Origin: Mesoterricola silvestris | GTDB taxonomy: Bacteria > Acidobacteriota > Holophagae > Holophagales > Holophagaceae | Direction: 5' to 3' | DNA length: 64,000 nucleotides | Assembly: GCF_030295405.1 (NCBI RefSeq) | Contig: NZ_AP027080.1 | Location: 2,542,001 to 2,606,000 of the forward strand | Part shown: one piece after another, positions 1 through 64,000 of the stretch | Numbering within the stretch: position 1 is the stretch's first letter | How the letters are laid out: each line of letters starts with the position of its first letter | Translations under genes and position numbers: made by a program | The notes under the pieces: model-generated | Databases searched by the model: none | The model's input: the letters and a program-made list of their open reading frames with translations, nothing else | What the model was told of the DNA's origin: nothing

Positions 1-69
1 CTCACTCCAGCTATCACTACCGAACCCAGCATATAGTCATCCCATGAAAACTACAGCATTCCCCCTCAG

Positions 70-250
70 CCAGGAATGACCTGGGTTCAGCGCTTCATCC
101 CCTTCATCCTGATCATCCGATTCATCCCTGTTCCAGCAGGGCCATAGCCGGGATGGGTCGGGGCATGCAGAGCAACTGCGCGCCGCCCCACCTCGGCGCT
201 GGCCCTGCGGGAACAGGGATGAATTGGATGGACTGGATGAAGGGGATAGA
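70..250. repeat. Palindromic repeat, copy A
   Basis: First of four copies of a long imperfect palindrome. The left arm begins with CGCTTCATCCCCTTCATCC at 91 and runs through TTCATCCCTGTTCCAGCAGG. The right arm mirrors it with GGCCCTGCGGGAACAGGGAT and GGATGAAGGGGATA, ending near 250. Even the middle is self-complementary (GCCGGGATGGGTCGG against CCGCCCCACCTCGGC), so the whole unit could fold into one long hairpin. The outer left end carries CCAGG-N5-CCTGG at about 71-84. It lies downstream of phoB. The remainder of 1-451 holds nothing else I recognise; reading frames here are by-products of the repeat or antisense to phoB. Confidence 0.85.
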
Positions 251-451
251 AACCGGAAGTGCCAGATTGGACCTGGTGGCTCCAATGCGGATCGTGATTC
301 CGGGCGAGTTGCCCCGACCGAAAATCCGTGCGATTGGACTTACGGTTTTATGAGGTGGGGTGGGTCGGAAAGTTGGCTAGGCCCCCACGGGAGGCCCCAG
401 GGCCCACCCGGCCGAGTACCACGGGCGAAGGTCCGGGGCACGGCCCCTCGC

Positions 452-1162
452 CTAAGCGTCCACGCTGCCCATGCGGTAGCCGACGCCGACGACGGTCTCG
501 ATCAGGGCGGCGGCGTCGCCCAGTTTGGAGCGCACCCGCCGCACATGGGCGTCGATGGTCCTGCTTTCGCCAAGGTATTCCAATCCCCACACTTGCTGCA
601 GGATCTTCTCCCGGCTGAGCACCCGCCGGGGATTCTGCAGGAAATAGGCCAGGAGCTCGAACTCCCGGCGGGTCAGTTCCAGGGTCTCCCCGTTGACCCG
701 CGCGATGTGCATGTCCAGGTCCACGGAGATGGGACCGAAGGCCAGCTGCTGGTTCCGGGCCCCGGTGTCGATGAAGGAGGCGCGGCGGAGGATGGCGCGG
801 ATGCGGGCCACCAGTTCCCGGCTGGAGTAGGGCTTGGAGATGTAGTCGTCGGCCCCCAGCTCCAGGCCCAGGACCCGGTCGATCTCCTCGTTGCGGGCCG
901 TGACCAGCACCACGGGCAGGGCCCGGTAGCTGGCGTCGGCGCGGATGGCCCTCAGCACGTCCAGGCCGTCCACGTCGGGGAGGGTGAGGTCCAGGAGGGC
1001 CACGTCCAGGCGGGAGGCCTGGCCCGAGGAGGATTGGGAGATGAACCGCAGGGCCTCGCGGCCGGTGCCGAAGGCGGTCAGGGAGAAGCCCTCCCGTTTG
1101 AGATGCTGTTCCAGCCCAAGGCGGATGTCGGCATCGTCTTCGAGGAGGAGGAGGTGGGGCAT
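452..1162 (-). CDS. phoB: PhoB-type response regulator
   Basis: DNA-binding response regulator of the OmpR/PhoB class, 236 aa. The receiver domain occupies about residues 1-120, with the acidic pocket E8-D9-D10, the phospho-acceptor D58 in ALLDLTLPD, and the conserved lysine in the motif SKPYS. A winged-helix domain with the family's R-REFELL and VWG/RTIDAHV-RVRSKLG elements fills residues 130-230. It is the last gene of the pst operon, 11 bp after phoU, which supports assignment as the phosphate-starvation regulator. No PhoR kinase accompanies it, so its cognate kinase must be elsewhere or be one of the hybrid kinases in this window. OmpR-class paralogues look alike; the PhoB name rests mainly on context. 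Confidence 0.9.
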   Translation of the reverse strand: MPHLLLLEDDADIRLGLEQHLKREGFSLTAFGTGREALRFISQSSSGQASRLDVALLDLTLPDVDGLDVLRAIRADASYRALPVVLVTARNEEIDRVLGLELGADDYISKPYSSRELVARIRAILRRASFIDTGARNQQLAFGPISVDLDMHIARVNGETLELTRREFELLAYFLQNPRRVLSREKILQQVWGLEYLGESRTIDAHVRRVRSKLGDAAALIETVVGVGYRMGSVDA

Positions 1163-1173
1163 CGGGACTCCGG

Positions 1174-1848
1174 TCAGCCTTCGGGAGGGGTCTGCAGATA
1201 GGGGTGCTTCACGCTGACGCCGCCGATGATGAAAAGGACCTCCTCGGCGATGTTGGTGGCCTGGTCGGCGATGCGCTCCCAGTTCTTGATGACGATGATG
1301 AGGTGGCTGGCCCGCTCGATGGTCATGGGGTCGGCCAGCATGAGCCGCAGCAATTCCCGGTTGATGAGCACGTAGAGCGCGTCCACCGAGTCGTCCGAGG
1401 CGATGACGGACCGGGCCAGCTCCGCGTCCCCGTTCACGAAGGCGTCCACGGCCCGGCGCACCATGGAGAGGGTCTCCTCGCCGATGCGCCGCAGGGCGTC
1501 GCCCAGCTCCAGGGGGGGCATGGGGTTGAGGATGAGGGCCCGCCGGGCGATGTTGGTGCAGTGGTCGCCGATGCGCTCCAGTTCGGGGACGATCTTGAGG
1601 GTGGAGGCGATGAGCCGCAGATCCGAGGCGAAGGGCGCCCGCAGGGCCAGCAGGTCGATGCAGGCCTGGTCCAGGCGCAACTCCAGCTCGTCCACGCCCT
1701 TGTCCAGGTCGTTGACCCGGCGGGCGTCGGCGTCGCTGCGGTCCAGGAGGGAGGTGTGGGTCAGGAGGATCATCTCCTCCACCTGCCCGGCCATGGCCAG
1801 GAGGCTGAACTTGAGATCCCTGAGTTCGTTGTCGAAGTGGCGCGCCAT
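1174..1848 (-). CDS. phoU: PhoU phosphate signalling protein
   Basis: Cytoplasmic PhoU, 224 aa, the usual length. It couples the state of the Pst transporter to the phosphate two-component system. Two repeated three-helix PhoU bundles are visible, each containing the metal-binding style signature (ERIGDHCTNIA near residue 92 and ERIADQATNIAEE near 190). The start ATG overlaps the pstB stop region (both at 1848), implying translational coupling. Its order pstB-phoU is the standard one, and family identity is secure. Confidence 0.95.
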   Translation of the reverse strand: MARHFDNELRDLKFSLLAMAGQVEEMILLTHTSLLDRSDADARRVNDLDKGVDELELRLDQACIDLLALRAPFASDLRLIASTLKIVPELERIGDHCTNIARRALILNPMPPLELGDALRRIGEETLSMVRRAVDAFVNGDAELARSVIASDDSVDALYVLINRELLRLMLADPMTIERASHLIIVIKNWERIADQATNIAEEVLFIIGGVSVKHPYLQTPPEG

Positions 1849-2741
1849 TAACCGAATCTCCCGCTGATGTAATCCTCGGTCATCCGCACCCTCGGATTGG
1901 TGAACAACATCTCCGTAAGCCCGGTCTCGATGAGCTTACCCATCCAGAAGAACGCCGTAAAGTCACTTACCCGGGCGGCCTGCTGCATGTTGTGGGTGAC
2001 GATCACGATGGTGTAGTCGCGCTTGAGCTCGAAGATCAGTTCCTCGATGCGGGAGGTGGCCAGGGGGTCCAGGGCCGAGCAGGGCTCGTCCATGAGGATC
2101 ACCTCCGGCTGCACCGCCATGGCCCGGGCGATGCACAGGCGCTGCTGCTGCCCGCCCGACAGGCCCAACCCGCTGTCCTTGAGCCGGTCCTTCACTTCGT
2201 CCCAAAGGCCCGAACCGATGAGGCTGCGCTCCACCGCCTCGTCCAGCACGGCCCGGTCCTTGATGCCCTGGATGCGCAAGCCGTAGGCGACGTTTTCATA
2301 AATGCTTTTGGGAAAGGGGTTCGACTTCTGGAACACCATGCCCATGCGCTTGCGCAGGCTGATGACGTCCACCCCGGGGGCGTAGATGTCGTCGTCGCCC
2401 ACCTTGACGCTGCCGGTGATCCGGACGTTGCCGATGAGGTCGTTCATGCGGTTGATGCAGCGCAGCAGGGTGCTCTTGCCGCAGCCCGAAGGTCCGATGA
2501 GGCTCATGACCGAGTGCTCGCGCACCTCCAGGTCGATGTTGAAGAGGGCCTGCTTGGGGCCGTAGAAGAGGCTCACGTCCTCCACCCGCAGCAGGGGCCG
2601 GGCGTTGAGCACCGCGGAATCCGTGAGGGGGACCTCCGTCATGCGGGGCGCGGTCTTGGCGGCGGGCCCGTCTCCGGGCGGCTGGGCCCGGCCCTCGGGC
2701 ACGGGTTCCGGCACGGCGGCGTGGGATTCGAATTCCGTCAT
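1848..2741 (-). CDS. pstB: Phosphate ABC transporter ATPase PstB
   Basis: ATP-binding subunit of the high-affinity phosphate importer. It shows a Walker A (GPSGCGKST), Q-loop, ABC signature ([14 protein letters not shown]), Walker B ([13 protein letters not shown]) and the switch histidine in VTHNMQQA. It carries an N-terminal extension of roughly 45 residues, rich in Pro, Ala and Glu, before the ABC fold; usual PstB proteins are about 250-260 aa. I chose ATG at 2741 because GGAG sits 5 nt upstream; an in-frame ATG at 2759, overlapping the pstA stop as TGATG and preceded by GGAGG, is equally possible and adds six residues. Confidence 0.95.
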
Positions 2742-2758
2742 GGCTTCTCCGGCTGGCA

Positions 2759-4306
2759 TCAGAAGGTACCTCCGCCCATTTTCGCACGCAGGCGGCTGCG
2801 AAGGCGCAGGGCGAACAGATTGAGCACCACCACCACCAGGAGCAGCAGCAGAGCGGTCATGAACACCATGGGCTTGGCGGCTTCGCTGTTGGGGCTCTGG
2901 AAGCCCACGTCGTAGATGTGGAAGCCCAGGTGCATGAATTTGCGGTCCAGGTGCAGGAAGGGGAAGGTGCCGTCCAGGGGCATGGAGGGCGCCAGCTTCA
3001 CCACGCCGGTGAGCATGAGCGGCGCCACTTCCCCGGCGCCCCGGGCCATGGCCAGGATCAGTCCCGTGAGGATGCCGGGCATGGCCCCGGGAATGACCAC
3101 GTTCCAGAGGGTCTGCCAGCGCGTCGCCCCCAGGGCGAGGCTGGCCTCCCGCTGGCTGCGGGGCACGGCCGCCAGGGCCTCCTCCGTGGCCACGATGACC
3201 ACCGGCACCGTGAGCAGGGCCAGGGTGAGGGCCGCCCAGAGGATGCCGCCGGTGCCGAAGGTGGGCGCGGGCAGCCTGTCCGCGAAGAAGAGCCTGTCGA
3301 TGCCCCCGCCCACGAAGTAGACGAAGAACCCCAGCCCGAACACGCCGAAGACGATGGAGGGCACGCCCGCAAGGTTGTTCACGGCGATGCGCAGGGTGCG
3401 AAGGATCCAGCCCTGCCGGGCGTACTCCCGCATGTAGAGCGCGGCCATGACCCCCAGGGGCACCACCAGGACGGACATGAGGAGCACCATCATCACGGTG
3501 CCGAAGATGGCCGGGAAGATGCCCCCCTCGGTGTTGGACTCCCGGGGATCGTCGGCCACGAACTCCCACAGGCGCGAGAGGTAGACCCCGGTCTTGCCCG
3601 GGAAGCCCAGGCGGTTGGAGGGCACCAGGCGCACCACCGAGGTCAGGGGAATGGTCTTGGTCTGGCCGTCCACGGCCTCCAGGGTCACGGTCACCGCGGC
3701 GGACTGGGCCCGGAGGAGCTCCAGGCGGGCCTCGGCGGCGTCGTACTTCGCCTGCAGGGCCTGCATCTTGGCTTCCAGCCCGGGCCTTCCCTTCATCTCC
3801 AGCCGGAGGTCCTCCATCTGGCGGTTGAGCCCGCCGATCTCGTTCTTGTCCAGGCTCCGGATATGCCGGCTCATGGCCAGCGCCGCGGGCCGGAGCCGCG
3901 CGATGGCCGCCAGGGGGTCCCCGGGCAGGGGCTGGCCGTCCTTCTCCAGGCTCTTCACCCGGCCCACAAAGATGCCGTACTCCAGCCGCTCCACCACCAC
4001 CACGTCCGGGGGGGTGGAAAGGGGCCCCAGCTCCCCGCGGGGCACCCACCGGTAGTCCTGGCCGAAGAGATCCCGGTTGCCGGTGTGGAACTGGACCTTG
4101 TCCGGCTCCTGGCCGGTGATCTCCCCCAGGATGGGGCCCTGGGCCGTCTGGGCCGCCACCAGGGGCGCCGGCCAGAAGAACCCCAGCCCCTTGGCCCCGA
4201 TGTACCCCACCAGCCCGAAGATCATGAGCAGGCAGAAGGCCAGGGTGGCCCCGGAGAACCAGATCAGGGCGCTGCCCCGCCGCCACCATTCGCGAAGGTT
4301 CATCAT
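2759..4306 (-). CDS. pstA: Phosphate ABC transporter permease PstA (long form)
   Basis: Inner-membrane permease of the Pst importer. At 515 aa it is far longer than the roughly 280-300 aa short-form PstA. One membrane segment lies near residues 12-35. A periplasmic insertion of about 200 residues follows, including a coiled-coil-like stretch (about residues 115-165). The permease core with five or so membrane spans fills the second half, including the cytoplasmic EAA loop around [11 protein letters not shown] that contacts PstB. Pseudomonas-type PstA proteins have a comparable long form. The start overlaps the pstC stop as TGATG at 4306. Confidence 0.93.
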
Positions 4307-6465
4307 CAGAAGGACTCGTAGCGCTTGCGCAGGTGCTGGCGGACCAGCTCGGCGGCGGTGTTGAGGAGGAAGGTGAGGCAGAAGAGGAGGGCGGCGGTGA
4401 AGAAGAGCAGCCGGTAGAGGCTGCCGTGCACCGGCGCCTCCGGGGTCTCCACGGCGATGTTGGCGGCCAGGGTGCGCATGCCGTTGAAGGGGCTCCACTC
4501 CATCACGGGGGTGTTGCCGGTGGCCATGAGCACGATCATCGTCTCCCCGATGGCCCGGCCCAGGCCCACCATGACCGCGGAGAAGATGCCCGGGCTGGCC
4601 GTGGGCAGGACCACGCGCCAGGCCGTCTGCCAGGGGCTCGCCCCGCAGGCCAGGCTGGCCGAGGTGAGGGACTTGGGCACCGCGCTCAGGGCGTCCTCGC
4701 TGATGGTGAAGATGATGGGGATCACCGCGAAGCCCATGGCGAAGCCCACCACCAGGCTGTTGCGCACGTCGTAGGTGATCCCGTGGGCCGCCAGGAGCCA
4801 GTTGCGGTAGTCGCCGCCCAGGAAGGCCCGCTCGAAGCGCGGCCCCACCCAGGTGGCCAGGCCCAGCCCCGCCAGGAGGAGCGGGACGATCCACAGCACC
4901 TCCCAGCCCGTGCCCCAGCCCAGGCGGATGCGCCGGGGCAGCCGGCTCCACAGGGGGAAGACCGCCAGGGCCAGGACCAGGATCACCGCGGGCAGCACCA
5001 GGATGCTGGCCGCGGAGCGCTCGAAGAGGGGCGCCAGCACGAGCCCGGCCAGGAAGCCCAGCACCACGGAGGGCAGGGCGGCCATGATCTCGATGAGGGG
5101 CTTGATGGCGTCCCGGAGCCGGGGAGAGGCGAACTGGCTGGTGTAGAGGGCCCCGAGGATGGCCAGGGGCAGGGCGAAGATCATGGCGTAGAGGGTGCCC
5201 TTGAGGGTGCCGAAGAGCAGGGGCATGAGGCTCAGCTTGGGCTCGGAATCATCCGAGCCCCCGCTGCTCTGCCACACGTACTCGGGCTTCTCGTAGCTCT
5301 CGTAGTGGACCTTGCCCCACAGGGTGCGCAGGCTGATCTCCGCGTGGGGGGCGTCCAGGGTCCAGGAGCGCAGGGCCCCGGAGGCGTCCGCGGCCAGGAT
5401 CACGTCCCCCCGGGCCGTGATGGCGCCGGAGCGGATGCCCTGGCCCCGGGCCTGGAGCAGGCGCTTTTCGGTGGTGAGGTGGTCCACGGCCACCATGCCC
5501 TCGGACCACACCAGGAACCGCTTGTCCCGCTGGCCCGCCATGAAGCCCCCCACGGCCCCGGCCATGGGCTGGAAGCGGTGGAATTCCTGCAGGGAGAAGG
5601 CCCCGTCCCGGTTGAAGAGCTGGAAGGCGGCCAGGGATCCCTTGGCCCCGCCCACCAGGAGGGCGGCGTGCCCCAGATCGAAGCCCAGGGCCGTGACCGG
5701 CTCGCCCAGGGAGCCCGAGGCCGCCAGGGCCGTGGATTCCCCGGCGCTGTAGGCGAGCACGCCGCCCTGGGAGGTCCCCAGGAACAGCATGGAACCGTCG
5801 GCGCTCCACCGGGCGCACGAAACGGTGCCCTCCAGGGGCACCGGGTTCCACACGGGGGGCGCCGTGGCGTCCTCGGCGGTCTCCGCCCACACCGGGCGGC
5901 CCTGGCCGTCCCGGGCCGCGATGCGCCAGGTGGCCGAAGGGGCGATGCCCGAGGCGGGCATGGCGCGGGCGTGGAGCAGGCCCGCCACGCCCGGGGCGGG
6001 CTGGATCCCCTTCCAGTCCGGGTTGGGGGTCCATTTCGCCGGGTCCTTCTCCTCCGCGGGCTTGTCCCAGCCCAGGGTGGCGAAGGCGATGCGCCCGTCG
6101 GCGCCCAGGGCGGCGAAGGCCCCCTGGGCGTTGACGGCGGTGAGGGAGCGCCAGGGCAGGGCGGGGCCGCCCGGGGGCACCGGCAGCTCCCGGCCCCCGG
6201 CGAAGGCCCGGAGCCCCGCCGCGGGATCCGCGGTGAAGAACGCCTTGCCGCTTTCGTCGGCGGCCATGGACGCGAAGGCCGGCACCCGTTCCGCCGCGCG
6301 CTCCCGCACCCGGGGCCCCCGGAAGATGGGGTAGGCCTCCTTGCCGATGAAGACGAGAATGCCCAGCACGGCAGCGATGATGGTCATCCCCCCCAGGGTG
6401 ATGACCCAGTCCATGACCCGGTCCAGGCGCCTGGCCCTGTTCTGGATGGTGGAAGCGCTGCGCAT
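4306..6465 (-). CDS. pstC: Phosphate ABC transporter permease PstC (long form)
   Basis: Partner permease to PstA, 719 aa, more than twice the size of the short form. One membrane segment near residues 18-42 is followed by about 330 residues predicted to be periplasmic, with repeated glycine-rich blade-like segments (for example around [11 protein letters not shown] and [10 protein letters not shown]) that suggest a beta-propeller. The permease domain starts near residue 405 and contains the EAA loop around [11 protein letters not shown]. The large extracytoplasmic part may bind PstS or sense the periplasm; that is inference. It is translationally coupled to pstA. Confidence 0.93.
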
Positions 6466-6484
6466 GCTGGGCTTTTCCCTTCGG

Positions 6485-7453
6485 CTACTTGAGGTTCTTG
6501 AGCTGCTCGTCGACCATCTTCTTGGGCAGGGGGTAGTAGCCGTCCTTGATGACCACTTCCTGGCCCTGCTTGCTGAGGATGAAGGTGATGAACTGCCTGA
6601 CCAGGGGATCCAGGCCCTTCTTGGGATCCATGTTCACATAGATGTAGAGGGCCCGGGCCAGGGGATAGGTGCCGTTGAGGGCGTTGGCGTAGGTGGCCTC
6701 GAAGGCCTTGCCGCCGTTCTTGGCGGGGTTGGACAGGGGCACGGCGCGCACTTCGGAGGTCTTGTAGCCGATGCCCGAGTAGCCGATGGCGAACTTGTCG
6801 GTGCCCACGCTCTGCACCACGGAACTGGAACCGGGCTGCTCCTTGACGGTGTCCTTGTAGTCGCCGTTGCCCAGCACGTGCTCCTTGAAGAAGCCGTAGG
6901 TGCCCGAGGCGCTGTTGCGGCCGTAGATGGAGATGGGCTTGGAGGCCCACTCGCCGGTGAGGCCCAGCTGCTTCCAGGCCGCGATATCGGCCACGCCGGA
7001 CTTGCGGGTCTTGGAGAAGATGCCGTCCAGGTCCTTGACGGAGAGGGCCTTGATCTTGTTGTCCTTGTGCACGAAGACGCCCAGGGTGTCCAGGGCCACC
7101 GAGATGCGGGTGGGCTTGTAGCCGAACTTCTTCTCGAACTGGTCGATCTCCCCCGCCTTCATTTCGCGGCTCATGGGGCCGATCTGGGCGGTGCCGGAAA
7201 TGAGGGCCGGGGGGGCGGTGCCCGAACCCTTGCCTTCCACCTGGATCTTGACGCCGGGGTAGCTGGCCTTGAAGGCCTCGACCCAGAAGGTCATGCAGTT
7301 GTTCAGGCTGTCGCTGCCCACGGAATTGAGGGTTCCGGTGACCCCGGCCACCTTCTTGTAGGACTGCAGCTTGGGATCCACCTTCACGACCCCCTGGGCC
7401 GACAGGGTGCAGCCGATCGCGAGGATGGCCGCCAGACTCAGGATCTTCTTCAT
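6485..7453 (-). CDS. pstS: Phosphate-binding protein PstS
   Basis: Periplasmic phosphate-binding protein, 322 aa, with a clear signal peptide (MKKILSLAAILAIGCTLSAQ). Family features include the N-terminal VGSDSLNN phosphate-loop equivalent, the GSGTAPP segment, and S-R-M near residue 90. The C-terminal lobe includes a VQSVGTDKFAIGYSG stretch. AAGGAG lies 5 nt upstream of the ATG. It is the first gene of the operon pstS-pstC-pstA-pstB-phoU-phoB, separated from pstC by 19 bp. A second, more divergent phosphate-binding-like protein is encoded at 31804-32643. Confidence 0.94.
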   Translation of the reverse strand: MKKILSLAAILAIGCTLSAQGVVKVDPKLQSYKKVAGVTGTLNSVGSDSLNNCMTFWVEAFKASYPGVKIQVEGKGSGTAPPALISGTAQIGPMSREMKAGEIDQFEKKFGYKPTRISVALDTLGVFVHKDNKIKALSVKDLDGIFSKTRKSGVADIAAWKQLGLTGEWASKPISIYGRNSASGTYGFFKEHVLGNGDYKDTVKEQPGSSSVVQSVGTDKFAIGYSGIGYKTSEVRAVPLSNPAKNGGKAFEATYANALNGTYPLARALYIYVNMDPKKGLDPLVRQFITFILSKQGQEVVIKDGYYPLPKKMVDEQLKNLK

Positions 7454-7809
7454 GGATGCTCCTTAAGCAACAGAAACCAGCATCGGACGCGCCTTCAAAC
7501 ATGTTGAGACACACACGTTAATTCGGTGTAACCCCGGACGTTTTTTAACTTCGCCGTCCAAAGCGAATATTTTGGGGAATTTAGCTGATGCCCCCTTGCC
7601 CTTGCGCCCCGGCGATGGGAGAATGCCCCTAGCCAAAGCGGGCCGGAGCCAGCGCGTCACTTTGGCCAATCCCCATCCGGGGCGGTCCCAGGGAATCGAG
7701 ACCCCCCCAATCCCATCCCAATCCATCCATTCTCAGACCCCCATCCCCAACCCGATCGTTTAGCCCGACCGCCTTTGAACGGCCGAGGGTCTATTCCAAG
7801 GAGATCGTT
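7454..7809. promoter_or_regulatory. Divergent pstS / rng upstream region
   Basis: 356 bp between two divergent genes. The pstS-proximal 150 bp is clearly AT-richer than the rest. On the minus strand GTTACAC-CGAA-TTAACGT (about 7518-7535) has the 7-4-7 layout of a Pho box, but the bases match the proteobacterial consensus poorly, so I treat it only as a candidate PhoB site. On the plus side the long leader of the RNase gene contains a weak hairpin around CCGACCGCCTTTGAACGGCCGAGG (about 7767-7791). No ORF or RNA gene is evident. Confidence 0.35.
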
Positions 7810-10065
7810 TTGCCCAGAAAAACAATGCTTATCAATGCCACGGACTCGGAGGAGATCCGTGTGGCGACCCTCGTGGACGGCGTCCTTTCGGACTTCGATA
7901 TCGAGTTCGTCCACAACGAGAAGATTAAAGGCAATATCTACAAGGCCAAGGTGGTGCGGGTGGACCAGAGCCTCCAGGCCGCGTTCATCCACTACGGCGG
8001 CCAGAAGAACGGCTTCCTGCCCATCGGCGAGCTGCCCAAGGACCTGGTGAGCCCCGACGGCCGCCGGGGCCGCATCCAGGACCTGCTCAACCGCGACCAG
8101 GAGATCATGGTCCAGGCCGTGCGCGAGGAGCTGGGGTCCAAGGGCGCCATGATGACCGCCCAGATCTCCCTGCCGGGCCGCTACCTGGTGCTCACGCCGG
8201 GCAATCCCACCAACGGCATCAGCCGCAAGATCGAGAGCCGCGAGGAGCGGGAGCACTTCAAGCGCCTCATCGACGAGCTGGAGATCCCCCGCAGCTTCGG
8301 CGTCATCGTGCGCACCGCCAGCCTGGGCGTGACCAAGGAGGACTTCCAGCGGGACCTGGACTACCTCCTGGACACCTACAAGGAGGTGCAGAACCGCTAC
8401 AAACACCGCCAGGGCGCGGGCCTCGTGTGGCAGGAGGACGACGTCGTCACCCGCACCCTCCGCGACGCCTTCACCAAGGACATCGAGGAAGTGCACATCG
8501 ACGACCTGGAGACCTTCCACGCCGCCCAGGGCTTCTTCAAGCGCACCATGCCCCAGCACCTGGGGGTCCTGAAGCACTACATCGGCAAGAAGCCGCTGTT
8601 CAGCAAGTTCTCCACCGAGGAGCAGATCGACCGCGTCTACGGGCGCAAGGTGCCCCTGCCTTCGGGCGGCGCCCTGGCCATCGACCAGACTGAAGCCCTG
8701 GTGGCCATCGATGTGAACTCCGGCAAGACCACCGGCGACAACGTCGAGGACATGGCCTTCAAGACCAACATGGAGGCCGCCGAGGAAGCCGCTCGCCAGC
8801 TTCGCCTGCGGGACCTGGCCGGCCTGGTGGTGATCGATTTCATCGACATGAAGCGCGAGGGCAACAACCGCGCCGTCATGGAGCGCCTGGTGGAGTGCCT
8901 GGAGGAGGACAAGGCCCGCATGGAGGTGGGCAAGATCAACCGCTTCGGCGTGCTGGTCATGACCCGCCAGCGCCTGCGGCCCTCCCTGCAGCACGTCACC
9001 CACGAAGCCTGCCCCACCTGCCAGGGCACCGGCAAGGTCAAGAGCATCGAGGCCCTGGTGCTGTCCGTGGTGCGGCGCATCAAGGCGATCCTCAGCCGGG
9101 ACGCCATCGCCGAGATCCGCGTCAAGCTCATGCCCGCCATCGCCCTGGCCGTGCTGAACCAGAAGCGCAAGGACCTGTGCGCCCTGGAGGACATGCACGA
9201 TTCCCGCATCGTCATCGTGGCCGACCCGGAGATCCCCTTCGGCGAAATGGCCGCGGAGATCGAGCGCGCCGAGGAGGAGCCCGCCGAGAAGGTGGCCGCC
9301 CGTCCCGAGCGCCCCCGGGACCTGGACGAGGAGACCGTCGTCCTGGGCGGCGACAGCCCCATTTCCTTCGACAAGGCCCTGGGCGAGGAGACCCGCAAGC
9401 CCGGCCGCTCCCCCCGCACCGAGTCCCGCCGCGAACCCGAAGCGGCCCCCGCCCCGGCGGCCGCCCCCACCCACGCGGAGATCAAGTACGACCGCCGCGA
9501 CGCCCAGCGGGCCGCCCTGGAGGAGCGGGAGCGCCTGCGCGCCCTCTTTGAAAGCGCCAAGCCCCTGGACGAAGTGGACGGCGCCCCCGCCGCCGAACCC
9601 GTGGAGGAGGAGAAGGCCCCCTCCGGCCGCCGTCGCTCCCGGGGAGGCCGCAAGCCCGCCGCCGCCGCCCCCGTGGAAGCCCCCCAGGCGCCCGTGGCGG
9701 AGCCCGCTCCCGAACCGGAGCCCGTGGCCGCCCCCGAGCCGGAACCCGTGGCCGCCCCGGAGCCGGAGCCCGCGCCCCTGCTGCTGACCGCCGACCTCCT
9801 GGCCGACCTGCTCACCCCGGCCCCCCGGGTGAAGTTCCAGTCCAAGGCGGAACCCGAGCCCGAGGCCCCCGCGAAGAAGGGACGCCCCGCCAAGGCCAAG
9901 GCCCCCAAGGCCGCCAAGGGCGAGCCGAAGGCCGAGCCCAAGGCCGAGGAGCCTGCCGTCGTCATCAAGGCGGACCCCAAACCTGCCAAACGGGCTTCCA
10001 AGCCCAAGCCCGCCCCCGAAGCCGAGGCCCCCGCCGCACCCAAGCCGCGGGCCCGCAAGAAATGA
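7810..10065 (+). CDS. rng: Ribonuclease G/E family endoribonuclease
   Basis: Single-strand endoribonuclease for mRNA turnover and rRNA maturation, 751 aa. The start is TTG at 7810, with AAGGAG 6 nt upstream. The S1 domain lies around residues 38-130. The DNase-I-like catalytic part has D300 (VAIDVNSGK) and D342 (VVIDFIDM), and the zinc-link CPTCQGTGK at about 399-407. The catalytic half resembles RNase G, but a 250-residue low-complexity tail follows (residues 500-751): it is rich in Pro, Glu, Ala and Lys, with tandem PEPEPVAA units near 635. That tail is reminiscent of RNase E scaffolds. Whether the tail binds partners is not visible from sequence. Confidence 0.92.
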   Translation: MPRKTMLINATDSEEIRVATLVDGVLSDFDIEFVHNEKIKGNIYKAKVVRVDQSLQAAFIHYGGQKNGFLPIGELPKDLVSPDGRRGRIQDLLNRDQEIMVQAVREELGSKGAMMTAQISLPGRYLVLTPGNPTNGISRKIESREEREHFKRLIDELEIPRSFGVIVRTASLGVTKEDFQRDLDYLLDTYKEVQNRYKHRQGAGLVWQEDDVVTRTLRDAFTKDIEEVHIDDLETFHAAQGFFKRTMPQHLGVLKHYIGKKPLFSKFSTEEQIDRVYGRKVPLPSGGALAIDQTEALVAIDVNSGKTTGDNVEDMAFKTNMEAAEEAARQLRLRDLAGLVVIDFIDMKREGNNRAVMERLVECLEEDKARMEVGKINRFGVLVMTRQRLRPSLQHVTHEACPTCQGTGKVKSIEALVLSVVRRIKAILSRDAIAEIRVKLMPAIALAVLNQKRKDLCALEDMHDSRIVIVADPEIPFGEMAAEIERAEEEPAEKVAARPERPRDLDEETVVLGGDSPISFDKALGEETRKPGRSPRTESRREPEAAPAPAAAPTHAEIKYDRRDAQRAALEERERLRALFESAKPLDEVDGAPAAEPVEEEKAPSGRRRSRGGRKPAAAAPVEAPQAPVAEPAPEPEPVAAPEPEPVAAPEPEPAPLLLTADLLADLLTPAPRVKFQSKAEPEPEAPAKKGRPAKAKAPKAAKGEPKAEPKAEEPAVVIKADPKPAKRASKPKPAPEAEAPAAPKPRARKK

Positions 10066-10080
10066 TCGTGAGGTAATCCC

Positions 10081-10824
10081 CTGGCCCCCTTCGACCATCT
10101 CTACTGGCTTGCTCCCATCGCCGCCCTGGCCACCCTCCTCGGGGGGTGGCTGGTGGTGCGTTTCCTCCAGGGGCGGGCGGGCCTCATGCGCCACATGTCC
10201 GGCGTGGCGGCCGGCTACCTCATGTCCGTCACCCTGGTGCGCGTCCTGCCCGAGGCCGTGGAACAGGGCGGCGAGCGCATGGCCCTGTGGGCCGTGGCGG
10301 GGTTCTTCCTCATCCACCTGCTGGAGCACGGCATCAGCCCGCACTTCCACTACGGCGAGGAATCCCACACCCACTCGGGTTCGGCCATCACCGGGGTCAT
10401 CGCCCTGGTGGGCCTGAGCCTCCACAGCTTCATGGACGGCATGTCCATCACCGCCGCCATGCGCACCCACAGCGGCCTGGGCCTCATGGTGTTCGCGGGC
10501 GTGCTCCTGCACCGCATCCCCGAAGGGGCGACCATCTCGTCCATCTTCCTGGTGCGGGGCTTCGGCAACCGGAAATCCATCATCGCCGCCGGCATCCTGG
10601 CCCTGGCCGCCCTCCTGGGCTCCATGAGCCAGGAGTACATGAACATCAAGCTGGGGCCCGTCCTGGGCCTCACGGGAGGCCTCGGCCTCTACGTGGCCTG
10701 CTCGGACCTGCTGCCGGAGGCCCAGAAGGAGAAGGGCTGGAAGAGCACCGCCAGCCTCCTGGTGGGGATCCTCATCTTCATCGCCATCCTGAGCCTGGCG
10801 CCCCATCAGCACCATGGCGCATGA
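10081..10824 (+). CDS. ZIP family metal transporter (CTG start)
   Basis: Inner-membrane divalent-metal permease of the ZIP family, 247 aa if started at CTG 10081. The metal sites appear as HSFMDG in TM4 and HRIPEG in TM5, the ZIP hallmark. A histidine-containing loop (HFHYGEESHTHS) lies between TM3 and TM4. GAGGT lies about 7 nt before the CTG. No ATG, GTG or TTG is in frame between the upstream stop at 10069 and GTG 10153, and starting at that GTG would cut into the first membrane helix (LYWLAPIAALATLLGGWLVV). The stop overlaps the next gene's start. Zinc or iron substrate cannot be told. Confidence 0.85.
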   Translation: MAPFDHLYWLAPIAALATLLGGWLVVRFLQGRAGLMRHMSGVAAGYLMSVTLVRVLPEAVEQGGERMALWAVAGFFLIHLLEHGISPHFHYGEESHTHSGSAITGVIALVGLSLHSFMDGMSITAAMRTHSGLGLMVFAGVLLHRIPEGATISSIFLVRGFGNRKSIIAAGILALAALLGSMSQEYMNIKLGPVLGLTGGLGLYVACSDLLPEAQKEKGWKSTASLLVGILIFIAILSLAPHQHHGA

Positions 10825-13132
10825 GCGGCGGACCCGCATAGGTCTCGCCACGGCCCTGGCGGGGCTGGGGCCCCTGGCCGCGCAGCTGCCGCCCCTTCCG
10901 CCCCTGGGGCCCGACTGGCAGGCCCCCACCCCCGGCGAACTGCTTCCCCTGCGCCCCCAGGGCCCCGGGGAGTCCCGGGAGGGGGCGGTGCCCCTGCGCT
11001 ACTGGGGCAAGGACGTGAAGGAGACCCGCGGCGGCTGGGAGATGGACGACGGCGCCGTGGCCAGCCCCGACCTGCTCCTGCTGGCCGACCACATCAAGTA
11101 CAGCACCCTCACCGGCGAGATCGAGGCCGAGGGCCACATCCGCATGGAGGGCCCGGGACTTCGCCTGCGCTGCGGCCGGCTCCACATGGACTGGAAGCGC
11201 CAGGTGGGCGAAGCCTGGGCCCTGGACATGGAGCTGCCCCCCAGCTGGTACCTGAAATCCGACAAGGTGGCCTTCACCACCCTCAAGCACTGGGACTTCG
11301 AGAAGGTGGAACTGAGTCCCTGCCCCCAGGAGCAGCCCGGCTGGAAGGCCCTGGTTTCGCGGCTCACCGTGGACCTGGACAAGTACGCCACCATCCGGAA
11401 CCTCTGGATCTGGGTGGGCAAGGTTCCCACCTTCTACTACCTGCCCTGGGCCGTCTACCCCGCCAAGGCCGAGCGCACCTCGGGGCTGCTGCCCATCTCG
11501 CTCTCCTTCTCCGGCCCCATGGGCGCCTCGACCACCGTGCCCTACTACCAGGTGCTGGGGGACACCGCGGACGTGACGGTGTCCCCGGAATACTTCACCC
11601 GCCAGGGCACCCTCTGGGGCGGGGAGGCCCGGTGGAACCCCGAGCCCACCCACCAGGGCTCCCTGGCGGGGCAGTTCATCAAGCAGCGCACCGATGACAT
11701 GCGCCGGTACCGGTTCTCCCTGAAGGACATCTGGCAGCGGGAGGACGGCTGGCAGTTCGCGGCGGACATCAACCGGGCCTCGGACGCCCTCCTGGAGACC
11801 GACTACGGCCAGGGCCTGGCGCGCCTGGGGGGCACCCCCTTCGACAGCGCCCTGTACCTGGGGCGGAATTTCCCCTGGGCCAGCTTCTCCTTCAATTCAT
11901 CCGAGCAGCTCACCTACTTCACCTCCGATTCCTCCTCCCCCCTCTACAACGCCAACTTTCCCAATTCCCTCCGCCGCCAGGTGCTGCCCAGCGTCCAGGG
12001 CTCGCTGTACCCCGTGCCCCTGGGCTCCTTCTACCTGGACGCCGGCGTGCGCATGGGGCGCATGACCTACAAGCTCGACATCCTCCCCGCCAGCGACGGC
12101 ACGGTCCCCAACGACACCTACGCCTGGCGCCGGGACGACGGCTTCCTGCGCCTCCAGGGCCGGGTGGGGCAGTGGGGCCCCCTGCGGGCGGACCTGGAGA
12201 CCCTGGGCCGCTACACCCGCTATTCCCGCTCCCTGGGGATGTCCCTGTTCGACACGGCCAACGTCACCAACGGAAACCTGAACATCACCACCAGCCCCTT
12301 CCAGGTGGACGCCCCGGCCCTGGACCGGATCCTGGGCTCCGCACGCCTGCAACTCTCCGCCCCCCCCATCGGCCGGTCCTACACGGATGTGAACCTCTTC
12401 GGGTACAAGGGCGAGATCAAGCACGTCATGAACCCCTACTTCGCCGTCCTCAGCACCAGCAAGGCCTCCGCCGAGGGCCGCATCCCCCACTTCGACGACG
12501 TGGACTCCCAGCCCGGCGTGGGCAACAGCGCCGCGGGCGAACGGAGCCTGGAACTGGGCGTGAAGCAGCACTTCCTGGGCCGCCCCGGCCTCAACGTGCC
12601 CTTCCTGGACCTGGTGCGCTGGCGCATCTCCTCCAAGTTCCACATGGCGCCCATCCTCCTCAACGACGGCCAGGTGAAGAAGGGCTGGGCCACCCTGGAC
12701 AACGACCTGGACGTGGAGCCCGACGAGAACCTGCGCATCAGCTTCCGCCGCAGCAGCGACGTGTCCGACAGCGACGCGGACCAGTCCCTGTCCGCCGACT
12801 ACAAGGCCGGCGACGGAACCCGCTTCAACCTGGCCTACTACTCCACCGGCATCAACCGCCTCCTGGTTCGCCAGAAAGGCATCCAGCTGGGCGGCCTCAA
12901 GCGCCTCTGGAACGACGACGTGCGCCTGGAATTCCAGGCCAACTACGATTTCAAGCGCCGCGCCTTCGCCGGCAGCCAGGTGGCCCTGGCCTACGTCACC
13001 CCCTGCGTCGCCTACTCCCTCCGCTTCTCCCACATCGGCATCACCGTCCCCGGCTCCCTCACCAAGGAGGACCGCCTGGACGTGGTCGTCACCCTCCGCA
13101 GCCTCGGCGACCTCGGGAAGTACACCTTCTAG
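10814..13132 (+). CDS. lptD: LPS-assembly outer-membrane protein LptD
   Basis: Outer-membrane LPS translocon, 772 aa. A signal-peptide-like N-terminus ends near the motif PLAAQ. An OstA/LptA-like beta-jellyroll lies around residues 75-200 (ADHIKYSTLTGEIEAEGHIRM), followed by the LptD barrel domain. It includes the family-type segment VPTFYYLPWAVYPAKAERTSG and ends in a strand with terminal phenylalanine (LGKYTF), typical of outer-membrane barrels. The start ATG overlaps the upstream ZIP gene by 11 bp. The paired cysteines of E. coli LptD are not evident in the expected number. LptB, LptCA and LptFG are encoded elsewhere in the window; LptE is not seen. Confidence 0.88.
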   Translation: MAHERRTRIGLATALAGLGPLAAQLPPLPPLGPDWQAPTPGELLPLRPQGPGESREGAVPLRYWGKDVKETRGGWEMDDGAVASPDLLLLADHIKYSTLTGEIEAEGHIRMEGPGLRLRCGRLHMDWKRQVGEAWALDMELPPSWYLKSDKVAFTTLKHWDFEKVELSPCPQEQPGWKALVSRLTVDLDKYATIRNLWIWVGKVPTFYYLPWAVYPAKAERTSGLLPISLSFSGPMGASTTVPYYQVLGDTADVTVSPEYFTRQGTLWGGEARWNPEPTHQGSLAGQFIKQRTDDMRRYRFSLKDIWQREDGWQFAADINRASDALLETDYGQGLARLGGTPFDSALYLGRNFPWASFSFNSSEQLTYFTSDSSSPLYNANFPNSLRRQVLPSVQGSLYPVPLGSFYLDAGVRMGRMTYKLDILPASDGTVPNDTYAWRRDDGFLRLQGRVGQWGPLRADLETLGRYTRYSRSLGMSLFDTANVTNGNLNITTSPFQVDAPALDRILGSARLQLSAPPIGRSYTDVNLFGYKGEIKHVMNPYFAVLSTSKASAEGRIPHFDDVDSQPGVGNSAAGERSLELGVKQHFLGRPGLNVPFLDLVRWRISSKFHMAPILLNDGQVKKGWATLDNDLDVEPDENLRISFRRSSDVSDSDADQSLSADYKAGDGTRFNLAYYSTGINRLLVRQKGIQLGGLKRLWNDDVRLEFQANYDFKRRAFAGSQVALAYVTPCVAYSLRFSHIGITVPGSLTKEDRLDVVVTLRSLGDLGKYTF

Positions 13133-13182
13133 CGGGTGGCGGAGTGGGGGGCCGGGTTCCGGAACTGCGCCCCGGTTCGCGT

Positions 13183-13369
13183 CCGGTTTCTATCCCCTTC
13201 ATCCAGTCCATCTGATTCATCCCTGTTCCCGCAGGGCCAGCGCCGGGGTGGGGCGGCGCGTGGTTGCTCTGCATGCCCCGACCCATCCCGGCTATGGCCC
13301 TGCGGGAACAGGGATGAATCGGATGATCAGGATGAAGGGGATGAAGCGCCGAACCCAGGACATTCCTGG
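13183..13369. repeat. Palindromic repeat, copy B (inverted relative to A)
   Basis: Second copy, lying in opposite orientation to copy A and almost identical to its reverse complement. Both share CCGGTTTCTATCCCCTTCAT at one end and the outer palindrome CCAGG-N5-CCTGG at the other (here about 13355-13369). It sits between the 3' ends of lptD and the convergent Cache gene. The stretch 13370-13596 beyond it is partly AT-rich (around 13383-13430), then C-rich, and I find no gene there; short frames in it are not protein-like. Confidence 0.85.
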
Positions 13370-13596
13370 CATTCCCGGGACGAACATATACTGTTCCTAC
13401 AAATAGATGATTCAGGTAATACAACAGAACAGCGTCGGCGCCCCCCCCGGACTGCCGTCGCGCCCCCCCCTCCACCCCGCTCAACGGAGTGAATAAGCGC
13501 AGCACAGCCCCTTCGCCCCCTCACCACCCTCCGTCATCGCCTGCTTGTCCGGCGACGACGACCCTGGCCGCCCGTCCGGAACCCGTTCGCCCGCTC

Positions 13597-14052
13597 CTAG
13601 GGTTTGTAGATTCCGCAGCACACCGCGACGTCTTCGTAGACTTCGAAGTAGGTGCTCTTTCGTTCGATTTTTCCGGAGATGGGGTTGGCGAACTTGTAGT
13701 CGACCCAGCCGCTGGGCTTCGTCTTGGCGAGTTCGAGGAGGTCCCGCATGTAGAACTTTCCGTCCACGTCCTTGATGGCCATGCGGTTGGTGCCGACGAT
13801 ATCGGCCTTGAAGCCGTTGGCCCGGGCGATGCCCTTCCGGTCGATGACCAGGAGGTAGAGATCGCTTCCCGAACCCACGTGGAAGATGCCGTTGGGCTGG
13901 TTGGTCTGTTGGATCAGCTTGTCCAGGCCGTTCTTCTGGGCATAGACGATGGCGCGGCGCACGACGTTCTCGGCCTGGGCCGCCGTGTGGCCCTGGGCGT
14001 GGGAGGCCAGGCAGGTCAGGCCCGCCAGGGCGATCAAGCAGCGGTTCCGCAT
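13597..14052 (-). CDS. Secreted single-Cache domain protein
   Basis: Exported protein of 151 aa. A signal peptide (MRNRCLIALAGLTCLASHAQ) is followed by one Cache-type ligand-binding domain: a long helix with ENVVRRAIVYAQKNGLDKL, then LYLLVIDRKGIARANG and a GWVDYKFANP strand typical of Cache_2 domains. There are no transmembrane or output domains, so it would act as a free periplasmic binder. I took ATG 14052 rather than an upstream in-frame ATG because it opens the signal peptide. It is last in a five-gene minus-strand run, directly after the diguanylate cyclase, which suggests a signalling role (inference). Confidence 0.75.
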   Translation of the reverse strand: MRNRCLIALAGLTCLASHAQGHTAAQAENVVRRAIVYAQKNGLDKLIQQTNQPNGIFHVGSGSDLYLLVIDRKGIARANGFKADIVGTNRMAIKDVDGKFYMRDLLELAKTKPSGWVDYKFANPISGKIERKSTYFEVYEDVAVCCGIYKP

Positions 14053-14118
14053 GGGGTCACCTGTCCTTTGGAAAACACCATAAACCCGGACCGGCCGTGC
14101 CGCATGCCGAAATTGCAA

Positions 14119-15462
14119 CTAGCCCATAGTCATTACTTCGACGCGATTTCGGCCCTTGTGCTTGGCCAGATACAGCGCTTCGTCCACCCGCAGGAAAAGG
14201 TTGCCGGCGTCCTCGGCGTCCGGCGCGCCAACCCCGAAACTCATGGTGGGGAACACCGTCTGGCCGGATTCCACCTTCAGGGGCGCGGCCTCGATGCGCT
14301 CGCGGATCTTCTCGGCCACCTCGGTGCCGGCCTTAAGGCTGGTCTCCAGGAGCAGGATGGCGAACTCCTCGCCGCCGATGCGGAAGGCCAGGTCGCTGCG
14401 GCGCAGGCTGGACCGGATGCGCTGGCCCACGGCCCGCAGGACGGCGTCCCCCACCAGGTGGCCGAAGCGGTCGTTGGTGAGCTTGAAGTAGTCCAGGTCC
14501 CCCAGGATGAGCACGAAGGGCCGCCGGTTGCGCTCCCACCGGTTCACGGCGTGCTCCAGGTGCTGGGTGAAGGCCCGGCGGTTGAGGAGTTCGGTGAGGG
14601 GATCGGTGAGGACCTCGCTGCGCAGGCTGGTGGCCTCCCGTTCCAGGGCGGAGCGGCGCTCGGCCATGTCCCGGAGCTGGTGCTGGTACTCCTGTTTCAG
14701 GCGCTTCACGTGCACCCACTCCAGCGCCCGGCGGCAGCCGTGGAGCAGGAGGGGGCCGGCCAGGGGCAGGGGGATCCAGTCCCGGGCGCCGGATTCCAGG
14801 AGCCTGCGCTGGGTGGCCTCGGACACGTCCCCGCCCACCAGGATGACGTAGGGGGCCGGCTCCGACCCGCGGCAGCCTTCCAGGACCTCCCGGGCCTTCT
14901 CGCCCGTGTCGTCCACCCCCAGGAACAGGATGGGCGGGCGGAAGCGTTCCAGGCCGGCGGCCAGGTCCCCGGCATCCCAGGCGCGGAGGGCGAATCCGCA
15001 GGGGGCCACGGCCTCCTGGATGCGGGCGGCCGTTTCCGGGGGGAGCCCCACGGCCAGGGCCGGAAGAGGCCCGCCTCCGTCCCGGGCGGCGGTGCCGTCC
15101 AGGAGCGGGCCGAGGGTGTGCTGGAGCCGGTGCGCGCCGCTGTCGGCCTCCACGAACCCGTCCCCCTCCGCCGCCGCCAGCGCGGCGCGGTCGGCCTCCG
15201 TGGGCAGGTGGTCCAGCACCAGGAAGACCGGAACGTGGCGGAACAGGGCGCCGGATTCCCCCCGCAGGAGGCGGCAGAGGCGATACCCGTCCATGGGGTC
15301 GGCCACGGCGTCCACCAGGACCATGCGGGCCCCGTTCCAGGCCTCCCGGGCCAGGGCCTCCAGGGGATCGGCGATGCGCTCCACGGTGAACCCGGCCCCG
15401 CCGAAGGCGGTGCGAAGCGCTTCAACCAGTCCCGGGTGTCGTGTGATCGCTAGGAGGTCCAT
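14119..15462 (-). CDS. Diguanylate cyclase with receiver-like N-terminus
   Basis: Cytoplasmic c-di-GMP synthase, 447 aa. The N-terminal 120 residues look like a receiver domain with a candidate acceptor aspartate in MVLVDAVADPMDGYR. A second, degenerate receiver-like segment lies at about 130-250. A short coiled coil leads to a GGDEF domain with the active signature RIGGEEF near residue 362. An RRSD inhibitory-site motif sits five residues before GGEEF, so product feedback inhibition is likely. The gene is 22 bp after trxB in the same orientation. No EAL domain is present; the PilZ protein at 34594 is a possible effector of the signal. Confidence 0.9.
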   Translation of the reverse strand: MDLLAITRHPGLVEALRTAFGGAGFTVERIADPLEALAREAWNGARMVLVDAVADPMDGYRLCRLLRGESGALFRHVPVFLVLDHLPTEADRAALAAAEGDGFVEADSGAHRLQHTLGPLLDGTAARDGGGPLPALAVGLPPETAARIQEAVAPCGFALRAWDAGDLAAGLERFRPPILFLGVDDTGEKAREVLEGCRGSEPAPYVILVGGDVSEATQRRLLESGARDWIPLPLAGPLLLHGCRRALEWVHVKRLKQEYQHQLRDMAERRSALEREATSLRSEVLTDPLTELLNRRAFTQHLEHAVNRWERNRRPFVLILGDLDYFKLTNDRFGHLVGDAVLRAVGQRIRSSLRRSDLAFRIGGEEFAILLLETSLKAGTEVAEKIRERIEAAPLKVESGQTVFPTMSFGVGAPDAEDAGNLFLRVDEALYLAKHKGRNRVEVMTMG

Positions 15463-15484
15463 GGGCGGCTTTGGTGAATTCCTT

Positions 15485-16453
15485 TCACTCGGCCAGGCCG
15501 TGCTCCGACAGCCAGCGTTCCGCGTCGATGGCCGCCATGCAGCCCGAACCCGCGGCCGTGATGGCCTGCCGGTACTGGTGGTCCTGCACGTCGCCGCAGG
15601 CGAAGACGCCCGCCACGGGCGTGCGGGTGGAACCGGGCTCCACGTCCAGGTAGCCCGCCTCGTTCATGGGCAGCTGCCCGGTGAAGAGGCTGGTGTTGGG
15701 CTGGTGGCCGATGGCCACGAACAGGCCTTCCACGGGCAGGTCCTCGGAGGCGCCGGTGACGGTGTCCTTGAGCTTGAGGGTGGCGACCTTGGCGACGGTG
15801 CCGCCGGTGGGCAGGTCGTGGTCCCGGGTGAGGATGTCCTCCACCACGGCGTTCCACTTGAAGGCGATCTTCTCGTTGCGCATGGCCCGCTCCTGCATGG
15901 CCTTGGAGGCCCGCAGCCGGTCGCGGCGGTGGATGAGCGTGACCTTGGAGGCGAACTTGGTGAGGAAGGTGGCCTCTTCCAGGGCGGTGTCGCCGCCGCC
16001 CACCACGGCGATCTCCTTGCCGCGGAAGAAGAACCCGTCGCAGGTGGCGCAGGCGGAAACCCCGCCGCCGGTGCGGCTCAGCTCCTCGTCCTTGCGGATC
16101 CCCATCCACTTGGCCGAGGCGCCGGTGGCGATGATCAGGGCGTCGCAGGTGTAGGTGCCCTGGTCGGTGGTGATCGTCCTGGGGGACGAGGCCAGGTCCG
16201 CCTTGAGCACCGTCTCGGCCTTGATCACCGTGCCGAACCGCTCGGCCTGGGCGCGCATTTCGTCCATGAGGGCCGGGCCCATGATGCCTTCGCGGAAGCC
16301 CGGATAGTTCTCCACCTCCGTGGTGATGGTGAGCTGGCCCCCGGGCTGCGCGCCCTCGAAGACCAGGGGGGCCAGATTGGCCCGGGAGGCATAGATGGCC
16401 GCGGTGTAGCCGGCGGGGCCGGTGCCGATGACGATGATCTTGTGGTGGGACAC
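15485..16453 (-). CDS. trxB: Thioredoxin reductase
   Basis: FAD- and NADPH-dependent thioredoxin-disulfide reductase, 322 aa. The N-terminal FAD-binding GTGPAGYTAA, the redox-active CATC pair (about residues 136-139, in the bacterial CAxC-D form) and the NADPH-binding GGGDTALEEA are all visible. The C-terminal FAD motif (GVFACGDVQDHQYRQAITAA) is intact. Length and motif spacing are those of the low-molecular-weight bacterial enzyme. It lies in a minus-strand run with mnmA, which itself depends on disulfide/persulfide chemistry, but co-transcription does not prove a link. Confidence 0.95.
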   Translation of the reverse strand: MSHHKIIVIGTGPAGYTAAIYASRANLAPLVFEGAQPGGQLTITTEVENYPGFREGIMGPALMDEMRAQAERFGTVIKAETVLKADLASSPRTITTDQGTYTCDALIIATGASAKWMGIRKDEELSRTGGGVSACATCDGFFFRGKEIAVVGGGDTALEEATFLTKFASKVTLIHRRDRLRASKAMQERAMRNEKIAFKWNAVVEDILTRDHDLPTGGTVAKVATLKLKDTVTGASEDLPVEGLFVAIGHQPNTSLFTGQLPMNEAGYLDVEPGSTRTPVAGVFACGDVQDHQYRQAITAAGSGCMAAIDAERWLSEHGLAE

Positions 16454-16489
16454 GTGAAGCTCCGCAAAGGGTCGTGGAACTACAGTCTA

Positions 16490-19027
16490 TCAGCCCCCCC
16501 GCTCCGCGCGCCTTTTCACGAGGTCCGGAAACATCTGGGCCGCGCAGTCCGGGCAGATGCCATGGGAAAACCCCACTTCCGCGTGCCGGGAGAGGTACTG
16601 CTCCAGCTGGTTCCAGTAGCCCTGGTCATCCCGGATCTTCTTGCAGTGCGCGCAGATGGGCAGGAGGCCGGAGAGCTGCTTCACCTTGCCCAGGGCCTCG
16701 CTGAGCTCGGTGTTGCGCTGGCTGAGTTCCCGGGTGCGGGTGGCCACCAGGGCCTCCAGGGCCTCGCTCCGCCGGCGCAGGGCGGCGTTGCGCAGGCGCA
16801 CGAGGGCCGCCACGGCCAGGGCCCCCGCCAGGGCGGCGAGGGTGTAGGCCCAGCCCGTCCGCCACCAGGGCCGGGTCACCCGGAAATCCACGCCCGCCAC
16901 GGGGCCGAAGGGACCCTGGCCCTGGGCCGCCCGCACCTCGAACCGGTAGCGGCCGCCCCGCAGGGCGGGAAAGAGCACCCGCCGCCCCTCCACCTCCCGC
17001 CAGGTGTCCTCCAGGCCCCGCAGGCGCACCTGGAACCGCAGATCCTGCTCCTGGAGGTAGCTCGGCGCGGCCACGCGGAATTCCACCGTGGCCTTGCCGT
17101 GGGGCAGGGGATCCAGGGCGGCGAAGGGGGGCTCCAGGGTGCGGCTTGAGCCTTCCAGGGCCATGACGAAGGCCCGGGGCGCCTCGGCGGGGGCCGCGGC
17201 CCCGGCGCTGTCGAAGCGCACCAGTCCGCCGGAGGTGCCCACCCAGACGATGTCCCCTTCCACCCGGAGGGCGCTGATGGAGCAGTCCTCGTTCACCATC
17301 CCGTCCCGCCGCCCCAGGTGGAGGGCCGGCTCCACCCGGTCCAGACCCTTGTCCGTGGACGCCCAGAGGCGCCCCCGTTCGTCCAGGCGCACCGCATAGA
17401 CCATGTTGCTGCCCAGCCCCCAGCCCTTCGTGCGCCGCTCCAGCACCTGCAGGGCGCCCTCCGCGGGCCTCACATGGGCGAGCCCCAGGGGCTCCTCGAA
17501 GTGGATCCAGGCCGTGCCGTCGGGCAGCAGCGCCAGGCCCCGCACCCGGGTGCCCGGGGCCGCGGCGAAAAAGGACCAGGCGCCACCCCGGGGGCGCAGC
17601 AGCAGGCCCCCGTCACAGCCGGCCCACAGCCCGCCCTGGGCGTCCCCGTGGATCTCGTAGACCCCGAGCTGACCGGTGCCCCGGAAGGCCGGAGGCACCT
17701 CCACCACCAGCCTGCCGGCACGGGCCTCGAAACGCAGGAGGCCCTGGCGCGTGCCCCCGATCCAGACGGTCCCCCCGGCGTCCACGAACACGCTGTTGGC
17801 GCCGAAGCCCAGGCCCCCCAGGGGCGCCACCTCCGCCCGGGGCCGCCCGGGCCGGAGCCAGAGGGTGGGTCCGCGCGTGTTGACCATCCAGAGGGTGCCC
17901 GCCCGGTCCACGGCCATGCCCTTGATGCGCGTGCCCTCCGTTCCCGGGATCCGCACCGGCCCCTGGGCCTCCATGCGGACGGCCCCGTTGTCCGTGGCGG
18001 CGATCATGCGCCCCCGGGCGTCGCGGGTGAGGTACCACACCACCTCCCCGGATTCGCCGACGGTGAGGGGGTGGTTGAGCACCCGCCCCCGGCCCAGCAT
18101 GTGGGCCAGCCCCGGTCCCATCACCCAGAGGGCCCCCTCCCGGTCCCGGAAGACGCTCCTCACCCACCGGAAGGGCAGTCCCCGCGCGGTGTCCAGCCTC
18201 TCGCCATCCATCTGCTGGACGCCGTCCTGGGTGGGGATCCACACCGAGCCGTCCCGGTCCAGGTAGGGCTGCCCGTTGGGGGAGACGGCGGCCTTCAGGC
18301 GCCCGGATTCGTCCTGGAACCGGGGGCTCTCCGGCCCCTTCATCAGGAGGAGGGACCCGGCGCCGGCCCACACCCGGCCCCTGCCGTCCTCGGCCACCAC
18401 CAGGGGACCCCGGGGCGGAAGCCCCTGGGCCGCGCCCCAGGAAACCCGGCCGCCGTCCTCCCGGAACACCTGGATCCCGTGCTGGCCGGCCACGTACACC
18501 GACCCGGAACGGGGGCCCGCCATGATGCCGTACACGGTGCCCGGGGTCGTCCAGTCCAGGGATTCGAAGGCCAGGCCCTCCTTCTGCCGGATGAGCCCGT
18601 CGAAGGTGTAGGCCCAGAGCCGGCCCCGGCGGTCCAGGGCCAGGTCGGAGGCGGAATGGACGTAGGGCCGGCCGTCCACCGTGATCGTCTCGAAGCGCCC
18701 CTCCCGGAACCGCACCAGGCCCCGGCCGGTGGCCACCCACACCCCGCCGTCGGGGCAGGCCGCCAGTTTGCCCACCGAGGCGGAGGGCAGTCCGTCCTCG
18801 GCGGTCCACTGGCGGCTCTGCCCGCCCTCGTAGCGCAGCAGGCCGTTCTCGGAGCCCATCCACAGGAACCCGTCCCGGTCCTGGGCCATGCACACCACGG
18901 CCCCCGAGGACAGGCCCTGGTCCGTGCCCAGCATGACGAAGGGCAGCCGGCCCGGCTCCGGGGGTCCGGCGGTCGCCACCATGCAGAACACCCAGGCCAC
19001 CAGGCCTTCCCGAATTCCCACGCTCAC
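16490..19027 (-). CDS. Membrane beta-propeller sensor with C-terminal CKKIRDD cysteine domain
   Basis: 845 aa. A signal sequence precedes a two-component-regulator beta-propeller (about residues 30-610) built of repeats such as DRDGFLWMGSENGLLRYEGG. A Y_Y_Y-type Ig-like domain (about 640-730), one membrane helix (GWAYTLAALAGALAVAALV) and a coiled coil follow. Unusually, there is no histidine kinase, GGDEF or AraC output. The protein ends in ICAHCKKIRDDQGYW plus FSHGICPDC, a CxxC/HGxCPxC module seen at the ends of many environmental sensor proteins and likely to bind metal. It may signal through a partner. It is 17 bp downstream of mnmA. Confidence 0.82.
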   Translation of the reverse strand: MSVGIREGLVAWVFCMVATAGPPEPGRLPFVMLGTDQGLSSGAVVCMAQDRDGFLWMGSENGLLRYEGGQSRQWTAEDGLPSASVGKLAACPDGGVWVATGRGLVRFREGRFETITVDGRPYVHSASDLALDRRGRLWAYTFDGLIRQKEGLAFESLDWTTPGTVYGIMAGPRSGSVYVAGQHGIQVFREDGGRVSWGAAQGLPPRGPLVVAEDGRGRVWAGAGSLLLMKGPESPRFQDESGRLKAAVSPNGQPYLDRDGSVWIPTQDGVQQMDGERLDTARGLPFRWVRSVFRDREGALWVMGPGLAHMLGRGRVLNHPLTVGESGEVVWYLTRDARGRMIAATDNGAVRMEAQGPVRIPGTEGTRIKGMAVDRAGTLWMVNTRGPTLWLRPGRPRAEVAPLGGLGFGANSVFVDAGGTVWIGGTRQGLLRFEARAGRLVVEVPPAFRGTGQLGVYEIHGDAQGGLWAGCDGGLLLRPRGGAWSFFAAAPGTRVRGLALLPDGTAWIHFEEPLGLAHVRPAEGALQVLERRTKGWGLGSNMVYAVRLDERGRLWASTDKGLDRVEPALHLGRRDGMVNEDCSISALRVEGDIVWVGTSGGLVRFDSAGAAAPAEAPRAFVMALEGSSRTLEPPFAALDPLPHGKATVEFRVAAPSYLQEQDLRFQVRLRGLEDTWREVEGRRVLFPALRGGRYRFEVRAAQGQGPFGPVAGVDFRVTRPWWRTGWAYTLAALAGALAVAALVRLRNAALRRRSEALEALVATRTRELSQRNTELSEALGKVKQLSGLLPICAHCKKIRDDQGYWNQLEQYLSRHAEVGFSHGICPDCAAQMFPDLVKRRAERGG

Positions 19028-19043
19028 CCCGCCATGGGGACCA

Positions 19044-20201
19044 TTATCCCATGGCCGGGGCCTCGATCCAGCCTCCCCCCGCCACTTCCTCGCCCCGGTA
19101 GAAGACCGCGGCCTGCCCCGGGGCGATGGCCCGCTGGGGTTCCCGGAGGTGGACCCGGGCCCGCCCCCCTCCCAGGGGCCGCACCCGGGCCTCCGCCTCG
19201 GCCCCCCGGGAGCGGATGCGCACCCGGCAATCCAGGTCCCCCGCCGGGGCCTCCCCGCACCAGGACAGGTCCTTCACGGTGAATTCGCCCCCCAGGAGCC
19301 GCTCCGCCTCCCCCACCCACACCGTGCGGGTGGCCGGGTCCACCCGCACCACGAAGAGCGGGGCGGCGTAGGCCACGCCGATCCCCTTGCGCTGGCCCAC
19401 CGTGAAACGCCAGAAGCCCGTGTGGGTGCCCAGGACCCGCCCGTCCAGGTGCCGGATGGGACCTTCGGCCCCGCCCTCCGGGGCCAGCCCTTCCTCCTCG
19501 ATGTACCGGTCGTAGCGCTGGGGGATGAAGCAGATCTCCTGGCTCTCGGCCTTCTCCGCCAGGTGCAGCCCCAGGTCCCGGGCCAGCTGGCGCACCTCCA
19601 CCTTGGTGAAGCCCGCCAGGGGGAACAGGGTGCGGGCCAGGGAGGCCTGGTCGTGGGTGAACAGGAAGTAGCTCTGGTCCTTCTGGGGATCCGAGGCCTT
19701 CAGCAGGTGGTAGCCCGCCCCGTCCCGGGTGATGCGCGCATAGTGCCCGGTGGCCACGAAGGCGCAGTCCAGGTCCGCCGCCGCGTCCAGCAGCGCGCGG
19801 AACTTGAGGTGTTGATTGCAACGGATGCAAGGGCTGGGGGTTTCCCCCGCCAGATAGTCCCTCACGAAGGGGTCGATGACCTCGGCCTTGAAGGGCCCCT
19901 CCAGGTCCAGGACGTAGTGGGGGAACCCCTCCTGGAAGGCCACCCGGCGGGCGTCCTGGAAGTCATCGAGGGTGCAGCACTTGCCCTGGGTTTCGGGGCG
20001 GGTGCCGCCCCGGGTCTTGTCGAAGAGCTGCATGGAGACGCCCACCACGTCGAACCCGGCCCGGCCCAGCAGGGCCGCCATGACGGAACTGTCGATGCCC
20101 CCCGACATGGCCGCCAGCACGCGGTCGCCCTCCCCCAGGCCGGGGTGGGCCCTGACGCACGCGATGGCATGGTCCAGCAGAAGGGAAGACTCGCCGCCCA
20201 C
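19044..20201 (-). CDS. mnmA: tRNA-specific 2-thiouridylase MnmA
   Basis: Installs the 2-thio group on wobble uridine 34 of Lys, Glu and Gln tRNAs. The PP-loop AMSGGIDSS lies near residue 38, and the catalytic pair appears as [12 protein letters not shown] and SQEICFIP. Downstream, the central and C-terminal MnmA barrels are recognisable ([17 protein letters not shown]). I prefer the GTG at 20201 (AAGGGGG upstream) because the family usually begins shortly before the PP-loop; ATG at 20279 would add 26 residues. A tRNA-Gln(UUG), one of its substrates, is encoded at 30.55 kb. Confidence 0.93.
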
Positions 20202-20323
20202 GGGGAAGACCCCCTTTCGAAGGTCCCATTGTAATTGATTTCCCGTCTCAGGGGACGGTCCAGGCATGTACGGATCCATTGCTTTTGTCCCTATGTGGAT
20301 TATCCTTGGGGCGAGGCGTTCCC

Positions 20324-20734
20324 ATGGCCCTTCCGAACTCCACCCTCGTCCTTCCCGAACCCCCCGAGGCCCTGGCCCTGGCGGGGGCGGGGCTCCGGGC
20401 CTTCGGGCGCATGGCGGCCTTCTGGGGGCTCTCCGTGGACGAGCAGCGCCTCATCCTGGGCGGGCTGCCCAGGACCACCTATTATGGGCTCCTCAAGGGA
20501 ACGGTCCATTCCGTCACCCGGGACACCCTGGAGCGCCTCTCCCTCCTGATGGGCATCTGGGCCAACCTGGAGATTCTCGTGCCCGATCCGGCGGCGGCCG
20601 CGGCGTGGATGCGCCGGCCGAACCCGGACCACCGGTTCGGCGGCGCCGCGCCCCTGGGGTGGATCCTGCAGGGCACCTTGGCCTCCCTGGTGGACGTGCG
20701 CCGCTACCTGGAGGCCTGGAGATCCGGCGCATGA
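20324..20734 (+). CDS. Xre/MbcA/ParS-type antitoxin
   Basis: 136 aa. The N-terminal part is a helical Xre-like DNA-binding region ([21 protein letters not shown]). The C-terminal MbcA/ParS/Xre toxin-binding region contains the family's [17 protein letters not shown] and [10 protein letters not shown]. It is expected to neutralise the RES toxin and repress the operon. The stop overlaps the toxin start by 4 nt (ATGA), the usual type II arrangement. A weak promoter candidate (TTGCTT, 16 bp, TATCCT) precedes it; its upstream region is shared with divergent mnmA. Confidence 0.85.
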
Positions 20735-21426
20735 AGCGGCCGGAACCCGTCCCCATCTGCTGGCCCCGGGCCATGCGCCTGGTCCCTGCCCGCTACAGGG
20801 CCGAGGAATGCTTCGAAGCCGTGCGGGATCCGGAGAACCCGGATTCCGGGGCCCTGCTGGCGCGCCTCAGCACCCTGACCGCCGCCGCGGGGCAGGGGGA
20901 CCTGGACGCCCTGGACCCGTCCCGGGTGCTCTTCGGACCGGGGGCGGGATGGATCAACGCGTCCTTCATCACACCCCGCCCCGGCCGCTTTTCCACCTCC
21001 CGCCGGGGCGCGTTCTACCTGGCCGGGGACCTGGAAACCAGCCTCGCCGAGGTGCGCCACCACCTTCAGCTGAACTACCGCCGCGAGGGCATCACCCAGC
21101 CCCTGGACCTGGACTACCGCGCCCTCACGGCGCACCTGGAGGGCCGCTTCCCGGATATCCGTTCCCGCCTTTCGGCCCGGGCCCCCTGGTCCGCCATCTA
21201 CGCCCCCGACGACTGGAGCGCCGCCCAGCGTTTCGGTGCCGAGATGCGCGACGCCGGCCACGCGGCCCTCGTGTACGCCAGCCTGCGCCACCCCGGCGGC
21301 GCCTGCGCCGCGGTCTTCGACCCCAACGCCGTCCGTGCCTGCCGCCACGACACGTACCTCACCTTCCGGTGGAACGGCACCGCCGTGGCCCAGGTCTACG
21401 AAAAGAGGTTCCTCCCCTTTCCCTAG
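20731..21426 (+). CDS. RES-domain toxin
   Basis: 231 aa RES-family toxin; characterised relatives (MbcT, ParT) degrade NAD+ or ADP-ribosylate a host enzyme. The family's invariant Arg, Glu and Ser are identifiable: R-F-STSRRGAFYLAGD, the E of SLAEVRHH, and the S of VYASLRHPGG. The start is ATG 20731, four bases inside the antitoxin gene. It appears intact, with no frameshift. The longer N-terminus is typical of the Xre-linked subgroup. Activity cannot be judged from sequence alone. Confidence 0.85.
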   Translation: MKRPEPVPICWPRAMRLVPARYRAEECFEAVRDPENPDSGALLARLSTLTAAAGQGDLDALDPSRVLFGPGAGWINASFITPRPGRFSTSRRGAFYLAGDLETSLAEVRHHLQLNYRREGITQPLDLDYRALTAHLEGRFPDIRSRLSARAPWSAIYAPDDWSAAQRFGAEMRDAGHAALVYASLRHPGGACAAVFDPNAVRACRHDTYLTFRWNGTAVAQVYEKRFLPFP

Positions 21427-21470
21427 CGCGTCAAAATGGTCCCGTCCCCGCTTTTCTACGGAGTCCCCTG

Positions 21471-22010
21471 ATGAAGACCTTCGAGGCCGCCTCCCAGGAG
21501 GTGGAGGTGAATGGCGAGACCGTCCTGTCCGTGGTGGCCGGCCTGAGCTTCGGGGCCGACCGGGCCAGGCGGGTGCTGGCCAGCCACGGCATCGAGGACC
21601 CCCAGCCGGGGGCCTGGTTTCCCCAGCAGCGATGGCTGGACGCCTTCCGGGAGATCGCCGGCACGCTGGGGCCCAACACCCTCTACGCCATCGGGTTGCG
21701 GATCCCCGACCGGGCCCTGTTCCCGGAGGGCCCCGCATCCATGGAGGAGGCCCTGGCCGCCATCGACACCGCGTACCGCATGAACCACCGGGGCGGGCCC
21801 ATCGGCAGCTACCGTTTCCAGGCCCTGGGACCCCGGTGCGGACGGGTGGTCTGCGACAACCCCTACCCCTCGGATTTCGACCGGGGCCTCATCATGGCCG
21901 TGGCCGAGCGCCACAAGCCCCGGGGCTCCACGCCGGAGGTGACGCTGGAGCCGGACCTCCCCACCCGCAAAACGGGCGGGGAGACTTGCACCTTCCGGGT
22001 CACCTGGTAA
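21471..22010 (+). CDS. Uncharacterised 179-aa protein
   Basis: Start ATG 21471 with GGAG 8 nt upstream. It is a soluble, mixed alpha/beta protein without signal peptide or membrane segment. The N-terminal half resembles a helical sensor (SFGADRARRVLASHGIEDP, WFPQQRWLDAFREIA). The end, CDNPYPSDFDRGLIMAVA followed by GGETCTFRVTW, recalls the C-terminus of V4R/haem-NO-binding small-ligand domains, a resemblance I cannot confirm. It sits 44 bp after the RES toxin on the same strand, so could be cargo of that locus or independent. It is tail-to-tail with the next gene with no spacer. Confidence 0.6.
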   Translation: MKTFEAASQEVEVNGETVLSVVAGLSFGADRARRVLASHGIEDPQPGAWFPQQRWLDAFREIAGTLGPNTLYAIGLRIPDRALFPEGPASMEEALAAIDTAYRMNHRGGPIGSYRFQALGPRCGRVVCDNPYPSDFDRGLIMAVAERHKPRGSTPEVTLEPDLPTRKTGGETCTFRVTW

Positions 22011-22301
22011 TCAGGGCTTGCAGACCTTGCAGGCCTTGTAGCCGGCCTTTTCCGCCTCGGCCTTGGTGGCCAGGGTGACCTTGTTGTCGGCCTTGATCTT
22101 GGCGCCCACGGCGCAATCGGCCGTGTGGAAGACCTTGGAGGCCTTGTTCGCCACGAACCCGGTGGCGGCGGGCTTGGCTTCCGCCTTGGGGGCGGGCTTG
22201 GTCTCGGCCTTGGGGGCGGGAGCGGGGGCGGGCTTCTTGGCGGGGGTCTGGGCCCAGGCTGCGGCGGTGACAAGCAGAAGGGCGGACACGAGGCGTTTCA
22301 T
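22011..22301 (-). CDS. Small secreted protein with Ada-like zinc-binding tail
   Basis: 96 aa. ATG 22301 has AGGAG upstream and opens a signal peptide (MKRLVSALLLVTAAAWAQ). A linker of repeated Pro-Ala-Lys (PAPAPKAETKPAPKAEAKP) follows. The last 45 residues contain the pattern FHTADC then IKAD-K then AGYKACKVCKP. This matches the metal-binding unit seen in Ada N-termini and in many small exported proteins, although only three cysteines are present. A periplasmic metal-binding role is likely; nothing narrower can be said. Confidence 0.7.
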   Translation of the reverse strand: MKRLVSALLLVTAAAWAQTPAKKPAPAPAPKAETKPAPKAEAKPAATGFVANKASKVFHTADCAVGAKIKADNKVTLATKAEAEKAGYKACKVCKP

Positions 22302-22450
22302 GGTCGATCTCCTGGATGAAGGGGTGAGGCGAACATGGTGAACCCCTTCGGGCCCGAAATCCATCCCAAAGGACGCCGGTTCCCGGGAGCGCCCCGGGTG
22401 GCTATCCCCCGGCTTCATCCGTTAGACTGGTTCACCTTCCGAGACACCCC

Positions 22451-24604
22451 ATGCCCCCCACCCCCGCCAGACCCGCCGCCCAGGGCCGGAGCCACCTGGG
22501 AACCGCCCAGCTGGTCCTGGGCCTGGGGGGCCTCCTGGTGCTGCTGGTGGTGGCCGCCACGACCACCTCCATCCTCCTGCTGCGCAAGCGGGAGGTGGAC
22601 CTCTGGCGCAACCAGATGTCGAGCCATTCCCTGGTGCTGGCCGAACACGCCTTCCAGAACATGGCCACGGCCCACCTGGCCCTGGACGCCATCGCCGACC
22701 AGGTGGCGGCCGCCGGCATCCGGGATCCCCGGGACCTGCGCCGGCGCATGGGGACCCTCCAGGCCTTCACCCAGCTCCGGGAGCGCACGGCCGGAATGCC
22801 CCAGGTGGACGTGGCCACCCTCGTGGCCTCCAACGGCGATGTCATCAATTTCACCCGCAGCTACCCCCCTCCACCCATCAACCTGGCGGACCGGGACTAC
22901 TTCCGGGCCCGCCTGGAGAACCCCTCCCTGGGCGAGTTCATCAGCGTCCCCGTGCACAACAAAGGCAACGGGAAGTGGGTCTTCTACATCAGCCGCCGGC
23001 TCCAGGATGCCCGGGGCGGGTTCCTGGGCCTGGTGCTGGTGGGCTTCTCCGTGGACGTGTTCACGGACTTCTACCAGCGCTTCGCCGCGAGCCTGGGCCG
23101 GGGTGCCTCCGTCTCCCTGTACCGGGACGATTTCACCCTCCTCACCCGCTGGCCCCGGGTGGACGGGGAGATCGGGAAGCGCAACCTCACCGGCACCACG
23201 TACACGATCATCCACAAGCGGGGGCTGGCTTCGGGCACGGCCTATTCCGTGGACATGCGCATGGCCGAGCACCGCCCCGTGGCCCGCCTGGGCGCGGCCC
23301 GGGTGGTGGCGTCCTACCCCCTCCTCGTCAACCTGACCCTCACCGAGGATTTCTTCCTGGCCAACTGGCGGCACATGGCCCGGCTCATCGCGGCGGTGGC
23401 CGCGGCCAGCCTCCTGGCGATCCTGGCGGCCCTCCGGGTCCTGGTGCGCAGCATCCGCCGGAGGGAGGCCGACCTGGCCGAAACCCTGGAACTCAAGCGC
23501 CAGGCCGAAGCCGCCAACGCGGCCAAGTCCAGTTTCCTGGCCACCATGGGCCACGAGATCCGCACGCCCCTCAATGGCGTGCTGGGCATGTCCGAGCTGC
23601 TGCTCCAGACGCCCCTGGACGCCGAGCAGCAGTCCCACGTGCACACCGTCCTGGCCTCGGGGCGGCAACTGCTGGCCATCGTCGACGAAGTGCTGGACTT
23701 CGCCCGCATCGAGGGCTCGCGCATGGAACTGGAGCGGGTGCCCTTCGAACCCGCGGCCCTGGTGGCCGACCTGGCGGAGGCCCACGGCGAGAGCTGCCGG
23801 GCCAAGGGCCTGACCCTTCGCACCCAGGTGGATCCCGCCGCGCCCGCCCGGGTCCTGGGCGATCCCGCGCGCCTGCGGCAGGTGGTCTCCCACTTCCTCA
23901 GCAACGCCATCAAGTTCACGGAGACCGGGACCATCACCCTGGCGGTCGCGGCCGGCGCGGCCCCGCGCCTGCGCTTCGGGGTGCGGGACACCGGCATCGG
24001 CCTTCCGGCCGGGGAGCGGGACCGGCTCTTCGCGCCCTTCACCCAGGGGGACGGCACCTTCACCCGCTCCCATGGCGGCGCCGGCCTGGGCCTGGCCATC
24101 AGCAAAGGCCTGGTGGATCTCATGGGCGGGGAAATCGGCGTGGATAGCCGGCCCGGGGAGGGCTCCGAATTCTACCTGGAAGCCGACTTCCCGGCCGTCC
24201 TCACGGAGTCCCGCCCCATCCACATCCTCCTGGCCGAGGACAATCCCGTGAATCGGAAGCTGGCCGGGACCCTCCTCACCCGCCTGGGCTGCACCTTCGA
24301 GGTGGCCGTCCATGGCCGGGAGGCCCTGGAGGCCGTGGCCCGCACCCCCTTCGACCTGGTGCTCATGGATTGCCAGATGCCGGAAATGGACGGCTACGAG
24401 GCCGCCCGGCGCATCCGGGAGGGGGAAGGGGAGGGGAGGCGCCTGCCCATCATCGCCGTTTCCGCCAACGCCACCCGGGAGGACATGGACCGCTGCACCC
24501 GGGCGGGCATGGACGATTTCCTCAGCAAGCCCTACGCAAGCCGGAGCCTCCTGGAGCTCATCGCCAAGTGGTCGGGCCCGGGAAGGGGTATGAATAAAGA
24601 TTGA
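22451..24604 (+). CDS. Hybrid sensor histidine kinase, dCache-type sensor
   Basis: 717 aa membrane sensor. TM1 lies near residues 20-40. The periplasmic region to about residue 305 looks like a double-Cache domain ([36 protein letters not shown]). TM2 is near 310-335. HisKA has the phospho-acceptor H367 in [11 protein letters not shown]. The HATPase part has N-, G1- and G2-box motifs ([25 protein letters not shown]). A C-terminal receiver domain carries D640 in [13 protein letters not shown]. It needs an external phosphotransfer or response protein; none is adjacent. Confidence 0.92.
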
Positions 24605-24657
24605 AATCCAGGAGGAAATGGGCTGATTATTACTCCGCTTCCCGGAGCCCATCTTCC

Positions 24658-25311
24658 ATGAACGGACCGGTTCGGTTCATCCTTTGCGGGGCCCTCACCT
24701 TCCTCCGGGCGGAGGAGCCGGCCCGGATCCAGGTGTTCACCGCCGTTCCGGGAACCGTGCGGCGGGGCGATTCCGTGACCCTCGCCTGGTCCGCCACCGG
24801 CACGGACCGGGTGAGGCTGGACCCCCTGGGGGTGGACTTCCCCCCCACCGGCTCCCTTTCCCATCCCCTGGTGGGCCGCACCATCTTCTGGCTCCATGCC
24901 TCCAACCCCTCCGGGGGCCAGAGCCGCCCGGTGGTGGTGGACGTGATCCCCGAGGACCGACCGCCCGCCTCGCCCATCCACCCGGTCACCCCTACGCCCC
25001 TCCCTTCGCCCCCACCTTCGCCCCTACCTTCGCCCGGTGCCGTGTGGATCCAGTTCGCCGCCCTGGCCTCGCCGGTCGGGGTCCAGCGTCTGCGGGAGGA
25101 TCTGCGCCGCACCGCGGGCATCGAAACCGTGGTGTCGGACGTGCCGGATCCCCAGGATCCCCGGCGGACCCTGCGCCGCGTGCGCCTGGGCCCCTTCGTC
25201 TCGGACCGCGAAGCCAAGGCCCGGCTCCGGGATTTGAAGCCCCGCCTGGCCGCCCTGGCCCTGAAGCCCTATGTGGAACGGCCCCCGGGAAAGGCGGCAT
25301 CCCCCCCTTGA
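24658..25311 (+). CDS. Exported SPOR-domain protein
   Basis: 217 aa from ATG 24658, which opens a hydrophobic leader (FILCGALTFLRA). An Ig-like region (VFTAVPGTVRRGDSVTLAWSA) occupies residues 25-95. A proline linker encoded by imperfect CCTTCGCCCC tandem repeats (about 25003-25031) follows. The last 75 residues form a SPOR peptidoglycan-binding domain (WIQFAALASPVGVQRLREDL, VRLGPFVSDREAKARL). Probable role at the septum or periplasm. A TTG at 24601 would give a longer product, but the insertion lacks protein character. Confidence 0.75.
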   Translation: MNGPVRFILCGALTFLRAEEPARIQVFTAVPGTVRRGDSVTLAWSATGTDRVRLDPLGVDFPPTGSLSHPLVGRTIFWLHASNPSGGQSRPVVVDVIPEDRPPASPIHPVTPTPLPSPPPSPLPSPGAVWIQFAALASPVGVQRLREDLRRTAGIETVVSDVPDPQDPRRTLRRVRLGPFVSDREAKARLRDLKPRLAALALKPYVERPPGKAASPP

Positions 25312-25360
25312 ACCGCGGGGGGCGTTTCCCTACCCTTGAGAACCCTTCGCGGAGTCTTCC

Positions 25361-25837
25361 ATGGAAAAGATAACGCCCTGCCTCTGGTTCGACGGCAAAG
25401 CCGAAGAGGCTGCCCGCTTCTATGTGTCCGTATTCGAGGACGGCAAGCTCCTGGCCGTGACCCACTATGGCGAAAACGCCCCCCAGCCCGCCGGCACCGT
25501 CATGACCGTCCTCTTCAGCGTCAACGGCCAGACCTTCATGGGCCTCAACGCGGGGCCGGCCTTCACCTTCTCCCCGGCGGTGTCCTTCATGGTGAACTGC
25601 GACACCCAGGCGGAGATCGACCGGTACTGGGCCCGCCTTTCGGAGGGGGGCCAGGAGGTGGAATGCGGCTGGGTCCGGGACCGCTTCGGCCTCTCCTGGC
25701 AGATCGTCCCCCGGTCCCTGGGGGCCATGATGGCCAGCGGGGATCCCGCGGCCGTGCAGCGCATGGTCCAGGCGGTGTGGACCATGAAGAAGCTGGATCT
25801 GGCGGTTCTGGAAAAGGCCTTCCGCAGGGAAGCCTGA
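25361..25837 (+). CDS. VOC/PhnB-like superfamily protein
   Basis: 158 aa protein of the 3-dmu-9_3-mt/PhnB branch of the vicinal-oxygen-chelate superfamily. It begins with the family's ITPCLWFDGKAEEAARFYVS and has the central FSVNGQTFMGLNAGP and CGWVRDRFGLSWQIVP motifs. Proteins of this family have often been labelled as methyltransferases without evidence; substrate is unknown. It is a stand-alone gene, 49 bp after the SPOR gene, and its stop lies 17 bp from the convergent polyferredoxin gene. Confidence 0.88.
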   Translation: MEKITPCLWFDGKAEEAARFYVSVFEDGKLLAVTHYGENAPQPAGTVMTVLFSVNGQTFMGLNAGPAFTFSPAVSFMVNCDTQAEIDRYWARLSEGGQEVECGWVRDRFGLSWQIVPRSLGAMMASGDPAAVQRMVQAVWTMKKLDLAVLEKAFRREA

Positions 25838-25854
25838 TCTTCGCCGGGGAGCGC

Positions 25855-26751
25855 CTACCAGGGTTCTTCGGATTCCTTGGGCCGGGGCGCCTTGGGGGAA
25901 GCCGGGGGACGCTCGAAGGTGAGGAGGGCAGGGCGCCCCTTGTGGCCCTGGACCGTTTCGCACACGTCCACGCAGTCCCCGCAGTTGAAGCACCCGGCGG
26001 AGAAGCCCAGTTGCAGGTCCTTTTCCCGGGGGTCCACCTCCACGAAGCAGGCCTTGAGGCAGGCCCGGCAGGATCCGCAGGCGGAGAGATCCGCGGGGCG
26101 GTACCGGGGGCGGAGCACCCGGGCCGGGTCCGCGGCGGAGGCCGCCATGGCCTGGCCCATGCCATAGATGCACACCATCCGGCAGAAATGGAAGCGCACC
26201 AGGAATCCCGCGAGCCAACTGGAAACCAGCACGAGGGCCATCCAGGCCCAGAGCACCACCTGGCCCTGGTTCCGCGGATCCAGGGGCGTCGTGAGCTCCC
26301 GGAGGATCCGGGCGGGTGGATAGAGGTAGGCCGCCAGGCTCGCCCCCAGCAGGAGCGGCGCCACCGCCAGGGTGGCCAGGGCCCCTGCCCTGAGACCCAG
26401 GCGGTGCAGGGGGGACCGGCGCATCCAGGCGGCCACCAGGCGGTTGGAGCCCCAGCCCGCCGCCGTGCGGATCCCCTCGAAGAATTCCACCAGGCTCCCA
26501 TAGGGGCAGGCCCACCCGCAGAACACCCGGCCCTTTTTGAAGGAAAGGAGGGCCAGGCCCCAGACGATCCCCAGGAAGGGAACGATGATCCCCAGGACGT
26601 AGGGCCATTCCAGGGGATAGGACCTCCCGCCGAACACCACCCGCACCGCCGGCGCGTCGATGCGGAACAGGTTCGTCCAGGGCAGGAGGGTCCCGCCCAG
26701 GAGAACGAGGATCTGCACGGCCCGCCGGGCCCTGTGCCGGGATGGCCTCAT
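25855..26751 (-). CDS. NapH/CcoG-like membrane polyferredoxin
   Basis: 298 aa inner-membrane electron-transfer protein. It has about four or five membrane helices, two CxxxCP-type segments (CGWACPYG near residue 80 and FCRMVCIYG near 195), and then two [4Fe-4S] motifs, CGSCRACLKAC and CFNCGDCVDVC. The Ig-like C-terminal domain of true CcoG (CcoG/RdxA) is missing, so I favour the NapH-like branch. The start ATG 26751 overlaps the end of the lptFG gene by 4 nt (ATGA); an alternative upstream frame would run into that gene. No partner oxidoreductase is adjacent. Confidence 0.83.
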   Translation of the reverse strand: MRPSRHRARRAVQILVLLGGTLLPWTNLFRIDAPAVRVVFGGRSYPLEWPYVLGIIVPFLGIVWGLALLSFKKGRVFCGWACPYGSLVEFFEGIRTAAGWGSNRLVAAWMRRSPLHRLGLRAGALATLAVAPLLLGASLAAYLYPPARILRELTTPLDPRNQGQVVLWAWMALVLVSSWLAGFLVRFHFCRMVCIYGMGQAMAASAADPARVLRPRYRPADLSACGSCRACLKACFVEVDPREKDLQLGFSAGCFNCGDCVDVCETVQGHKGRPALLTFERPPASPKAPRPKESEEPW

Positions 26752-28970
26752 GTGCGGAGCCGGTTCAGGCGCAACAGCCCGAACCCGAACAGGAGCAGCA
26801 TGGGGCACAGGACCCCCCAGGCCGAAGGCAGGTCCCCCGCCTTGGCCGCGCCGCTGAAGAGGGCCTGCAGCCCCATGAAGACCAGCCCCGCCACGAGGCT
26901 GAACCCCAGGGCGGAACCCCGGCCGCCCCGCGGGGAAGGGAAGGCGTAGGGAAGCATGGCGAAGAGGAGGCAGGGTCCCGCAAGCCAGTTGAGGATACGG
27001 TTCCAAATCAGTGTCGCTCTTTCAGGATCCGGTGCCCAGTGCTGCCACTGGAAGAGGTCCAGGGTGGCGGCGCTGTCCGCGGAGGCGGATTCCCGCAGGG
27101 CCCGGCTGGGGAAGAGGCGGAAGGCCGGCGGGCCCTCCTCGAAGGCCATGCCGCCCCAGGGCAGGCCCTCCGAGGCCACGTCCCCCATGCGCCATTTGAG
27201 GAGGATGAAGGCTTCGCCCGGGGCCTTGAGGGGGAAGCCCCAGCGGGCCGTGCCGTCCAGGAACCACACCACCCCGGTGGAACCCAGGTGCATCCAGGGT
27301 TTCGTGGCCGCGCTGCGGGCTGGACGGCCCAGGATCTGCCGGTAGAGGGGGTCCGCCTGCTGGTACGCGTAGGGCGCCACGAAGGCCTGGAGCACGAAGG
27401 TGAGCGCCAGGACGCCCCCCCAGGCGGCGAATCCGGCCCGGCACCACTGGGCCAGGCTCGTGCCGCCGGCCCTCAGGGCCACCCATTCCCGGGAAACCGC
27501 CGCGTCCGACAGGGCCAGCACCCCGCCCAGAAGGAAGGCCAGGGGCAGCACCACCGACAGGAAGGGCGGCAGATTCCACAGCCAGTATTGGAAGAACACG
27601 AGGATCGAAACGTGGTTGTGGGCCAGGTCCCCGGCGAGGGTGGCGTACTCGATGAGCAGGCTCAGGGCCAGGAAGGTGCCCATGACGCCCCCCCAGTTCT
27701 TCCACCAAAGGGACCGGGTCCAATCCGCCAGGATGTTCCGGCGCGGCTGCCGGCTGCGCAGGGAGGCCAGGGCTTTAACGAATGTTTTAAAATACTTGGA
27801 GACGAATCCTAAACATATCTGCGAGCCCCTTTGCCGCAGGGCATCCAGGCGGGCGACGGCATCCACGGGCAGGATCCGCTGGAGCCGGTTGGAGTGGTGG
27901 GGATGGAGCTTCCGCCTGAGCAGAAGGAATCCCGCCGCCAGGAAGACCCAGGGCAGGGCGACCAGGGCGATGCGCGGGAAGAGGAGTTGCGATTTCGCGT
28001 ATATAATCTGACTTTCAAAGTACTTGAGGATCAAATAGTAAAGCAGGATCACGCCGAGGCTCTTGAGGATGGCGCCCCCCTTCTGGAACCGCGGGTGCCC
28101 CAGGCCCAGGGCGATGCCCAGCAGCAGCAGGGCGCAGGAGGCGATGGGCAGGGTGAACCGGCGGGTGAGTTCCACCGAGGCCTCCGCCTCCGTGCTGGCC
28201 AGGAGGTCCCGGGTGGACCGGAACCGCGCGTTGGTGGCCTTGAGGAGTTTGGGCACCTCGGGCACCTGGATGGCGTACAGGTGCTCCTTCTCCTGGACAT
28301 GGACGATGCTGGCGTCCTCCCGGTGGTATACGCACCCGTTAAGATCAACCATTTTTAGATTAATGCTTGTCTTCTCAACTCCCTTGGGACTCTGTCCCCA
28401 GAGGAGGGAACGGGCCACCAGGTGCTGCACGCCCAGGCTGTTGACCTCCATGAGGTGAACCTGGCCATCGGGGGCCATCCACACGGCGCTGCCCGTGGAG
28501 GTGCTGGGGAACCAGGGGGGCGCCCCCGGCCGCAGGAACCGGGTCCGGGCCTCCTCCACCATCCGGGCCTGGGCGAACTGCTGGGTGGAGTTGGCCCAGG
28601 GGACCACCACGTGGGCGTTGAAGGTGCCCACCGCCAGGAGGGTGCCGGCCATGATGAGCCACGGTTTCACGATGGCCCGCATGCCGACGCCCAGGCCCTG
28701 GGCGGCCACCATCTCGGAACCGTCCGTGAGGTGCTGCATGCCCATGAGTCCCCCCAGCACCGCGGCCATGGGCAGCACCATGCCCAGGTTGTCCGGGACG
28801 CTGAGGAGGAGGAGGGGCACCACCCACCGGAAGGGCGCGCCCATGGAGAAGATCTCCTTGGACAGGCCCACCACCTCGTAGGCCATGAGGAGTCCACCGT
28901 AGAACACCAGGGCCCCCAGGAAGGGCCAGGTCCAGTTTTTCAGCAGGTATTTCAGGATGGTGGAGCGCAC
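26748..28970 (-). CDS. lptFG: LptF-LptG fusion, LPS export permease
   Basis: 740 aa, about twice the length of LptF or LptG alone. Residues 1-385 have one set of membrane helices around a periplasmic beta domain, with the family motif HLTDGSEMVAAQGLGVG. Residues 415-740 repeat the plan (LSDAAVSREWVALRAGGTS). Together they would supply both halves of the LptB2FG permease, driven by LptB (56265-56999). The start is GTG 28970 with a poor ribosome-binding site. Three short AT-rich patches (about 27777-27830, 27985-28045 and 28330-28380) break the otherwise GC-rich codon use; one lies at the fusion joint. The gene follows kdsD across a 72 bp AT-rich gap. Confidence 0.88.
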   Translation of the reverse strand: MRSTILKYLLKNWTWPFLGALVFYGGLLMAYEVVGLSKEIFSMGAPFRWVVPLLLLSVPDNLGMVLPMAAVLGGLMGMQHLTDGSEMVAAQGLGVGMRAIVKPWLIMAGTLLAVGTFNAHVVVPWANSTQQFAQARMVEEARTRFLRPGAPPWFPSTSTGSAVWMAPDGQVHLMEVNSLGVQHLVARSLLWGQSPKGVEKTSINLKMVDLNGCVYHREDASIVHVQEKEHLYAIQVPEVPKLLKATNARFRSTRDLLASTEAEASVELTRRFTLPIASCALLLLGIALGLGHPRFQKGGAILKSLGVILLYYLILKYFESQIIYAKSQLLFPRIALVALPWVFLAAGFLLLRRKLHPHHSNRLQRILPVDAVARLDALRQRGSQICLGFVSKYFKTFVKALASLRSRQPRRNILADWTRSLWWKNWGGVMGTFLALSLLIEYATLAGDLAHNHVSILVFFQYWLWNLPPFLSVVLPLAFLLGGVLALSDAAVSREWVALRAGGTSLAQWCRAGFAAWGGVLALTFVLQAFVAPYAYQQADPLYRQILGRPARSAATKPWMHLGSTGVVWFLDGTARWGFPLKAPGEAFILLKWRMGDVASEGLPWGGMAFEEGPPAFRLFPSRALRESASADSAATLDLFQWQHWAPDPERATLIWNRILNWLAGPCLLFAMLPYAFPSPRGGRGSALGFSLVAGLVFMGLQALFSGAAKAGDLPSAWGVLCPMLLLFGFGLLRLNRLRT

Positions 28971-29023
28971 GATTTAACTTTCGATAATGTATATTATGTA
29001 ACCTTGGAACCAGACCGGCGAAA
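28971..29023 (-). promoter_or_regulatory. AT-rich candidate promoter for lptFG
   Basis: The gap upstream of lptFG reads, on the minus strand, GGTTACATAATATACATTAT before the GTG start. It is one of the most AT-rich spots in the window and offers several -10-like hexamers (TATACA, CATTAT). No convincing -35 box is present at 16-18 bp. With the hairpin next to it, it suggests that lptFG has its own transcription start rather than relying only on kdsD. Confidence 0.4.
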
Positions 29024-29040
29024 CTGAGATGGATTCTCAG
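29024..29040 (-). terminator. Weak terminator-like hairpin after kdsD
   Basis: Immediately beyond the kdsD stop, the minus strand reads CTGAGA-ATCCA-TCTCAG followed by TTT: a 6 bp perfect stem with a short T tract. It is weak by intrinsic-terminator standards but correctly placed between kdsD and the lptFG promoter region. Confidence 0.4.
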
Positions 29041-29042
29041 CC

Positions 29043-30044
29043 CTAGATGACCTTGGCGCCCAGGAGATCGTGGATGTGGAGGATCCCGGCCGCCTGGGTC
29101 CCCTCCTTCACCACCAGGAAGGTGATCTTCCGGGACTCCAGGATCCGGGCGGCCTCGATGGCCAGGGTGCCCGGCTCCACCGCCACGGGGTCGGCGGTCA
29201 TGATGGCCCGGGCCGAGAGATCCAGGGGGTTGAGGTTCTCCCGCTGGGCCTTTTCCAGGGCGCGGCGGATATCCCCGTCGCTGATGATGCCCAGGAGGCC
29301 GGCGCCGTCCATGACGGTGGTCATGCCCAGCTTGCCGCCGGTCATGGCCGCCAGGGCGTCCACGAGGCTGGCGTCCTTCCGGACCTTCGGGAAATCCCGG
29401 TGCATGAGGTCCCGGGTCTTGAGCAACCGGGCGCCCAGGTTCCCGGCGGGGTGCAGCTGGGCGAAGCGCTCCAGGGTGAACCCGGTGCGGGTCATGAAGT
29501 AGGCGGCCAGGAGATCGCCCCACAGGAGCTGGAGGGTCGTGGAGGCCATGGGGGCGAAATTGAGCGGGCAGCCTTCGCCGTCGGGCAGATCGTAGGTGAA
29601 GCACCATCCGGAGGCCGCCGCCAGTCGGCTTTCCCCGTTGGAGGTGATGGAGGCGATGCCCACGCCCAGGCGGATGAGGCTCGGCAGGAGCTTGAGGACC
29701 TCCTCGGTCTCGCCGCTGTTGCTGAGGATGAGGACGGTGTCCTGGGCGGTGATCATGCCCAGGTCCCCGTGGAGGGCGTCGGTGGGATGGATGAAGAAGC
29801 TGGGGCAGCCGGTGGAGGCCAGGGTGGCGGAGATCTTCTGGGCGATGAGGCCGGACTTGCCGACCCCCGTGAGGACCACCCTGCCCCCCCGCGCCACCAG
29901 GTGGTCCGTGAAGGCCTCCAGGCGCGCCGGATCCCAGCGGTCCTCCAGGGCCTCCAGGGCCCTGCGGGTGGCGGTGATGACGTGGAGCGCCGCCTGGGAC
30001 GGGGCCAGGGCCCCGGTCTGGGATGAACCGGATCGTTGCGTCAC
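29043..30044 (-). CDS. kdsD: Arabinose-5-phosphate isomerase KdsD
   Basis: Converts ribulose-5-phosphate to arabinose-5-phosphate, first step toward Kdo of the LPS inner core. 333 aa with an N-terminal SIS sugar-isomerase domain (VLTGVGKSGLIAQKISATLAS, LGMITAQDTVLILSNSGETEE, HPAGNLGARLL) and two C-terminal CBS domains (residues 210-333). Length and motif order match the family. It lies upstream of the LptFG fusion, pairing Kdo synthesis with LPS transport. The KpsF paralogue for capsule is an alternative name but no capsule genes are here. Confidence 0.94.
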   Translation of the reverse strand: MTQRSGSSQTGALAPSQAALHVITATRRALEALEDRWDPARLEAFTDHLVARGGRVVLTGVGKSGLIAQKISATLASTGCPSFFIHPTDALHGDLGMITAQDTVLILSNSGETEEVLKLLPSLIRLGVGIASITSNGESRLAAASGWCFTYDLPDGEGCPLNFAPMASTTLQLLWGDLLAAYFMTRTGFTLERFAQLHPAGNLGARLLKTRDLMHRDFPKVRKDASLVDALAAMTGGKLGMTTVMDGAGLLGIISDGDIRRALEKAQRENLNPLDLSARAIMTADPVAVEPGTLAIEAARILESRKITFLVVKEGTQAAGILHIHDLLGAKVI

Positions 30045-30151
30045 CCTGCCCTCCTCGCAGCCTCGTACATCGCCCCATGGTAGCAGGGCCGGACCGGGGG
30101 GCCCACGGCGCCCGCAAACCCAGCTAGACTGGGGTCCGAGGACGACACGCC

Positions 30152-30511
30152 ATGCTGAACATCACCGAAGTGCGGATCACCAAAGTGGACGGGGACGACA
30201 AACTCCGCGCCTTCGCGGGGATGGTCCTGGACGACTGCTTCCTCGTGGGCGATCTGCGGGTCATGGAGAACGAGGAGGGCTACTACGTCACCATGCCCAG
30301 CAAACGCAAGCGGGACGGGTCCTTCAAGGACATCGCCTACCCCCTGAGCCCCGACACCAAGGAATTCGTGGAACGCAAGGTCCTCCTGGCCTACGAGGCC
30401 GCCACCGGCAACCGCGCCATCTCCCGCATCGAGGACGGCCAGGGCGCCACGGTCCGGCCCGATCTCCTGGGCGTCGAGGAGTTCGGCTTCACCCCCAAAG
30501 CCAACCCCTGA
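30152..30511 (+). CDS. spoVG: SpoVG family RNA/DNA-binding regulator
   Basis: 119 aa. The conserved SpoVG core is clear: ITEVRITKVDGDDKLRAFA, then LVGDLRVMENEEGYYVTMPS and KRKRDGSFKDIAYPLSP. Family members bind nucleic acid and influence septation, virulence or metabolism outside spore formers. The C-terminal 30 residues are variable. ATG 30152 is the only sensible start. Divergent from kdsD with a 107 bp gap; followed by tRNA-Gln. Confidence 0.9.
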   Translation: MLNITEVRITKVDGDDKLRAFAGMVLDDCFLVGDLRVMENEEGYYVTMPSKRKRDGSFKDIAYPLSPDTKEFVERKVLLAYEAATGNRAISRIEDGQGATVRPDLLGVEEFGFTPKANP

Positions 30512-30551
30512 CTGGACCCGGGCCCCGCGCCCAGGTTAGAATCCAGGTCGC

Positions 30552-30626
30552 TGGGGAGTCGCCAAGTGGTAAGGCAGCAGGTTTTGATCCTGCCTATCGA
30601 GGGTTCGAATCCTTCCTCCCCAACCA
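30552..30626 (+). tRNA. tRNA-Gln (UUG anticodon)
   Basis: 75 nt including an encoded CCA end. The acceptor stem pairs TGGGGAG (30552-30558) with CTCCCCA (30616-30622). The anticodon arm is GCAGG-TTTTGAT-CCTGC with anticodon TTG at 30584-30586, giving glutamine. The T-arm has GGTTCGAATCC. All four arms fold. Its U34 is a target of MnmA, encoded in this window. Palindromic repeat copy C begins 9 nt downstream. Confidence 0.95.
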
Positions 30627-30634
30627 ACCCACTC

Positions 30635-30792
30635 TTTCATCCCCTGTATCCTATTCATCCGATTTCATCCCTGTTCCCGCAGGGCCAGCGATGAGGTGGG
30701 ACGGCGCGCAGGTGACCTGCATGCGTCGACCCATCCCTGCATTGGCCCTGCGGGAACAGGGATGAAATCGTATGAACAGGATGAAGGGGATC
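30635..30792. repeat. Palindromic repeat, copy C
   Basis: Third copy of the family, the most diverged. TTTCATCCCCTGTATCC opens the left arm, then TTCATCCCTGTTCCCGCAGG; the right arm is GGCCCTGCGGGAACAGGGAT then GAACAGGATGAAGGGGAT. The centre again carries GATGAGGTGGGACGGCG facing CGTCGACCCATCCCTGC. It occupies the gap between tRNA-Gln and the 3' end of the convergent aminotransferase gene. The outer CCAGG palindrome seen in other copies is not clear here. Confidence 0.8.
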
Positions 30793-30816
30793 AGCCTTGG
30801 AACTCCGTCCACGGCA

Positions 30817-31677
30817 TTATTCCAGGTGATCTCCCTTGAAGGCCGCGTAGCGCTCCTGGAGCCGGGTGGTCAGGGGGCCCTTGGCGCCGCGGCCCAGGAC
30901 CGTTTCGTCCAACTGGATCACGGGCATCACCTCGGAGACCGTGCTGGAGATGAAGTGCTCGTCCGCTTCCAGGAAATCCTGGAGGTGGAGCCGCTGTTCC
31001 CGCACCTCCAGGCCCTCCTCCCGGGCAAGCTGGATCACGAAATGGCGGGTGGTGCCGGGCAGGATGTTGTCCAGTTCCGGGGTGAACAGGACGCCGTTCC
31101 GGATGCAGAAGATGGAGGAGCTGGGGCCCTCGGTGAGGTAGCGGCCCCGGGCGTCCTCGCGGGTGAAGAGGGCCTCGAAGGCCCCCTTCTCCTTGGCGTG
31201 CTGCTTGCCCAGGACATTGGGCAGCAGGTTGATGGTCTTGAGGTGGCAGTAGGCGCCGCGGGTATCCGGGAAGGTGACGGTCCTCACGCCCACGCTCCAG
31301 CAGTTCTCGGGCATCTTCCGCAGGGGGATGAGGACGATGAAGAAGGTGGGCCGCACGCCCTCGGGGAAGGTGTGGTAGCGCGGGGCCTCGCCCCGGGTGA
31401 TCTCCAGGTAGAGTTCGCCGTCCAGCACCCCGTTGCGCCGGGAGAGCTCCCGGCAGGCCTCCAGCAGCTCGCCGTCGGAATGGGGGAAATCCATGCGCAG
31501 CTCGGCGGCGCTCTGGCGCATGCGGGCGATGTGCTTGGTGAAGAGCAGGAAGCGGCCGTTGACGCACCGGATCACTTCGAACAGGCCGTCGGCGAAGCAA
31601 AGGCCCCGGTCCTGGATGCTGAGGAGCTTCTCGGTCTCCTCGTGGAACCCGCCATTGAAGAAGATTTGTCGGCCCAT
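30817..31677 (-). CDS. Class IV aminotransferase, probably D-amino-acid transaminase
   Basis: 286 aa fold-type IV PLP enzyme. The catalytic lysine lies in CHLKTINLLPNVLGKQHAKE, the form typical of D-amino-acid transaminases, and the phosphate-binding region in LTEGPSSSIFCIRNG and NILPGTTRHFVIQLA. The start sequence FFNGGFHEE and LSIQDRGLCFADGLFEVIR are also family-typical. Branched-chain aminotransferase or aminodeoxychorismate lyase are alternatives, but the lysine context favours D-Ala/D-Glu supply for peptidoglycan. Confidence 0.82.
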   Translation of the reverse strand: MGRQIFFNGGFHEETEKLLSIQDRGLCFADGLFEVIRCVNGRFLLFTKHIARMRQSAAELRMDFPHSDGELLEACRELSRRNGVLDGELYLEITRGEAPRYHTFPEGVRPTFFIVLIPLRKMPENCWSVGVRTVTFPDTRGAYCHLKTINLLPNVLGKQHAKEKGAFEALFTREDARGRYLTEGPSSSIFCIRNGVLFTPELDNILPGTTRHFVIQLAREEGLEVREQRLHLQDFLEADEHFISSTVSEVMPVIQLDETVLGRGAKGPLTTRLQERYAAFKGDHLE

Positions 31678-31803
31678 GCGGCGCCCCTTTCCGGGATGAT
31701 AAATTTGTTACCTCTTGCAAATTTCTGGAAAATAATTTTTCAAATGATACTCCCGCCGCCCGGGTTGTTGCCGCATCATAATGGTCAGCACAGGATCAAA
31801 AAA
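31678..31803. promoter_or_regulatory. AT-rich divergent promoter region
   Basis: 126 bp between the divergent aminotransferase and binding-protein genes. Positions 31698-31752 are strikingly AT-rich for this genome and include TTGCAAATTTCTGG and AAATAATTTTTCAAATGATACT. GATACT near 31747 could serve as a -10 for the plus-strand pair with TTTCTG 18 bp upstream. A ribosome-binding AGGATC precedes the plus start. Exact promoters cannot be fixed by eye. Confidence 0.4.
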
Positions 31804-32643
31804 ATGAAACGGCTGCCGGAACGCGCGGGGGTTCTCCTGGTTTCGGCCCTCTTGCTGGCGATGGGGTCCCTCCACGCCGCGGACGGCGGGGCCGTGCTCC
31901 GCGTGGGCGGCGCGGGCGCGGGCCTGGGCACCCTGAAACGCCTGGGGGAGGCGTTCCAGAACGTCCAGCCCGGCGCGAAGGTGCAGATGGTTCCCAACCT
32001 CGGCAGTTCGGGGGGCATCAAGGCCCTCCTGGACGGCGCGGTGGACCTGGCGGTGGCCGCCCGGCCCCTGCGGCCCGGGGAGTTCCAGGGCGGGGCCCGG
32101 GCCCATCCCTACGGGCGCACCCCCTTCCTCTTCATCGCCAACCTGGACGTCCCCTCCACCCAGGTCACCCCGGCGGACCTGGAGGCCCTGCTGGAAGGCC
32201 GGCTCCGGAACTGGCCCGGAGGCCCGCGCGCGCGCATCGTGCTCCGGCCCCTGGGCGACGGGGACACCGACCTCATGGCGGCCCTTTCCCCCGCCATGGC
32301 CCAGGCCCTCCGCGCCGCCCATGGCCGGACCGGGATGGTCCTGGCCGTCACGGACCAGGAGGCCCTGGACGCGGTGGCGCGGATCCCGGGCGCCCTGGGC
32401 ACCTCCACCCTGGCCCAGCTCGTCACGGAACCCAGGTCCGTGAAGGTGCTCCGCTACAACGGATCCGAACCAAACCTCAAGAACCTTGCCGCGGGTGCCT
32501 ACCCCCTGGCCAAGGCCATGGCCCTGGTCACCGGACCCCGCTCCCCGGCCCTGGCCCAGGCCTTCCTCCGGTTCGTCCGCTCACCCCAGGGCCGCGCCCT
32601 CCTGTCGGCCACGGGCCACCTGCCCGAGGAAGGTGAGCCATGA
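31804..32643 (+). CDS. PstS-like periplasmic binding protein coupled to a kinase
   Basis: 279 aa. Signal peptide to about residue 26 (VSALLLAMGSLHAAD), then a PstS-type fold: LRVGGAGAGLGTLKRLGEAF, the loop NLGSSGGIKALLDGAVDLAVAA, and a C-terminal FLRFVRSPQGRALLSATGHL. It is closest to phosphate or oxyanion binding proteins, but sequence alone does not give the ligand. There is no transporter gene beside it. Instead its stop overlaps (ATGA) the start of a membrane hybrid histidine kinase, suggesting it acts as a sensory receptor. Confidence 0.8.
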   Translation: MKRLPERAGVLLVSALLLAMGSLHAADGGAVLRVGGAGAGLGTLKRLGEAFQNVQPGAKVQMVPNLGSSGGIKALLDGAVDLAVAARPLRPGEFQGGARAHPYGRTPFLFIANLDVPSTQVTPADLEALLEGRLRNWPGGPRARIVLRPLGDGDTDLMAALSPAMAQALRAAHGRTGMVLAVTDQEALDAVARIPGALGTSTLAQLVTEPRSVKVLRYNGSEPNLKNLAAGAYPLAKAMALVTGPRSPALAQAFLRFVRSPQGRALLSATGHLPEEGEP

Positions 32644-34601
32644 TGGGCGCCGAGGCTCGCTACCCGGCCCGGGCGGCCCTGTTCACCACCCTCTTCTCGC
32701 TGCTGGCGGGACTCCTCCTGCCCGCGGTGTTCGCGGCCCTTTCCCTGGGGAACCTGAAGGGCATCATGGAGACCGAGGCCGAACTGAACGGCGGGCTCCT
32801 TTCCCGGATCATCGGCGCGAACCCGGAGCTGTGGCGCTACGAAACGGTCCGCCTGGAAGAGCTCCTGGCGGGCCGGGACCGGTCCCGCACGCCGGAGGCG
32901 CGCCGGCTCTATGACCTGAAGGGCGGGCTGGTGTGCGAAAGCGTGGATCCCCTGCGGTTTCCCACGGTGCGCATCGCCTTCCCGGTCAGCGACGGGGGCG
33001 TTCCGGTGGGACGCCTGGAGATCGAGCGGTCCTTCCTGCCCACCTTCCTGGTGTCGGCCCTCCTGTCCCTGGCGGGCCTTTCCGCGGCCTTCCTCCTGCG
33101 CCGCCACCTGCCCTTCCGGGCGGCGGCCCAGGCCCACGCCTTCCTGCGGGAGGTGCTGGAGGCCTGCGACAGCGCCATCGTGGTGCTGGCGCCCGACGGG
33201 CGGATCCGGTTCTGCAATGGCCGCTTCCTGACCCTGGTGGGAAAGCCCGGGGTGGATCTGCGGGGACGGGCCCTGACGGAGTTCTTCGAAGGCGGGCACC
33301 GCGCCCGGGTGGAGGCGGAGCTGGGGGACCTGGCCGGCGGCAGGATCCCCAAGGCGGAATTCGAGACGCGCATCCACCCCCCGGGAGGCGCCCCCCGGGA
33401 CCTGCTGTTCGACGCCGTGCCCCTGACCACCCAGGGCATGGTCCTTTCGCTCCTGGATATCACCGGACACAAGGCCCGGGAGGCCGAACTGGCGAAAATG
33501 GAATTCCAGGTCCAGCGCGCCCAGAAGATGGCAAGCCTCGGCAGCCTGGCCGGAGGGGTGGCCCACGAAATGAACAACGTGCTGGCGGCCATCCTGGGCC
33601 TGGCCTCCACCCACCTGGAACTGCAACCGGCGGGCAGCACGGTCCGCCAGGCCTTCGCCACCATCGTCCAGGCCGCTGAACGGGGCGGAAAGGTGGTGAA
33701 GACCCTCCTGGGCTTCGCCCGGAACCGGCCCGCGGAGGAGCGGCGCCTGGATCTCAATGAGCTGCTCCGGGCCCAGGGGGACCTCCTGGAGCTTTCCACC
33801 CAGGGCCGGGTGGACCGGGTGCTGGACCTGGCGGAGGACCTGCCCCCCATGCTCGGGGACGCCGACGCCCTCACCACGGCCCTGATGAACCTTTTCACCA
33901 ACGCCATGGAGGCCATGGGCGAAAATGGCCGCCTGACCTTGCGCACCCGCCGGGACGGGGAGGGATGGATCGAAGCGGTGGTGGAGGACAACGGGCGGGG
34001 CATGGCCCCCGAGGTCCTGGACCGGGCCCTGGATCCCTTCTTCACCACCAAGGAGGTGGGCCAGGGCACCGGCCTGGGGCTCGCGGTGGTCTTCAACACC
34101 GTGCGGGCCCACCGGGGGGAACTGGAGATCCAGAGCGAACTGGGCCGGGGCACCCGGGTGCGCCTGCGGTTCCCGGCCCTGGCCGCCGCGGAGGAGGCGG
34201 CCCCCCGGCCCGCCCCGGCCTCCGCCCTGGAGGTGCTGGTGGTGGACGACGACGAGCTGTTCCAGGAATCCCTGGCCATGATCCTGCGCCTGCGGGGCCA
34301 CGGGGTGAGGGGGGCGGCCCGGGGGGAGGAGGCCCTGACGCAGGTCCAGGCCGGCTACCGGCCCGATGTGGTGATCCTGGACCTGAACATGCCGGGCCTG
34401 GGAGGGGCCGGAACCCTTCCCCACCTGCGCGCCGCCCTGCCCGGGGTCCCCATCGTCCTGGCCACCGGACGGGCCGACCAGACCGCCCTGGACCTCACCG
34501 GGGCCCACCCCCAGGTCACCCTCGTCCCCAAACCCTTCTCGGTGACCGACCTGGAAGCGGCCTTCACCCGCATGGGGCTGGGAATCCGGGCGGCTACTTA
34601 G
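32640..34601 (+). CDS. Hybrid sensor histidine kinase partnered with a binding protein
   Basis: 653 aa. Two membrane helices (about residues 12-36 and 132-155) flank a short periplasmic domain of roughly 95 residues. A PAS domain follows at about 165-285. The dimerisation domain has H308 in GGVAHEMNNVLAA, and the ATPase domain has NLFTNAMEAM, DNGRGM and GTGLGLAV. A C-terminal receiver has D580 in VVILDLNMPG. Start ATG 32640 overlaps the binding-protein stop. The short periplasmic part is consistent with docking a soluble receptor. It also overlaps the convergent PilZ gene by 8 bp at the 3' end. Confidence 0.9.
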   Translation: MMGAEARYPARAALFTTLFSLLAGLLLPAVFAALSLGNLKGIMETEAELNGGLLSRIIGANPELWRYETVRLEELLAGRDRSRTPEARRLYDLKGGLVCESVDPLRFPTVRIAFPVSDGGVPVGRLEIERSFLPTFLVSALLSLAGLSAAFLLRRHLPFRAAAQAHAFLREVLEACDSAIVVLAPDGRIRFCNGRFLTLVGKPGVDLRGRALTEFFEGGHRARVEAELGDLAGGRIPKAEFETRIHPPGGAPRDLLFDAVPLTTQGMVLSLLDITGHKAREAELAKMEFQVQRAQKMASLGSLAGGVAHEMNNVLAAILGLASTHLELQPAGSTVRQAFATIVQAAERGGKVVKTLLGFARNRPAEERRLDLNELLRAQGDLLELSTQGRVDRVLDLAEDLPPMLGDADALTTALMNLFTNAMEAMGENGRLTLRTRRDGEGWIEAVVEDNGRGMAPEVLDRALDPFFTTKEVGQGTGLGLAVVFNTVRAHRGELEIQSELGRGTRVRLRFPALAAAEEAAPRPAPASALEVLVVDDDELFQESLAMILRLRGHGVRGAARGEEALTQVQAGYRPDVVILDLNMPGLGGAGTLPHLRAALPGVPIVLATGRADQTALDLTGAHPQVTLVPKPFSVTDLEAAFTRMGLGIRAAT

Positions 34602-34956
34602 AACCTTTGGGGACCGTGGCGATGACGTACTCGGAGATCTCCCGCACGCATTCCGCGGGGGTTTCCAGGAACTCCACGCCCGCGGTGATCCAGGCGTCCT
34701 TCTGGCCCCTGGGCTCCTCGTGCCAGGCCACCTTGCCCTTGAGGGAATACTTCTTCGAATCGGCGTGGAGGAGGATCATGTTCTCCAGCACGGGCTTTCC
34801 CTTGAGGTACTGGGCCGAGCCGATGGGCAGCTTGACGCAGCACCCGTGGGTGCCGATGTTGGCCACCTGGATCTTGTTGAAGTCCTTGCCGCCCAGGTGG
34901 AACTGGGTGGTGTAGTCGGAAATGAGGGCCGTGCGGGAATGCTTTCGCTTTTCCAT
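34594..34956 (-). CDS. PilZ domain protein
   Basis: 120 aa single-domain protein with the c-di-GMP signature: RKHSR near the start (the RxxxR part) and NIGTHGCC for the second motif, where the usual D/NxSxxG serine is replaced by glycine. A GVEFLE strand ends the domain. AGGAGG lies upstream of ATG 34956. It may bind c-di-GMP made by cyclases such as that at 14119, though the altered second motif leaves binding uncertain. Confidence 0.82.
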   Translation of the reverse strand: MEKRKHSRTALISDYTTQFHLGGKDFNKIQVANIGTHGCCVKLPIGSAQYLKGKPVLENMILLHADSKKYSLKGKVAWHEEPRGQKDAWITAGVEFLETPAECVREISEYVIATVPKGSK

Positions 34957-35082
34957 GGAATCCTCCTGGAGGCGCGGTTACGGAATCCCCGCCGCGGGCC
35001 TCCGCGGGGGGCGTCGACGCTGGAACAGCACCTTAGATGACCCCGGGGGCCCCCTGTGACCGGGAAACGGGCCTGGCCGGGA

Positions 35083-35850
35083 CTACAGGATCTCCACCAG
35101 TTCCACGTCGAAGACCAGCATGCCCGCCGGCATTCCCCGTTCGCCGCGGTAGGCCAGTTTCTCCGGCACCCACAGGCGGGCCTTGCTCCCCGGGGAAAGC
35201 AGTTGGAGGGCCTCGGTCCATCCGCGGATGACCTGGTCCAGGGCGAAGGTGGCGGGCTGGCCCGTCTTCCAGGAGCTATCGAACATGCGGCCGTCCGTGG
35301 TCCAGCCGGTGTAGTTCACCTGGACCCGGCTCTTGTGGGTGGGATGGGGGCCCTTGCCCTCCCGCAGCACCCGCAGGGCCAGGCCCGAGGACAGGACCCG
35401 GGCCCCCTCCCCGGGGCCGGCCACGTCCGCGGGGGCCTTGTAGGGCGAAGGGGCGGTTTCCAGCAGCTCCGCGTCCAGGATGAGGACCCCGCCGGGGCGG
35501 CCCAGGGCCGGGGGAATCCAGAAGCGGCGCTTTTCCCCGGTGCGCATGAGCTGGAGCCCCTCGGCCATGCCCTTCAGGAGCCGGGGCAGCGGCCGGGTCA
35601 GGGGGCCGTCGTGGCGGGCGGTGGAATCCAGCACCTTGCCGTCCGGGGTCCACAGGGTGTACTCCACCGTCACCAGGTCCTCCGCCCCTGGACGGTCGCC
35701 CGTGCCGGGGCGCAGCACCATGGAGGCCAGGCCCGTGGCGGTGACCTCGGCCCCGGCGGGGGCGGCGAGTTCCGCCGGGGCGGGGGGCACCGGGAAGCGG
35801 TCGGCGGCGGCCAGGAGGGCGCAGGGGAGGAGGAAGGCGGGGAATCGCAT
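35083..35850 (-). CDS. Exported tandem FKBP-type peptidyl-prolyl isomerase
   Basis: 255 aa. ATG 35850 begins a signal peptide (MRFPAFLLPCALLAA). Two FKBP domains follow at about residues 35-135 and 150-255, each with the VxVEYT/VQVNYTGW strand, FDSS or LDSTA motif, and a G-A-W/LQLL helix. The second is closer to consensus (VIRGWTEALQLLSPGSKARLWVPEKLAYG-like). The first lacks several active-site aromatics, so may be structural. Expected role: folding of periplasmic or outer-membrane proteins. Confidence 0.88.
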   Translation of the reverse strand: MRFPAFLLPCALLAAADRFPVPPAPAELAAPAGAEVTATGLASMVLRPGTGDRPGAEDLVTVEYTLWTPDGKVLDSTARHDGPLTRPLPRLLKGMAEGLQLMRTGEKRRFWIPPALGRPGGVLILDAELLETAPSPYKAPADVAGPGEGARVLSSGLALRVLREGKGPHPTHKSRVQVNYTGWTTDGRMFDSSWKTGQPATFALDQVIRGWTEALQLLSPGSKARLWVPEKLAYRGERGMPAGMLVFDVELVEIL

Positions 35851-35915
35851 GGATCCATGCTCCCCTGGAAGGGGCCCGCCCCGCAGCCCCAACTTGACAA
35901 ATTATTCGAAATATT

Positions 35916-35934
35916 GAGAATGAGACTCATGCTT
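35916..35934 (+). promoter_or_regulatory. Fur-box-like operator over the apbE start
   Basis: GAGAATGAGACTCATGCTT matches the 19-bp Fur consensus GATAATGATAATCATTATC at 13 positions and contains the perfect palindrome ATGAG-A-CTCAT. A TTGACA at 35894-35899 has GAGAAT (35916-35921) 16 bp downstream, so the operator would cover the -10. The surroundings are AT-rich (35892-35919). Both candidate apbE start codons (35920, 35929) fall inside it and no Shine-Dalgarno precedes them, so translation from 35929 could be leaderless. Confidence 0.55.
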
Positions 35935-36837
35935 GGTTCACAGCTTCTTCTCCCCGTGGTTCTCCTGGGCGCGCCGGCCGCGACCCTGGACCGGGAGGTG
36001 CTGTGCATGGGCACCCGCCTGGGCATCCACCTGGAAGGGCCCGGCCTGCCGGAGGCCTCGGCCCGCATCCTCCAGGAGATGGCCCGCATCGAGCGGGCCT
36101 GCTCCACCTGGGACCCGGGGAGCCGGTGGAGCGCGCTCAACGGGGCCAAGGGCGCGCCCGTGGCCCTGGACCGGGAATGGCTGGTGCTGCTGGGCGAGGT
36201 CCAGGCCTGGAGCTCGCGCACCGGCGGGGCCTTCGATCCGGTGCTGGGCAGGCTCCTGGAGGCCTGGGGCACCCGGTCGGGGGGACGGGTCCCCTCCCCC
36301 GCCCAATGGGAACGGGCCCGCCGGGCCTCGGGCAGCGGCCTCCTGGTGCTGGAGGGGGGCACGGCCCGCCTGCGGGATCCCGAGGCGGCGGTGGAGGAGG
36401 GGGGCTTCCTCAAGGGCTACGCCCTGGACGCGGCCCGGCGCGCGGTGCCGGCCACGGCGGGATGGCTGGACTTCGGGGGGCAGATCCTCGCCTGGGGGGC
36501 CTCCCGGGAGGTGGCCGTGGCCGACGCCGATGACCGCCGGGCCACCCGGCTCACCCTGGTGCTTCCGGAGGGCATGTCCCTGGCCTCCAGCGGCTGCGCG
36601 GAACGGGGCCGGCACATCCTGGACCCCTCCACCGGAAGGCCCTGCCCCGACTGGGGGGCGGTGGCCGTGGTGGCGGGCTCCGGCCTGGAGGCGGATGTGC
36701 TGTCCACGGCCCTGTACGTCCTGGGGCCGGAGCGGGGGCTGGAGTGGGCCCGGGACCACGGCACGGCCGCGGCCTTCCTCCTGCACGGCGGCGCCGTGCG
36801 CGAAACCGAGGCCTTCGCGGCCCTGAAGGCGAGGTGA
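35920..36837 (+). CDS. apbE: FAD:protein FMN transferase ApbE
   Basis: Attaches FMN covalently to threonine of exported flavoproteins. 305 aa with a signal peptide (LLLPVVLLGAPAA). Family motifs are all present: EMARIERACSTWDPGS near residue 52, GGFLKGYALDAA near 165, LDFGGQILAWG, SSGCAERGRHILDPSTG, and the metal-binding EADVLSTALYVLG. ATG 35920 gives the better signal peptide (an arginine at position 2); ATG 35929 is an alternative. Its likely substrate is the FMN-binding protein encoded 4 bp downstream. Confidence 0.9.
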   Translation: MRLMLGSQLLLPVVLLGAPAATLDREVLCMGTRLGIHLEGPGLPEASARILQEMARIERACSTWDPGSRWSALNGAKGAPVALDREWLVLLGEVQAWSSRTGGAFDPVLGRLLEAWGTRSGGRVPSPAQWERARRASGSGLLVLEGGTARLRDPEAAVEEGGFLKGYALDAARRAVPATAGWLDFGGQILAWGASREVAVADADDRRATRLTLVLPEGMSLASSGCAERGRHILDPSTGRPCPDWGAVAVVAGSGLEADVLSTALYVLGPERGLEWARDHGTAAAFLLHGGAVRETEAFAALKAR

Positions 36838-36841
36838 TCCC

Positions 36842-37282
36842 ATGCGCCGGATGCTTTTCCTCGCAGCCCTGCCCCTGGCGGCCGCCCTGCCCTCCCCCCA
36901 GGAGGCCCTGGCCCTGGCCTTTCCCGGGGCCGCCCTGACCCGCCGGGAGAACCCCGTGGCCTTCGAGGCCCGCAGCGGAGGCCGCCTGGTGGGGGTGGCC
37001 TTCCTGGATACCCACCGGGTGCGCACCCAGACGGAAACCGCCATGGTGGCCATCGGCGCGGACGGGCGCATCCTCCGGGTGGAGGTGGTGGCCTTTTCGG
37101 AACCGCCGGAGTACATGGCCCGGGGGGCCTGGCTGCGCCAGTTCGACGGCCGGCGCGGGGACCTGGTCCTGGGCCGGACCATCAAGCCCCTGGCCGGCGC
37201 CACCCTCACCGCCGCCGCCCTCACGGACGCCGGGAAGCGCGCCCTGGCCCAGTTCCAGGCCCTCTACGGAGGGGCGAAATGA
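36842..37282 (+). CDS. Exported FMN-binding domain protein
   Basis: 146 aa with a signal peptide (MRRMLFLAALPLAAALP). It has an FMN_bind-type fold: VGVAFLDTHRVRTQTETAMVAIG, then ILRVEVVAFSEPPEY, and the acceptor region IKPLAGATLTAAAL, where the threonine of GAT would carry FMN. The residue before GAT is alanine instead of the common serine. It is expected to be flavinylated by the upstream ApbE and to shuttle electrons outside the cytoplasmic membrane. Overlaps the next gene by 4 nt. Confidence 0.82.
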   Translation: MRRMLFLAALPLAAALPSPQEALALAFPGAALTRRENPVAFEARSGGRLVGVAFLDTHRVRTQTETAMVAIGADGRILRVEVVAFSEPPEYMARGAWLRQFDGRRGDLVLGRTIKPLAGATLTAAALTDAGKRALAQFQALYGGAK

Positions 37283-37782
37283 ATCCCCTGGAGCGGCTGG
37301 GGCTCCACCTGTCCGCCGCCGGCATGGGGGTGACGGGACTCCTGTACGGCTGGCTCAAGTACTTCCACCAGCGCGCCGGGGACTTCGGACCCGAGCCCTA
37401 CCGGCTCCAGGCCTGGAGCCAGCATGCCCACGTCTTCCTGGGCCCCCTGCTGGTGTTCACCCTGGGCCTGGTGGTGCGGGGCCACGTGGCCCCGGCCCTG
37501 GAATCGGGCACCCGCCGGGGACGGCGCTCCGGCCTCTGGGTGGCGGCCATCCTGGCCCCCATGATCCTGTCGGGCTACGGCATGCAGATCTGCGTGGACC
37601 CCGGCTGGCGCGCGGCCCTGGCCTGGGTCCACGGACCTTCGTCCCTGCTCTTCCTGGCGGCCTACGGGTTCCACCTCCGCGGAAAGCGGCGGCGGCTAGC
37701 CCTGCTCCCCCAGCCGGCCCAGCACGTGGTGCAGGAGCATGTCCAGGGCGGTGGTGTTCTCGACGCCCACGGGAACGATTAG
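37279..37782 (+). CDS. Four-helix membrane protein of the flavinylation cassette
   Basis: 167 aa, about four membrane helices (approximate residues 8-28, 42-66, 78-98, 108-128). Histidines in or near helices (LHLSAAG, SQHAHVFLGPL, VRGHV, WVHGPSS, YGFHLR) could ligate haem b, as in small cytochrome-b-like membrane proteins. It would pass electrons from the quinone pool to the exported flavoprotein (inference). The last 29 codons overlap the 3' end of convergent udk by 87 bp; the tail sequence looks non-conserved, as if the original stop was lost. Confidence 0.7.
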   Translation: MNPLERLGLHLSAAGMGVTGLLYGWLKYFHQRAGDFGPEPYRLQAWSQHAHVFLGPLLVFTLGLVVRGHVAPALESGTRRGRRSGLWVAAILAPMILSGYGMQICVDPGWRAALAWVHGPSSLLFLAAYGFHLRGKRRRLALLPQPAQHVVQEHVQGGGVLDAHGND

Positions 37783-38334
37783 GTCCGCCCAGCGCTTGCT
37801 GGGTTCCACGAATTCCAGGTGCATGGGCCGCACGGAGTTCAGGTACTGGTCGATGACGCTTTCGATGGACCGGCCCCGCTCGGCGGTGTCCCGCTGGATG
37901 CGGCGCAGGATCCGGATATCGGCGTCGGTGTCCACGAAGATCTTCACGTCCATCTGGTCCCGCAGCTCGGGCAGCGCGAAGAGCAGCAGGCCCTCCAGCA
38001 CCACCACCTGACCGGGGTTGAGGGGTTCCTCCCAGCCCAGGCGGTCGGAGGTCTTGAAGTCGTAGATGGGCTTGCGGATGGGCTGGCCCTGGGCGAGGGC
38101 CTTGAGGTGGGAGGCCATGAGCTCCAGGTCGAAGGCGTGGGGATGGTCCCAGTTGATGGGACGGCCGTGGAACCGGGCCTTCACCACCTCCAGGGGCGCG
38201 TAGTAGGCGTCCATGTCCAGCAGGAGGGCGTTCACCCCCTCCTCGCCCATGCGGCGCAGCAGGGCGTTGGCGATGGACGTCTTGCCGCTGCCCGAGCCGC
38301 CCACGATGCCGAAGAGAAGGGTCTTGTTGGTCAT
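37696..38334 (-). CDS. udk: Uridine kinase
   Basis: 212 aa pyrimidine salvage kinase. P-loop GGSGSGKTSI near residue 12, then the uridine-binding LLDMDAYYA, NWDHPHAFDLELM, and PIYDFKTSDR, and the lid RRIQRDTAERGRS. ATG 38334 has AAGGAG 8 nt upstream. It is the last gene of the minus-strand run starting with the zinc-ribbon gene at 41148. Family identity is firm. Confidence 0.95.
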   Translation of the reverse strand: MTNKTLLFGIVGGSGSGKTSIANALLRRMGEEGVNALLLDMDAYYAPLEVVKARFHGRPINWDHPHAFDLELMASHLKALAQGQPIRKPIYDFKTSDRLGWEEPLNPGQVVVLEGLLLFALPELRDQMDVKIFVDTDADIRILRRIQRDTAERGRSIESVIDQYLNSVRPMHLEFVEPSKRWADLIVPVGVENTTALDMLLHHVLGRLGEQG

Positions 38335-38339
38335 GGTGT

Positions 38340-39881
38340 TCACTCCTTGCCCGTCCCCCACACCAGGACGGAACCGTCATTGAGCTTCAACCCCGCCGGC
38401 CGGGGGCGCCGGATCTTCATGGATCCTGCGGGGGTGAGGGTCTTCTTCTTGAGATCCAGGAATTCCACGGTGCCCGAGGGGGCGTCCGGGGAACCGCCGC
38501 CGATCACCAGGGCCCGGGCCCTGTCCAGGGGCACCACGGCCGCGCCGGGGCGATCCTTCACCTCCGGGGCGGAGGGTACGGGCCGCAGGGTCGCCAGGAG
38601 GGGTTTCAGGTCCTCCCGCCAGCCCAGGGGCGAAAGGCTCCCGGTGCGGGGATCCACCAGATCCACCACGTCCCCCAGGGCCAGGACGCGGCCGTCGGGC
38701 AGGAGGCCCAGGCTCGCGGTGCCCTCCCGCAGGGTGCCCACCACGGCGGTCTGGCGGGAGCGGGGGTCCCACCGGTCCAGGGGATCACCGAAGGCGGGGG
38801 CGCCCAGCACCAGGACGCCGCCGTCCCGGAGGGGCACCAGCACGGGGCCCAGGTAGCCGTTGGCCAGGCGCGGGCCGGGGGCGGCCCCGGGCAGGGCCAG
38901 GGGATCGGCGCACACCAGGAGGCGCCGGCCCCGTTCGGGCAGGTAAAAGCCGCCCGCCCAGGCGGGGCTGCCCAGGCCCTGGAGGTCCAGGGCGGGACCC
39001 CGGGTGACGGTCTCCTTGGCCGGGTCCAGGATCTCCATGTCCGCCACGGGCACGTCCGGATCCGCGCCCACCCCCGCCCACAGGCAGACGCGGCCATCGG
39101 CCAGCAGCGCCGCCTGGTGCCGGGCCCGGGGCTGGGGAACCTGGGACCAGGTGGACAGGGTGGACCAGCGGGGGTTGAACACCTCCACCGGCAGGCTGGG
39201 GCCGGAGGGGGTCCGCCGGCCACGGACCTTCTGCTCGGAGGCCCAGCCGCCGGTGATGGCCACCCTCCCGTCCTTCAGGCGCACCAGGCGGAAGAAGACC
39301 CGCGGCCGGGCCAGGACGCCCTTGGAGGAAGGGCCCTTGCGTCCGTCCCAGGTGTAGACGGATCCGGAGGCGCCGTCCACCAGGAGCACCCGGTCCTCCA
39401 ACTCCACCGCGTCCGCGGAAAGGGAGAAGGCGGCATCGGGCAGGGCCCGGAAGGCCGTGCCCCCCGGGTCCAGCACCTCGGCGGGGGCCGGGGCCTCCGT
39501 GCCGCCCAGCACCAGCACGCGGCCGTCCTTCAGGGCCAGGGCGCGGTGGCCCTGGCGGACCCGCGTCAGGGCGGGGCCCAGGGTGAAGCGGTTGGTGGCG
39601 GGGTCGAACCACTCGGACGTGGGGCCCTTGAGGGAGCCGCCGGTGATGAGCACCCGGCCGTCGGGCATGGAGGTGGCCTGGAAATCCGTGCGGGGTTCCA
39701 GGAAGGGGCCCACGGCGCGGCCCCGCCCCGTGGCGGGGTCCACCCGCTCGGCGAAGCTGCCGGGGGCCGGCACGGAGGGATCGGGTTTCGGGGCGGCGGT
39801 GCGGGACGGCTTCGGGGTCCGGGGCTTCACGGCTCCGGGTGCCAGGACCAGCGCCAGGCTGAGGGCGGTTCCGAGGACCAT
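38340..39881 (-). CDS. Exported kelch-like beta-propeller protein
   Basis: 513 aa. A signal peptide (MVLGTALSLALVLAPGAV) is followed by a Pro/Lys-rich linker and at least six kelch-type blades carrying DGRVLITGG, DGRVLVLGG, DGRVAITGG, DGRVCLWAG, DGGVLVLGA and DGRVLALGD. These form a predicted beta-propeller with no recognisable enzymatic residues. Start overlaps the region 3' of mqnC (2 bp gap) and the stop lies 5 bp before udk. Function is unknown; binding of protein or carbohydrate would fit. Confidence 0.78.
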   Translation of the reverse strand: MVLGTALSLALVLAPGAVKPRTPKPSRTAAPKPDPSVPAPGSFAERVDPATGRGRAVGPFLEPRTDFQATSMPDGRVLITGGSLKGPTSEWFDPATNRFTLGPALTRVRQGHRALALKDGRVLVLGGTEAPAPAEVLDPGGTAFRALPDAAFSLSADAVELEDRVLLVDGASGSVYTWDGRKGPSSKGVLARPRVFFRLVRLKDGRVAITGGWASEQKVRGRRTPSGPSLPVEVFNPRWSTLSTWSQVPQPRARHQAALLADGRVCLWAGVGADPDVPVADMEILDPAKETVTRGPALDLQGLGSPAWAGGFYLPERGRRLLVCADPLALPGAAPGPRLANGYLGPVLVPLRDGGVLVLGAPAFGDPLDRWDPRSRQTAVVGTLREGTASLGLLPDGRVLALGDVVDLVDPRTGSLSPLGWREDLKPLLATLRPVPSAPEVKDRPGAAVVPLDRARALVIGGGSPDAPSGTVEFLDLKKKTLTPAGSMKIRRPRPAGLKLNDGSVLVWGTGKE

Positions 39882-39883
39882 GC

Positions 39884-40978
39884 TCAGGCCACGGGGTTGT
39901 AGATGTTGTCCCGCTGCCAGGGTTCGTAGCCGGCGCCGCGGATCATGCGTTCCATCTCGTCCCGGTTCACGGAATAGCAGGTGCCGGCGGCGCTCACCAC
40001 GTTCTCCTCCAGCATCAGGCTGCCCATGTCGTCGCAGCCGTAGTGGAGGGCCATCTGGCCCGTCTTGCGGCCCATGGTGACCCAGGAGCTCTGCATGTGG
40101 GGGATGTTGTCCATGTAGATGCGGGCGACGGCGATGGTGCGCAGGTACTCCGCGTCGGTGGGACGGGGCACCTTGCCCTCCCAGACGGTGTGGCCGCTCT
40201 GGAAGGGCCAGGCCGCGAAGGCCGTGTGGCCCCCGCCGTTGCCCCGGGCCAGGGCCCGGTCCTGCTGCTCGCGCAGCACCCGGAAATGCTCCACCCGTTC
40301 GGCCAGGGTCTCGGTGATGCCGAACATCATCGTCCCGGTGGTCTTCATGCCCACGGAATGGGCGGCTTCCATGACTTCCAGCCATTTCTCCGGACCGCCC
40401 TTGAGGGGGGCGATGCGCTTGCGCACCCGCTCCACCAGGACCTCGGCCCCGCCGCCGGGGATGCTGCCCAGGCCCGCGTCCCGCAGATCCAGGATCGTCT
40501 TCTCCAGGGTCTGGCCGCTGAGCTTGGCCATCATCTGGATCTCCACCGGGGAGAACCCGTGCACCCAGATGCCCAGGGACCGCAGGTACGAGCACAGTTC
40601 CAGGTAGTAGCTCCAGGGCAGGTCGGGGTTCACGCCCCCCTGCAGGAGGAAGCCGGTGCCGCCCACGGCCTTGGTCTCCTCGGCCTTCCGGCGCAGCTGC
40701 TCGGGGGTGAGGAGGTAGCCTTCCTTGCTGCCGGGCTTGTGGTAGAAGGCGCAGAAGGTGCAGTAGACGTTGCAGATGTCCGTGTAGTTGACGTTGCGGT
40801 CCACCACGTAGCTGACCCGGGCGGGGTCGTTCAGGCGCCGGCGCACGGCGGAGGCGGCCGCGGAGAGATCCGGGAGGCTGGCGTCCTCGAAGAGGCGCAG
40901 GGCCTCCGCTTCGTCGATGCGCCGGCCCGCCATCACCGCCTGGAGGATGGACGAGGTGCTCGCTGACGGGGATTCCAT
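39884..40978 (-). CDS. mqnC: Dehypoxanthine futalosine cyclase MqnC
   Basis: Radical-SAM enzyme of the futalosine menaquinone pathway, 364 aa. The cluster motif CNVYCTFCAFY (CxxxCxxC) lies near residue 68. The SAM-binding LLQGGVNPDL, the HGFSPVEI and the PGGGAEVL segments, and the C-terminal MGSLMLEENVVSAAG are typical of MqnC rather than MqnE. ATG 40978 is 2 bp after the upstream small gene. It implies this organism makes menaquinone by the alternative route. Confidence 0.93.
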   Translation of the reverse strand: MESPSASTSSILQAVMAGRRIDEAEALRLFEDASLPDLSAAASAVRRRLNDPARVSYVVDRNVNYTDICNVYCTFCAFYHKPGSKEGYLLTPEQLRRKAEETKAVGGTGFLLQGGVNPDLPWSYYLELCSYLRSLGIWVHGFSPVEIQMMAKLSGQTLEKTILDLRDAGLGSIPGGGAEVLVERVRKRIAPLKGGPEKWLEVMEAAHSVGMKTTGTMMFGITETLAERVEHFRVLREQQDRALARGNGGGHTAFAAWPFQSGHTVWEGKVPRPTDAEYLRTIAVARIYMDNIPHMQSSWVTMGRKTGQMALHYGCDDMGSLMLEENVVSAAGTCYSVNRDEMERMIRGAGYEPWQRDNIYNPVA

Positions 40979-40980
40979 GG

Positions 40981-41148
40981 CTATACCTTGTAGCCCATCA
41001 CGGCCAGGCACCGGCGGCACACGCACTCCAGGCCTTCCACGGCATGGCTGAAGGCCTCCAGGGGGTACTCGTTCCGGCATTTCTGGCAGACCTGCTTGGG
41101 GGTTTCCTGCTTTTCCGCTGCGGGCGTGGCGGGCACTGCTTCGGCCAT
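40981..41148 (-). CDS. 55-aa zinc-ribbon protein
   Basis: Small protein whose second half reads QVCQKCRNEYPLEAFS then LECVCRRCLAVMGY: two CxxC knuckles expected to hold one zinc. The N-terminal 20 residues are Ala/Pro/Glu-rich. GGAGG five bases upstream of ATG 41148 decides the start; upstream in-frame ATGs (41160 and further) lack such a site. TATCCT near 41174 could be a -10. It leads the mqnC-kelch-udk run, suggesting co-expression. No function is known to me. Confidence 0.7.
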   Translation of the reverse strand: MAEAVPATPAAEKQETPKQVCQKCRNEYPLEAFSHAVEGLECVCRRCLAVMGYKV

Positions 41149-41274
41149 GCGTTCCTCCATCGGATCCAGGATAGCATCCCGGCGGGATCCAGCCACGCCG
41201 GGCCTCCGGAGTATTCGATCTTTAAATCACGATTCGGCATAAATGTGTTATTATGGACGGCACCGAGGCCCCCC

Positions 41275-42219
41275 ATGCCCCGCACCGCCCTGTCCATCTT
41301 CCCCCTCACCGAGGTCCGCAACCTGCGCTTCCAGTGCAGCGAGCCGGCCCTGCATTCGCACCCCTTCCACCAGATCTTCGTGCTCACCCGGGGCGGGGGA
41401 ACCCAGACCATGCACGGGGAGACGGTGACCTTCAAGGCCCCGTGGGTCCTGGTGATCCCCCGGGGGCAGGCGCACCTGTACCTGCCCTCGGCGGAATCGG
41501 AGGGCTGGTCCATCGGCTTCACGGACGAATACCTGCCCCCCGGCAGCACCCTCCTGGCCTCCAACGCCTTCCCCGCCGGGGGTGTGGCCCTGGCGACCCC
41601 GGACATCGCGGAGCGCCTTTGCGGGCTGGCCCGCATCCTCCATGAAGGGGAGGGGGAAGCCAGCGGCAGCTGCCCCACGGTGCAGTTCCATGTGCTGGCG
41701 GCCTTCCTGCAGTTGCTCCACCACGCCTGCCAATCGCAGAAGCCGGCGGACCGAAGCCTGCCCCTGGCGGATCACCTCCTTTTCCAGCGCTTCACCCGGC
41801 TGCTGGACGAAGCCTACCGGTCCCGGTGGGAGGTGGGGCGCTTCGCCCGGGAGCTGCGCTGCTCCCAACGCAAGCTGGCCACCATCTGCCAGCTCACCCT
41901 GGGCAAATCCCCCCACGCCGCCCTGGAGGAGCGCCGGATGATCGAGGCCCGGCGGATGCTCACCCAGGGGGCCGAGTCCGTGCAGCAGATCGCCCTGGAC
42001 CTGGGCTTCGAGGACCCCTCCTACTTCGCCAAGGCCTTCCGCCGGGTGGTGGGCGAGACCCCCACGGACTACCGCAATCAGCGCATGGGGTTGAACCCGG
42101 AATGGGCGGGAAACTACCCGCCGGCGCCCAGAAAGTGCCAGGGCTCCGGGGGCCATCCCGCGGGCCGGGGCGCCGGGGCCAGGAAAGCCAGCGCTGACGC
42201 GGTTTTCGCGGAAAATTAA
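41275..42219 (+). CDS. AraC family transcriptional regulator
   Basis: 314 aa. An N-terminal cupin-like sensing domain (HSHPFHQIFVLTRGGG, VLVIPRGQAHLY) precedes two AraC helix-turn-helix units at about residues 180-280 (FARELRCSQRKLATICQ, VQQIALDLGFEDPSYFAKAFRR). A 35-residue Gly/Ala/Arg-rich tail is extra. Start ATG 41275 has GAGG upstream. It is directly upstream of the porin/flavocytochrome/Tat cluster in the same direction and is the likely regulator of it (inference from position). Confidence 0.88.
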   Translation: MPRTALSIFPLTEVRNLRFQCSEPALHSHPFHQIFVLTRGGGTQTMHGETVTFKAPWVLVIPRGQAHLYLPSAESEGWSIGFTDEYLPPGSTLLASNAFPAGGVALATPDIAERLCGLARILHEGEGEASGSCPTVQFHVLAAFLQLLHHACQSQKPADRSLPLADHLLFQRFTRLLDEAYRSRWEVGRFARELRCSQRKLATICQLTLGKSPHAALEERRMIEARRMLTQGAESVQQIALDLGFEDPSYFAKAFRRVVGETPTDYRNQRMGLNPEWAGNYPPAPRKCQGSGGHPAGRGAGARKASADAVFAEN

Positions 42220-42232
42220 ACCGGCCGGGAAT

Positions 42233-42249
42233 CCACCGGAACCCGGTGG
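42233..42249 (+). terminator. Hairpin after the AraC gene
   Basis: CCACCGG-AAC-CCGGTGG forms a perfect 7 bp GC stem, 13 nt beyond the AraC stop, followed by GTTGTT. It could end the regulator transcript. The T tract is poor. The rest of the 160 bp gap before the porin (42250-42381) shows no clear promoter; AAGGAG precedes the porin ATG. Confidence 0.4.
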
Positions 42250-42381
42250 GTTGTTCCCTGGGAGGCCACCCGCCGCAGCCCTAGGATGAATTAAAGACCT
42301 GCCGGTCGATTGACGGTGGTCAAGGCTGAAATCCCTACCCCACCTGGGCGGCCAGTGGCCTGCCCACTCTAAGGAGTTCCC

Positions 42382-43638
42382 ATGATTTCAAGGCGCACCC
42401 TTTCCATCGCCGCGGGTCTGCTCGCAGTGGCCGCCGCAGCCCAGGCCCAGGAAAAACCCAACTTCTCCATCTACGGCACCCTCATCGCCTTCGCGGACGG
42501 CGTGCAGGCCTCGGACGCCAGCAACCGCGCCACGGACGGCAACTCCCTGGTGACCGTCTCCCCCACCGCCACCAACGTCCCCTCCAAGCTGCGCATCACC
42601 TGCAGCACGTCCAACATCGGCTTCAAGGGCGATTACCGCATCAAGGGCGACGACCTCAAGCTCATCTGGCAGGTGGAGAGCTCCGTGAGCGTGGACGGTG
42701 ACCAGCCCAGCGTCCTGGCCGGCCGCAACAGCGCCATCGGCCTCTCCGGCGCCTCCTGGGGCACCGCCATCATCGGGAACTGGGACACCCCCTACAAGTT
42801 CCCCACCCTCTTCACGGGCACCCTGCGCGGGCTCTTCCCCTTCGACAACAGCCTCACCGGCAACCCTGGCTTCAACGTGCCCGGCACCGTCACCAACTCC
42901 GGCCGGGCCGGCACGAAGAACGACGCCTCCTTCAGCCGCCGCCAGGGCAACAGCGTCCAGTACTGGACCCCCGATATGAAGGGCTTCAGCGCCCGGGTGG
43001 CCTATTCGGTGAACGAATCCAAGCCCACCTCCGACGCCGCCACCCAGGCCCAGTTCTCCCCCACCGTCATTTCCGCCCTGCTCAGCTACCGCACCGGCGG
43101 CCTCACGATCCACTACGGCTACGAGCGCCACAACGACTACTTCGGCCTGAGCCAGCTCACCGCCAACGCCACCCTTCCCAGCCTCACCAACGCCTCCTCC
43201 AAGGACGAGGGCCAGGAACTGCTGGTCTTCTACGCCATCCCCTCCACCGGCACCCGCTTCACCGCCGTCGCCGAGCAGCTCACCTACCACAACGATGAGA
43301 CCGTGGTGGGCAAGGTCAGCGAGTACAAGCGCACCACCTGGGGCCTCTCCGCCCAGCAGAGCTTCGGCCAGCACAAGATCTGGGGCCTGTACGGCTCGGC
43401 CGACAAGGGCAGCGCCAAGCTCGTGGGCGGCGCGTCCGCCAACGTCGAGGGCCTGGGCGCCACCCAGGTGACCCTGGGCTACAACTACGCCATCACCCGC
43501 ACCGCCGATGTCTTCGCCACCTACTACACCGTCGTGAACAAGGCCGCCGCGACGTACGGCGCCTTCCCCGTCCTCGCCGGCATCAACCCCGGCGCGGACA
43601 CCCGGGCCTTTGGCGTGGGCGTGCTCTACACCTTCTAA
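42382..43638 (+). CDS. Gram-negative porin
   Basis: 418 aa outer-membrane beta-barrel. Signal peptide ending near AAAAQAQ, then the porin-like opening NFSIYGTLIAFADGVQ, a repeat of alternating strands, an external loop region with WDTPYKFPTLF, and terminal phenylalanine in GVGVLYTF. It resembles general trimeric porins of the proteobacterial type. Because it heads the flavocytochrome/Tat cluster it probably admits the substrate of the reductase (inference). Confidence 0.85.
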   Translation: MISRRTLSIAAGLLAVAAAAQAQEKPNFSIYGTLIAFADGVQASDASNRATDGNSLVTVSPTATNVPSKLRITCSTSNIGFKGDYRIKGDDLKLIWQVESSVSVDGDQPSVLAGRNSAIGLSGASWGTAIIGNWDTPYKFPTLFTGTLRGLFPFDNSLTGNPGFNVPGTVTNSGRAGTKNDASFSRRQGNSVQYWTPDMKGFSARVAYSVNESKPTSDAATQAQFSPTVISALLSYRTGGLTIHYGYERHNDYFGLSQLTANATLPSLTNASSKDEGQELLVFYAIPSTGTRFTAVAEQLTYHNDETVVGKVSEYKRTTWGLSAQQSFGQHKIWGLYGSADKGSAKLVGGASANVEGLGATQVTLGYNYAITRTADVFATYYTVVNKAAATYGAFPVLAGINPGADTRAFGVGVLYTF

Positions 43639-43673
43639 CCCATCCGGGCCGCGAGCCCACAAGGAGGAACACA

Positions 43674-45257
43674 ATGAGTGACGAGAAGAGCAATCTTTCG
43701 AGGCGGGGCTTCCTGGGCGCCGGCGGCGCCATCATGGGCGGCCTGGCCCTGACCCAGCTGCCCCTGGACGGGGCGGCCCCCAAGGGCGGGACCGTGGTGG
43801 ATTCCACCATGCCCCGCAAGTGGGACGAGACCTTCGACGTGGTGATCGTGGGCAGCGGCTTCGCCGGTCTGGCCGCGGCCTACGAGGCCAAGAAGGCGGG
43901 GGCCTCCGTGGTGGTGCTGGAGAAGATGCCCACCGCCGGCGGCAACTCCATCATCAACGGCGGCATCGTCTCCGCCGCGGGCAGCCCCCTGCAGGCCCGC
44001 ATGGGCATCAAGGACAGCCCCGAGCTCATGGCCAAGGACATGATGGTGGCCGGCCTGGGCCTCAACCACCCCGACCTGGTCAAGCTCATCTCCGAGAAGT
44101 CCACGGAGACCGTGCTGTGGACCATCAGCGAACTGGGCGTGAAGTACCTGGACAACGAACTGGTTCAGGAAGGCGGCCACACCGTCAAGCGGAGCTACAA
44201 GACCTACAACTCCAGCGGCTCGGCCATCGTGCTGCCCCAGCTGGCCAAGCTCAAGGCCCTGGGCGTGGAGCCCCGCCTGGAAACCTTCGTCACCCGGATC
44301 TACCGGGACAAGGACGGCCGGGTCAAGGGCCTGCAGATCCGCGAAGGCTACGAGTTCCCCAAGGCCGACAGCGGCAAGCTCAAGACCATCCGCGCCCGCA
44401 AGGGCGTGGTGCTGGCCCACGGCGGCTTCGGGCAGGACGTGGCCTACCGCATGATCCAGGACCCCAAGCTCACCGCCAAGGTGGAGAGCACCAACCAGCC
44501 CGGCGCCACCGCCGAGATGTGGCGCGAGGCCTCCCGCATCGGCTGCAACATCATCCAGGGCGACTGGATCCAGGTGGGCCCCTGGGCGAGCCCCGACGAG
44601 AAGGGCTTCGGCCTGGCCCCCCACTTCGCCCAGGAAGCCGCGTCGATGTACGGCATCTGGCTGGACGCCACCACCGGCAAGCGCTTCATCGACGAGCTGG
44701 CCAACCGCAAGATCCGCGCCGACGCCATCATGATGCTCATGAACCAGGGCCACAAGTGCATCGCCTTCGCCGACGCCAAGGCCGTCTCCCGCCTCACCCC
44801 CGGCGTCCTGGACAAGCTGCAGAAGAGCGGCGTGGTCAAGGCCTACAACACCCTGGAAGCCGTGGCGGACGCCTACGGCATGCCCCGGGCCGCCTTCCTG
44901 GAGACCGTGGCGAAGTACAACACGAACATCCGCAATAGCGATCCCAAGAACCCCAAGGACGATATCAAGGTCAGCACCCGGCTCCCCGAGGGCACGGTGC
45001 CCCTGGAGACCGCCCCCTTCTACGTCTCCCGGCTCCTCCCCAAGGTGCACCACTGCATGGGCGGCATCTACACCAACACCGCCGCCCAGGCCATGGACGT
45101 GTCCACGGACAAGCCCATCGAAGGCCTCTACGCGGCCGGTGAAGCCACGGGCGGCGTCCACGGCGCGGTGCGCCTGGGCAGCTGCGCGGTCATCGACTGC
45201 CTGGTGATGGGCCGGGCCGCCGGTTCCAACGCCGCCAAGGCGAAGGCCTGGGGCTAG
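43674..45257 (+). CDS. Tat-exported FAD reductase (flavocytochrome c type)
   Basis: 527 aa flavoprotein of the fumarate reductase / flavocytochrome c family. Tat signal SRRGFLGAGG at residues 9-18. The FAD-binding motif VVIVGSGFAGLAAAYEAKKA lies near residue 58. Active-site signatures persist: HHCMGGIY near 458 and GGVHGAVRLGSCAVIDC near 490, with the proton-transfer or substrate arginine in VRLG. Substrate could be fumarate, urocanate, methacrylate or a related enoate. Unlike Shewanella FccA it carries no haem domain; the adjacent gene supplies haems. Confidence 0.88.
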   Translation: MSDEKSNLSRRGFLGAGGAIMGGLALTQLPLDGAAPKGGTVVDSTMPRKWDETFDVVIVGSGFAGLAAAYEAKKAGASVVVLEKMPTAGGNSIINGGIVSAAGSPLQARMGIKDSPELMAKDMMVAGLGLNHPDLVKLISEKSTETVLWTISELGVKYLDNELVQEGGHTVKRSYKTYNSSGSAIVLPQLAKLKALGVEPRLETFVTRIYRDKDGRVKGLQIREGYEFPKADSGKLKTIRARKGVVLAHGGFGQDVAYRMIQDPKLTAKVESTNQPGATAEMWREASRIGCNIIQGDWIQVGPWASPDEKGFGLAPHFAQEAASMYGIWLDATTGKRFIDELANRKIRADAIMMLMNQGHKCIAFADAKAVSRLTPGVLDKLQKSGVVKAYNTLEAVADAYGMPRAAFLETVAKYNTNIRNSDPKNPKDDIKVSTRLPEGTVPLETAPFYVSRLLPKVHHCMGGIYTNTAAQAMDVSTDKPIEGLYAAGEATGGVHGAVRLGSCAVIDCLVMGRAAGSNAAKAKAWG

Positions 45258-45259
45258 AC

Positions 45260-45733
45260 ATGAAGGCCGTCGCCCTCCTGCTTTCCCTGGGGATGCTCCT
45301 GCCCCTGGCTGCCGCTCCCAAGCGGCAGCCCAGGGTGCCGGCCACCCAGTGCGCCACCTGCCATGGGACCGAAAAGGTGCTCCCCGCCGGCCACGTGGAT
45401 ATCCGGAAGGGCAAGCCCGCCTGCGGCGAATGCCACACGGGCGACACGACCCTGCGGGGCAAGCTCCCCCTCGTCCACCGCCACGCCCTGGCGGGCGTGA
45501 GCTGCGAGGACTGCCACGGCAAGGGCAAGCCCTCCGCCAAGGCCCAGCCCGCCGCCTGCGTGCGCTGCCATGAAATGGAAGCCCTGGTCGCCAAGACCGC
45601 CCAGGCCAAGGACCACAATCCCCACGCCGACCAGCACGGCTACGCGGCGAACTGCAATCTCTGCCACCACCAGCACAAGCCGTCCAAGAACTACTGCATC
45701 ACCTGCCATTCCTTCAACTGGCCCGTGCCCTGA
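45260..45733 (+). CDS. Periplasmic multihaem (six CxxCH) cytochrome c
   Basis: 157 aa, signal peptide to about residue 20. Six haem-binding motifs: CATCH, CGECH, CEDCH, CVRCH, CNLCH and CITCH. Extra histidines (GHVD, VHRHAL, HNPHADQHG) could be distal ligands. The number exceeds the four of typical flavocytochrome c haem domains. It lies 2 bp after the flavoprotein gene, so the two proteins probably make a split reductase in which this subunit feeds electrons from a quinol-linked cytochrome. Confidence 0.88.
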   Translation: MKAVALLLSLGMLLPLAAAPKRQPRVPATQCATCHGTEKVLPAGHVDIRKGKPACGECHTGDTTLRGKLPLVHRHALAGVSCEDCHGKGKPSAKAQPAACVRCHEMEALVAKTAQAKDHNPHADQHGYAANCNLCHHQHKPSKNYCITCHSFNWPVP

Positions 45734-45761
45734 GCACGGACGACCTTCCTAGGAGCACACC

Positions 45762-45929
45762 ATGGGCAACCTTGGCATCACTGAAATCCTTCTGATCGGC
45801 GTCTGCCTGCTGATCTTCTTCGGGCCGTCCAAGCTGCCTGAACTGGGCAAGTCCCTGGGCAAGGGCATCCAGGAATTCAAGAAGGCCAGCAAGGAACTCA
45901 CCAGCACCGTCACCGACGAGAAGGCCTAG
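45762..45929 (+). CDS. tatA: Twin-arginine translocase subunit TatA
   Basis: 55 aa, missing from long-ORF lists. One N-terminal membrane helix (ITEILLIGVCLLIFFG), then the hallmark hinge FGPSKLPELGKSLGKGI and an amphipathic helix, ending in a short polar tail. AGGAG lies 7-8 nt before ATG 45762. Length fits minimal TatA. It is followed after 3 bp by tatC. Confidence 0.93.
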   Translation: MGNLGITEILLIGVCLLIFFGPSKLPELGKSLGKGIQEFKKASKELTSTVTDEKA

Positions 45930-45932
45930 GGC

Positions 45933-46712
45933 ATGGACGCCGCCACCGTGATCCCCACCGATGCCCGCATGTCGTTCATGGAGCACCTGCAGGAACTGCG
46001 GGTGCGCCTGGTGCGCTCGGCCCTCACGGTGGCGGGGGCCTTCGCCCTCACCTACGCCTTCCGCCTCCGCCTGTGGACCTGGGCCCAGTGGCCCTTCCTG
46101 CAGGCCATGGGGCGCCAGCTCAAGCAGGACCCGGCCCGGCTCCAGCCCTGGGCCTTCACCGACCTCACGGAGCCCTTCTTCAGCCTCATGCGCCTTTCGG
46201 TGTGGGTCGCCGCCTTCCTGGCCGCGCCCGTGATCTTCCTGCAGGTGTGGGGCTTCATCAAGCCCGCCCTGGGCCCCCGGGAAAGGCGCCTGTTCATCCC
46301 CTTCATCCTGGGCACCAGCGGCATGTTCCTGCTGGGCCTGGCCTTCGCCTACACCCAGGCCTTCCGGTTCCTGGGCGATATCCTCTTCCAGGAGGCCGCC
46401 GGAGCGGGCCTGCGGGCCAACCTTCACATCGACAGCTACCTGGACCTGTTTCTTTCCACCCTGGTGATCACGGGATTGATGTTTGAACTTCCTGTGCTCA
46501 CCTTCTTCCTGGCCCGGTTCCGCATCGTCACGGCTGGGATGATGTTGAAATATTGGCGTCATGCCACTCTGGCGATCGTGATCGCCTCGGCGTTCTTCAC
46601 GCCCGGGGACGTGGTGCTGACGACCGTGTTTTTCAGTCTTGTGCTTCTGGGGCTGTATTTCGTGTCCGTCCTGGTGGCCTGGGCGGCGGGGCCGCGGCGG
46701 GCGCGAGGGTAG
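45933..46712 (+). CDS. tatC: Twin-arginine translocase subunit TatC
   Basis: 259 aa with six predicted membrane helices. The N-terminal MSFMEHLQELRVRLVRS holds the Tat signal-recognition segment, and FAYTQAFRFL and FELPVLTFFLARF are family-typical. It forms the receptor for twin-arginine proteins. Placement right after a Tat-dependent flavoprotein suggests a dedicated or co-regulated export system. The C-terminus has the usual basic tail. Confidence 0.93.
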   Translation: MDAATVIPTDARMSFMEHLQELRVRLVRSALTVAGAFALTYAFRLRLWTWAQWPFLQAMGRQLKQDPARLQPWAFTDLTEPFFSLMRLSVWVAAFLAAPVIFLQVWGFIKPALGPRERRLFIPFILGTSGMFLLGLAFAYTQAFRFLGDILFQEAAGAGLRANLHIDSYLDLFLSTLVITGLMFELPVLTFFLARFRIVTAGMMLKYWRHATLAIVIASAFFTPGDVVLTTVFFSLVLLGLYFVSVLVAWAAGPRRARG

Positions 46713-46795
46713 GGATGGTCGTTAAAGTGCCCTGGTAAATGAATGATGGGGTTTGCTCATATTCCCGGCGTGGGGGAATAACGGGCGAAAAGATG

Positions 46796-46896
46796 AAACG
46801 CTGGGGCGCAGAGGGCTCGCTGGGGCGCTGGGAAAAGAAAGAAGATCTTTTTTCTTTTCCCCAGCGCCCCAGCGAGCCCTCTGCGCCCCAGCGTTT
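46796..46896. repeat. 101-bp near-perfect palindrome
   Basis: Two arms of 50 and 51 bp meet at AGATCT (46843-46848). Each arm contains AAACGCTGGGGCGCAGAGGG, then CTCGCTGGGGCGCTGGG and an A-rich run; arms differ by one inserted G and one A/G change. The A/T tracts lie at the loop, so the hairpin would be GC-rich at the base. It sits in the 253 bp gap between convergent tatC and the protease-like gene; the remainder of that gap (46713-46795, 46897-46965) has nothing I recognise. Confidence 0.9.
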
Positions 46897-46965
46897 GGCA
46901 GTTCCTTGGTTTATCCACGACCTCGAGTCCAGTCAGGGCAGACCCCGCCATTCCAAGGAAGTGCC

Positions 46966-47643
46966 TTAGTTCGGACCCCATTGCTTCCGGAGGACGTACC
47001 CTCCCCAGAGGAGCGATGCCAGTACAACGCCTGCGCCGACCGTCCAGAAGAGCCAGGCGATGCGCACGTCGTGGGCCAGGAGGCCCGTGCGCGTCAGGAT
47101 CTGGAACCAGTCGTGGCCTTCCCAATCCGTGCGGCCGGTCTCCCCGGTGGTGAGGAGGAGTTGGCGGACCCGGGCATCGGCGATGTACGGGGCGCAATCC
47201 ATGAGGCTCTGGCCCAGCCACCACCCGCCCACGGAGGCGGCGAAGGGGTTCTCCTCCCTCAGGAAGGCGGCGATCACCACCAGGGGCACCAGGAGCTGCC
47301 CCAGGGTGCCGCCGAGGATGTGCAGGAAGGTCCCCAGGGGGCTGAAGACCACGTGGCCCGCCTCGTGGAAGGGCAAGTCGATCCAGTGGAGAAGGGACCG
47401 GCTGTCCAGGGGATTGGCCAGGAGCACCACGGCCGCCAGGGCCAGGAGCGCCAGGAAGACGCCCCGCACCGCCACCGGGCCCCGGTCCGGGCTGGGGGCG
47501 ACGGAGAACATGCGTCCGGCGAGCCAGGAGGGTTCCCGTTCCTCCCGCACGGGCCGGGGCCGGTAGCGGCTGAAGACCACCCCGCAGTGCAGGCACTCCT
47601 CGAGCCCGTCCTCCTGCGGCTTCTGGCAACGGGGGCAAAGCAT
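46966..47643 (-). CDS. Zinc-ribbon membrane metalloprotease-like protein
   Basis: 225 aa. An N-terminal CPRCQKP-x9-CLHCG zinc ribbon is followed by a basic linker, then about four membrane helices. The second helix carries LPFHEAGHVVF, an HExxH zinc-protease signature in a membrane setting, as in M50 site-2 proteases. The usual second M50 motif (LDG) is not seen, although a downstream D in LLAHDVRIAW might serve. Catalytic activity is therefore uncertain. Tail-to-tail with tatC. Confidence 0.72.
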   Translation of the reverse strand: MLCPRCQKPQEDGLEECLHCGVVFSRYRPRPVREEREPSWLAGRMFSVAPSPDRGPVAVRGVFLALLALAAVVLLANPLDSRSLLHWIDLPFHEAGHVVFSPLGTFLHILGGTLGQLLVPLVVIAAFLREENPFAASVGGWWLGQSLMDCAPYIADARVRQLLLTTGETGRTDWEGHDWFQILTRTGLLAHDVRIAWLFWTVGAGVVLASLLWGGYVLRKQWGPN

Positions 47644-47753
47644 CCCGGGTGTCCTCCTGGGGGTATGGGGGAATTATTCCAGAAACGCAAATCCATTGGT
47701 AATGGCGTCAAGGGCTTGTATGGTTTTCCTGGGAACCCCGCCAGCGAGGTCCG

Positions 47754-50700
47754 ATGACCCGAGCTCTGACTGTCAGCCAGCAGGCCAGAATCCTGAAATG
47801 GGCCATGGAACGTGGTCTGCTCACCCAGGAGGAGATCGGCCTGTCCACCCGGGACGATGCGGCCACCCTTTCCGAGGCGGATCTGTCCGAACGCTTCAAC
47901 GCCCTCCATGCGGCGGGCCGGCTCAAGGGCGTCATGGACACGGCCCTGGCCTGGGACCAGGCGGACACCGCCGTCACCTCCGGCACCCCGGACTGGATCA
48001 AGGCCATGGGGGAGGTGGCCGCGGCCATGGACCCCGAGGACCTGGCGGGCTTCGCCCTGCCCCGGGACGGGCGCTACCTCCCCCTGGCCTTCCTGGGGGA
48101 CGGCGGCATGGGCTGTGTGTACAAGGCCTTCGACCAGCAGCTCAAGCGGGTGGTGGCCCTGAAGTTCCTCAAGCGCCTGGAGCGGGCGCCCATGGACCGC
48201 TTCATCCAGGAGGGCCGGTCCCAGGCCCGCATCGAGCACCCCAATATCTGCAACGTCTATTCGGTGGATGAATTCGAGGGCCAGCCCTACCTCTCCATGC
48301 GCTTCATCGCGGGCCCCACCCTCCGGGCCGCGCTGCCCCGGCTCAGCCTGGAGCAGAAGGTGGGCATCCTCATGCGGGTGGCCCAGGCCCTGCAGTGCTG
48401 CCACCGGGAGGGCATCGTCCACCGGGATATCAAGCCCACCAACATCATGCTCGAAGCCCGGGAGGACGGGTCCTGGTGGCCCTTCCTCATGGATTTCGGC
48501 CTGGCCCGGGACCTGGGCGACCAGGGGCTGACGGTCCCGGGGATGATCATCGGAACCCCCATCTACTGCAGCCCCGAGCAGGTGCAGGGCCGCATGGGGG
48601 ACGTGGACCGGCGTTCGGACGTCTATTCCCTGGGGGCCACCCTGTACGATTGCCTGGTGGGCGAGCCCCCCTTCCCCTCCGGCGGCGCCCTGGTGGACCT
48701 CATCCGCCGCATTTCCGAGGAGGACCCCGTTCCGCCCCGGCAGCGCGTCCCGGGCTTCCCCAAGGATCTCCAGACCATCGTCATGAAGGCCCTGGAGAAG
48801 GACCCCGACCGCCGGTACGAATCCGCCCGGGCCCTGGCGGAGGATCTGCAGCGGTACCTGGACGGGGACCCCATCCAGGCCCACCACACGACCCTCACGT
48901 ACCGCATCGCCAGGCGCGTCCGCAAGAACCGCGCCCTCGCCCTGGTCACCGCGTTCTCCCTCCTGGCGGTGCTGGGCTTCGCCGCCTTCGGGATCACCAT
49001 GGCCGTGCGGGCCCGGGTGCAGGGGCAGGCCATCCAGCGGTACGGCCGGGAGGCCGAGTACCTGGAAGGCATCCTGCTCAAGGCCTACACCCTGCCCCTC
49101 CATGACGTGCGCACGGAACGCGCCCATGTGGAGCAGCACCTGGAACGCATCCGCGCGTCCATGGACACCCTGGGGCGCTGGTCCCGTCCCGCGGCCCGTC
49201 TGGCGTTGGGGCGCGGCTACCTGGCCCTGGATCGCTTGGAGGAGGCCCGGCGCGAACTGGAACCGGCCCCGGGCGCCATCCCCCAGGACCCGGACCATGC
49301 CCTGGCCCTGGGCCTCACCCTCACCCGCCTCTACCAGGCCGAACTGGAGGGCCTGCGCGGCAAGGCCCTGGAGGAACGCAAGCGGGATACCGAGCAGGAC
49401 CTGCGGCGGCCGGCCCTGGCCTGCCTGCGCCGCGCCCAGGGGGCCCACCAGGACGGCCCCGCCTACGTGGAGGGCATGCTCGCCCTGGTGGAGGAACGCT
49501 ACGCCGACGCCATCGACAAGGCCAAGGAGTATGAGCGCACGGCCCCCTGGGCCTACGAGGCCTGGATCCTGGAAGCCGATGCCCAGCGGGGCCTGGCGGC
49601 CCTGGCCTACGGCCGGGGGGATTTCGACGGCACCGAGCAGCGCCTGGCCCTGGCCGCCGAGCCCCTCCTCCAGGCCCGCAACGTGGCCCGCAGCGCCCCC
49701 CTGGCCTACCAGGGCGAGGTGCAGCGCCGCATGATCCTCTTCCAGCTGAACCTGGACCGGGGCCGGGCCACGGAGGCCGACCGGGACTGGGCCCTGGAGG
49801 CCGCGGACATGTGCCTGACCGCCAACCCCGGCGACTGGAAGACCCTGGGGTACCGCGCCGCCATCCACCGCCGCTGGGGGGTCACGCTCATGAACCGGAA
49901 TCTGGACCCCACCGCCAGCCTCGACGCCGCCGTGGCGGACGCCGAGCGGGGCCTGGCCGTGCGTCCCACCGACAATCCCCTGTGGAACAACCTGGGCACC
50001 TGCCTGCGCAACCGCGCCGACTGGGAGCTGCGCCGGGGCCTGGATCCCACCCGCACCCTCGCCCGGGCCGTGGAGGCCCTGGGCAAGGGCCTGGACCGGC
50101 CCCAGTACAAGGACTGGCTCCTGGACAGCATCGGCAACTGCCACGCCCTCCTGGGCCACTACCAGCTGGAGCATGGCCAGGACCCCACCCGGGCCGTGCT
50201 CATGGCCGTGGACCTCCTGGGCCAGGCCGCGGCCCTCAAGCCCTGGGTGGGCCACAATTCCTCCCAGGGCTACGCCCTGGCGGACCTGGCCGCCTGGCTC
50301 AAGCTGTCGGGCCAGGATCCCATGCCCCGGTACGAGGAGGCCCGCAGGGCCTTCGAGGCCGGCCTGGGCCTCAACGCCAATTCCTACCTGTCCCACCTGG
50401 GCATCGCGAACCTCCTGCTGGACCGGGCCGAAACGGAGCTGGAGCGGGGCGGCGCCCCCGGCCGCGATCTCACCCAGGCCGCCGAGCACCTGGAAGCGGC
50501 CTTGAAGGTGAACCCCCGCACCGGTCCCGAGGTCTACCCCGCCCGTGCCCGGTGCCGCGCCCTGGAGGCGCTGGCCACCCGGTCCACCCGGACGCTGGCC
50601 GCCGCCCGGGCCGATCTGGCCAAGGCGTCCAGGGTTTCCACGGGCCGCCCCGAGGCCGCCCTGGCCATGGCCCAGGCCTGGCTCCTGGTGCACCGGGCCG

Positions 50701-50903
50701 ATCCCCGCAGCGGCGCGGCCGCCCAGGGCCTCGCGGCCCTGCGCCCGGCCCTGGCGGGCCTGCCCTGGTTCGCCCAGGTCAAGGTCACCGAAGGAAGGCT
50801 TCTGGCCGCCCTGGGCCGGCCGATCGAGGCGGAGAAGGCCTACGCCAGGGCGTCCGCGCTGAACCCCGGCCTGGGGAAAGGCCCCGGTTCAGCGCGGACG
50901 TGA
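47754..50903 (+). CDS. Membrane Ser/Thr protein kinase with TPR-like C-terminus
   Basis: 1049 aa. Hanks-type kinase domain at about residues 106-375: glycine loop LGDGGMGCVYKA, catalytic loop HRDIKPTNIM near 222 and DFGLAR near 246. One membrane helix (ALVTAFSLLAVLGFAAFGITM) near 395-417. The 620-residue extracytoplasmic C-terminus consists of helical TPR-like repeats with conserved Trp/Leu spacing. A 100-residue N-terminal helical region precedes the kinase. Related kinases regulate envelope and development in diverse bacteria; no phosphatase is adjacent. Confidence 0.9.
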   Translation: MTRALTVSQQARILKWAMERGLLTQEEIGLSTRDDAATLSEADLSERFNALHAAGRLKGVMDTALAWDQADTAVTSGTPDWIKAMGEVAAAMDPEDLAGFALPRDGRYLPLAFLGDGGMGCVYKAFDQQLKRVVALKFLKRLERAPMDRFIQEGRSQARIEHPNICNVYSVDEFEGQPYLSMRFIAGPTLRAALPRLSLEQKVGILMRVAQALQCCHREGIVHRDIKPTNIMLEAREDGSWWPFLMDFGLARDLGDQGLTVPGMIIGTPIYCSPEQVQGRMGDVDRRSDVYSLGATLYDCLVGEPPFPSGGALVDLIRRISEEDPVPPRQRVPGFPKDLQTIVMKALEKDPDRRYESARALAEDLQRYLDGDPIQAHHTTLTYRIARRVRKNRALALVTAFSLLAVLGFAAFGITMAVRARVQGQAIQRYGREAEYLEGILLKAYTLPLHDVRTERAHVEQHLERIRASMDTLGRWSRPAARLALGRGYLALDRLEEARRELEPAPGAIPQDPDHALALGLTLTRLYQAELEGLRGKALEERKRDTEQDLRRPALACLRRAQGAHQDGPAYVEGMLALVEERYADAIDKAKEYERTAPWAYEAWILEADAQRGLAALAYGRGDFDGTEQRLALAAEPLLQARNVARSAPLAYQGEVQRRMILFQLNLDRGRATEADRDWALEAADMCLTANPGDWKTLGYRAAIHRRWGVTLMNRNLDPTASLDAAVADAERGLAVRPTDNPLWNNLGTCLRNRADWELRRGLDPTRTLARAVEALGKGLDRPQYKDWLLDSIGNCHALLGHYQLEHGQDPTRAVLMAVDLLGQAAALKPWVGHNSSQGYALADLAAWLKLSGQDPMPRYEEARRAFEAGLGLNANSYLSHLGIANLLLDRAETELERGGAPGRDLTQAAEHLEAALKVNPRTGPEVYPARARCRALEALATRSTRTLAAARADLAKASRVSTGRPEAALAMAQAWLLVHRADPRSGAAAQGLAALRPALAGLPWFAQVKVTEGRLLAALGRPIEAEKAYARASALNPGLGKGPGSART

Positions 50904-50943
50904 TCCCAGCCACAAGGTGCTACGGCCGGGGCAACCCGCCGCG

Positions 50944-51136
50944 ATGACCTGGATTCGCCGCTTCATCCCCTTTATCCCTTTCATCAAATTCATCCCCGTT
51001 CCAGCAGGGCCAGCGCCGGGGTGGGGCGGCGCGCAGGTGATCCGCATGCGCCGACCCATCCCGGCTTTGGCCCTGCGGTAACAGGGATGAATCTGATGAA
51101 AGGGATGAAGGGGATGAAACGGTTATACCAGGTCAT
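50944..51136. repeat. Palindromic repeat, copy D (full-length)
   Basis: The best-defined copy, 193 bp, bounded by the terminal inverted repeat ATGACCTGG (50944-50952) and CCAGGTCAT (51128-51136). Arms: CGCTTCATCCCCTTTATCCC and TTCATCCCCGTTCCAGCAGG on the left; GGCCCTGCGGTAACAGGGAT and GGGATGAAGGGGATGAAACG on the right. The centre is GCCGGGGTGGGGCGGCGCG facing CGCCGACCCATCCCGGC. It lies between the 3' ends of the kinase gene and the convergent small-protein gene. Nothing else is recognised in 50904-51200. Confidence 0.88.
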
Positions 51137-51200
51137 GCCCGGCTTAATTACTGACTTTGGTGATGATCGCCGGAGTGAGCCCGGTAATTGAACCAGGACT

Positions 51201-51290
51201 TCAAGCGACGTCCAGCCTTGCGATGGAATGAACCACCAGCGCCGCAAACCCCCACACACTCAGAATGATTGCTATTTCCAGTCCCGTCAT
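51201..51290 (-). CDS. 29-aa single-helix membrane protein
   Basis: Too short for standard ORF lists. A strong AAGGAGG lies 5 nt upstream of ATG 51290. The product (MTGLEIAIILSVWGFAALVV, then a short HSIARLDVA tail) is one membrane helix with a charged C-terminus. It follows the histidine kinase gene by 55 bp on the same strand, so might be co-transcribed. It looks like the class of tiny accessory subunits (KdpF, CydX), but none of their partner genes is here; function is unknown. Confidence 0.6.
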   Translation of the reverse strand: MTGLEIAIILSVWGFAALVVHSIARLDVA

Positions 51291-51345
51291 GGGAACCTCC
51301 TTGCCCCAGATGTGTCCGGGCGGGGACCGGGGTTCCCGATCAAAA

Positions 51346-52827
51346 TTATTGGTTAATAATTCCCGGCAGCGCGAACCCGAACACCGCCCCGCCCCCTTCC
51401 GGGGCCTCGGCCCAGACCCGGCCGCCCATTCGCCGGATGCTGCGCTTGATGCTGGCCAGGCCCACGCCCGATCCGGGGAACTGCTGGTCCGTGTGCAGGC
51501 GCTGGAAGACCGTGAACAGCCGGTGGGCCTGGCGCGGGTCGAAGCCGGCGCCGTTGTCCCGCACCGTCACCAGGACCTCGCCGGCCTCCACCCTCCCGGC
51601 CACCCGGATGCGCGCCTGGGGCTGGTTCCGGGTGAATTTCACGGCGTTGGACAGGAGGTTGGTGAGCACCTCCCGCAGCAGGGTCGGGTCGCCGGTGACC
51701 GGCGGCAGGGGCGTGAGCTCCCAGACCAGATCCCGGTCCCGGATCTCCGGGCCTATGGCGTCGATGGCCAAGGCGGCCATGGCGTCCAGATCCACGCGCT
51801 CCCGGCGCGTCTCCCCGCCCCCGGAGCGGGAGAGGGCCAGGAGATGGTCCAGCAGGTGGCCCATGTTGCCCGCGGAGCGCCGGATGGTGGCGAGCCAGTG
51901 GCGGCCCGTTTCCGTCAGGTGGGTCTCCTCCTGGGAGGCCAGCAGGTCCGCGAACCCGGCGATGTGGCGGATGGGCGCCCGCAGGTCGTGGGCGATGGCG
52001 GAGCCGAACGCGTCCAGTTCCTGCACGGATTCCTCCAGCAGGGCCGCGCGGGCTTCCAGGGCCTGGTTCCGGGCCGCGGCGGCCCGCTCCCGGAGCTTGC
52101 GCTCGCTGATCTCGATGCTGAAAATGGCCACGGTCTCGAAGGCCGGGCGGAACGCGAAGACCTCCAGGGCGATGGGGTGCAGCTCCCCCATGAATTCGAA
52201 GTGGGCCGGCAGGCCCGTGAGGGCCACGGCCATTTCGGTCTCCTGCAGGGACCGGCTCACGTTGGGCCACAGGGACAAATGGTTCCGGCCCACCACGTCC
52301 TCCCGGCGGAATCCGAAGTAGTTCATGAAGTACCGGTTGCCGTCCAGGAGGCGCAGGTCCACCGGCCGGCCTTCCGCGTCCCGCACCACCTGGCTCAGGT
52401 GGAACCCGGAATTCATGTTCGCCAGCAGGCTGTGGTAGCCGAGGCTGCCCGTGGCCCTGCGCAGCGCCTGGGAAGGCGGGGCCAAGGGGCGCCGCAGGCG
52501 GGGCCGCGTGGTCCAGGTGCGCACCAGCATGCCCTCGGGTTCCGGTTCCGCCGTGAAGGTCAGGCGATCGGTCTCCCGTCCGGTCAGGGAGCCCGTGAAA
52601 TGCCGCGCCACGCCGGTTTCCAGACAGGCCCGCAGCAGGACCATGCCCATGGCCCGTTCGCCGCCGGGGAAAAGCTCCGGGAGCGTCCGCCCGAGGGCCC
52701 CGGCCCGGGGGATCCCCAGGTGCTGGGCGCCAGCGGCGTTGAGGTACCGGACCCGCCCCTCCCGGTCCAGGAAGATGCAGCCTTCTGGCAGGCGGTCTAA
52801 CAGCCGTTCGCCGAAGGTCCCCTCCAT
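51346..52827 (-). CDS. PAS-domain sensor histidine kinase
   Basis: 493 aa, no membrane segments. Two PAS domains (about 8-110 and 125-245); the first begins LPEGCIFLDREGRVRYLN. A coiled linker leads to HisKA with the acceptor near residue 280 in AIAHDLRAPIRHIAGF. The ATPase domain has NLLSNAVKFT, DNGAGFD and GSGVGLASIK, close to the bacteriophytochrome-like / light-sensor kinase class. It has no receiver domain and no adjacent response regulator. ATG 52827 follows GGAGGCAGGGAA. Confidence 0.9.
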   Translation of the reverse strand: MEGTFGERLLDRLPEGCIFLDREGRVRYLNAAGAQHLGIPRAGALGRTLPELFPGGERAMGMVLLRACLETGVARHFTGSLTGRETDRLTFTAEPEPEGMLVRTWTTRPRLRRPLAPPSQALRRATGSLGYHSLLANMNSGFHLSQVVRDAEGRPVDLRLLDGNRYFMNYFGFRREDVVGRNHLSLWPNVSRSLQETEMAVALTGLPAHFEFMGELHPIALEVFAFRPAFETVAIFSIEISERKLRERAAAARNQALEARAALLEESVQELDAFGSAIAHDLRAPIRHIAGFADLLASQEETHLTETGRHWLATIRRSAGNMGHLLDHLLALSRSGGGETRRERVDLDAMAALAIDAIGPEIRDRDLVWELTPLPPVTGDPTLLREVLTNLLSNAVKFTRNQPQARIRVAGRVEAGEVLVTVRDNGAGFDPRQAHRLFTVFQRLHTDQQFPGSGVGLASIKRSIRRMGGRVWAEAPEGGGAVFGFALPGIINQ

Positions 52828-52929
52828 TTCCCTGCCTCCCCCTTCGGATTAAACGCCATTCAAGCGATATTCCGCGGGATGTCAAGTATTGTGGGCCTAT
52901 AGGCCGATACGGTCCGAAAGGAGGCGTTT

Positions 52930-53223
52930 GTGCATTTCCTTCTGATCTACGACTACATCCCCGAAATCCTGGAGCGGCGCGGGGCCTTCCGGGCGGAGCA
53001 CCTGGCCCTGGCCCGCCAGTACCAGGACCGGAACGAACTCCTGCTGGGCGGCGTGCTCACCGAACCCGTGGATTCGGCCATCCTGCTGTTCCAGGGCGAG
53101 GGGCCCGGGGGGGCGGAGGCCTTCGCCAAGGCCGATCCCTACGTACGGAATGGCCTGGTGACCCGCTGGCAGGTGCGGCAATGGATGACCGTGGTGGGAA
53201 GGGACGCGGCCAGCCCGGCCTGA
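52930..53223 (+). CDS. YciI-family protein
   Basis: 97 aa. GTG start at 52930 with AAGGAGG upstream. The family fold is recognisable: LLIYDYIPEILERRGAFR, the catalytic-type HLALARQ (the conserved His followed by a helix), and LLGGVLTEPVDSA with ADPYVRNGLVTRWQVRQW. YciI proteins are small dimeric enzymes related to muconolactone isomerases; substrate unknown. Divergent from the histidine kinase; the stop is 10 bp from the convergent diiron gene. Confidence 0.88.
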   Translation: MHFLLIYDYIPEILERRGAFRAEHLALARQYQDRNELLLGGVLTEPVDSAILLFQGEGPGGAEAFAKADPYVRNGLVTRWQVRQWMTVVGRDAASPA

Positions 53224-53232
53224 GGTCCGGCC

Positions 53233-54159
53233 TCAGGGCGCGGGGAAAGCCAGGAGGATGGGGCCCAGGGCGGCCTGGACCCGGTCCCGCTGGGACGGGG
53301 TGGTGACCAGCTGGAACAGGTCCTGGAACTCGGGATGGGTGACCCCCGACTCCAGGAAGGCGTAGCGCTTGGCCCGCAGGAGGCCGCCGTGGACCTCCAG
53401 GCGTTCCGCCTCGTCGAACACCCGCTCCAGGTGCCGCTCCACATTGGCCAGGTCCAGCAGGGCCTGGGTCTGGAGCAGGCCGTCCATCGCGGCCAGGAGC
53501 CAGATGAAATCCTCGACGGTGGCGTCCCGGGCCGCCTCGTCCAGGCTCCGGAAGACCCGCAGGGCCTCCAGGTGGTCCAGCCGGGCGTGCTGGGACTCCT
53601 CCAGCCAGTGGGCCCGGAAGATCTCCCGGGTGAGGGGGTCCAGTTCGTCGGCGTTCTTCATGGTGCGGGTGTAGTGCTCCTGGGTCAGCCACTCGATGGC
53701 CGACGTGAGGAGCAGCACGGCCCCCTTGCGCCGGCCCAGCACGGCCCGGGCCACCTCCACCTCCCCCTCCAGGAGCTGCAGGGGGAAGCCCAATTGCTCG
53801 TCCACCCGGTTTCGGATCTCCCGGAACAGGTGGATGTGCTTGATCTCCTCCGAGGCGAAATTCGTGAGGGCCTCGAAGGCGGCGGGGTGGGCGGTGCCGC
53901 ATTCCTGGGCCAGGTTCACCATCTCGGGGGCGATGAAGGCCTCCACGAATCCGAACAGGTGGGCGTACGAGCCCATTTCCACGTGGGTCATGCGAAGCTT
54001 TTCCCCGGGCCCCAGGCACGTGAGCCCGTAGGCGCCCGACAAGGGCGCGGGCAACCATGGGCGGTCCGGATCGAAGTCCACGAAGCCCAGCACCTCCTTG
54101 ATCTTCCAGCCCACCCGGTAGGAGCGGGTCAGGCATTCCGCGTAGGTGTCGGCGGTCAT
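53233..54159 (-). CDS. Ferritin-like di-iron protein (AurF-type)
   Basis: 308 aa all-helical protein with metal-ligand motifs spaced as in AurF-like diiron oxygenases: HVEMGSYAHLFGFVEAFIAPE, then the ExxH of SEEIKHIHLF, later EWLTQEHY and EESQHARLDH. These give two pairs of Glu/His that could hold a carboxylate-bridged di-iron centre. AurF relatives N-oxygenate amines, while others act on unknown substrates. No biosynthetic cluster surrounds it, so function stays open. Confidence 0.72.
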   Translation of the reverse strand: MTADTYAECLTRSYRVGWKIKEVLGFVDFDPDRPWLPAPLSGAYGLTCLGPGEKLRMTHVEMGSYAHLFGFVEAFIAPEMVNLAQECGTAHPAAFEALTNFASEEIKHIHLFREIRNRVDEQLGFPLQLLEGEVEVARAVLGRRKGAVLLLTSAIEWLTQEHYTRTMKNADELDPLTREIFRAHWLEESQHARLDHLEALRVFRSLDEAARDATVEDFIWLLAAMDGLLQTQALLDLANVERHLERVFDEAERLEVHGGLLRAKRYAFLESGVTHPEFQDLFQLVTTPSQRDRVQAALGPILLAFPAP

Positions 54160-54244
54160 GGGTTCACCTCCTCATGCGCATCCTTCCGGCAAGCCTCGGG
54201 AATATGCGTCTCAATCCTGAGGAAGTCAACCCGGCCGCCGGGAA

Positions 54245-54278
54245 CGGAAAAGCCCAGGCGCGGGCCTGGGCTTTTCCG
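54245..54278 (-). terminator. Terminator after hpf
   Basis: CGGAAAAGCCCAGGC (54245-54259) pairs perfectly with GCCTGGGCTTTTCCG (54264-54278), a 15 bp stem with a 4 nt loop, followed on the minus strand by TTCCGG. The A/T part of the stem gives a U-run for hpf transcripts. It is symmetrical, so could work in both directions, although the upstream gene on the other side runs in the same direction. Confidence 0.75.
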
Positions 54279-54294
54279 TGAACCGCGGGGAGGT

Positions 54295-54627
54295 TCAGCC
54301 TTCGGCCTCGGTGGCCACCGCTTCGGGGAGTCGATCCTTGTAGCCCGCCTGACGCTTGCCGGCATGTTTGTGGGCCTGCACCTCAAGCTTGTCCAAGGCT
54401 TGGGATAGGCTCTGATACATATCGGTGCTTTCGGCGGAAGCGATGAATTCGCCATTCTTCGTCTTGAGGGTGATCTCAGCCGAGTGGCGGTGCTTCTCCA
54501 CGCTGAAAATGACGTGAACGTCGATGATGTCGTCCAGGTACGCTTGCATCTTGTCCAGACCCTCCTGCGCGGACTGGCGCAGGCTGTCGGACACTTCAAC
54601 GTGGCGGCCGGTGTAGATGACCTTCAT
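54295..54627 (-). CDS. hpf: Ribosome hibernation-promoting factor, short form
   Basis: 110 aa. The HPF/RaiA core is visible: VIYTGRHVEVSDSLRQ, LDKMQAYLDDIIDVHVIFSVEK, HSAEITLKTKNGEF and MYQSLSQALDKLEVQAHKH. The C-terminal dimerisation domain of long HPF is absent. AAAGGAG precedes ATG 54627. Gene order rpoN-hpf is conserved in many Gram-negative bacteria. It binds the 30S decoding region in stationary phase. Confidence 0.93.
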   Translation of the reverse strand: MKVIYTGRHVEVSDSLRQSAQEGLDKMQAYLDDIIDVHVIFSVEKHRHSAEITLKTKNGEFIASAESTDMYQSLSQALDKLEVQAHKHAGKRQAGYKDRLPEAVATEAEG

Positions 54628-54708
54628 CGTGGACTCCTTTGAAGGGGGGACCTTTCGGGTCCGGTGGAAACGACACTACGTCCTGAGTGCGTCGACCGGG
54701 GTGGACGT

Positions 54709-56265
54709 TCAACGCCTTCTGCGGCGGGATGCGGGGGGGATCTTGCATTCCTCGCGGTATTTGTTGACCGTCCTCCGGGCGACCTTGATGCCGTCCCGTT
54801 CCAGGAGCTTGGCGATGGTCTCGTCGGACAGGGGCTTGGCAGGGTCCTCGGCCTGCACCAACGCCTTGATCTTGTGCTTGACCACCGTTGCGGAAACGTC
54901 GTCCCCGCTGTTGGAACCGAGACTGGCGCTGAAGAAATAATTGAGATCGAAAAGCCCCTGGGGCGTGTGGATGGTCTTGGCCTTCACCACCCGCGAAATC
55001 GTGGATTCATGGAACCCCGTGGATTCGGCCACGTCCCGCAGCACCATGGGGCGCAGGCGCTCGATGCCGTGCTCCAGGAACTCCCGCTGCAGTTCCACGA
55101 TGGAAGCGGACACGCGCAGGACCGTTCGGTTCCGGTCCTCCACCCCCCGGATGAAATCCCGGGCGGAGCGGTACTTGTCCCGGATGAAATCCTTGTCGTC
55201 CTTGGCTTCGGCGCTGGCCAGGAAGTGGCGGTACTCGCCGCTCACCCGCAGGCGGGGTACGGTCTCGTCGTTGAGGTAGACCTTCCAGTTGCCGTCCTCC
55301 CCCTTGAGGACTACCACATCGGGCTTCACGACCCGCTCGCTCTCTGGATCGAAGGCCCGGCCCGGCGTGGGGTGCAGGTGGCGCAGGACCGCCAGGGCCT
55401 CGCCCAGGTCCTCCTCGGTGCAGCCCATGGCCTTGCGCAGCTTGGCGTTGTCCCGCTGGGACAGGAGGTCGGTCTGTTCCTGGATGATGCGCACCGCCAG
55501 GTCGTCCGGTTCCGCCCCGGCGTGGCGCAGCTGCACCAGGAGGCTTTCCTTCACATTGAAGCAGCCGACGCCCGAGGGATCGAATTCCTGGAGGATCTCC
55601 AGCAACTCCTGGAGCAGGTCCTCCCCGATGCCCAGGTCCTGGGCCAGCTCCCGGGGACAGGTCTCGGTGGGTTGGTCGGGGTCCAGGCGCAGGAAGCCCT
55701 TGGGATCCACGTGGTCGATGAGGGCTTCGAAGGGGACGGCCCGGGGGTCGTCGGGATCCAGGGTCTGGTACAGCTGGCCCAGGAGGTGCTCCTGCAGGGT
55801 TTCGGTGCTGCTGAGCCGGTCCTCCCAGCTGGTGCGCTCGTCGTCCGGTAGGCTGCTGGTGCGGGGCACGTCCAGGTCCCAGGAGTTCTCGGCGCCCATT
55901 TCCGTTTCCTGCACCTGGGAGATGCCGGCCTCGGTGAAGGCCTCCAGGTCCGCGTCGGGGTTCATCTCCCCGGGGGTCTCGGGCAGGGGGCCCAGGTCCA
56001 CGGAATCGGCGCCCTCGGGCACCTCGGCCCCGGCCTCGGCCACTTCGGAATCGTGGCCCTCCTCCAGGGCCTCCAGGGTGGGGGTCTCGTCGCCGTCCTC
56101 CAGGAGCTCCAGGAGGGGGTTCTCCCCCAGCTCGCGCTCGATGGTCTGGCTCAATTCCAGGAGGTTCATCTGCCAGAGCTTGAGCTTGAGCTGCATGGCG
56201 GGCGTCAGGGCCAAGGTCTGGCTCTGGGCCAGGCGCTGGGAGAGGTTGTGTCCGAGGTTCGCCAT
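54709..56265 (-). CDS. rpoN: RNA polymerase sigma-54 factor
   Basis: 518 aa sigma factor for enhancer-dependent promoters. Region I (QTLALTPAMQLKLKLWQMNL) is followed by an acidic region II of about 100 residues. The core-binding and HTH parts (VVKAKTIHTPQGLFDLNYF) lead to the RpoN box ARRTVNKYREECKIP near the C-terminus. ATG 56265 overlaps the lptB stop (TGATG). No clear -24/-12 promoters were recognised in this window, so its regulon here cannot be stated. Confidence 0.95.
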   Translation of the reverse strand: MANLGHNLSQRLAQSQTLALTPAMQLKLKLWQMNLLELSQTIERELGENPLLELLEDGDETPTLEALEEGHDSEVAEAGAEVPEGADSVDLGPLPETPGEMNPDADLEAFTEAGISQVQETEMGAENSWDLDVPRTSSLPDDERTSWEDRLSSTETLQEHLLGQLYQTLDPDDPRAVPFEALIDHVDPKGFLRLDPDQPTETCPRELAQDLGIGEDLLQELLEILQEFDPSGVGCFNVKESLLVQLRHAGAEPDDLAVRIIQEQTDLLSQRDNAKLRKAMGCTEEDLGEALAVLRHLHPTPGRAFDPESERVVKPDVVVLKGEDGNWKVYLNDETVPRLRVSGEYRHFLASAEAKDDKDFIRDKYRSARDFIRGVEDRNRTVLRVSASIVELQREFLEHGIERLRPMVLRDVAESTGFHESTISRVVKAKTIHTPQGLFDLNYFFSASLGSNSGDDVSATVVKHKIKALVQAEDPAKPLSDETIAKLLERDGIKVARRTVNKYREECKIPPASRRRRR

Positions 56266-56999
56266 CAATCCAGCCTGAAACGGTCGCCAAGGTAAACCCG
56301 GCGGATATCGGGATCGTCAGCGATCTCCTGGGGCAAGCCATGCTTCATGATCATTCCATCTGCAAGAATGTACGCGCGGTCCGCGATCTGCAAGGTTTCC
56401 CGAACATTATGGTCCGTGATCAGCACGCCGATGCCTCTGGCCTTAAGATCGGCAATGAGGCCCTGGATCTCCAGTACCGATTTCGGGTCCACCCCCGCGA
56501 ACGGTTCGTCCAGCAGCATGATGCGGGGGTCGGTGACCAGGGCCCGGGCCATCTCGCAGCGCCTGCGCTCGCCCCCGGAAAGGGACATGCCCAGGGTCTC
56601 CCGCACCTTCTGCAGGTGGAAATCGGCCAGGAGCTTCTCGCAGCGGGCCCGCTGCTCCTCCTTGGGCACCGGCTGCAGCTCGGCCAGGGCCAGGAGGTTC
56701 TCCCAGACCGTCAGGCCCCGGAAGACGCTGGATTCCTGGGGGAGGTAGCCGATGCCCTGGCGGGCCCGGCGGTGCATGGGCATGCCGGTGATGTCCTGGT
56801 CCTGCCAGATGATGCTGCCCCGGTCGGGGGCCTCCACCCCCACCACCATGTAGAAGGTGGTGGTCTTGCCGGCGCCGTTGGGGCCCAGGAGGCCCACCAC
56901 TTCGCCGGGGGAGACGTTGAGGGACACGTCACGCACGACCGTTCGATCGCCGTAGCGCTTGAACACGTTCCGGGCCTCGAGGCGGATGTCCGGGTTCAC
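56265..56999 (-). CDS. lptB: LPS export ABC ATPase LptB
   Basis: 244 aa ATPase that powers LPS extraction by the LptFG permease. Walker A GPNGAGKTTTFYMVVG, the LptB-type QESSVFRGLTVWENL, signature LSGGERRRCEMARAL, Walker B IMLLDEPFAGVDP and switch ITDHNVRETL. GTG 56999 overlaps the lptCA stop by 4 nt. It sits in the classic lptC-lptA-lptB-rpoN-hpf order. Confidence 0.95.
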   Translation of the reverse strand: MNPDIRLEARNVFKRYGDRTVVRDVSLNVSPGEVVGLLGPNGAGKTTTFYMVVGVEAPDRGSIIWQDQDITGMPMHRRARQGIGYLPQESSVFRGLTVWENLLALAELQPVPKEEQRARCEKLLADFHLQKVRETLGMSLSGGERRRCEMARALVTDPRIMLLDEPFAGVDPKSVLEIQGLIADLKARGIGVLITDHNVRETLQIADRAYILADGMIMKHGLPQEIADDPDIRRVYLGDRFRLD

Positions 57000-58714
57000 G
57001 GGCGCACCTCCGTGAGGGCCGTCACGTTCCCGTGCCAGACCGCGACCTGCTTGGCCGGATCCAGGTCCAGGGTGTCCCCCCTGCCCTCCCCCATGCGGCC
57101 CTTCAATACAACTGATCCATTCGCAGTCATTTGCTTCACAACATTCCCTGGCCCCAGGGTTACCGAGATGTGCTCGGCTTGCAAGCGCCAGCCTTGGCCC
57201 TGGCATTCCACCCGGCTGTCGAGGGTCAGGCGGTCGCCCAGGGCCTGGCCCCGGTCCGCCCGCAGGTTGATATCCCCCTCCGGGGCCGCCAGGGCGCCCG
57301 CGATGCCCTGGGGGAAGAGCGCCTGGTCCCGGCTCTTGATGACCTTCAGGCCGGTGAGGCGCTGGCGGAGCCGGGTCCAGGTGACGGGCCGGCCCGAAAG
57401 GGTCATGGCGCTGCCCTCCCACACCAGGGAATCGCAGCGCACCTGCGCCCCGTCGAAGAACCGGGCCTGGATGGGACCCTTGAACTGCCATTTCAGGGGG
57501 TTGCCCGTCCCTTCCCCGGCCGAGAAGGTGCCCAGCTCCCCCCGGCCCAGGGCCGGCGCGTGGATGCGCCAGGTGCGCTGGCGGTGGCGGCCCTCGATGC
57601 GGGGGCTGCTGAGGGAGCGTTCCCCCCAGGTGAGCACGGCCTGGGGCTCCGCCCAGGTCTGGCCCACCTGGAGCTCGGCGGGCAGATCCGGCCCGGGGGC
57701 GGTGCGCTGCAGGACCCGGGGGGCCCGCAGGGTGGCCTTGAGGCCTTCCAGGGGCTGCTCCCAGGTGACGTTGCCCTCCAGGCGAAGCCCGGCGGGGGTC
57801 CACCGGGCGCCCAGGGCCGTGAGGATCTCGGGCCCGCTTTCCGTGGCCCGGGTGGCCTTGAAATCCCGGAATTCCATGCGGTCGAAGGGCTGGCCCTTGG
57901 CGGGACGGGGGGCCAGGCCATGGCCGGCGGTGCCGGACCAGCCGTCCTCCCGCTGGAAGGCCAGGGGCGCGTCGAAGATCACGTCCGCCGGCTGGATGCG
58001 CACCAGGGACGCCTGAACGGCGCCCCCCTCCAGCTCCGCGGCCACGTCCTCCAGCTTGCCGTCCTGGAAACCCAGGGAGGCCACCATGCGCTGGGCCGTG
58101 AGGTTCTTCAGGGCGCCGGGATCGGCGGCCCGCCAGTCCACGGGGCCCTTGTCCACCCGGAACTGGCCGTCCAGGCCCCGGTGCCAGCCCGGGGGTAGGA
58201 TCCAGCGGCCGCGGCCGTTGCCCTGCAGGTCGTCCCACACCAGGGTGCTCAGGCCGGTCCACACCCCATGGTCCCACCCCAGGGCGGGGCCCGGTTCCTT
58301 CATGAAGCCCCGGCCGGCCGGGGCCTTGAGGGCGGTGTCCTGGGCGTCCACGGTCATGGGGCCCATGAGGGTCCAGATGCCCTTGATGCGCTCGGCGGCG
58401 GGGGACACCATGCCCCAGACGGTGAGGGGCTCTTCCAGGCGGCCCGTGACCCGGTCCAGGCGGATCTCCTCCTGGGTGCCCTGGATGGTCTCGTAGGACA
58501 GGGCGAACCTGCCCGCCCCCAGCTGCTCCACGAAGGTGCCGAAGCGCCCCTGGGTGCCCTTGCCCAGGAAGAGGGTGTCCCCGGCCTCGGGCTTGAGGGG
58601 CCGGGGCCCCCGGCCCATGAAGACGCCGGTCACCCCCACGATGGCCAGCACCAGGGCCCCCCCGGCCACCCGCCACAGGGGATTCCGGGTACCCGGGAAG
58701 GTCCAGGCCCTCAT
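56996..58714 (-). CDS. LptC-LptA fusion
   Basis: 572 aa. One N-terminal membrane helix (WRVAGGALVLAIVGVTGVFM), then LptC-like jellyroll strands, then a long middle portion (residues 150-420) with beta-rich repeats, and an OstA/LptA-type C-terminus (about 470-572) with INLRADRGQALGDRLTLDS and VVLKGRMGEGRGDTLDLD. It takes the place of separate lptC and lptA between recJ and lptB. The protein could span membrane to periplasm as one piece of the Lpt bridge. The middle may be additional jellyrolls (inference). Confidence 0.75.
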   Translation of the reverse strand: MRAWTFPGTRNPLWRVAGGALVLAIVGVTGVFMGRGPRPLKPEAGDTLFLGKGTQGRFGTFVEQLGAGRFALSYETIQGTQEEIRLDRVTGRLEEPLTVWGMVSPAAERIKGIWTLMGPMTVDAQDTALKAPAGRGFMKEPGPALGWDHGVWTGLSTLVWDDLQGNGRGRWILPPGWHRGLDGQFRVDKGPVDWRAADPGALKNLTAQRMVASLGFQDGKLEDVAAELEGGAVQASLVRIQPADVIFDAPLAFQREDGWSGTAGHGLAPRPAKGQPFDRMEFRDFKATRATESGPEILTALGARWTPAGLRLEGNVTWEQPLEGLKATLRAPRVLQRTAPGPDLPAELQVGQTWAEPQAVLTWGERSLSSPRIEGRHRQRTWRIHAPALGRGELGTFSAGEGTGNPLKWQFKGPIQARFFDGAQVRCDSLVWEGSAMTLSGRPVTWTRLRQRLTGLKVIKSRDQALFPQGIAGALAAPEGDINLRADRGQALGDRLTLDSRVECQGQGWRLQAEHISVTLGPGNVVKQMTANGSVVLKGRMGEGRGDTLDLDPAKQVAVWHGNVTALTEVRP

Positions 58715-60369
58715 GGGGCCTCCCGGGGGTCCACCGGCCCGTCCACCCGCCAGGAGCGGCCCCAGCGGGGGTGGTCCTGGGGGGCCACCGCCAGGCAAAG
58801 GGAGCCTTCGAGGCTGCGGGGCTCGTCGGCAAAGAGCGTGAACTCCTCGGATTCGCCTTCCATGCGGAATTTCCGGTAGCCCGCGCCGAAGGTCCTGGGC
58901 TGGCCCGCGAGCCGGCCCTCCACCAGCAGCACCGGTTCCGGGAAGCCCTGGCCGAAGGGCTCCAGGCGCTCCAGCTCCGCGCGGGGGGGCGCCAGGCGCG
59001 TGCCGGCGCCGTCCACCACCAGGGCCGCGTCCGGGGCGTCCACGGACTGTTCCTGGGCCCCCTTGTTCAGGGTGGCCTTCACGAAGGCGAGGTTGCGCAG
59101 GGGGAAGGTCATGCCCGCGGCGTAGCGGTGCCCGCCGCCGGTGGTGAGGTAGGGTCCCGCCAGTTCCAGGAGCGGGCGCAGGTCGTAGGTTTCCGGGGCC
59201 CGCACGGAGCAGTGGGCCACGCCGTCCAGCACCGTGCACACAGCCGAGGGGCGCTGGGTGGCGCGCATGCGGTGGCCGGCGACGATGCCGATGACGCCCT
59301 TGTGGGCGGTTGGCTCCACCACCAGGTCGAAGGGGTCGTCCCCCGGGGGCGGAAGCTGGTCCCCCAGGGCCCGCTGGATCTCCCGGCGCTCCAGGTTGAG
59401 GGCCTCCACGCGCTCCATGAGGCCGGCCGCGGAGGCCGCATCCCGGGCCAGGAGGAGGCGCACCGCGTCCTCGGCGCCGCCCATGCGCCCCACGGCGTTG
59501 AGGCGGGGGCCGATCTGGTAGCCGATGTCCTTGCCCCGCACCGCGCCGTCCACCTTGGAGGCCCGCAGCAGGGCCGAGAGCCCCGGCCCGTTGGCCCCGG
59601 CCATGGCCAGGAGCCCGCGCTTGACCAGGAGGGCGTTCTCCCCGCGCAGGGGCACCATGTCGGCCACCGTGCCCAGGGCCACCAGCTTCAGGAGTCCGTC
59701 CAGGAAGGGTCCGTCCGCGCCCCGGGGCGTGGGCGCGGCGTCCAGCAGGGCCTGGGCCAGCTTGAAGGCCACCCCCACCCCGGCCAGGGAGGGATTGGCG
59801 TAGCCGTCCAGGCCCGGGTGCACCACCGGGCACTCCGGGAGGGCCGGGCCCAGGGCGTGGTGGTCGGTGATGATCCAATCGGCGCCCAGCTCCTTCGTGG
59901 CCCGCACCTCGTCCACGCTGCGCACGCCGCAGTCCACGGAAACCAGCAGGGAGGGCCCGCGCTGGGCCATCACCTCCCGGATGCACTCCAGGTTGAGGCC
60001 GTAGCCGTCGTTGAAGCGGTTGGGGATGAAAAAGCTCGCCCTGGCGCCCAGCTTTTCCAGGACGCGCATGAGCAGGGCGGTGGCGGTGACGCCGTCCACG
60101 TCGTAGTCGCCGTAGACGCAGATGGACTCCCCCTGGGCGCAGGCCCGGCGGATGCGTTCCACGGCCCCGGGGACCCCGGGCAGCAGGAAGGGGTCCGTGG
60201 ACCGGTCCCAGGAGGGGTCCAGGCGCCAGCCCAGTTCCTCGTCGTCGGCCTCCCGCAGCCACGCCAGCCGCGCCGCTTCGGGGCTGAGATCCCAGGTCCG
60301 GGCCAGGGCCGCCCAGGGACGGGAGCCCGGCAGGAGGGCCCGGCGCATGCGCCAGGGCAGCGGGGTCAT
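58711..60369 (-). CDS. recJ: Single-stranded-DNA exonuclease RecJ
   Basis: 552 aa DHH-family exonuclease of recombination and mismatch repair. Catalytic motifs: [16 protein letters not shown] near residue 84, [17 protein letters not shown] (DHH), and the DHHA1 portion with [12 protein letters not shown]. It ends in the OB-like region with [18 protein letters not shown] 60369 overlaps the accA stop; its own stop overlaps lptCA. The close linkage to lpt genes is structural, not obviously functional. Confidence 0.93.
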
Positions 60370-61316
60370 TTGACGACGCTGCCCATGCGGGCGAACTTTT
60401 CGTAGCGCTGGTCGATCAGCGCCTGGGGGCCCAGGGGGCGCAGGGCTTCCAGGGCCTTGAGCACCGCCTCCTTGAGCAGCGCCGCGGCCTGGTCCCAGTC
60501 GCCGTGGGCGCCGCCCAGGGGCTCGGGAATGATGCCGTCGATGAGCCCCTGCTCCAGCAGGTGCGGGGCGGTGATCTTCAGGGCCTCCGCGGCCGCCGGG
60601 GCCTGGGCCGCGTCCTTCCAGAGGATGGAGGCGCACCCCTCGGGGGTGATGACGGAGTAGACGGCGTATTCCTGCATGAGGACGGTGTTGGCCACCCCCA
60701 GGGCCAGGGCGCCGCCCGAGCCCCCTTCCCCGATGACCACGGCCACCACCGGCACCGTGAGCCGGGCCATCTCCTTGAGGTTCCGGGCGATGGCCTCGGC
60801 CTGCCCCCGCTCCTCGGCGTCCAGGCCCGGATAGGCGCCCTGGGTGTCGATGAGGGTCAGGACAGGGCGGTGGAACTTCTCGGCCAACTGCATGAGGCGC
60901 AAGGCCTTGCGGTAGCCCTCGGGCTTGGGCATGCCGAAGTTCCGGAGGATCTTCTGCTTGGTGTCCCGGCCCTTCTGCTGGCCCATGACCATGACCGGGA
61001 GGCCCCCGATCCAGCCCATGCCCCCCACGATCGCCGCGTCGTCCCCGAAGTTCCGGTCCCCGTGGATCTCCTCGAACCGGTCGCAGATGCGTTCGATGTA
61101 GTCCAGGGTGTAGGGCCGGCGGGGATGGCGGGCCAGCTGGGTGCGCTGCCAGTCGGTGATGGAGGCGAAGACTTCGGCCTTGAGCTTGTCGGCTTTCTTG
61201 CGGAGGCGGTCCCGCTCCTTGGTCTTGGCCGGGTCCATCTCCAGGGCCCGGATCTGGGCCTCCAGGTCGAGGATGGGTCGTTCCAGATCGGCAAGGTCAG
61301 TGGGATGTCCGCTCAA
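60366..61316 (-). CDS. accA: Acetyl-CoA carboxylase carboxyltransferase subunit alpha
   Basis: 316 aa from TTG 61316, where GAGGTGAT (an extended match to the 16S 3' end) sits with GAGG 5 nt upstream. Typical features are an N-terminal helical region ([16 protein letters not shown]), [19 protein letters not shown], then the crotonase-fold [15 protein letters not shown] and [16 protein letters not shown]. It forms malonyl-CoA with AccD for fatty acid synthesis. In-frame codons further upstream (GTG 61322, ATG) lack ribosome-binding sites. Confidence 0.94.
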
Positions 61317-61430
61317 AATCACCTCGAAGGGATGGAAAGTCCAGTTTAGAGGCCCCGGCCCCCAAAGACCAGCGCCGCATTCCTTGCGGGCGGGGACCGG
61401 GGCGGCCATCCTTGGGGCAGGAGGTGCGAC

Positions 61431-61994
61431 ATGCGTGCCTGGATCATGGGTTTTCTGGTTCCGGGGCTGGCCTTGGCCCAGACGCCCGCCGTGGAAATCC
61501 TCGGCAAGGCCCTGCCGGTGGTGGCCGGACCGATGCCTTCGGAACGGCTCCGGGACCTGGCCGGGGGCCCGGGGAATTCCGGTATTGATGTGAAGATCCG
61601 CCGGTCGGCCCGGCGCACCGGATTCCTGCCCGCGGTGGAGGTGCCCCGGGGGGAGGTCCTGGCCATCACCCACGAGATCTCCAGCCCAGCAGGCTGGCAG
61701 GCCTACCGGGTGGACACCGCCCCCGGGGAGAAGATCCATGCCCGCCTGCGCGCCGACCACGAACCCTGGTTCGTGGTGAAGTGCGTGAACCGCAACGGAC
61801 AGCTGGAACAGGGAATGCTCCAGAACCTCATCCGCACCGGGAACCCCGAGGCCACGTACGTCAACCCCGGCAAGGGGCCGGTGACGGTCTACTTCGTGGT
61901 GGACACCACGGAAATCCTCACGGGGAAGGAGCCATACGTGCTGACCCTCACCCGGGAAAAGGTGAATGGGGCCGGGGAGCCGGCCAAGCCTTGA
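61431..61994 (+). CDS. Uncharacterised exported protein
   Basis: 187 aa. AGGAGG upstream of ATG 61431. Signal peptide ([17 protein letters not shown]), then a beta-rich body with [44 protein letters not shown] and [15 protein letters not shown]. The layout of paired strands recalls a small Ig-like or jellyroll fold; there are no catalytic motifs. I do not recognise a family. Divergent from accA and followed at 36 bp by a DUF3788 gene. Confidence 0.65.
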
Positions 61995-62030
61995 ATCCCT
62001 CCCCTGGAAGGATTTACCCTTAGGGCCCAC

Positions 62031-62429
62031 ATGCCCACGAACCTCCCAGCCCCCGACGAAAGCGAACTGGCGACCGTCCTGGGCCCCGCCCTGCCCGTCT
62101 GGAGGGAAATGCTGGCCGCCGCCGAAACCGTCCATGCTCCCCTTGCGAGGATCTGGCGATCCGCCAAGACCGCCTTCGGCCGCATGTGCCTGCTCCAGCA
62201 CAAGGGGCGTACGCTCCTCTACCTGACGCCGGACGAGGGCAAGGTCTGGGTGGCCGTGGTGCTGGGGGAGCGTTCCTACCAGCAGGCGATGGCCGGAACG
62301 CTTCCCGGCGCCATCAAGGAACTTCTGGCCCAGGCGAGGCCCTATGTGGAGGGCCGGGGCATCCGGTTTCCGGTGGATAGGGAGGGAGAGGGGCCGGTCG
62401 TCGCCGAGCTGATGCGGGTCAAGGGGTAA
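62031..62429 (+). CDS. DUF3788 family protein
   Basis: 132 aa soluble protein. Its arrangement fits DUF3788: a leading helix ([20 protein letters not shown]), [20 protein letters not shown], the strand [19 protein letters not shown], and a C-terminal helix ([12 protein letters not shown]). The family is uncharacterised. ATG 62031 is the only plausible start. Convergent with mobA with a 30 bp gap. Confidence 0.7.
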
Positions 62430-62459
62430 GAGGGTCCCTGGGGCCGGTCAGGGGGGGGT

Positions 62460-63041
62460 CTATGTCAAGGGAGGGGGGCCCTGGCCGAGCCAGGCCTCCA
62501 GCGCCCCGGGCGTATCCACGTCCTCCCAGCAGGGGTTCGGCCACTCCACCCTCCGGGTGGGCAGCGCCCGGGCCAGATCCCGGAGGCTGCCGGGCTTCTG
62601 GGCGGCCAGATCCCCCACCCGGCTCGAGGGCAGGAAGCTGCCCAGGTACTGGGTGTAATCGCCCACCTGGGCCATGACCCAGTGGCCGGCCCCGGGGTCG
62701 GCCTCCAGGACCCGGGCGTGCCAGGCGGCCAGGGCTTCGGGGGTCCAGCGCACCTGGTCGCAGGCCACCACCCACCAGTGGTCGGGGGTTTCGGTCGCCT
62801 GGCTGGCCCACCGCACCAGGGCGGCGGCGGGGCCCTGGCCGGGGTCGGCCAGGGGGGTGAGGTCGGGGCGGTCCGGCAGGGGCTCGCCCAGGATCTGCAG
62901 GGGACCGTCGGGAAAGACGGCCTGGAATACGGCCACCAGGTGGCCGCCCCAGGTGCCGCCCCGGGGATGGGGCTGGGCGTGCTTGGGGCCGCCGAAACGC
63001 CGGCCCTGGCCCCCCGTGAGGAGGAGGAGGCCGGCTTTCAC
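62460..63041 (-). CDS. mobA: Molybdenum cofactor guanylyltransferase MobA-like
   Basis: 193 aa nucleotidyltransferase. GTG start at 63041. The signature LLTGGQGRRFGGPKHA near residue 8 binds GTP, and VVACDQVRW near 92 holds the metal-binding Asp. The C-terminal WPNPCWEDVDTPGALE matches the family NINTPED segment. It would make the guanine dinucleotide form of molybdenum cofactor. No other moco genes are adjacent. A wider NTP-transferase function is possible. Confidence 0.8.
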   Translation of the reverse strand: MKAGLLLLTGGQGRRFGGPKHAQPHPRGGTWGGHLVAVFQAVFPDGPLQILGEPLPDRPDLTPLADPGQGPAAALVRWASQATETPDHWWVVACDQVRWTPEALAAWHARVLEADPGAGHWVMAQVGDYTQYLGSFLPSSRVGDLAAQKPGSLRDLARALPTRRVEWPNPCWEDVDTPGALEAWLGQGPPPLT

Positions 63042-63108
63042 GCGGCCTCGCCCGGGAGGTCCTGGCCCCCCGGGGGCGTGAATTCGGTCGGTCGCTTCAT
63101 GGGTTCCC

Positions 63109-64000
63109 CTACCAGAGGGTGAACTGGGCGTCGGTGGCCTTGCGGTCGGAGGGGGTGCCGGGGAAGGCGGCGCGGAATTCCGGCAGGGCCGCCACGGAGC
63201 CGGTCACCCGCAGGCGGGCGGGGCAGTGCACGTCGGACTGGAGGATGTAGCGCTCCAGTTCGGGCCGCATGTTGGTGCGCCAGCTCTGGGCGAAGCCCAC
63301 GAAGAACCGCTGTTCGGCGGTGAGTCCGTCCACGACGGGCTGGGGCTTGCCGGCGGAGGCCAGCTTCCAGGCCTCCAGGGCGATCTTGAGGCCGCCGATG
63401 TCCGCCAGGTTCTCGCCCAGGGTCTGCCGGCCCTGCACGTGGACGCCCGGGAAGGGCTCGTAGGCGTCGTACTGGCGCACCACGGCCTCGGTCTGGGCCT
63501 CGTAGGCCTTGCGGTCCGCGGGGGTCCACCAGTTGCGCATGTTGCCCTCGGCGTCGAACTGGCTGCCCTGGTCGTCGAAGCCGTGGAGGAGTTCGTGGCC
63601 GATGGTGGAGGACAGTTCGCCGTAGTTGCTGGCGTCATCGGCCCGCTCGTCGAAGAAGGGGGGCTGGAGGATGCCCGCGGGCAGGACGATCTCGTTGAGG
63701 GAGGGGTTGTAGTAGGCGTTGTTGGTCTGGGGGCTCATGTCCCATTCCGCCGGGTCCACGGGCCGGCCCAGCTTGGCCAGGGCGCGCCGGGATTCGAAGG
63801 CCCGGGCCGCCAGGACATTGAGGACGTAGGCCTGGGGCTTGACGCCCATGGGGCGGTAGTCCCGCCAGGCGTCGGGGTAGCCCACCTTGGCGTGGAGGGA
63901 GGCCAGCTTCTTCAGGGCCTGCTCCTTGGTGGCGTCGCCCATCCAGGTGGCCCGCCGGATGCTGGCGCCCAGGGCCTGCAGGTGGAATTTGACCATCTCC
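63109..64000 (-). CDS. M13 family metallopeptidase, C-terminal part
   Basis: The last 297 codons of an M13 (neprilysin/PepO-like) zinc peptidase; the 5' portion lies beyond the window, so length and signal peptide cannot be judged. Key residues: HELLH (zinc site) in STIGHELLHGFDDQGSQFD and the third ligand in GENLADIGGL. The C-terminus ends with the family's aromatic AQFTLW. The usual VNAFY-type substrate motif appears as NNAYYNPSLNEIVLPAG. Function is peptide degradation at the envelope. Confidence 0.92.
   Translation of the reverse strand, partial: EMVKFHLQALGASIRRATWMGDATKEQALKKLASLHAKVGYPDAWRDYRPMGVKPQAYVLNVLAARAFESRRALAKLGRPVDPAEWDMSPQTNNAYYNPSLNEIVLPAGILQPPFFDERADDASNYGELSSTIGHELLHGFDDQGSQFDAEGNMRNWWTPADRKAYEAQTEAVVRQYDAYEPFPGVHVQGRQTLGENLADIGGLKIALEAWKLASAGKPQPVVDGLTAEQRFFVGFAQSWRTNMRPELERYILQSDVHCPARLRVTGSVAALPEFRAAFPGTPSDRKATDAQFTLW

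Follow-up and report, generated by a model that had tools for sequence, protein, structure and literature searches.

The near-perfect palindrome at positions 46796–46896 of the window (the whole 64,000-nucleotide stretch of DNA analysed here) is probably, at a rough probability of 0.6, a solo copy of a class of small palindromic elements. On the evidence of sequence comparison, the full form of these elements would run arm, GxxExxY gene, inverted arm, and they resemble REPINs in which a predicted nuclease takes the place of the cognate protein. The comparisons document a family of copies, their internal deletions, the layout of gene between arms, the match between arm type and enzyme subclass, the co-occurrence of solo palindromes with the gene in related genomes, and the presence or absence of such units at one operon site. 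From these observations we infer that the nuclease is the mover of the palindromes.

Sequence and fold of the palindrome

Direct reading of the sequence confirmed the 101-bp near-perfect palindrome described in the first-pass annotation, in which one half departs from the other by a single inserted base (GGG/GGGG) and a single substitution (GAAAGAA/GAAAAAA), and AGATCT lies at the centre. The internal repeats it had reported were recovered as well: CGCTGGGGCGC occurs exactly four times in the window, each time inside the palindrome and twice per arm, and the text of the palindrome does differ from that of the annotation's repeats A–D. A repeat search at the site gave 48-nt arms that are 92% complementary without gaps. 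The longest perfect stem is 37 bp, compared with 0–15 in 20 dinucleotide shuffles of the window. Folded as a single strand, the palindrome reached −65 kcal/mol (z −14.4), whereas one arm folded alone gave z −1.4, which is within chance. Its parts are as follows.

46796–46832, forward strand: left arm, type A, the purine-rich strand, with tandem units CGCTGGGGCGCAGAGGGCT / CGCTGGGGCGCTGGG; 37-bp perfect stem
46833–46859, no strand assigned: 27-nt centre; the equivalent place in the gene-carrying relative L051 is 475 bp with a GxxExxY gene
46860–46896, reverse strand: right arm, the left arm inverted

Two CGCTGGGGCGC-type units are thus found in each arm in inverted arrangement, and like arms flank the GxxExxY gene in L051; the window copy has a 27-bp centre without the gene and is a solo copy. 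The palindrome pattern gave 6 matches in viral contigs, none of them a relative, and searches with PADLOC and PHROGs returned no match.

A family of copies graded by internal deletion

Database searches recovered many relatives of the palindrome, which is accordingly neither single-copy nor isolated. BLAST against its own 4.99-Mb contig gave at least 130 matches, a lower bound because 40 of the 57 candidate spots were scored. With up to one mismatch, the pattern CGCTGGGGCGCWGAGNG matched the genome at 74 spots and its reversed form at 0; five other genomes of the same genus had 0–5 matches each. With an arm called at 25 or more identities out of 37, the places covered by the BLAST and pattern searches comprised 82 arms at 44 places: 29 inward pairs of the window type, 9 outward pairs, and 6 places with one recognised arm.

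The centres of the inward pairs measure 18 to 475 bp and form a size series: 475 bp in L051, 151–152 bp in five copies, about 105–130 bp in others, and down to 18–32 bp. All five 151–152-bp centres keep the 3' part of the gene, and two of these copies contain sub-threshold PF13366 remnants (E 0.056 and 0.21). Because L051 is intact and the others show graded internal deletions, the window palindrome is best read, by comparison with these copies, as a gene-less (solo) copy that has been internally deleted. Arm identity is 0.943 within copies and 0.916 between copies (0/2000 permutations); common descent of both arms and correction would both give this closer likeness of the arms of one copy.

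The centres of the nine outward pairs always measure 63–66 bp, and outward arm pairs with this constant centre may be a distinct solo form. In these pairs (L032, L058, L019, L024, L031, L048, L056, L018 and L042) the centre is itself palindromic, with GGCGCGATTGTAACAATCGCGCC in the best copies. At two other places, L055 (about 756–820) and L057 (about 310–487), window-family arms occur in a variant form whose middle has been replaced by a small hairpin (GACGAGACGCACTGCGTCGAGTC).

The gene between the arms encodes a predicted nuclease

The relative L051 (777456–778004 of the contig) has an intact reading frame in the 475-bp centre between its arms. The encoded protein is a member of the GxxExxY family (PF13366, E 1.4e-31; TIGR04256, 113.6 bits with a cut-off of 35), and its G, E, Y, D83, E93, K95 and Q107 are all present; an alignment of 25 GxxExxY proteins that includes L051 shows no variation at the D, ExK and Q. 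A PDB search by sequence returned nothing credible.

A structural model of a second family member, L157 (pLDDT 96.3, pTM 0.88), had PD-(D/E)XK nucleases as its best structural matches. Foldseek returned lambda exonuclease (E 7e-4), and VIA-align placed 4ic1, which we take to be a Cas4 protein, first (Z 9.7, rmsd 4.4, 100 aligned); all other VIA-align matches had Z under 8, including the Hjc resolvase 1gef (Z 6.9, rmsd 3.2, 86 aligned). By its fold and conserved residues, GxxExxY (TIGR04256/PDDEXK_3, PF13366) is predicted to be a PD-(D/E)XK nuclease. The likeness to archaeal Hjc Holliday-junction resolvases and RecB/Cas4-like nucleases lies in the PD-(D/E)XK arrangement; identity is under 20%, and apart from 4ic1 the Z values under 8 may mean only a common arrangement.

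Inverted arms flank the gene across phyla

Species genomes were scanned with an alignment of GxxExxY proteins, and the best 80 of 590 kept candidates, from 15 named phyla and mostly bacterial with one archaeal record, were examined for arms by aligning 300 bp upstream to the reverse complement of 300 bp downstream. Six loci with short flanks were dropped, leaving 74. The median inverted-arm score was 18.5, and 57 of the 74 loci exceeded the 99th percentile of shuffles (13.0), the remaining 17 being without clear inverted arms. None of 59 pairs of flanks taken 700–1000 bp away exceeded the shuffle threshold. Against mispaired flanks of other loci, a harsh control because the arms of different loci resemble each other, 22/74 were above the 99th percentile and 25/74 ranked first, with 1 expected. 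In direct orientation 18/74 passed the shuffle threshold, consistent with loci that have whole palindromes in their flanks; a whole palindrome is found in both flanks at 20/165 loci and in at least one flank at 61/165.

All well-sampled phyla were positive for inverted arms, among them Planctomycetota (12/13), Pseudomonadota (15/19), Chloroflexota (8/9) and Bacteroidota (7/10). No inverted arms were found at the loci from Cyanobacteriota (0/2), Methanobacteriota (0/1), Chlorobiota (0/1) and Ignavibacteriota (0/1). When the loci of the window's phylum and genome were pooled with this set, inverted arms were present at 140 of 166 loci (175 loci, reduced to 172 by 3 without a located gene and to 166 by 6 with short flanks); in a further arm analysis of 30 loci, 4 were dropped. 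The arm units are tandem and CACAGAG-like, a typical arm being TTCACCACAGAGRCACAGAGRRCACAGAG reading towards the gene, and the purine strand is directed into the gene at 121 of the 140 armed loci. As judged from these alignments, arm, GxxExxY gene, inverted arm is the general layout.

The first-pass annotation had likened the palindrome to CTCTGCGCC-type palindromes dispersed in environmental bacteria, and this kinship is now supported: it is multicopy, and GxxExxY genes of many phyla are bordered by similarly built arms (tandem C-N-R-AG units). In that part the earlier interpretation stands; it missed the link to a nuclease gene and the larger insertion that surrounds the palindrome.

Arm type follows enzyme subclass

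The GxxExxY proteins fall into two subclasses, L (GLLESAYEECL-like) and F (GFLEKVYENAL-like), and the arms were typed as A where the units end in AG and as B where they end in AT. Armed loci of subclass L comprised 90 with type A, 0 with type B and 12 untyped, and those of subclass F comprised 16 with type B, 1 with type A and 13 untyped. Eight of the 140 armed loci belong to neither subclass, 6 of them with type-A arms, so that a table of subclass against type leaves out 33 of the 140 (25 untyped F or L loci and these 8). Across the typed loci compared here, arm type follows enzyme subclass. A protein tree of the 111 typed rows has a single change of arm type, and the match therefore represents one well-kept event and no repeated co-evolution.

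Within this genome, the only intact L gene is associated with the type-A palindromes, and its four F genes (L059–L062) with a second palindrome family. Seven of the eight flanks of L059–L062 matched the second family above the 99th percentile of shuffles, the upstream flank of L062 failing; the inverted-repeat test on the flanks of these class-F genes is weak, with scores of 8–13. We take the second family to be the annotation's repeats A–D. Four solo copies lie in the window.

97–247, no strand assigned: second palindrome family (TTCATCCC/GGGATGAA), solo copy
13192–13342, no strand assigned: second palindrome family, solo copy
30639–30791, no strand assigned: second palindrome family, solo copy
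50944–51136, no strand assigned: second palindrome family, solo copy

The second family is more abundant in the genome than the first, with at least 40 loci, a lower bound because 40 of 248 candidates were scored.

Solo palindromes and the gene in related genomes

PF13366 was detected at E 1e-10 or better in 73 of 199 genomes of the window's phylum. Short-centred type-A palindromes were found in 7/199 and one type-B form in 2/199, with 0 matches to the reversed patterns; one of the two type-B sites in G206 is the palindrome that ends its own gene unit. All 8 distinct genomes with solo palindromes hold PF13366 (8/8; hypergeometric p 2.5e-4, with genomes taken as unrelated).

Thirty solo copies in related genomes have sharp ends at the arms. 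A shared edge word of 4 or more was present in 3/30 of them, compared with 13.2% for mispaired edges, which gives no sign of target-site duplication around these palindromes and sets them apart from a classical cut-and-paste transposon. Their centres are slightly more alike than shuffled ones, with a pairwise score of 9 or more in 11.2% of comparisons versus 0.7% after shuffling, and may share an origin. A reading frame is open across about 450 bp in 8 of the 30 pieces, so not all of them are clearly intergenic.

In a genus of the same family (g4), 47 genomes were searched and 36 gave a match. In one genome, G206, a GxxExxY unit of about 585 bp lies between two genes of an apparent dTDP-sugar operon (the rml site), and in 16 relatives the two genes are joined by a few bases, often overlapping as TGATG. 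At the same site G214 and G033 hold other GxxExxY genes with their own arms, and in G018 it is occupied by a solo palindrome whose arms are of a third type; in all, 4 genomes have a copy there, with or without the gene, and 16 have none. The next gene junction holds a solo palindrome in G206, a short spacer only in three relatives, and single half-arms of other types in other relatives. Read from these sequences, the rml site is one of repeated independent arrival, or of loss and replacement, of such units. No clean target duplication is readable at the rml site. In G214 (L234), the GxxExxY gene at this site is followed by a tandem row of about five similar palindromes.

The insertion around the window copy and competing explanations

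The window palindrome lies within a larger insertion between two convergent genes.

45933–46712, forward strand: tatC-like gene, an upstream ORF named from its translation, ending at the insertion's left edge
46710–46969, no strand assigned: larger insertion, about 260 bp long, bounded by the tatC stop TAG and the TTAG ending the convergent gene; edges approximate
46966–47643, reverse strand: convergent gene, an ORF of 225 aa with an N-terminal CxxC motif and its stop codon at the insertion's right edge

The flanks of the palindrome within this insertion align with those of another copy, L003, which carries an IS5-like end: the left flank scores 24.5 from the TAG onwards (shuffle maximum 14.6) and the right flank 29.3 (shuffle maximum 16.0). 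With an IS5-like end defined as 13 or more matches out of 16 (300 shuffles gave at most 12), such ends are present in 11 of the 29 inward copies, mostly about 125 bp outside the arm, and in 0 of the 9 outward copies. In the window copy the two ends match the IS5-like TIR at 9 and 10 of 16, under the threshold. A target duplication of the CTAG kind is the rule in the IS5 family. The left edge of the window insertion reads GTAG and its right edge TTAG, an inexact repeat. The insertion is probably a decayed IS5-like miniature element. We take it that a type-A unit was captured by an IS5-like element in this genome and that part of the copies then spread with it as miniature IS5-like elements, the window copy probably among them.

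IS5 may thereby account for part of the spread, given the ends on 11 of the 29 inward copies. The stronger claim, that the palindrome is the cargo of an IS5-family miniature element moved through its outer ends by the IS5 transposase, with GxxExxY as a passenger, draws further on the TAG-to-TTAG insertion, whose flanks are common to the IS5-ended L003, and on the class-F genes of L059 and L060, each of which has an IS5-like transposase on one side and the outer end on the other. As an account of the whole family we consider it unlikely, although it deserves serious weight. The outward copies lack IS5-like ends; no IS5-like transposase was found near the gene at any of the 80 loci from many phyla or at the loci scanned within the window's phylum, where the arms are nevertheless present; the solo palindromes of other genomes end sharply at the arms; and the rml-site insertions consist of the palindromic unit only. 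The likeness to IS5-family MITEs thus holds for the IS5-like ends outside the arms of some copies here, whereas arms and gene occur without IS5 in other phyla. Two further structures were observed at these loci. At L060:587-1380 and L060:1483-1896, and also at L059, an IS5-like element encodes its transposase in two frames that overlap and carries, ahead of its outer end, a passenger GxxExxY gene; and L059:2038-2312 is a 275-bp miniature element with perfect 35-bp terminal inverted repeats (CTAGGAGCCTGTCTACG...).

A different reading supposes a selfish or host-useful nuclease gene that sits among unrelated older palindromes and for which the arms are favoured insertion sites rather than ends of its own. 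Whole palindromes in the flanks of some loci, and the row of palindromes adjoining the gene in G214, fit such a history. It is nonetheless improbable, as the arms are arranged inward at 121 of 140 loci, arm type tracks enzyme subclass, and solo palindromes without the gene were found in 0 of the 199 genomes.

We give still less credence to a fixed regulatory hairpin, a bidirectional terminator or mRNA stabiliser kept between convergent genes for the benefit of the host, despite the position of the palindrome and the great stability of its hairpin. Conservation with G004 and G005 of the same genus breaks at 46738/46715 and resumes at 46973; both genomes keep the two neighbouring genes and lack the palindrome at the equivalent place, which is filled by 56 and 93 bp. 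Because this replacing sequence has diverged, no exact empty site can be read there. The family also includes gene remnants, no terminator-like site was predicted at the palindrome, and the Rfam scan gave no family at gathering score. The scan's 49 matches below that score were nearly all to generic microRNA hairpin models and were rejected as evidence of an RNA family.

A REP/REPIN system driven by a RAYT (a Y1 tyrosine transposase) is suggested by the many palindromes, single and paired both ways, and by a cognate gene flanked by inverted copies, but it is scarcely credible here, as PF01797 was absent from the genome at an E threshold of 0.01 (it matched 6/14 in the control set), a single arm has no fold beyond chance, and GTAG/CGTC tags lie near the ends of 1 in 30 solo copies.

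A proposed mechanism and its relation to known systems

If the window palindrome is a gene-less copy of an arm–gene–arm element, movement might proceed as follows. The predicted GxxExxY nuclease would recognise the tandem-unit arms, probably when they form an extruded cruciform or an exposed long hairpin, and would cut them; the cut product would then be repaired or copied in such a way that the unit is inserted elsewhere. The enzyme would act in trans on solo palindromes, in the manner proposed for RAYTs and REPINs. A more general proposal, which we regard as evenly balanced between true and false, holds that GxxExxY proteins mobilise a widespread class of palindromic DNA. A lone PD-(D/E)XK nuclease would read a one-letter arm code (AG = L, AT = F) and would move its own gene and gene-less palindromes without a transposase, an integrase or a target duplication, and the dispersed CTCTGTG/CTCTGCG palindromes found in environmental bacteria would be its non-autonomous copies.

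REPINs have been described as dispersed palindromes that occur alone or as pairs of either orientation, together with a cognate gene between inverted copies (PMC3116915). Measured against that description, the likeness to REPIN/RAYT systems is in the short dispersed palindromic units, the single units and inverted doublets, the gene-less copies and the linked cognate gene. The differences are that the protein belongs to a PD-(D/E)XK family and is not a Y1 tyrosine transposase, that a single arm has no hairpin of its own and only the pair folds strongly, that the arms are made of tandem short units, and that there is no GTAG tag. Since RAYT, tag and per-arm hairpin are all missing, the GxxExxY element falls outside REPIN/RAYT, although the anatomy is alike.

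GTAG- and CGTC-tagged REPs are described as 20–40-bp units with terminal tags, found in several phyla and in opposite orientation, the CGTC type being without a known transposase (PMC3733652). The present palindromes likewise occur in several phyla with units in opposite orientation, and differ in that tags near the ends are confined to the single solo copy in 30 noted above. A GxxExxY gene is named beside a CRISPR-like RT in PMC8934634. No published link between the GxxExxY family and palindromic repeats was found in full-text searches of mostly open-access journal articles, and an earlier description may exist.

Taken together, the sequence comparisons point to an element consisting of a GxxExxY gene between mirror arms as a little-noticed and apparently mobile kind of dispersed DNA. 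A function open to experimental test can now be proposed for a very common 'protein of unknown function', and the puzzling dispersed palindromes of environmental genomes gain a likely source. The 'CTCTGCG' palindromes may be the remains of elements rather than host regulatory sites. If the nuclease does move the palindromes, bacteria would possess a counterpart of the REPIN system that relies on an unrelated enzyme, and its simple arm code would be open to test.

Follow-up and report, generated by a model that had tools for sequence, protein, structure and literature searches.

CTAG-bounded palindromic elements of Mesoterricola silvestris: a probable MITE-like family with a core related to GxxExxY hairpin arms

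The long near-palindromic repeats that occur four times within a 64,000-nucleotide stretch of the Mesoterricola silvestris genome (hereafter the window) are, in our best reading, the middle parts of a new MITE-like element family that targets CTAG at stop codons and whose core stems from a hairpin module around GxxExxY genes. Taken jointly, the observations make it likely that these are non-autonomous, MITE-like transposons that are served in trans by a DDE transposase, duplicate CTAG and took their core from the GxxExxY arms of IS5-family elements.

Copies and architecture of the family

The four palindromic copies that the original prediction had picked out in the window are real, as the window contains eight half-sites of the 23-mer GGCCCTGCGGGAACAGGGATGAA, all matching with at most three mismatches, versus 0 expected in shuffled sequence. 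Across the genome (a single contig of 4,994,678 bp) 193 half-sites were counted (97 + 96) and the reversed control pattern was found 0 times, with a constant half-site spacing of 80 bp in almost all copies. Seventy-two copies were retrieved and inspected within 4 kb of surrounding sequence. With four extra copies located near isolated end repeats, the family comprises at least 76 copies in the 4.99 Mb genome, and the true copy number is probably near 100. The further copies on which the original prediction had made its family depend are hence present, and the search that it had proposed for the relatives, carried out with the half-site pattern in 40 genomes, returned a few copies each in three of the five congeners and none in the 35 more distant genomes. 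In GTDB r220, the half-site pattern matched Holophagaceae bacterium UBA706 along with two apparently chance sequences, and the exact two-arm pattern gave no match. That the core belongs to no named family was upheld insofar as our literature searches revealed no account of it; it has to be qualified insofar as the core is homologous to the arms that flank GxxExxY in a resident IS5-family element. A match to a described insertion element, which would have spoken against novelty, was likewise not found as such, apart from this partial relation to IS5.

The near-palindrome is only the middle of the element. If the copies are read outward, further shared arms follow, which finish in CTAGCCCAnGTTTCCGACCCACCCC on both sides, and the sequence beyond CTAG differs and is unrelated from copy to copy; the whole element carries CTAG plus the 21-bp inverted repeat CCCAnGTTTCCGACCCACCCC at its ends. 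The best match to the resulting 25-mer (CTAG plus repeat) reached 20-24 of 25 positions in 41 of 144 flanks, compared to a maximum of 18 in background sequence of equal length. Both end repeats were recognisable in 18 of the 72 copies, one in 28 and none in 26, and the copies with both ends measure 275-457 bp. Within the window only copy A represents a complete element (Table 1), and the ends of copies B, C and D are decayed or rearranged, without clear end repeats. The pair ATGACCTGG/CCAGGTCAT of copy D, previously taken for terminal inverted repeats, turned out to be an inner arm, as complete relatives extend beyond it to CTAG-tipped end repeats. Copy C is preceded by a tRNA gene (30552-30623) and followed by a gene that is oriented towards it. 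Next to copy D, at the extreme 3' end of the open reading frame on its left, a separate GC-rich hairpin (window 50850-50901) with a perfect 15-bp stem CGTCCGCGCTGAACC/GGTTCAGCGCGGACG is present.

Table 1. Palindromic elements in the window and the reading frames beside copy D (window coordinates)
Feature	Position	Strand	Remarks
Copy A, complete element	1..380	-	locus L090; window span -16 to 380
Copy A, left CTAG	16 bp before window (genome 2541984)		starts outside window
Copy A, right CTAG	377-380
Copy A, end repeats	about -16..8 and 357-381
Copy A, core palindrome	92..252	-
Copy B, probable left edge (CTAG)	13129..13132	+	holds TAG stop of ORF 10814-13132; end repeat not recognisable
Copy B, core palindrome	13187..13347	+	locus L091
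Copy C, core palindrome	30635..30795	+	locus L092; no end repeats found
Copy D, core with inner arms ATGACCTGG/CCAGGTCAT	50944..51137	+	locus L093; outer ends degenerate
Copy D, core palindrome	50960..51120	+
ORF ending just left of copy D	47754..50903	+	convergent partner
ORF reading towards copy D from the right	51346..52827	-	convergent partner

The suggestion of a MITE-like nature is borne out by the inverted end repeats, the duplicated CTAG, the empty orthologous sites described below, the many copies and the lack of an own reading frame, the latter also agreeing with the earlier observation that no transposase frame lies inside. Since the outer arms occur in several alternative types among the copies, the elements are mosaics. 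Within the same elements, the mean pairwise identity is 83% in the core, compared to 60-64% in the outer arms and 71% in the end repeats. Simple transposon decay does not explain why the core is better conserved than the outer arms and ends; the difference could stem from selection acting on the core, from gene conversion among the palindromes or from the core moving by itself.

The CTAG target and the placement at stop codons

In order to find empty sites, the flanks of an element were joined and searched in the congeners. The element at genome position 3006535 is absent from congener G004, in which GACGAGTTCTAG is joined directly to AACCTGAGG across two convergent genes whose stops overlap within one CTAG; in M. 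silvestris the element sits between CTAA and CTAG, and both genes retain a stop. The site at 702732 is empty in G004 as well, where GACAGCTAG runs directly into ATCGCC, and the one at 1497339 is empty in G001 and G005. CTAG is hence single in the congeners and double in M. silvestris, which answers the earlier call for a check of target-site duplications: insertion duplicates CTAG. Sequence divergence from the congeners amounts to about 15% at these loci, so that movement is documented by comparing species and not within a strain.

At 39 of the 64 detected ends, the flanking gene terminates in frame at the TAG within CTAG. According to a heuristic frame caller, the neighbouring genes are convergent for 53 of the 72 copies, co-directional for 17 and divergent for two. 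In the window CTAG is about fourfold rarer than expected (14 versus 59), and 28 of 43 CTAG sites outside the elements abut a long open frame. Because CTAG is scarce in this GC-rich genome and mostly found at gene ends, elements that enter it land at stop codons, and the targeting of CTAG together with survival can account for their positions at gene ends. Where convergent genes overlap by their stops, with C TAG read from both sides, the duplication would hand each gene its own stop and neither would be harmed.

From our point of view it is improbable, if conceivable, that the hairpin is kept at gene 3' ends mainly for regulation at the level of RNA or DNA, for example as a terminator working in both directions, as an insulator or as an mRNA stabiliser, with mobility being secondary. 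The 3'-end placement, with 53 of 72 copies between convergent genes, would suit such a role, as would the identity of the core (83% versus 60-71% in the outer parts), a very stable fold and an excess of pairing-preserving changes over shuffles (18 versus 7.3 cells). On the other hand, the same gene pairs exist in congeners without the element, and the stop-codon placement is predicted by CTAG targeting alone. The fold itself speaks to both sides: the predicted folding energies of the two strands of copy D are -160 and -166 kcal/mol (z = -16 and -18), each more stable than shuffled sequence by about 80 kcal/mol, and it is this equal folding of both strands that argues against a regulatory RNA. 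Across 40 copies, 97% of the predicted pair cells are standard, and the pairing-preserving differences pointed out earlier are a real signal, the 18 cells being double changes, yet a modest one confined to six of 49 pairs. Palindrome correction or constraints on a DNA cruciform would yield the same pairing pattern. G-T mismatches seemed to outnumber A-C mismatches, an imbalance that was set aside because the structure had been fitted to that very strand by RNA rules. Rfam returned only a tRNA in the window and no family for the palindromes, and copy D showed no terminator consensus. The alternative proposal of a structured RNA thus lost ground on four counts, namely the missing Rfam match, the missing terminator consensus at copy D, the equal folding of both strands and the weak covariation, and a structured-RNA role has little support.

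Relation of the core to IS5-family elements and GxxExxY genes

M. silvestris carries two IS5-family elements (NF033580; L281 at genome position 139397 and L285 at 840518), with ends reading CTAG followed by GGGCTGTCGGCAAACC, a transposase in two frames and a GxxExxY gene; IS5 and GxxExxY (TIGR04256, PF13366; PDDEXK_3) were assigned by NCBIfam and Pfam. At L095 (3158-4001) there is a third copy with an internal deletion. The segment to the right of GxxExxY aligns in both IS5 copies to the right half of the palindrome core (score 51 versus shuffle maxima of 30 and 29; 0 of 500 shuffles each), and the segment to its left aligns strongly to the left half of a G004 core (76 versus 35 in shuffles). 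According to BLAST, L033 of G004 combines the left arm of the insertion sequence with its right arm, the latter matching as far as the tip (1.6e-10), whilst in L113 and L119 of M. silvestris the transposase tail and left arm are joined to the right arm with the gene absent. Judged by their sequence, some copies are deletion derivatives of an IS5-family element. The internal sequence shared with IS5 consists of the core arms, which correspond to the arms flanking GxxExxY. The IS5 ends (GGGGCTGTCGGCAAACC) differ from those of the palindromic elements of M. silvestris; L033 of G004 shares the IS5 end and L047 nearly does so. Given the arm homology and the gene-less deletion derivatives, the palindrome is best read as a gene-less hairpin of a GxxExxY module: the inner palindrome would represent two hairpin arms around a GxxExxY cargo (PD-(D/E)XK-like) whose gene was lost, originating from the CTAG-targeting IS5-family elements of the genus.

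GxxExxY genes reside on IS5 elements in M. silvestris and G001 and on an IS630 element in G004, and the copies of the latter two genomes have other long inverted repeats of short units. In a small sample of nine plasmid-borne GxxExxY genes from other phyla, inverted repeats of 28-32 bp lie on both sides of three genes; they are composed of short degenerate units (CACAGAGG or CCTCTGCGG type) and score above all 300 shuffles. The other six are without such repeats. The three genes (L294, L295 and L296, from Bacteroides, Gemmatirosa and Bernardetia) lie in short intergenic gaps where annotated. Searches for GxxExxY in viral contigs and phages gave no match.

One could imagine that the core itself is mobile or converting, i.e., that GxxExxY and its hairpin arms move or copy independently and enter or homogenise older CTAG elements, the palindromes being solo forms, a scenario that we regard as unlikely. 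It would account for a core that is better conserved than the ends of its carriers, for the G001 carriers with the same ends and a different core, for the G004 cores with IS5 ends, for the occurrence of GxxExxY on both IS5 and IS630, and for the three unrelated plasmid genes inside long inverted repeats. However, no core-only insertion junction was found, six of the nine plasmid genes are without such repeats, and gene conversion could account for the core conservation. L267 of G001 (1500-2660) shares the end repeat of the palindromic elements; it is seemingly interrupted by an IS256-like frame, identified by eye, and followed by a truncated GxxExxY gene.

At a still more general level, one could speculate, albeit with little confidence, that nuclease-like GxxExxY genes and long hairpin arms of short degenerate units form a mobile module that travels on unrelated transposons (IS5, IS630) across phyla. 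The gene product would copy or homogenise the arms by acting on hairpin DNA, and the palindromes between genes, those of the TTCATCC type and of the CACAGAGG/CCTCTGCG type, would be gene-less solo forms.

Candidate mobilisers and comparison with known systems

In the reading that we prefer, i.e., MITE-like transposons mobilised in trans, a DDE-type transposase would recognise the end repeats and insert the element into CTAG, thereby duplicating it. The movement would be of the cut-and-paste kind and the enzyme presumably of the IS5 type. Several findings count against this reading, namely that no autonomous element combining the same end repeats with a transposase gene was found in the genome or the congeners, that the IS5 ends differ, that 26 of the 72 copies are without recognisable ends and 28 have one, that the core is better conserved than the arms and ends around it and that movement is seen by comparing species and not within a strain.

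CTAG is also the target of unrelated palindromes and of IS630 and IS5 elements in the genus, sometimes at identical sites. Two IS5 copies of M. silvestris carry CTAG at each end, and IS630 elements at CTAG occur in G004 and G005. Seven copies of the IS630-family element are present in G004 (L192, L194 and L197-L201; about 1.9 kb and carrying a GxxExxY gene), with CTAG at all examined ends and with a hairpin of CCTCGG units (-127 kcal/mol) between transposase and cargo. A second, unrelated and CTAG-bounded palindrome family (GAGGCTGTCCACGTATT...) exists in G004 and G005, with members at L239 (G005:C236), L246, L249 and L200 (2780-3054, G004), and several G005 contigs terminate inside it. The insertion site of the M. 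silvestris copy L089 is occupied in G004 by a 277-bp member of this second family and an IS630 element. The scar CTAGGAGGN{0,6}CTAG occurs five times in the genus, four times at positions orthologous to M. silvestris insertion sites; such CTAG-GAGG(xx)-CTAG scars were seen at L186, L189 and L190 of G005 and L187 of G002. These scars could be taken for traces left by the M. silvestris family, but they fit better as what is left of the second palindrome family, which is present in G005. In addition, an IS200-like TnpA frame, recognised by eye, starts just outside the right side of a palindromic element in G004 (L043).

A mobiliser of the IS630 family (Tc1/mariner), which would have duplicated TA inside CTAG and since been lost from the genome, is possible, if rather doubtful. 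IS630-family elements insert into TA and duplicate it (PMC2170065), the G004 and G005 representatives sit at CTAG, and at L084 the two outer bases differ as a TA duplication allows; CTAG at most ends is compatible with a 4-bp and a TA duplication alike. However, the IS630 ends (GTGTAGG...) are unlike those of the palindromic elements, and the core homology is to IS5 elements. As a resident mobiliser, IS630 was dismissed, as no PF13358 match is present in the genome. REPIN- or BIME-type repeats moved by a RAYT (Y1 HUH transposase) are a highly improbable explanation: the many intergenic palindromes would fit and RAYTs have been described from Acidobacteria (PMC3733652), but the target duplication and end repeats suggest DDE chemistry, and the units exceed by far the 20-40 bp of REPs (PMC3733652). 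A resident RAYT/REPIN system was discarded, since PF01797 had no match in the genome while the same search was positive in five control genomes.

With regard to known systems, the elements resemble REP, REPIN and BIME sequences with RAYT as high-copy intergenic palindromes and differ by their larger size, their end repeats and target duplication and the lack of a detected RAYT. With the IS5-family elements of the genus they share CTAG at both ends, and the arms of the IS5 cargo gene are homologous to the core; unlike them, IS5 has another end repeat, measures 1.5 kb and encodes a transposase and GxxExxY. The IS630-family elements of the genus have the CTAG target in common with them and also carry GxxExxY and a long hairpin, but differ in end repeats and hairpin units and were not detected in this genome. 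As in IS1272 (IS1182 family), which replaces inverted repeats upon transposition and leaves no target duplication (PMC5678879), mobile DNA is tied to palindromic sites, whereas here CTAG is duplicated.

Correia elements and RUP are bacterial MITEs, short, gene-less, intergenic and multicopy, with inverted end repeats and a target duplication. The M. silvestris elements correspond to them in all of these traits and depart from them in being near-palindromic through the centre, in their CTAG target at stop codons, in their mosaic outer arms, in a core common to the GxxExxY module and in that no partner was found.

Overall, the family illustrates a safe-harbour strategy that works without special machinery: the elements target CTAG, a sequence that selection restricts largely to gene ends, and the duplication of CTAG leaves both genes with overlapping stops intact. 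Several unrelated elements of one genus share these insertion sites. The link between palindrome and GxxExxY further provides an explanation, open to testing, both for a gene family that is hardly covered by the literature, with two papers in the library searched, and for a type of repeat that is easily mistaken for a structured RNA.
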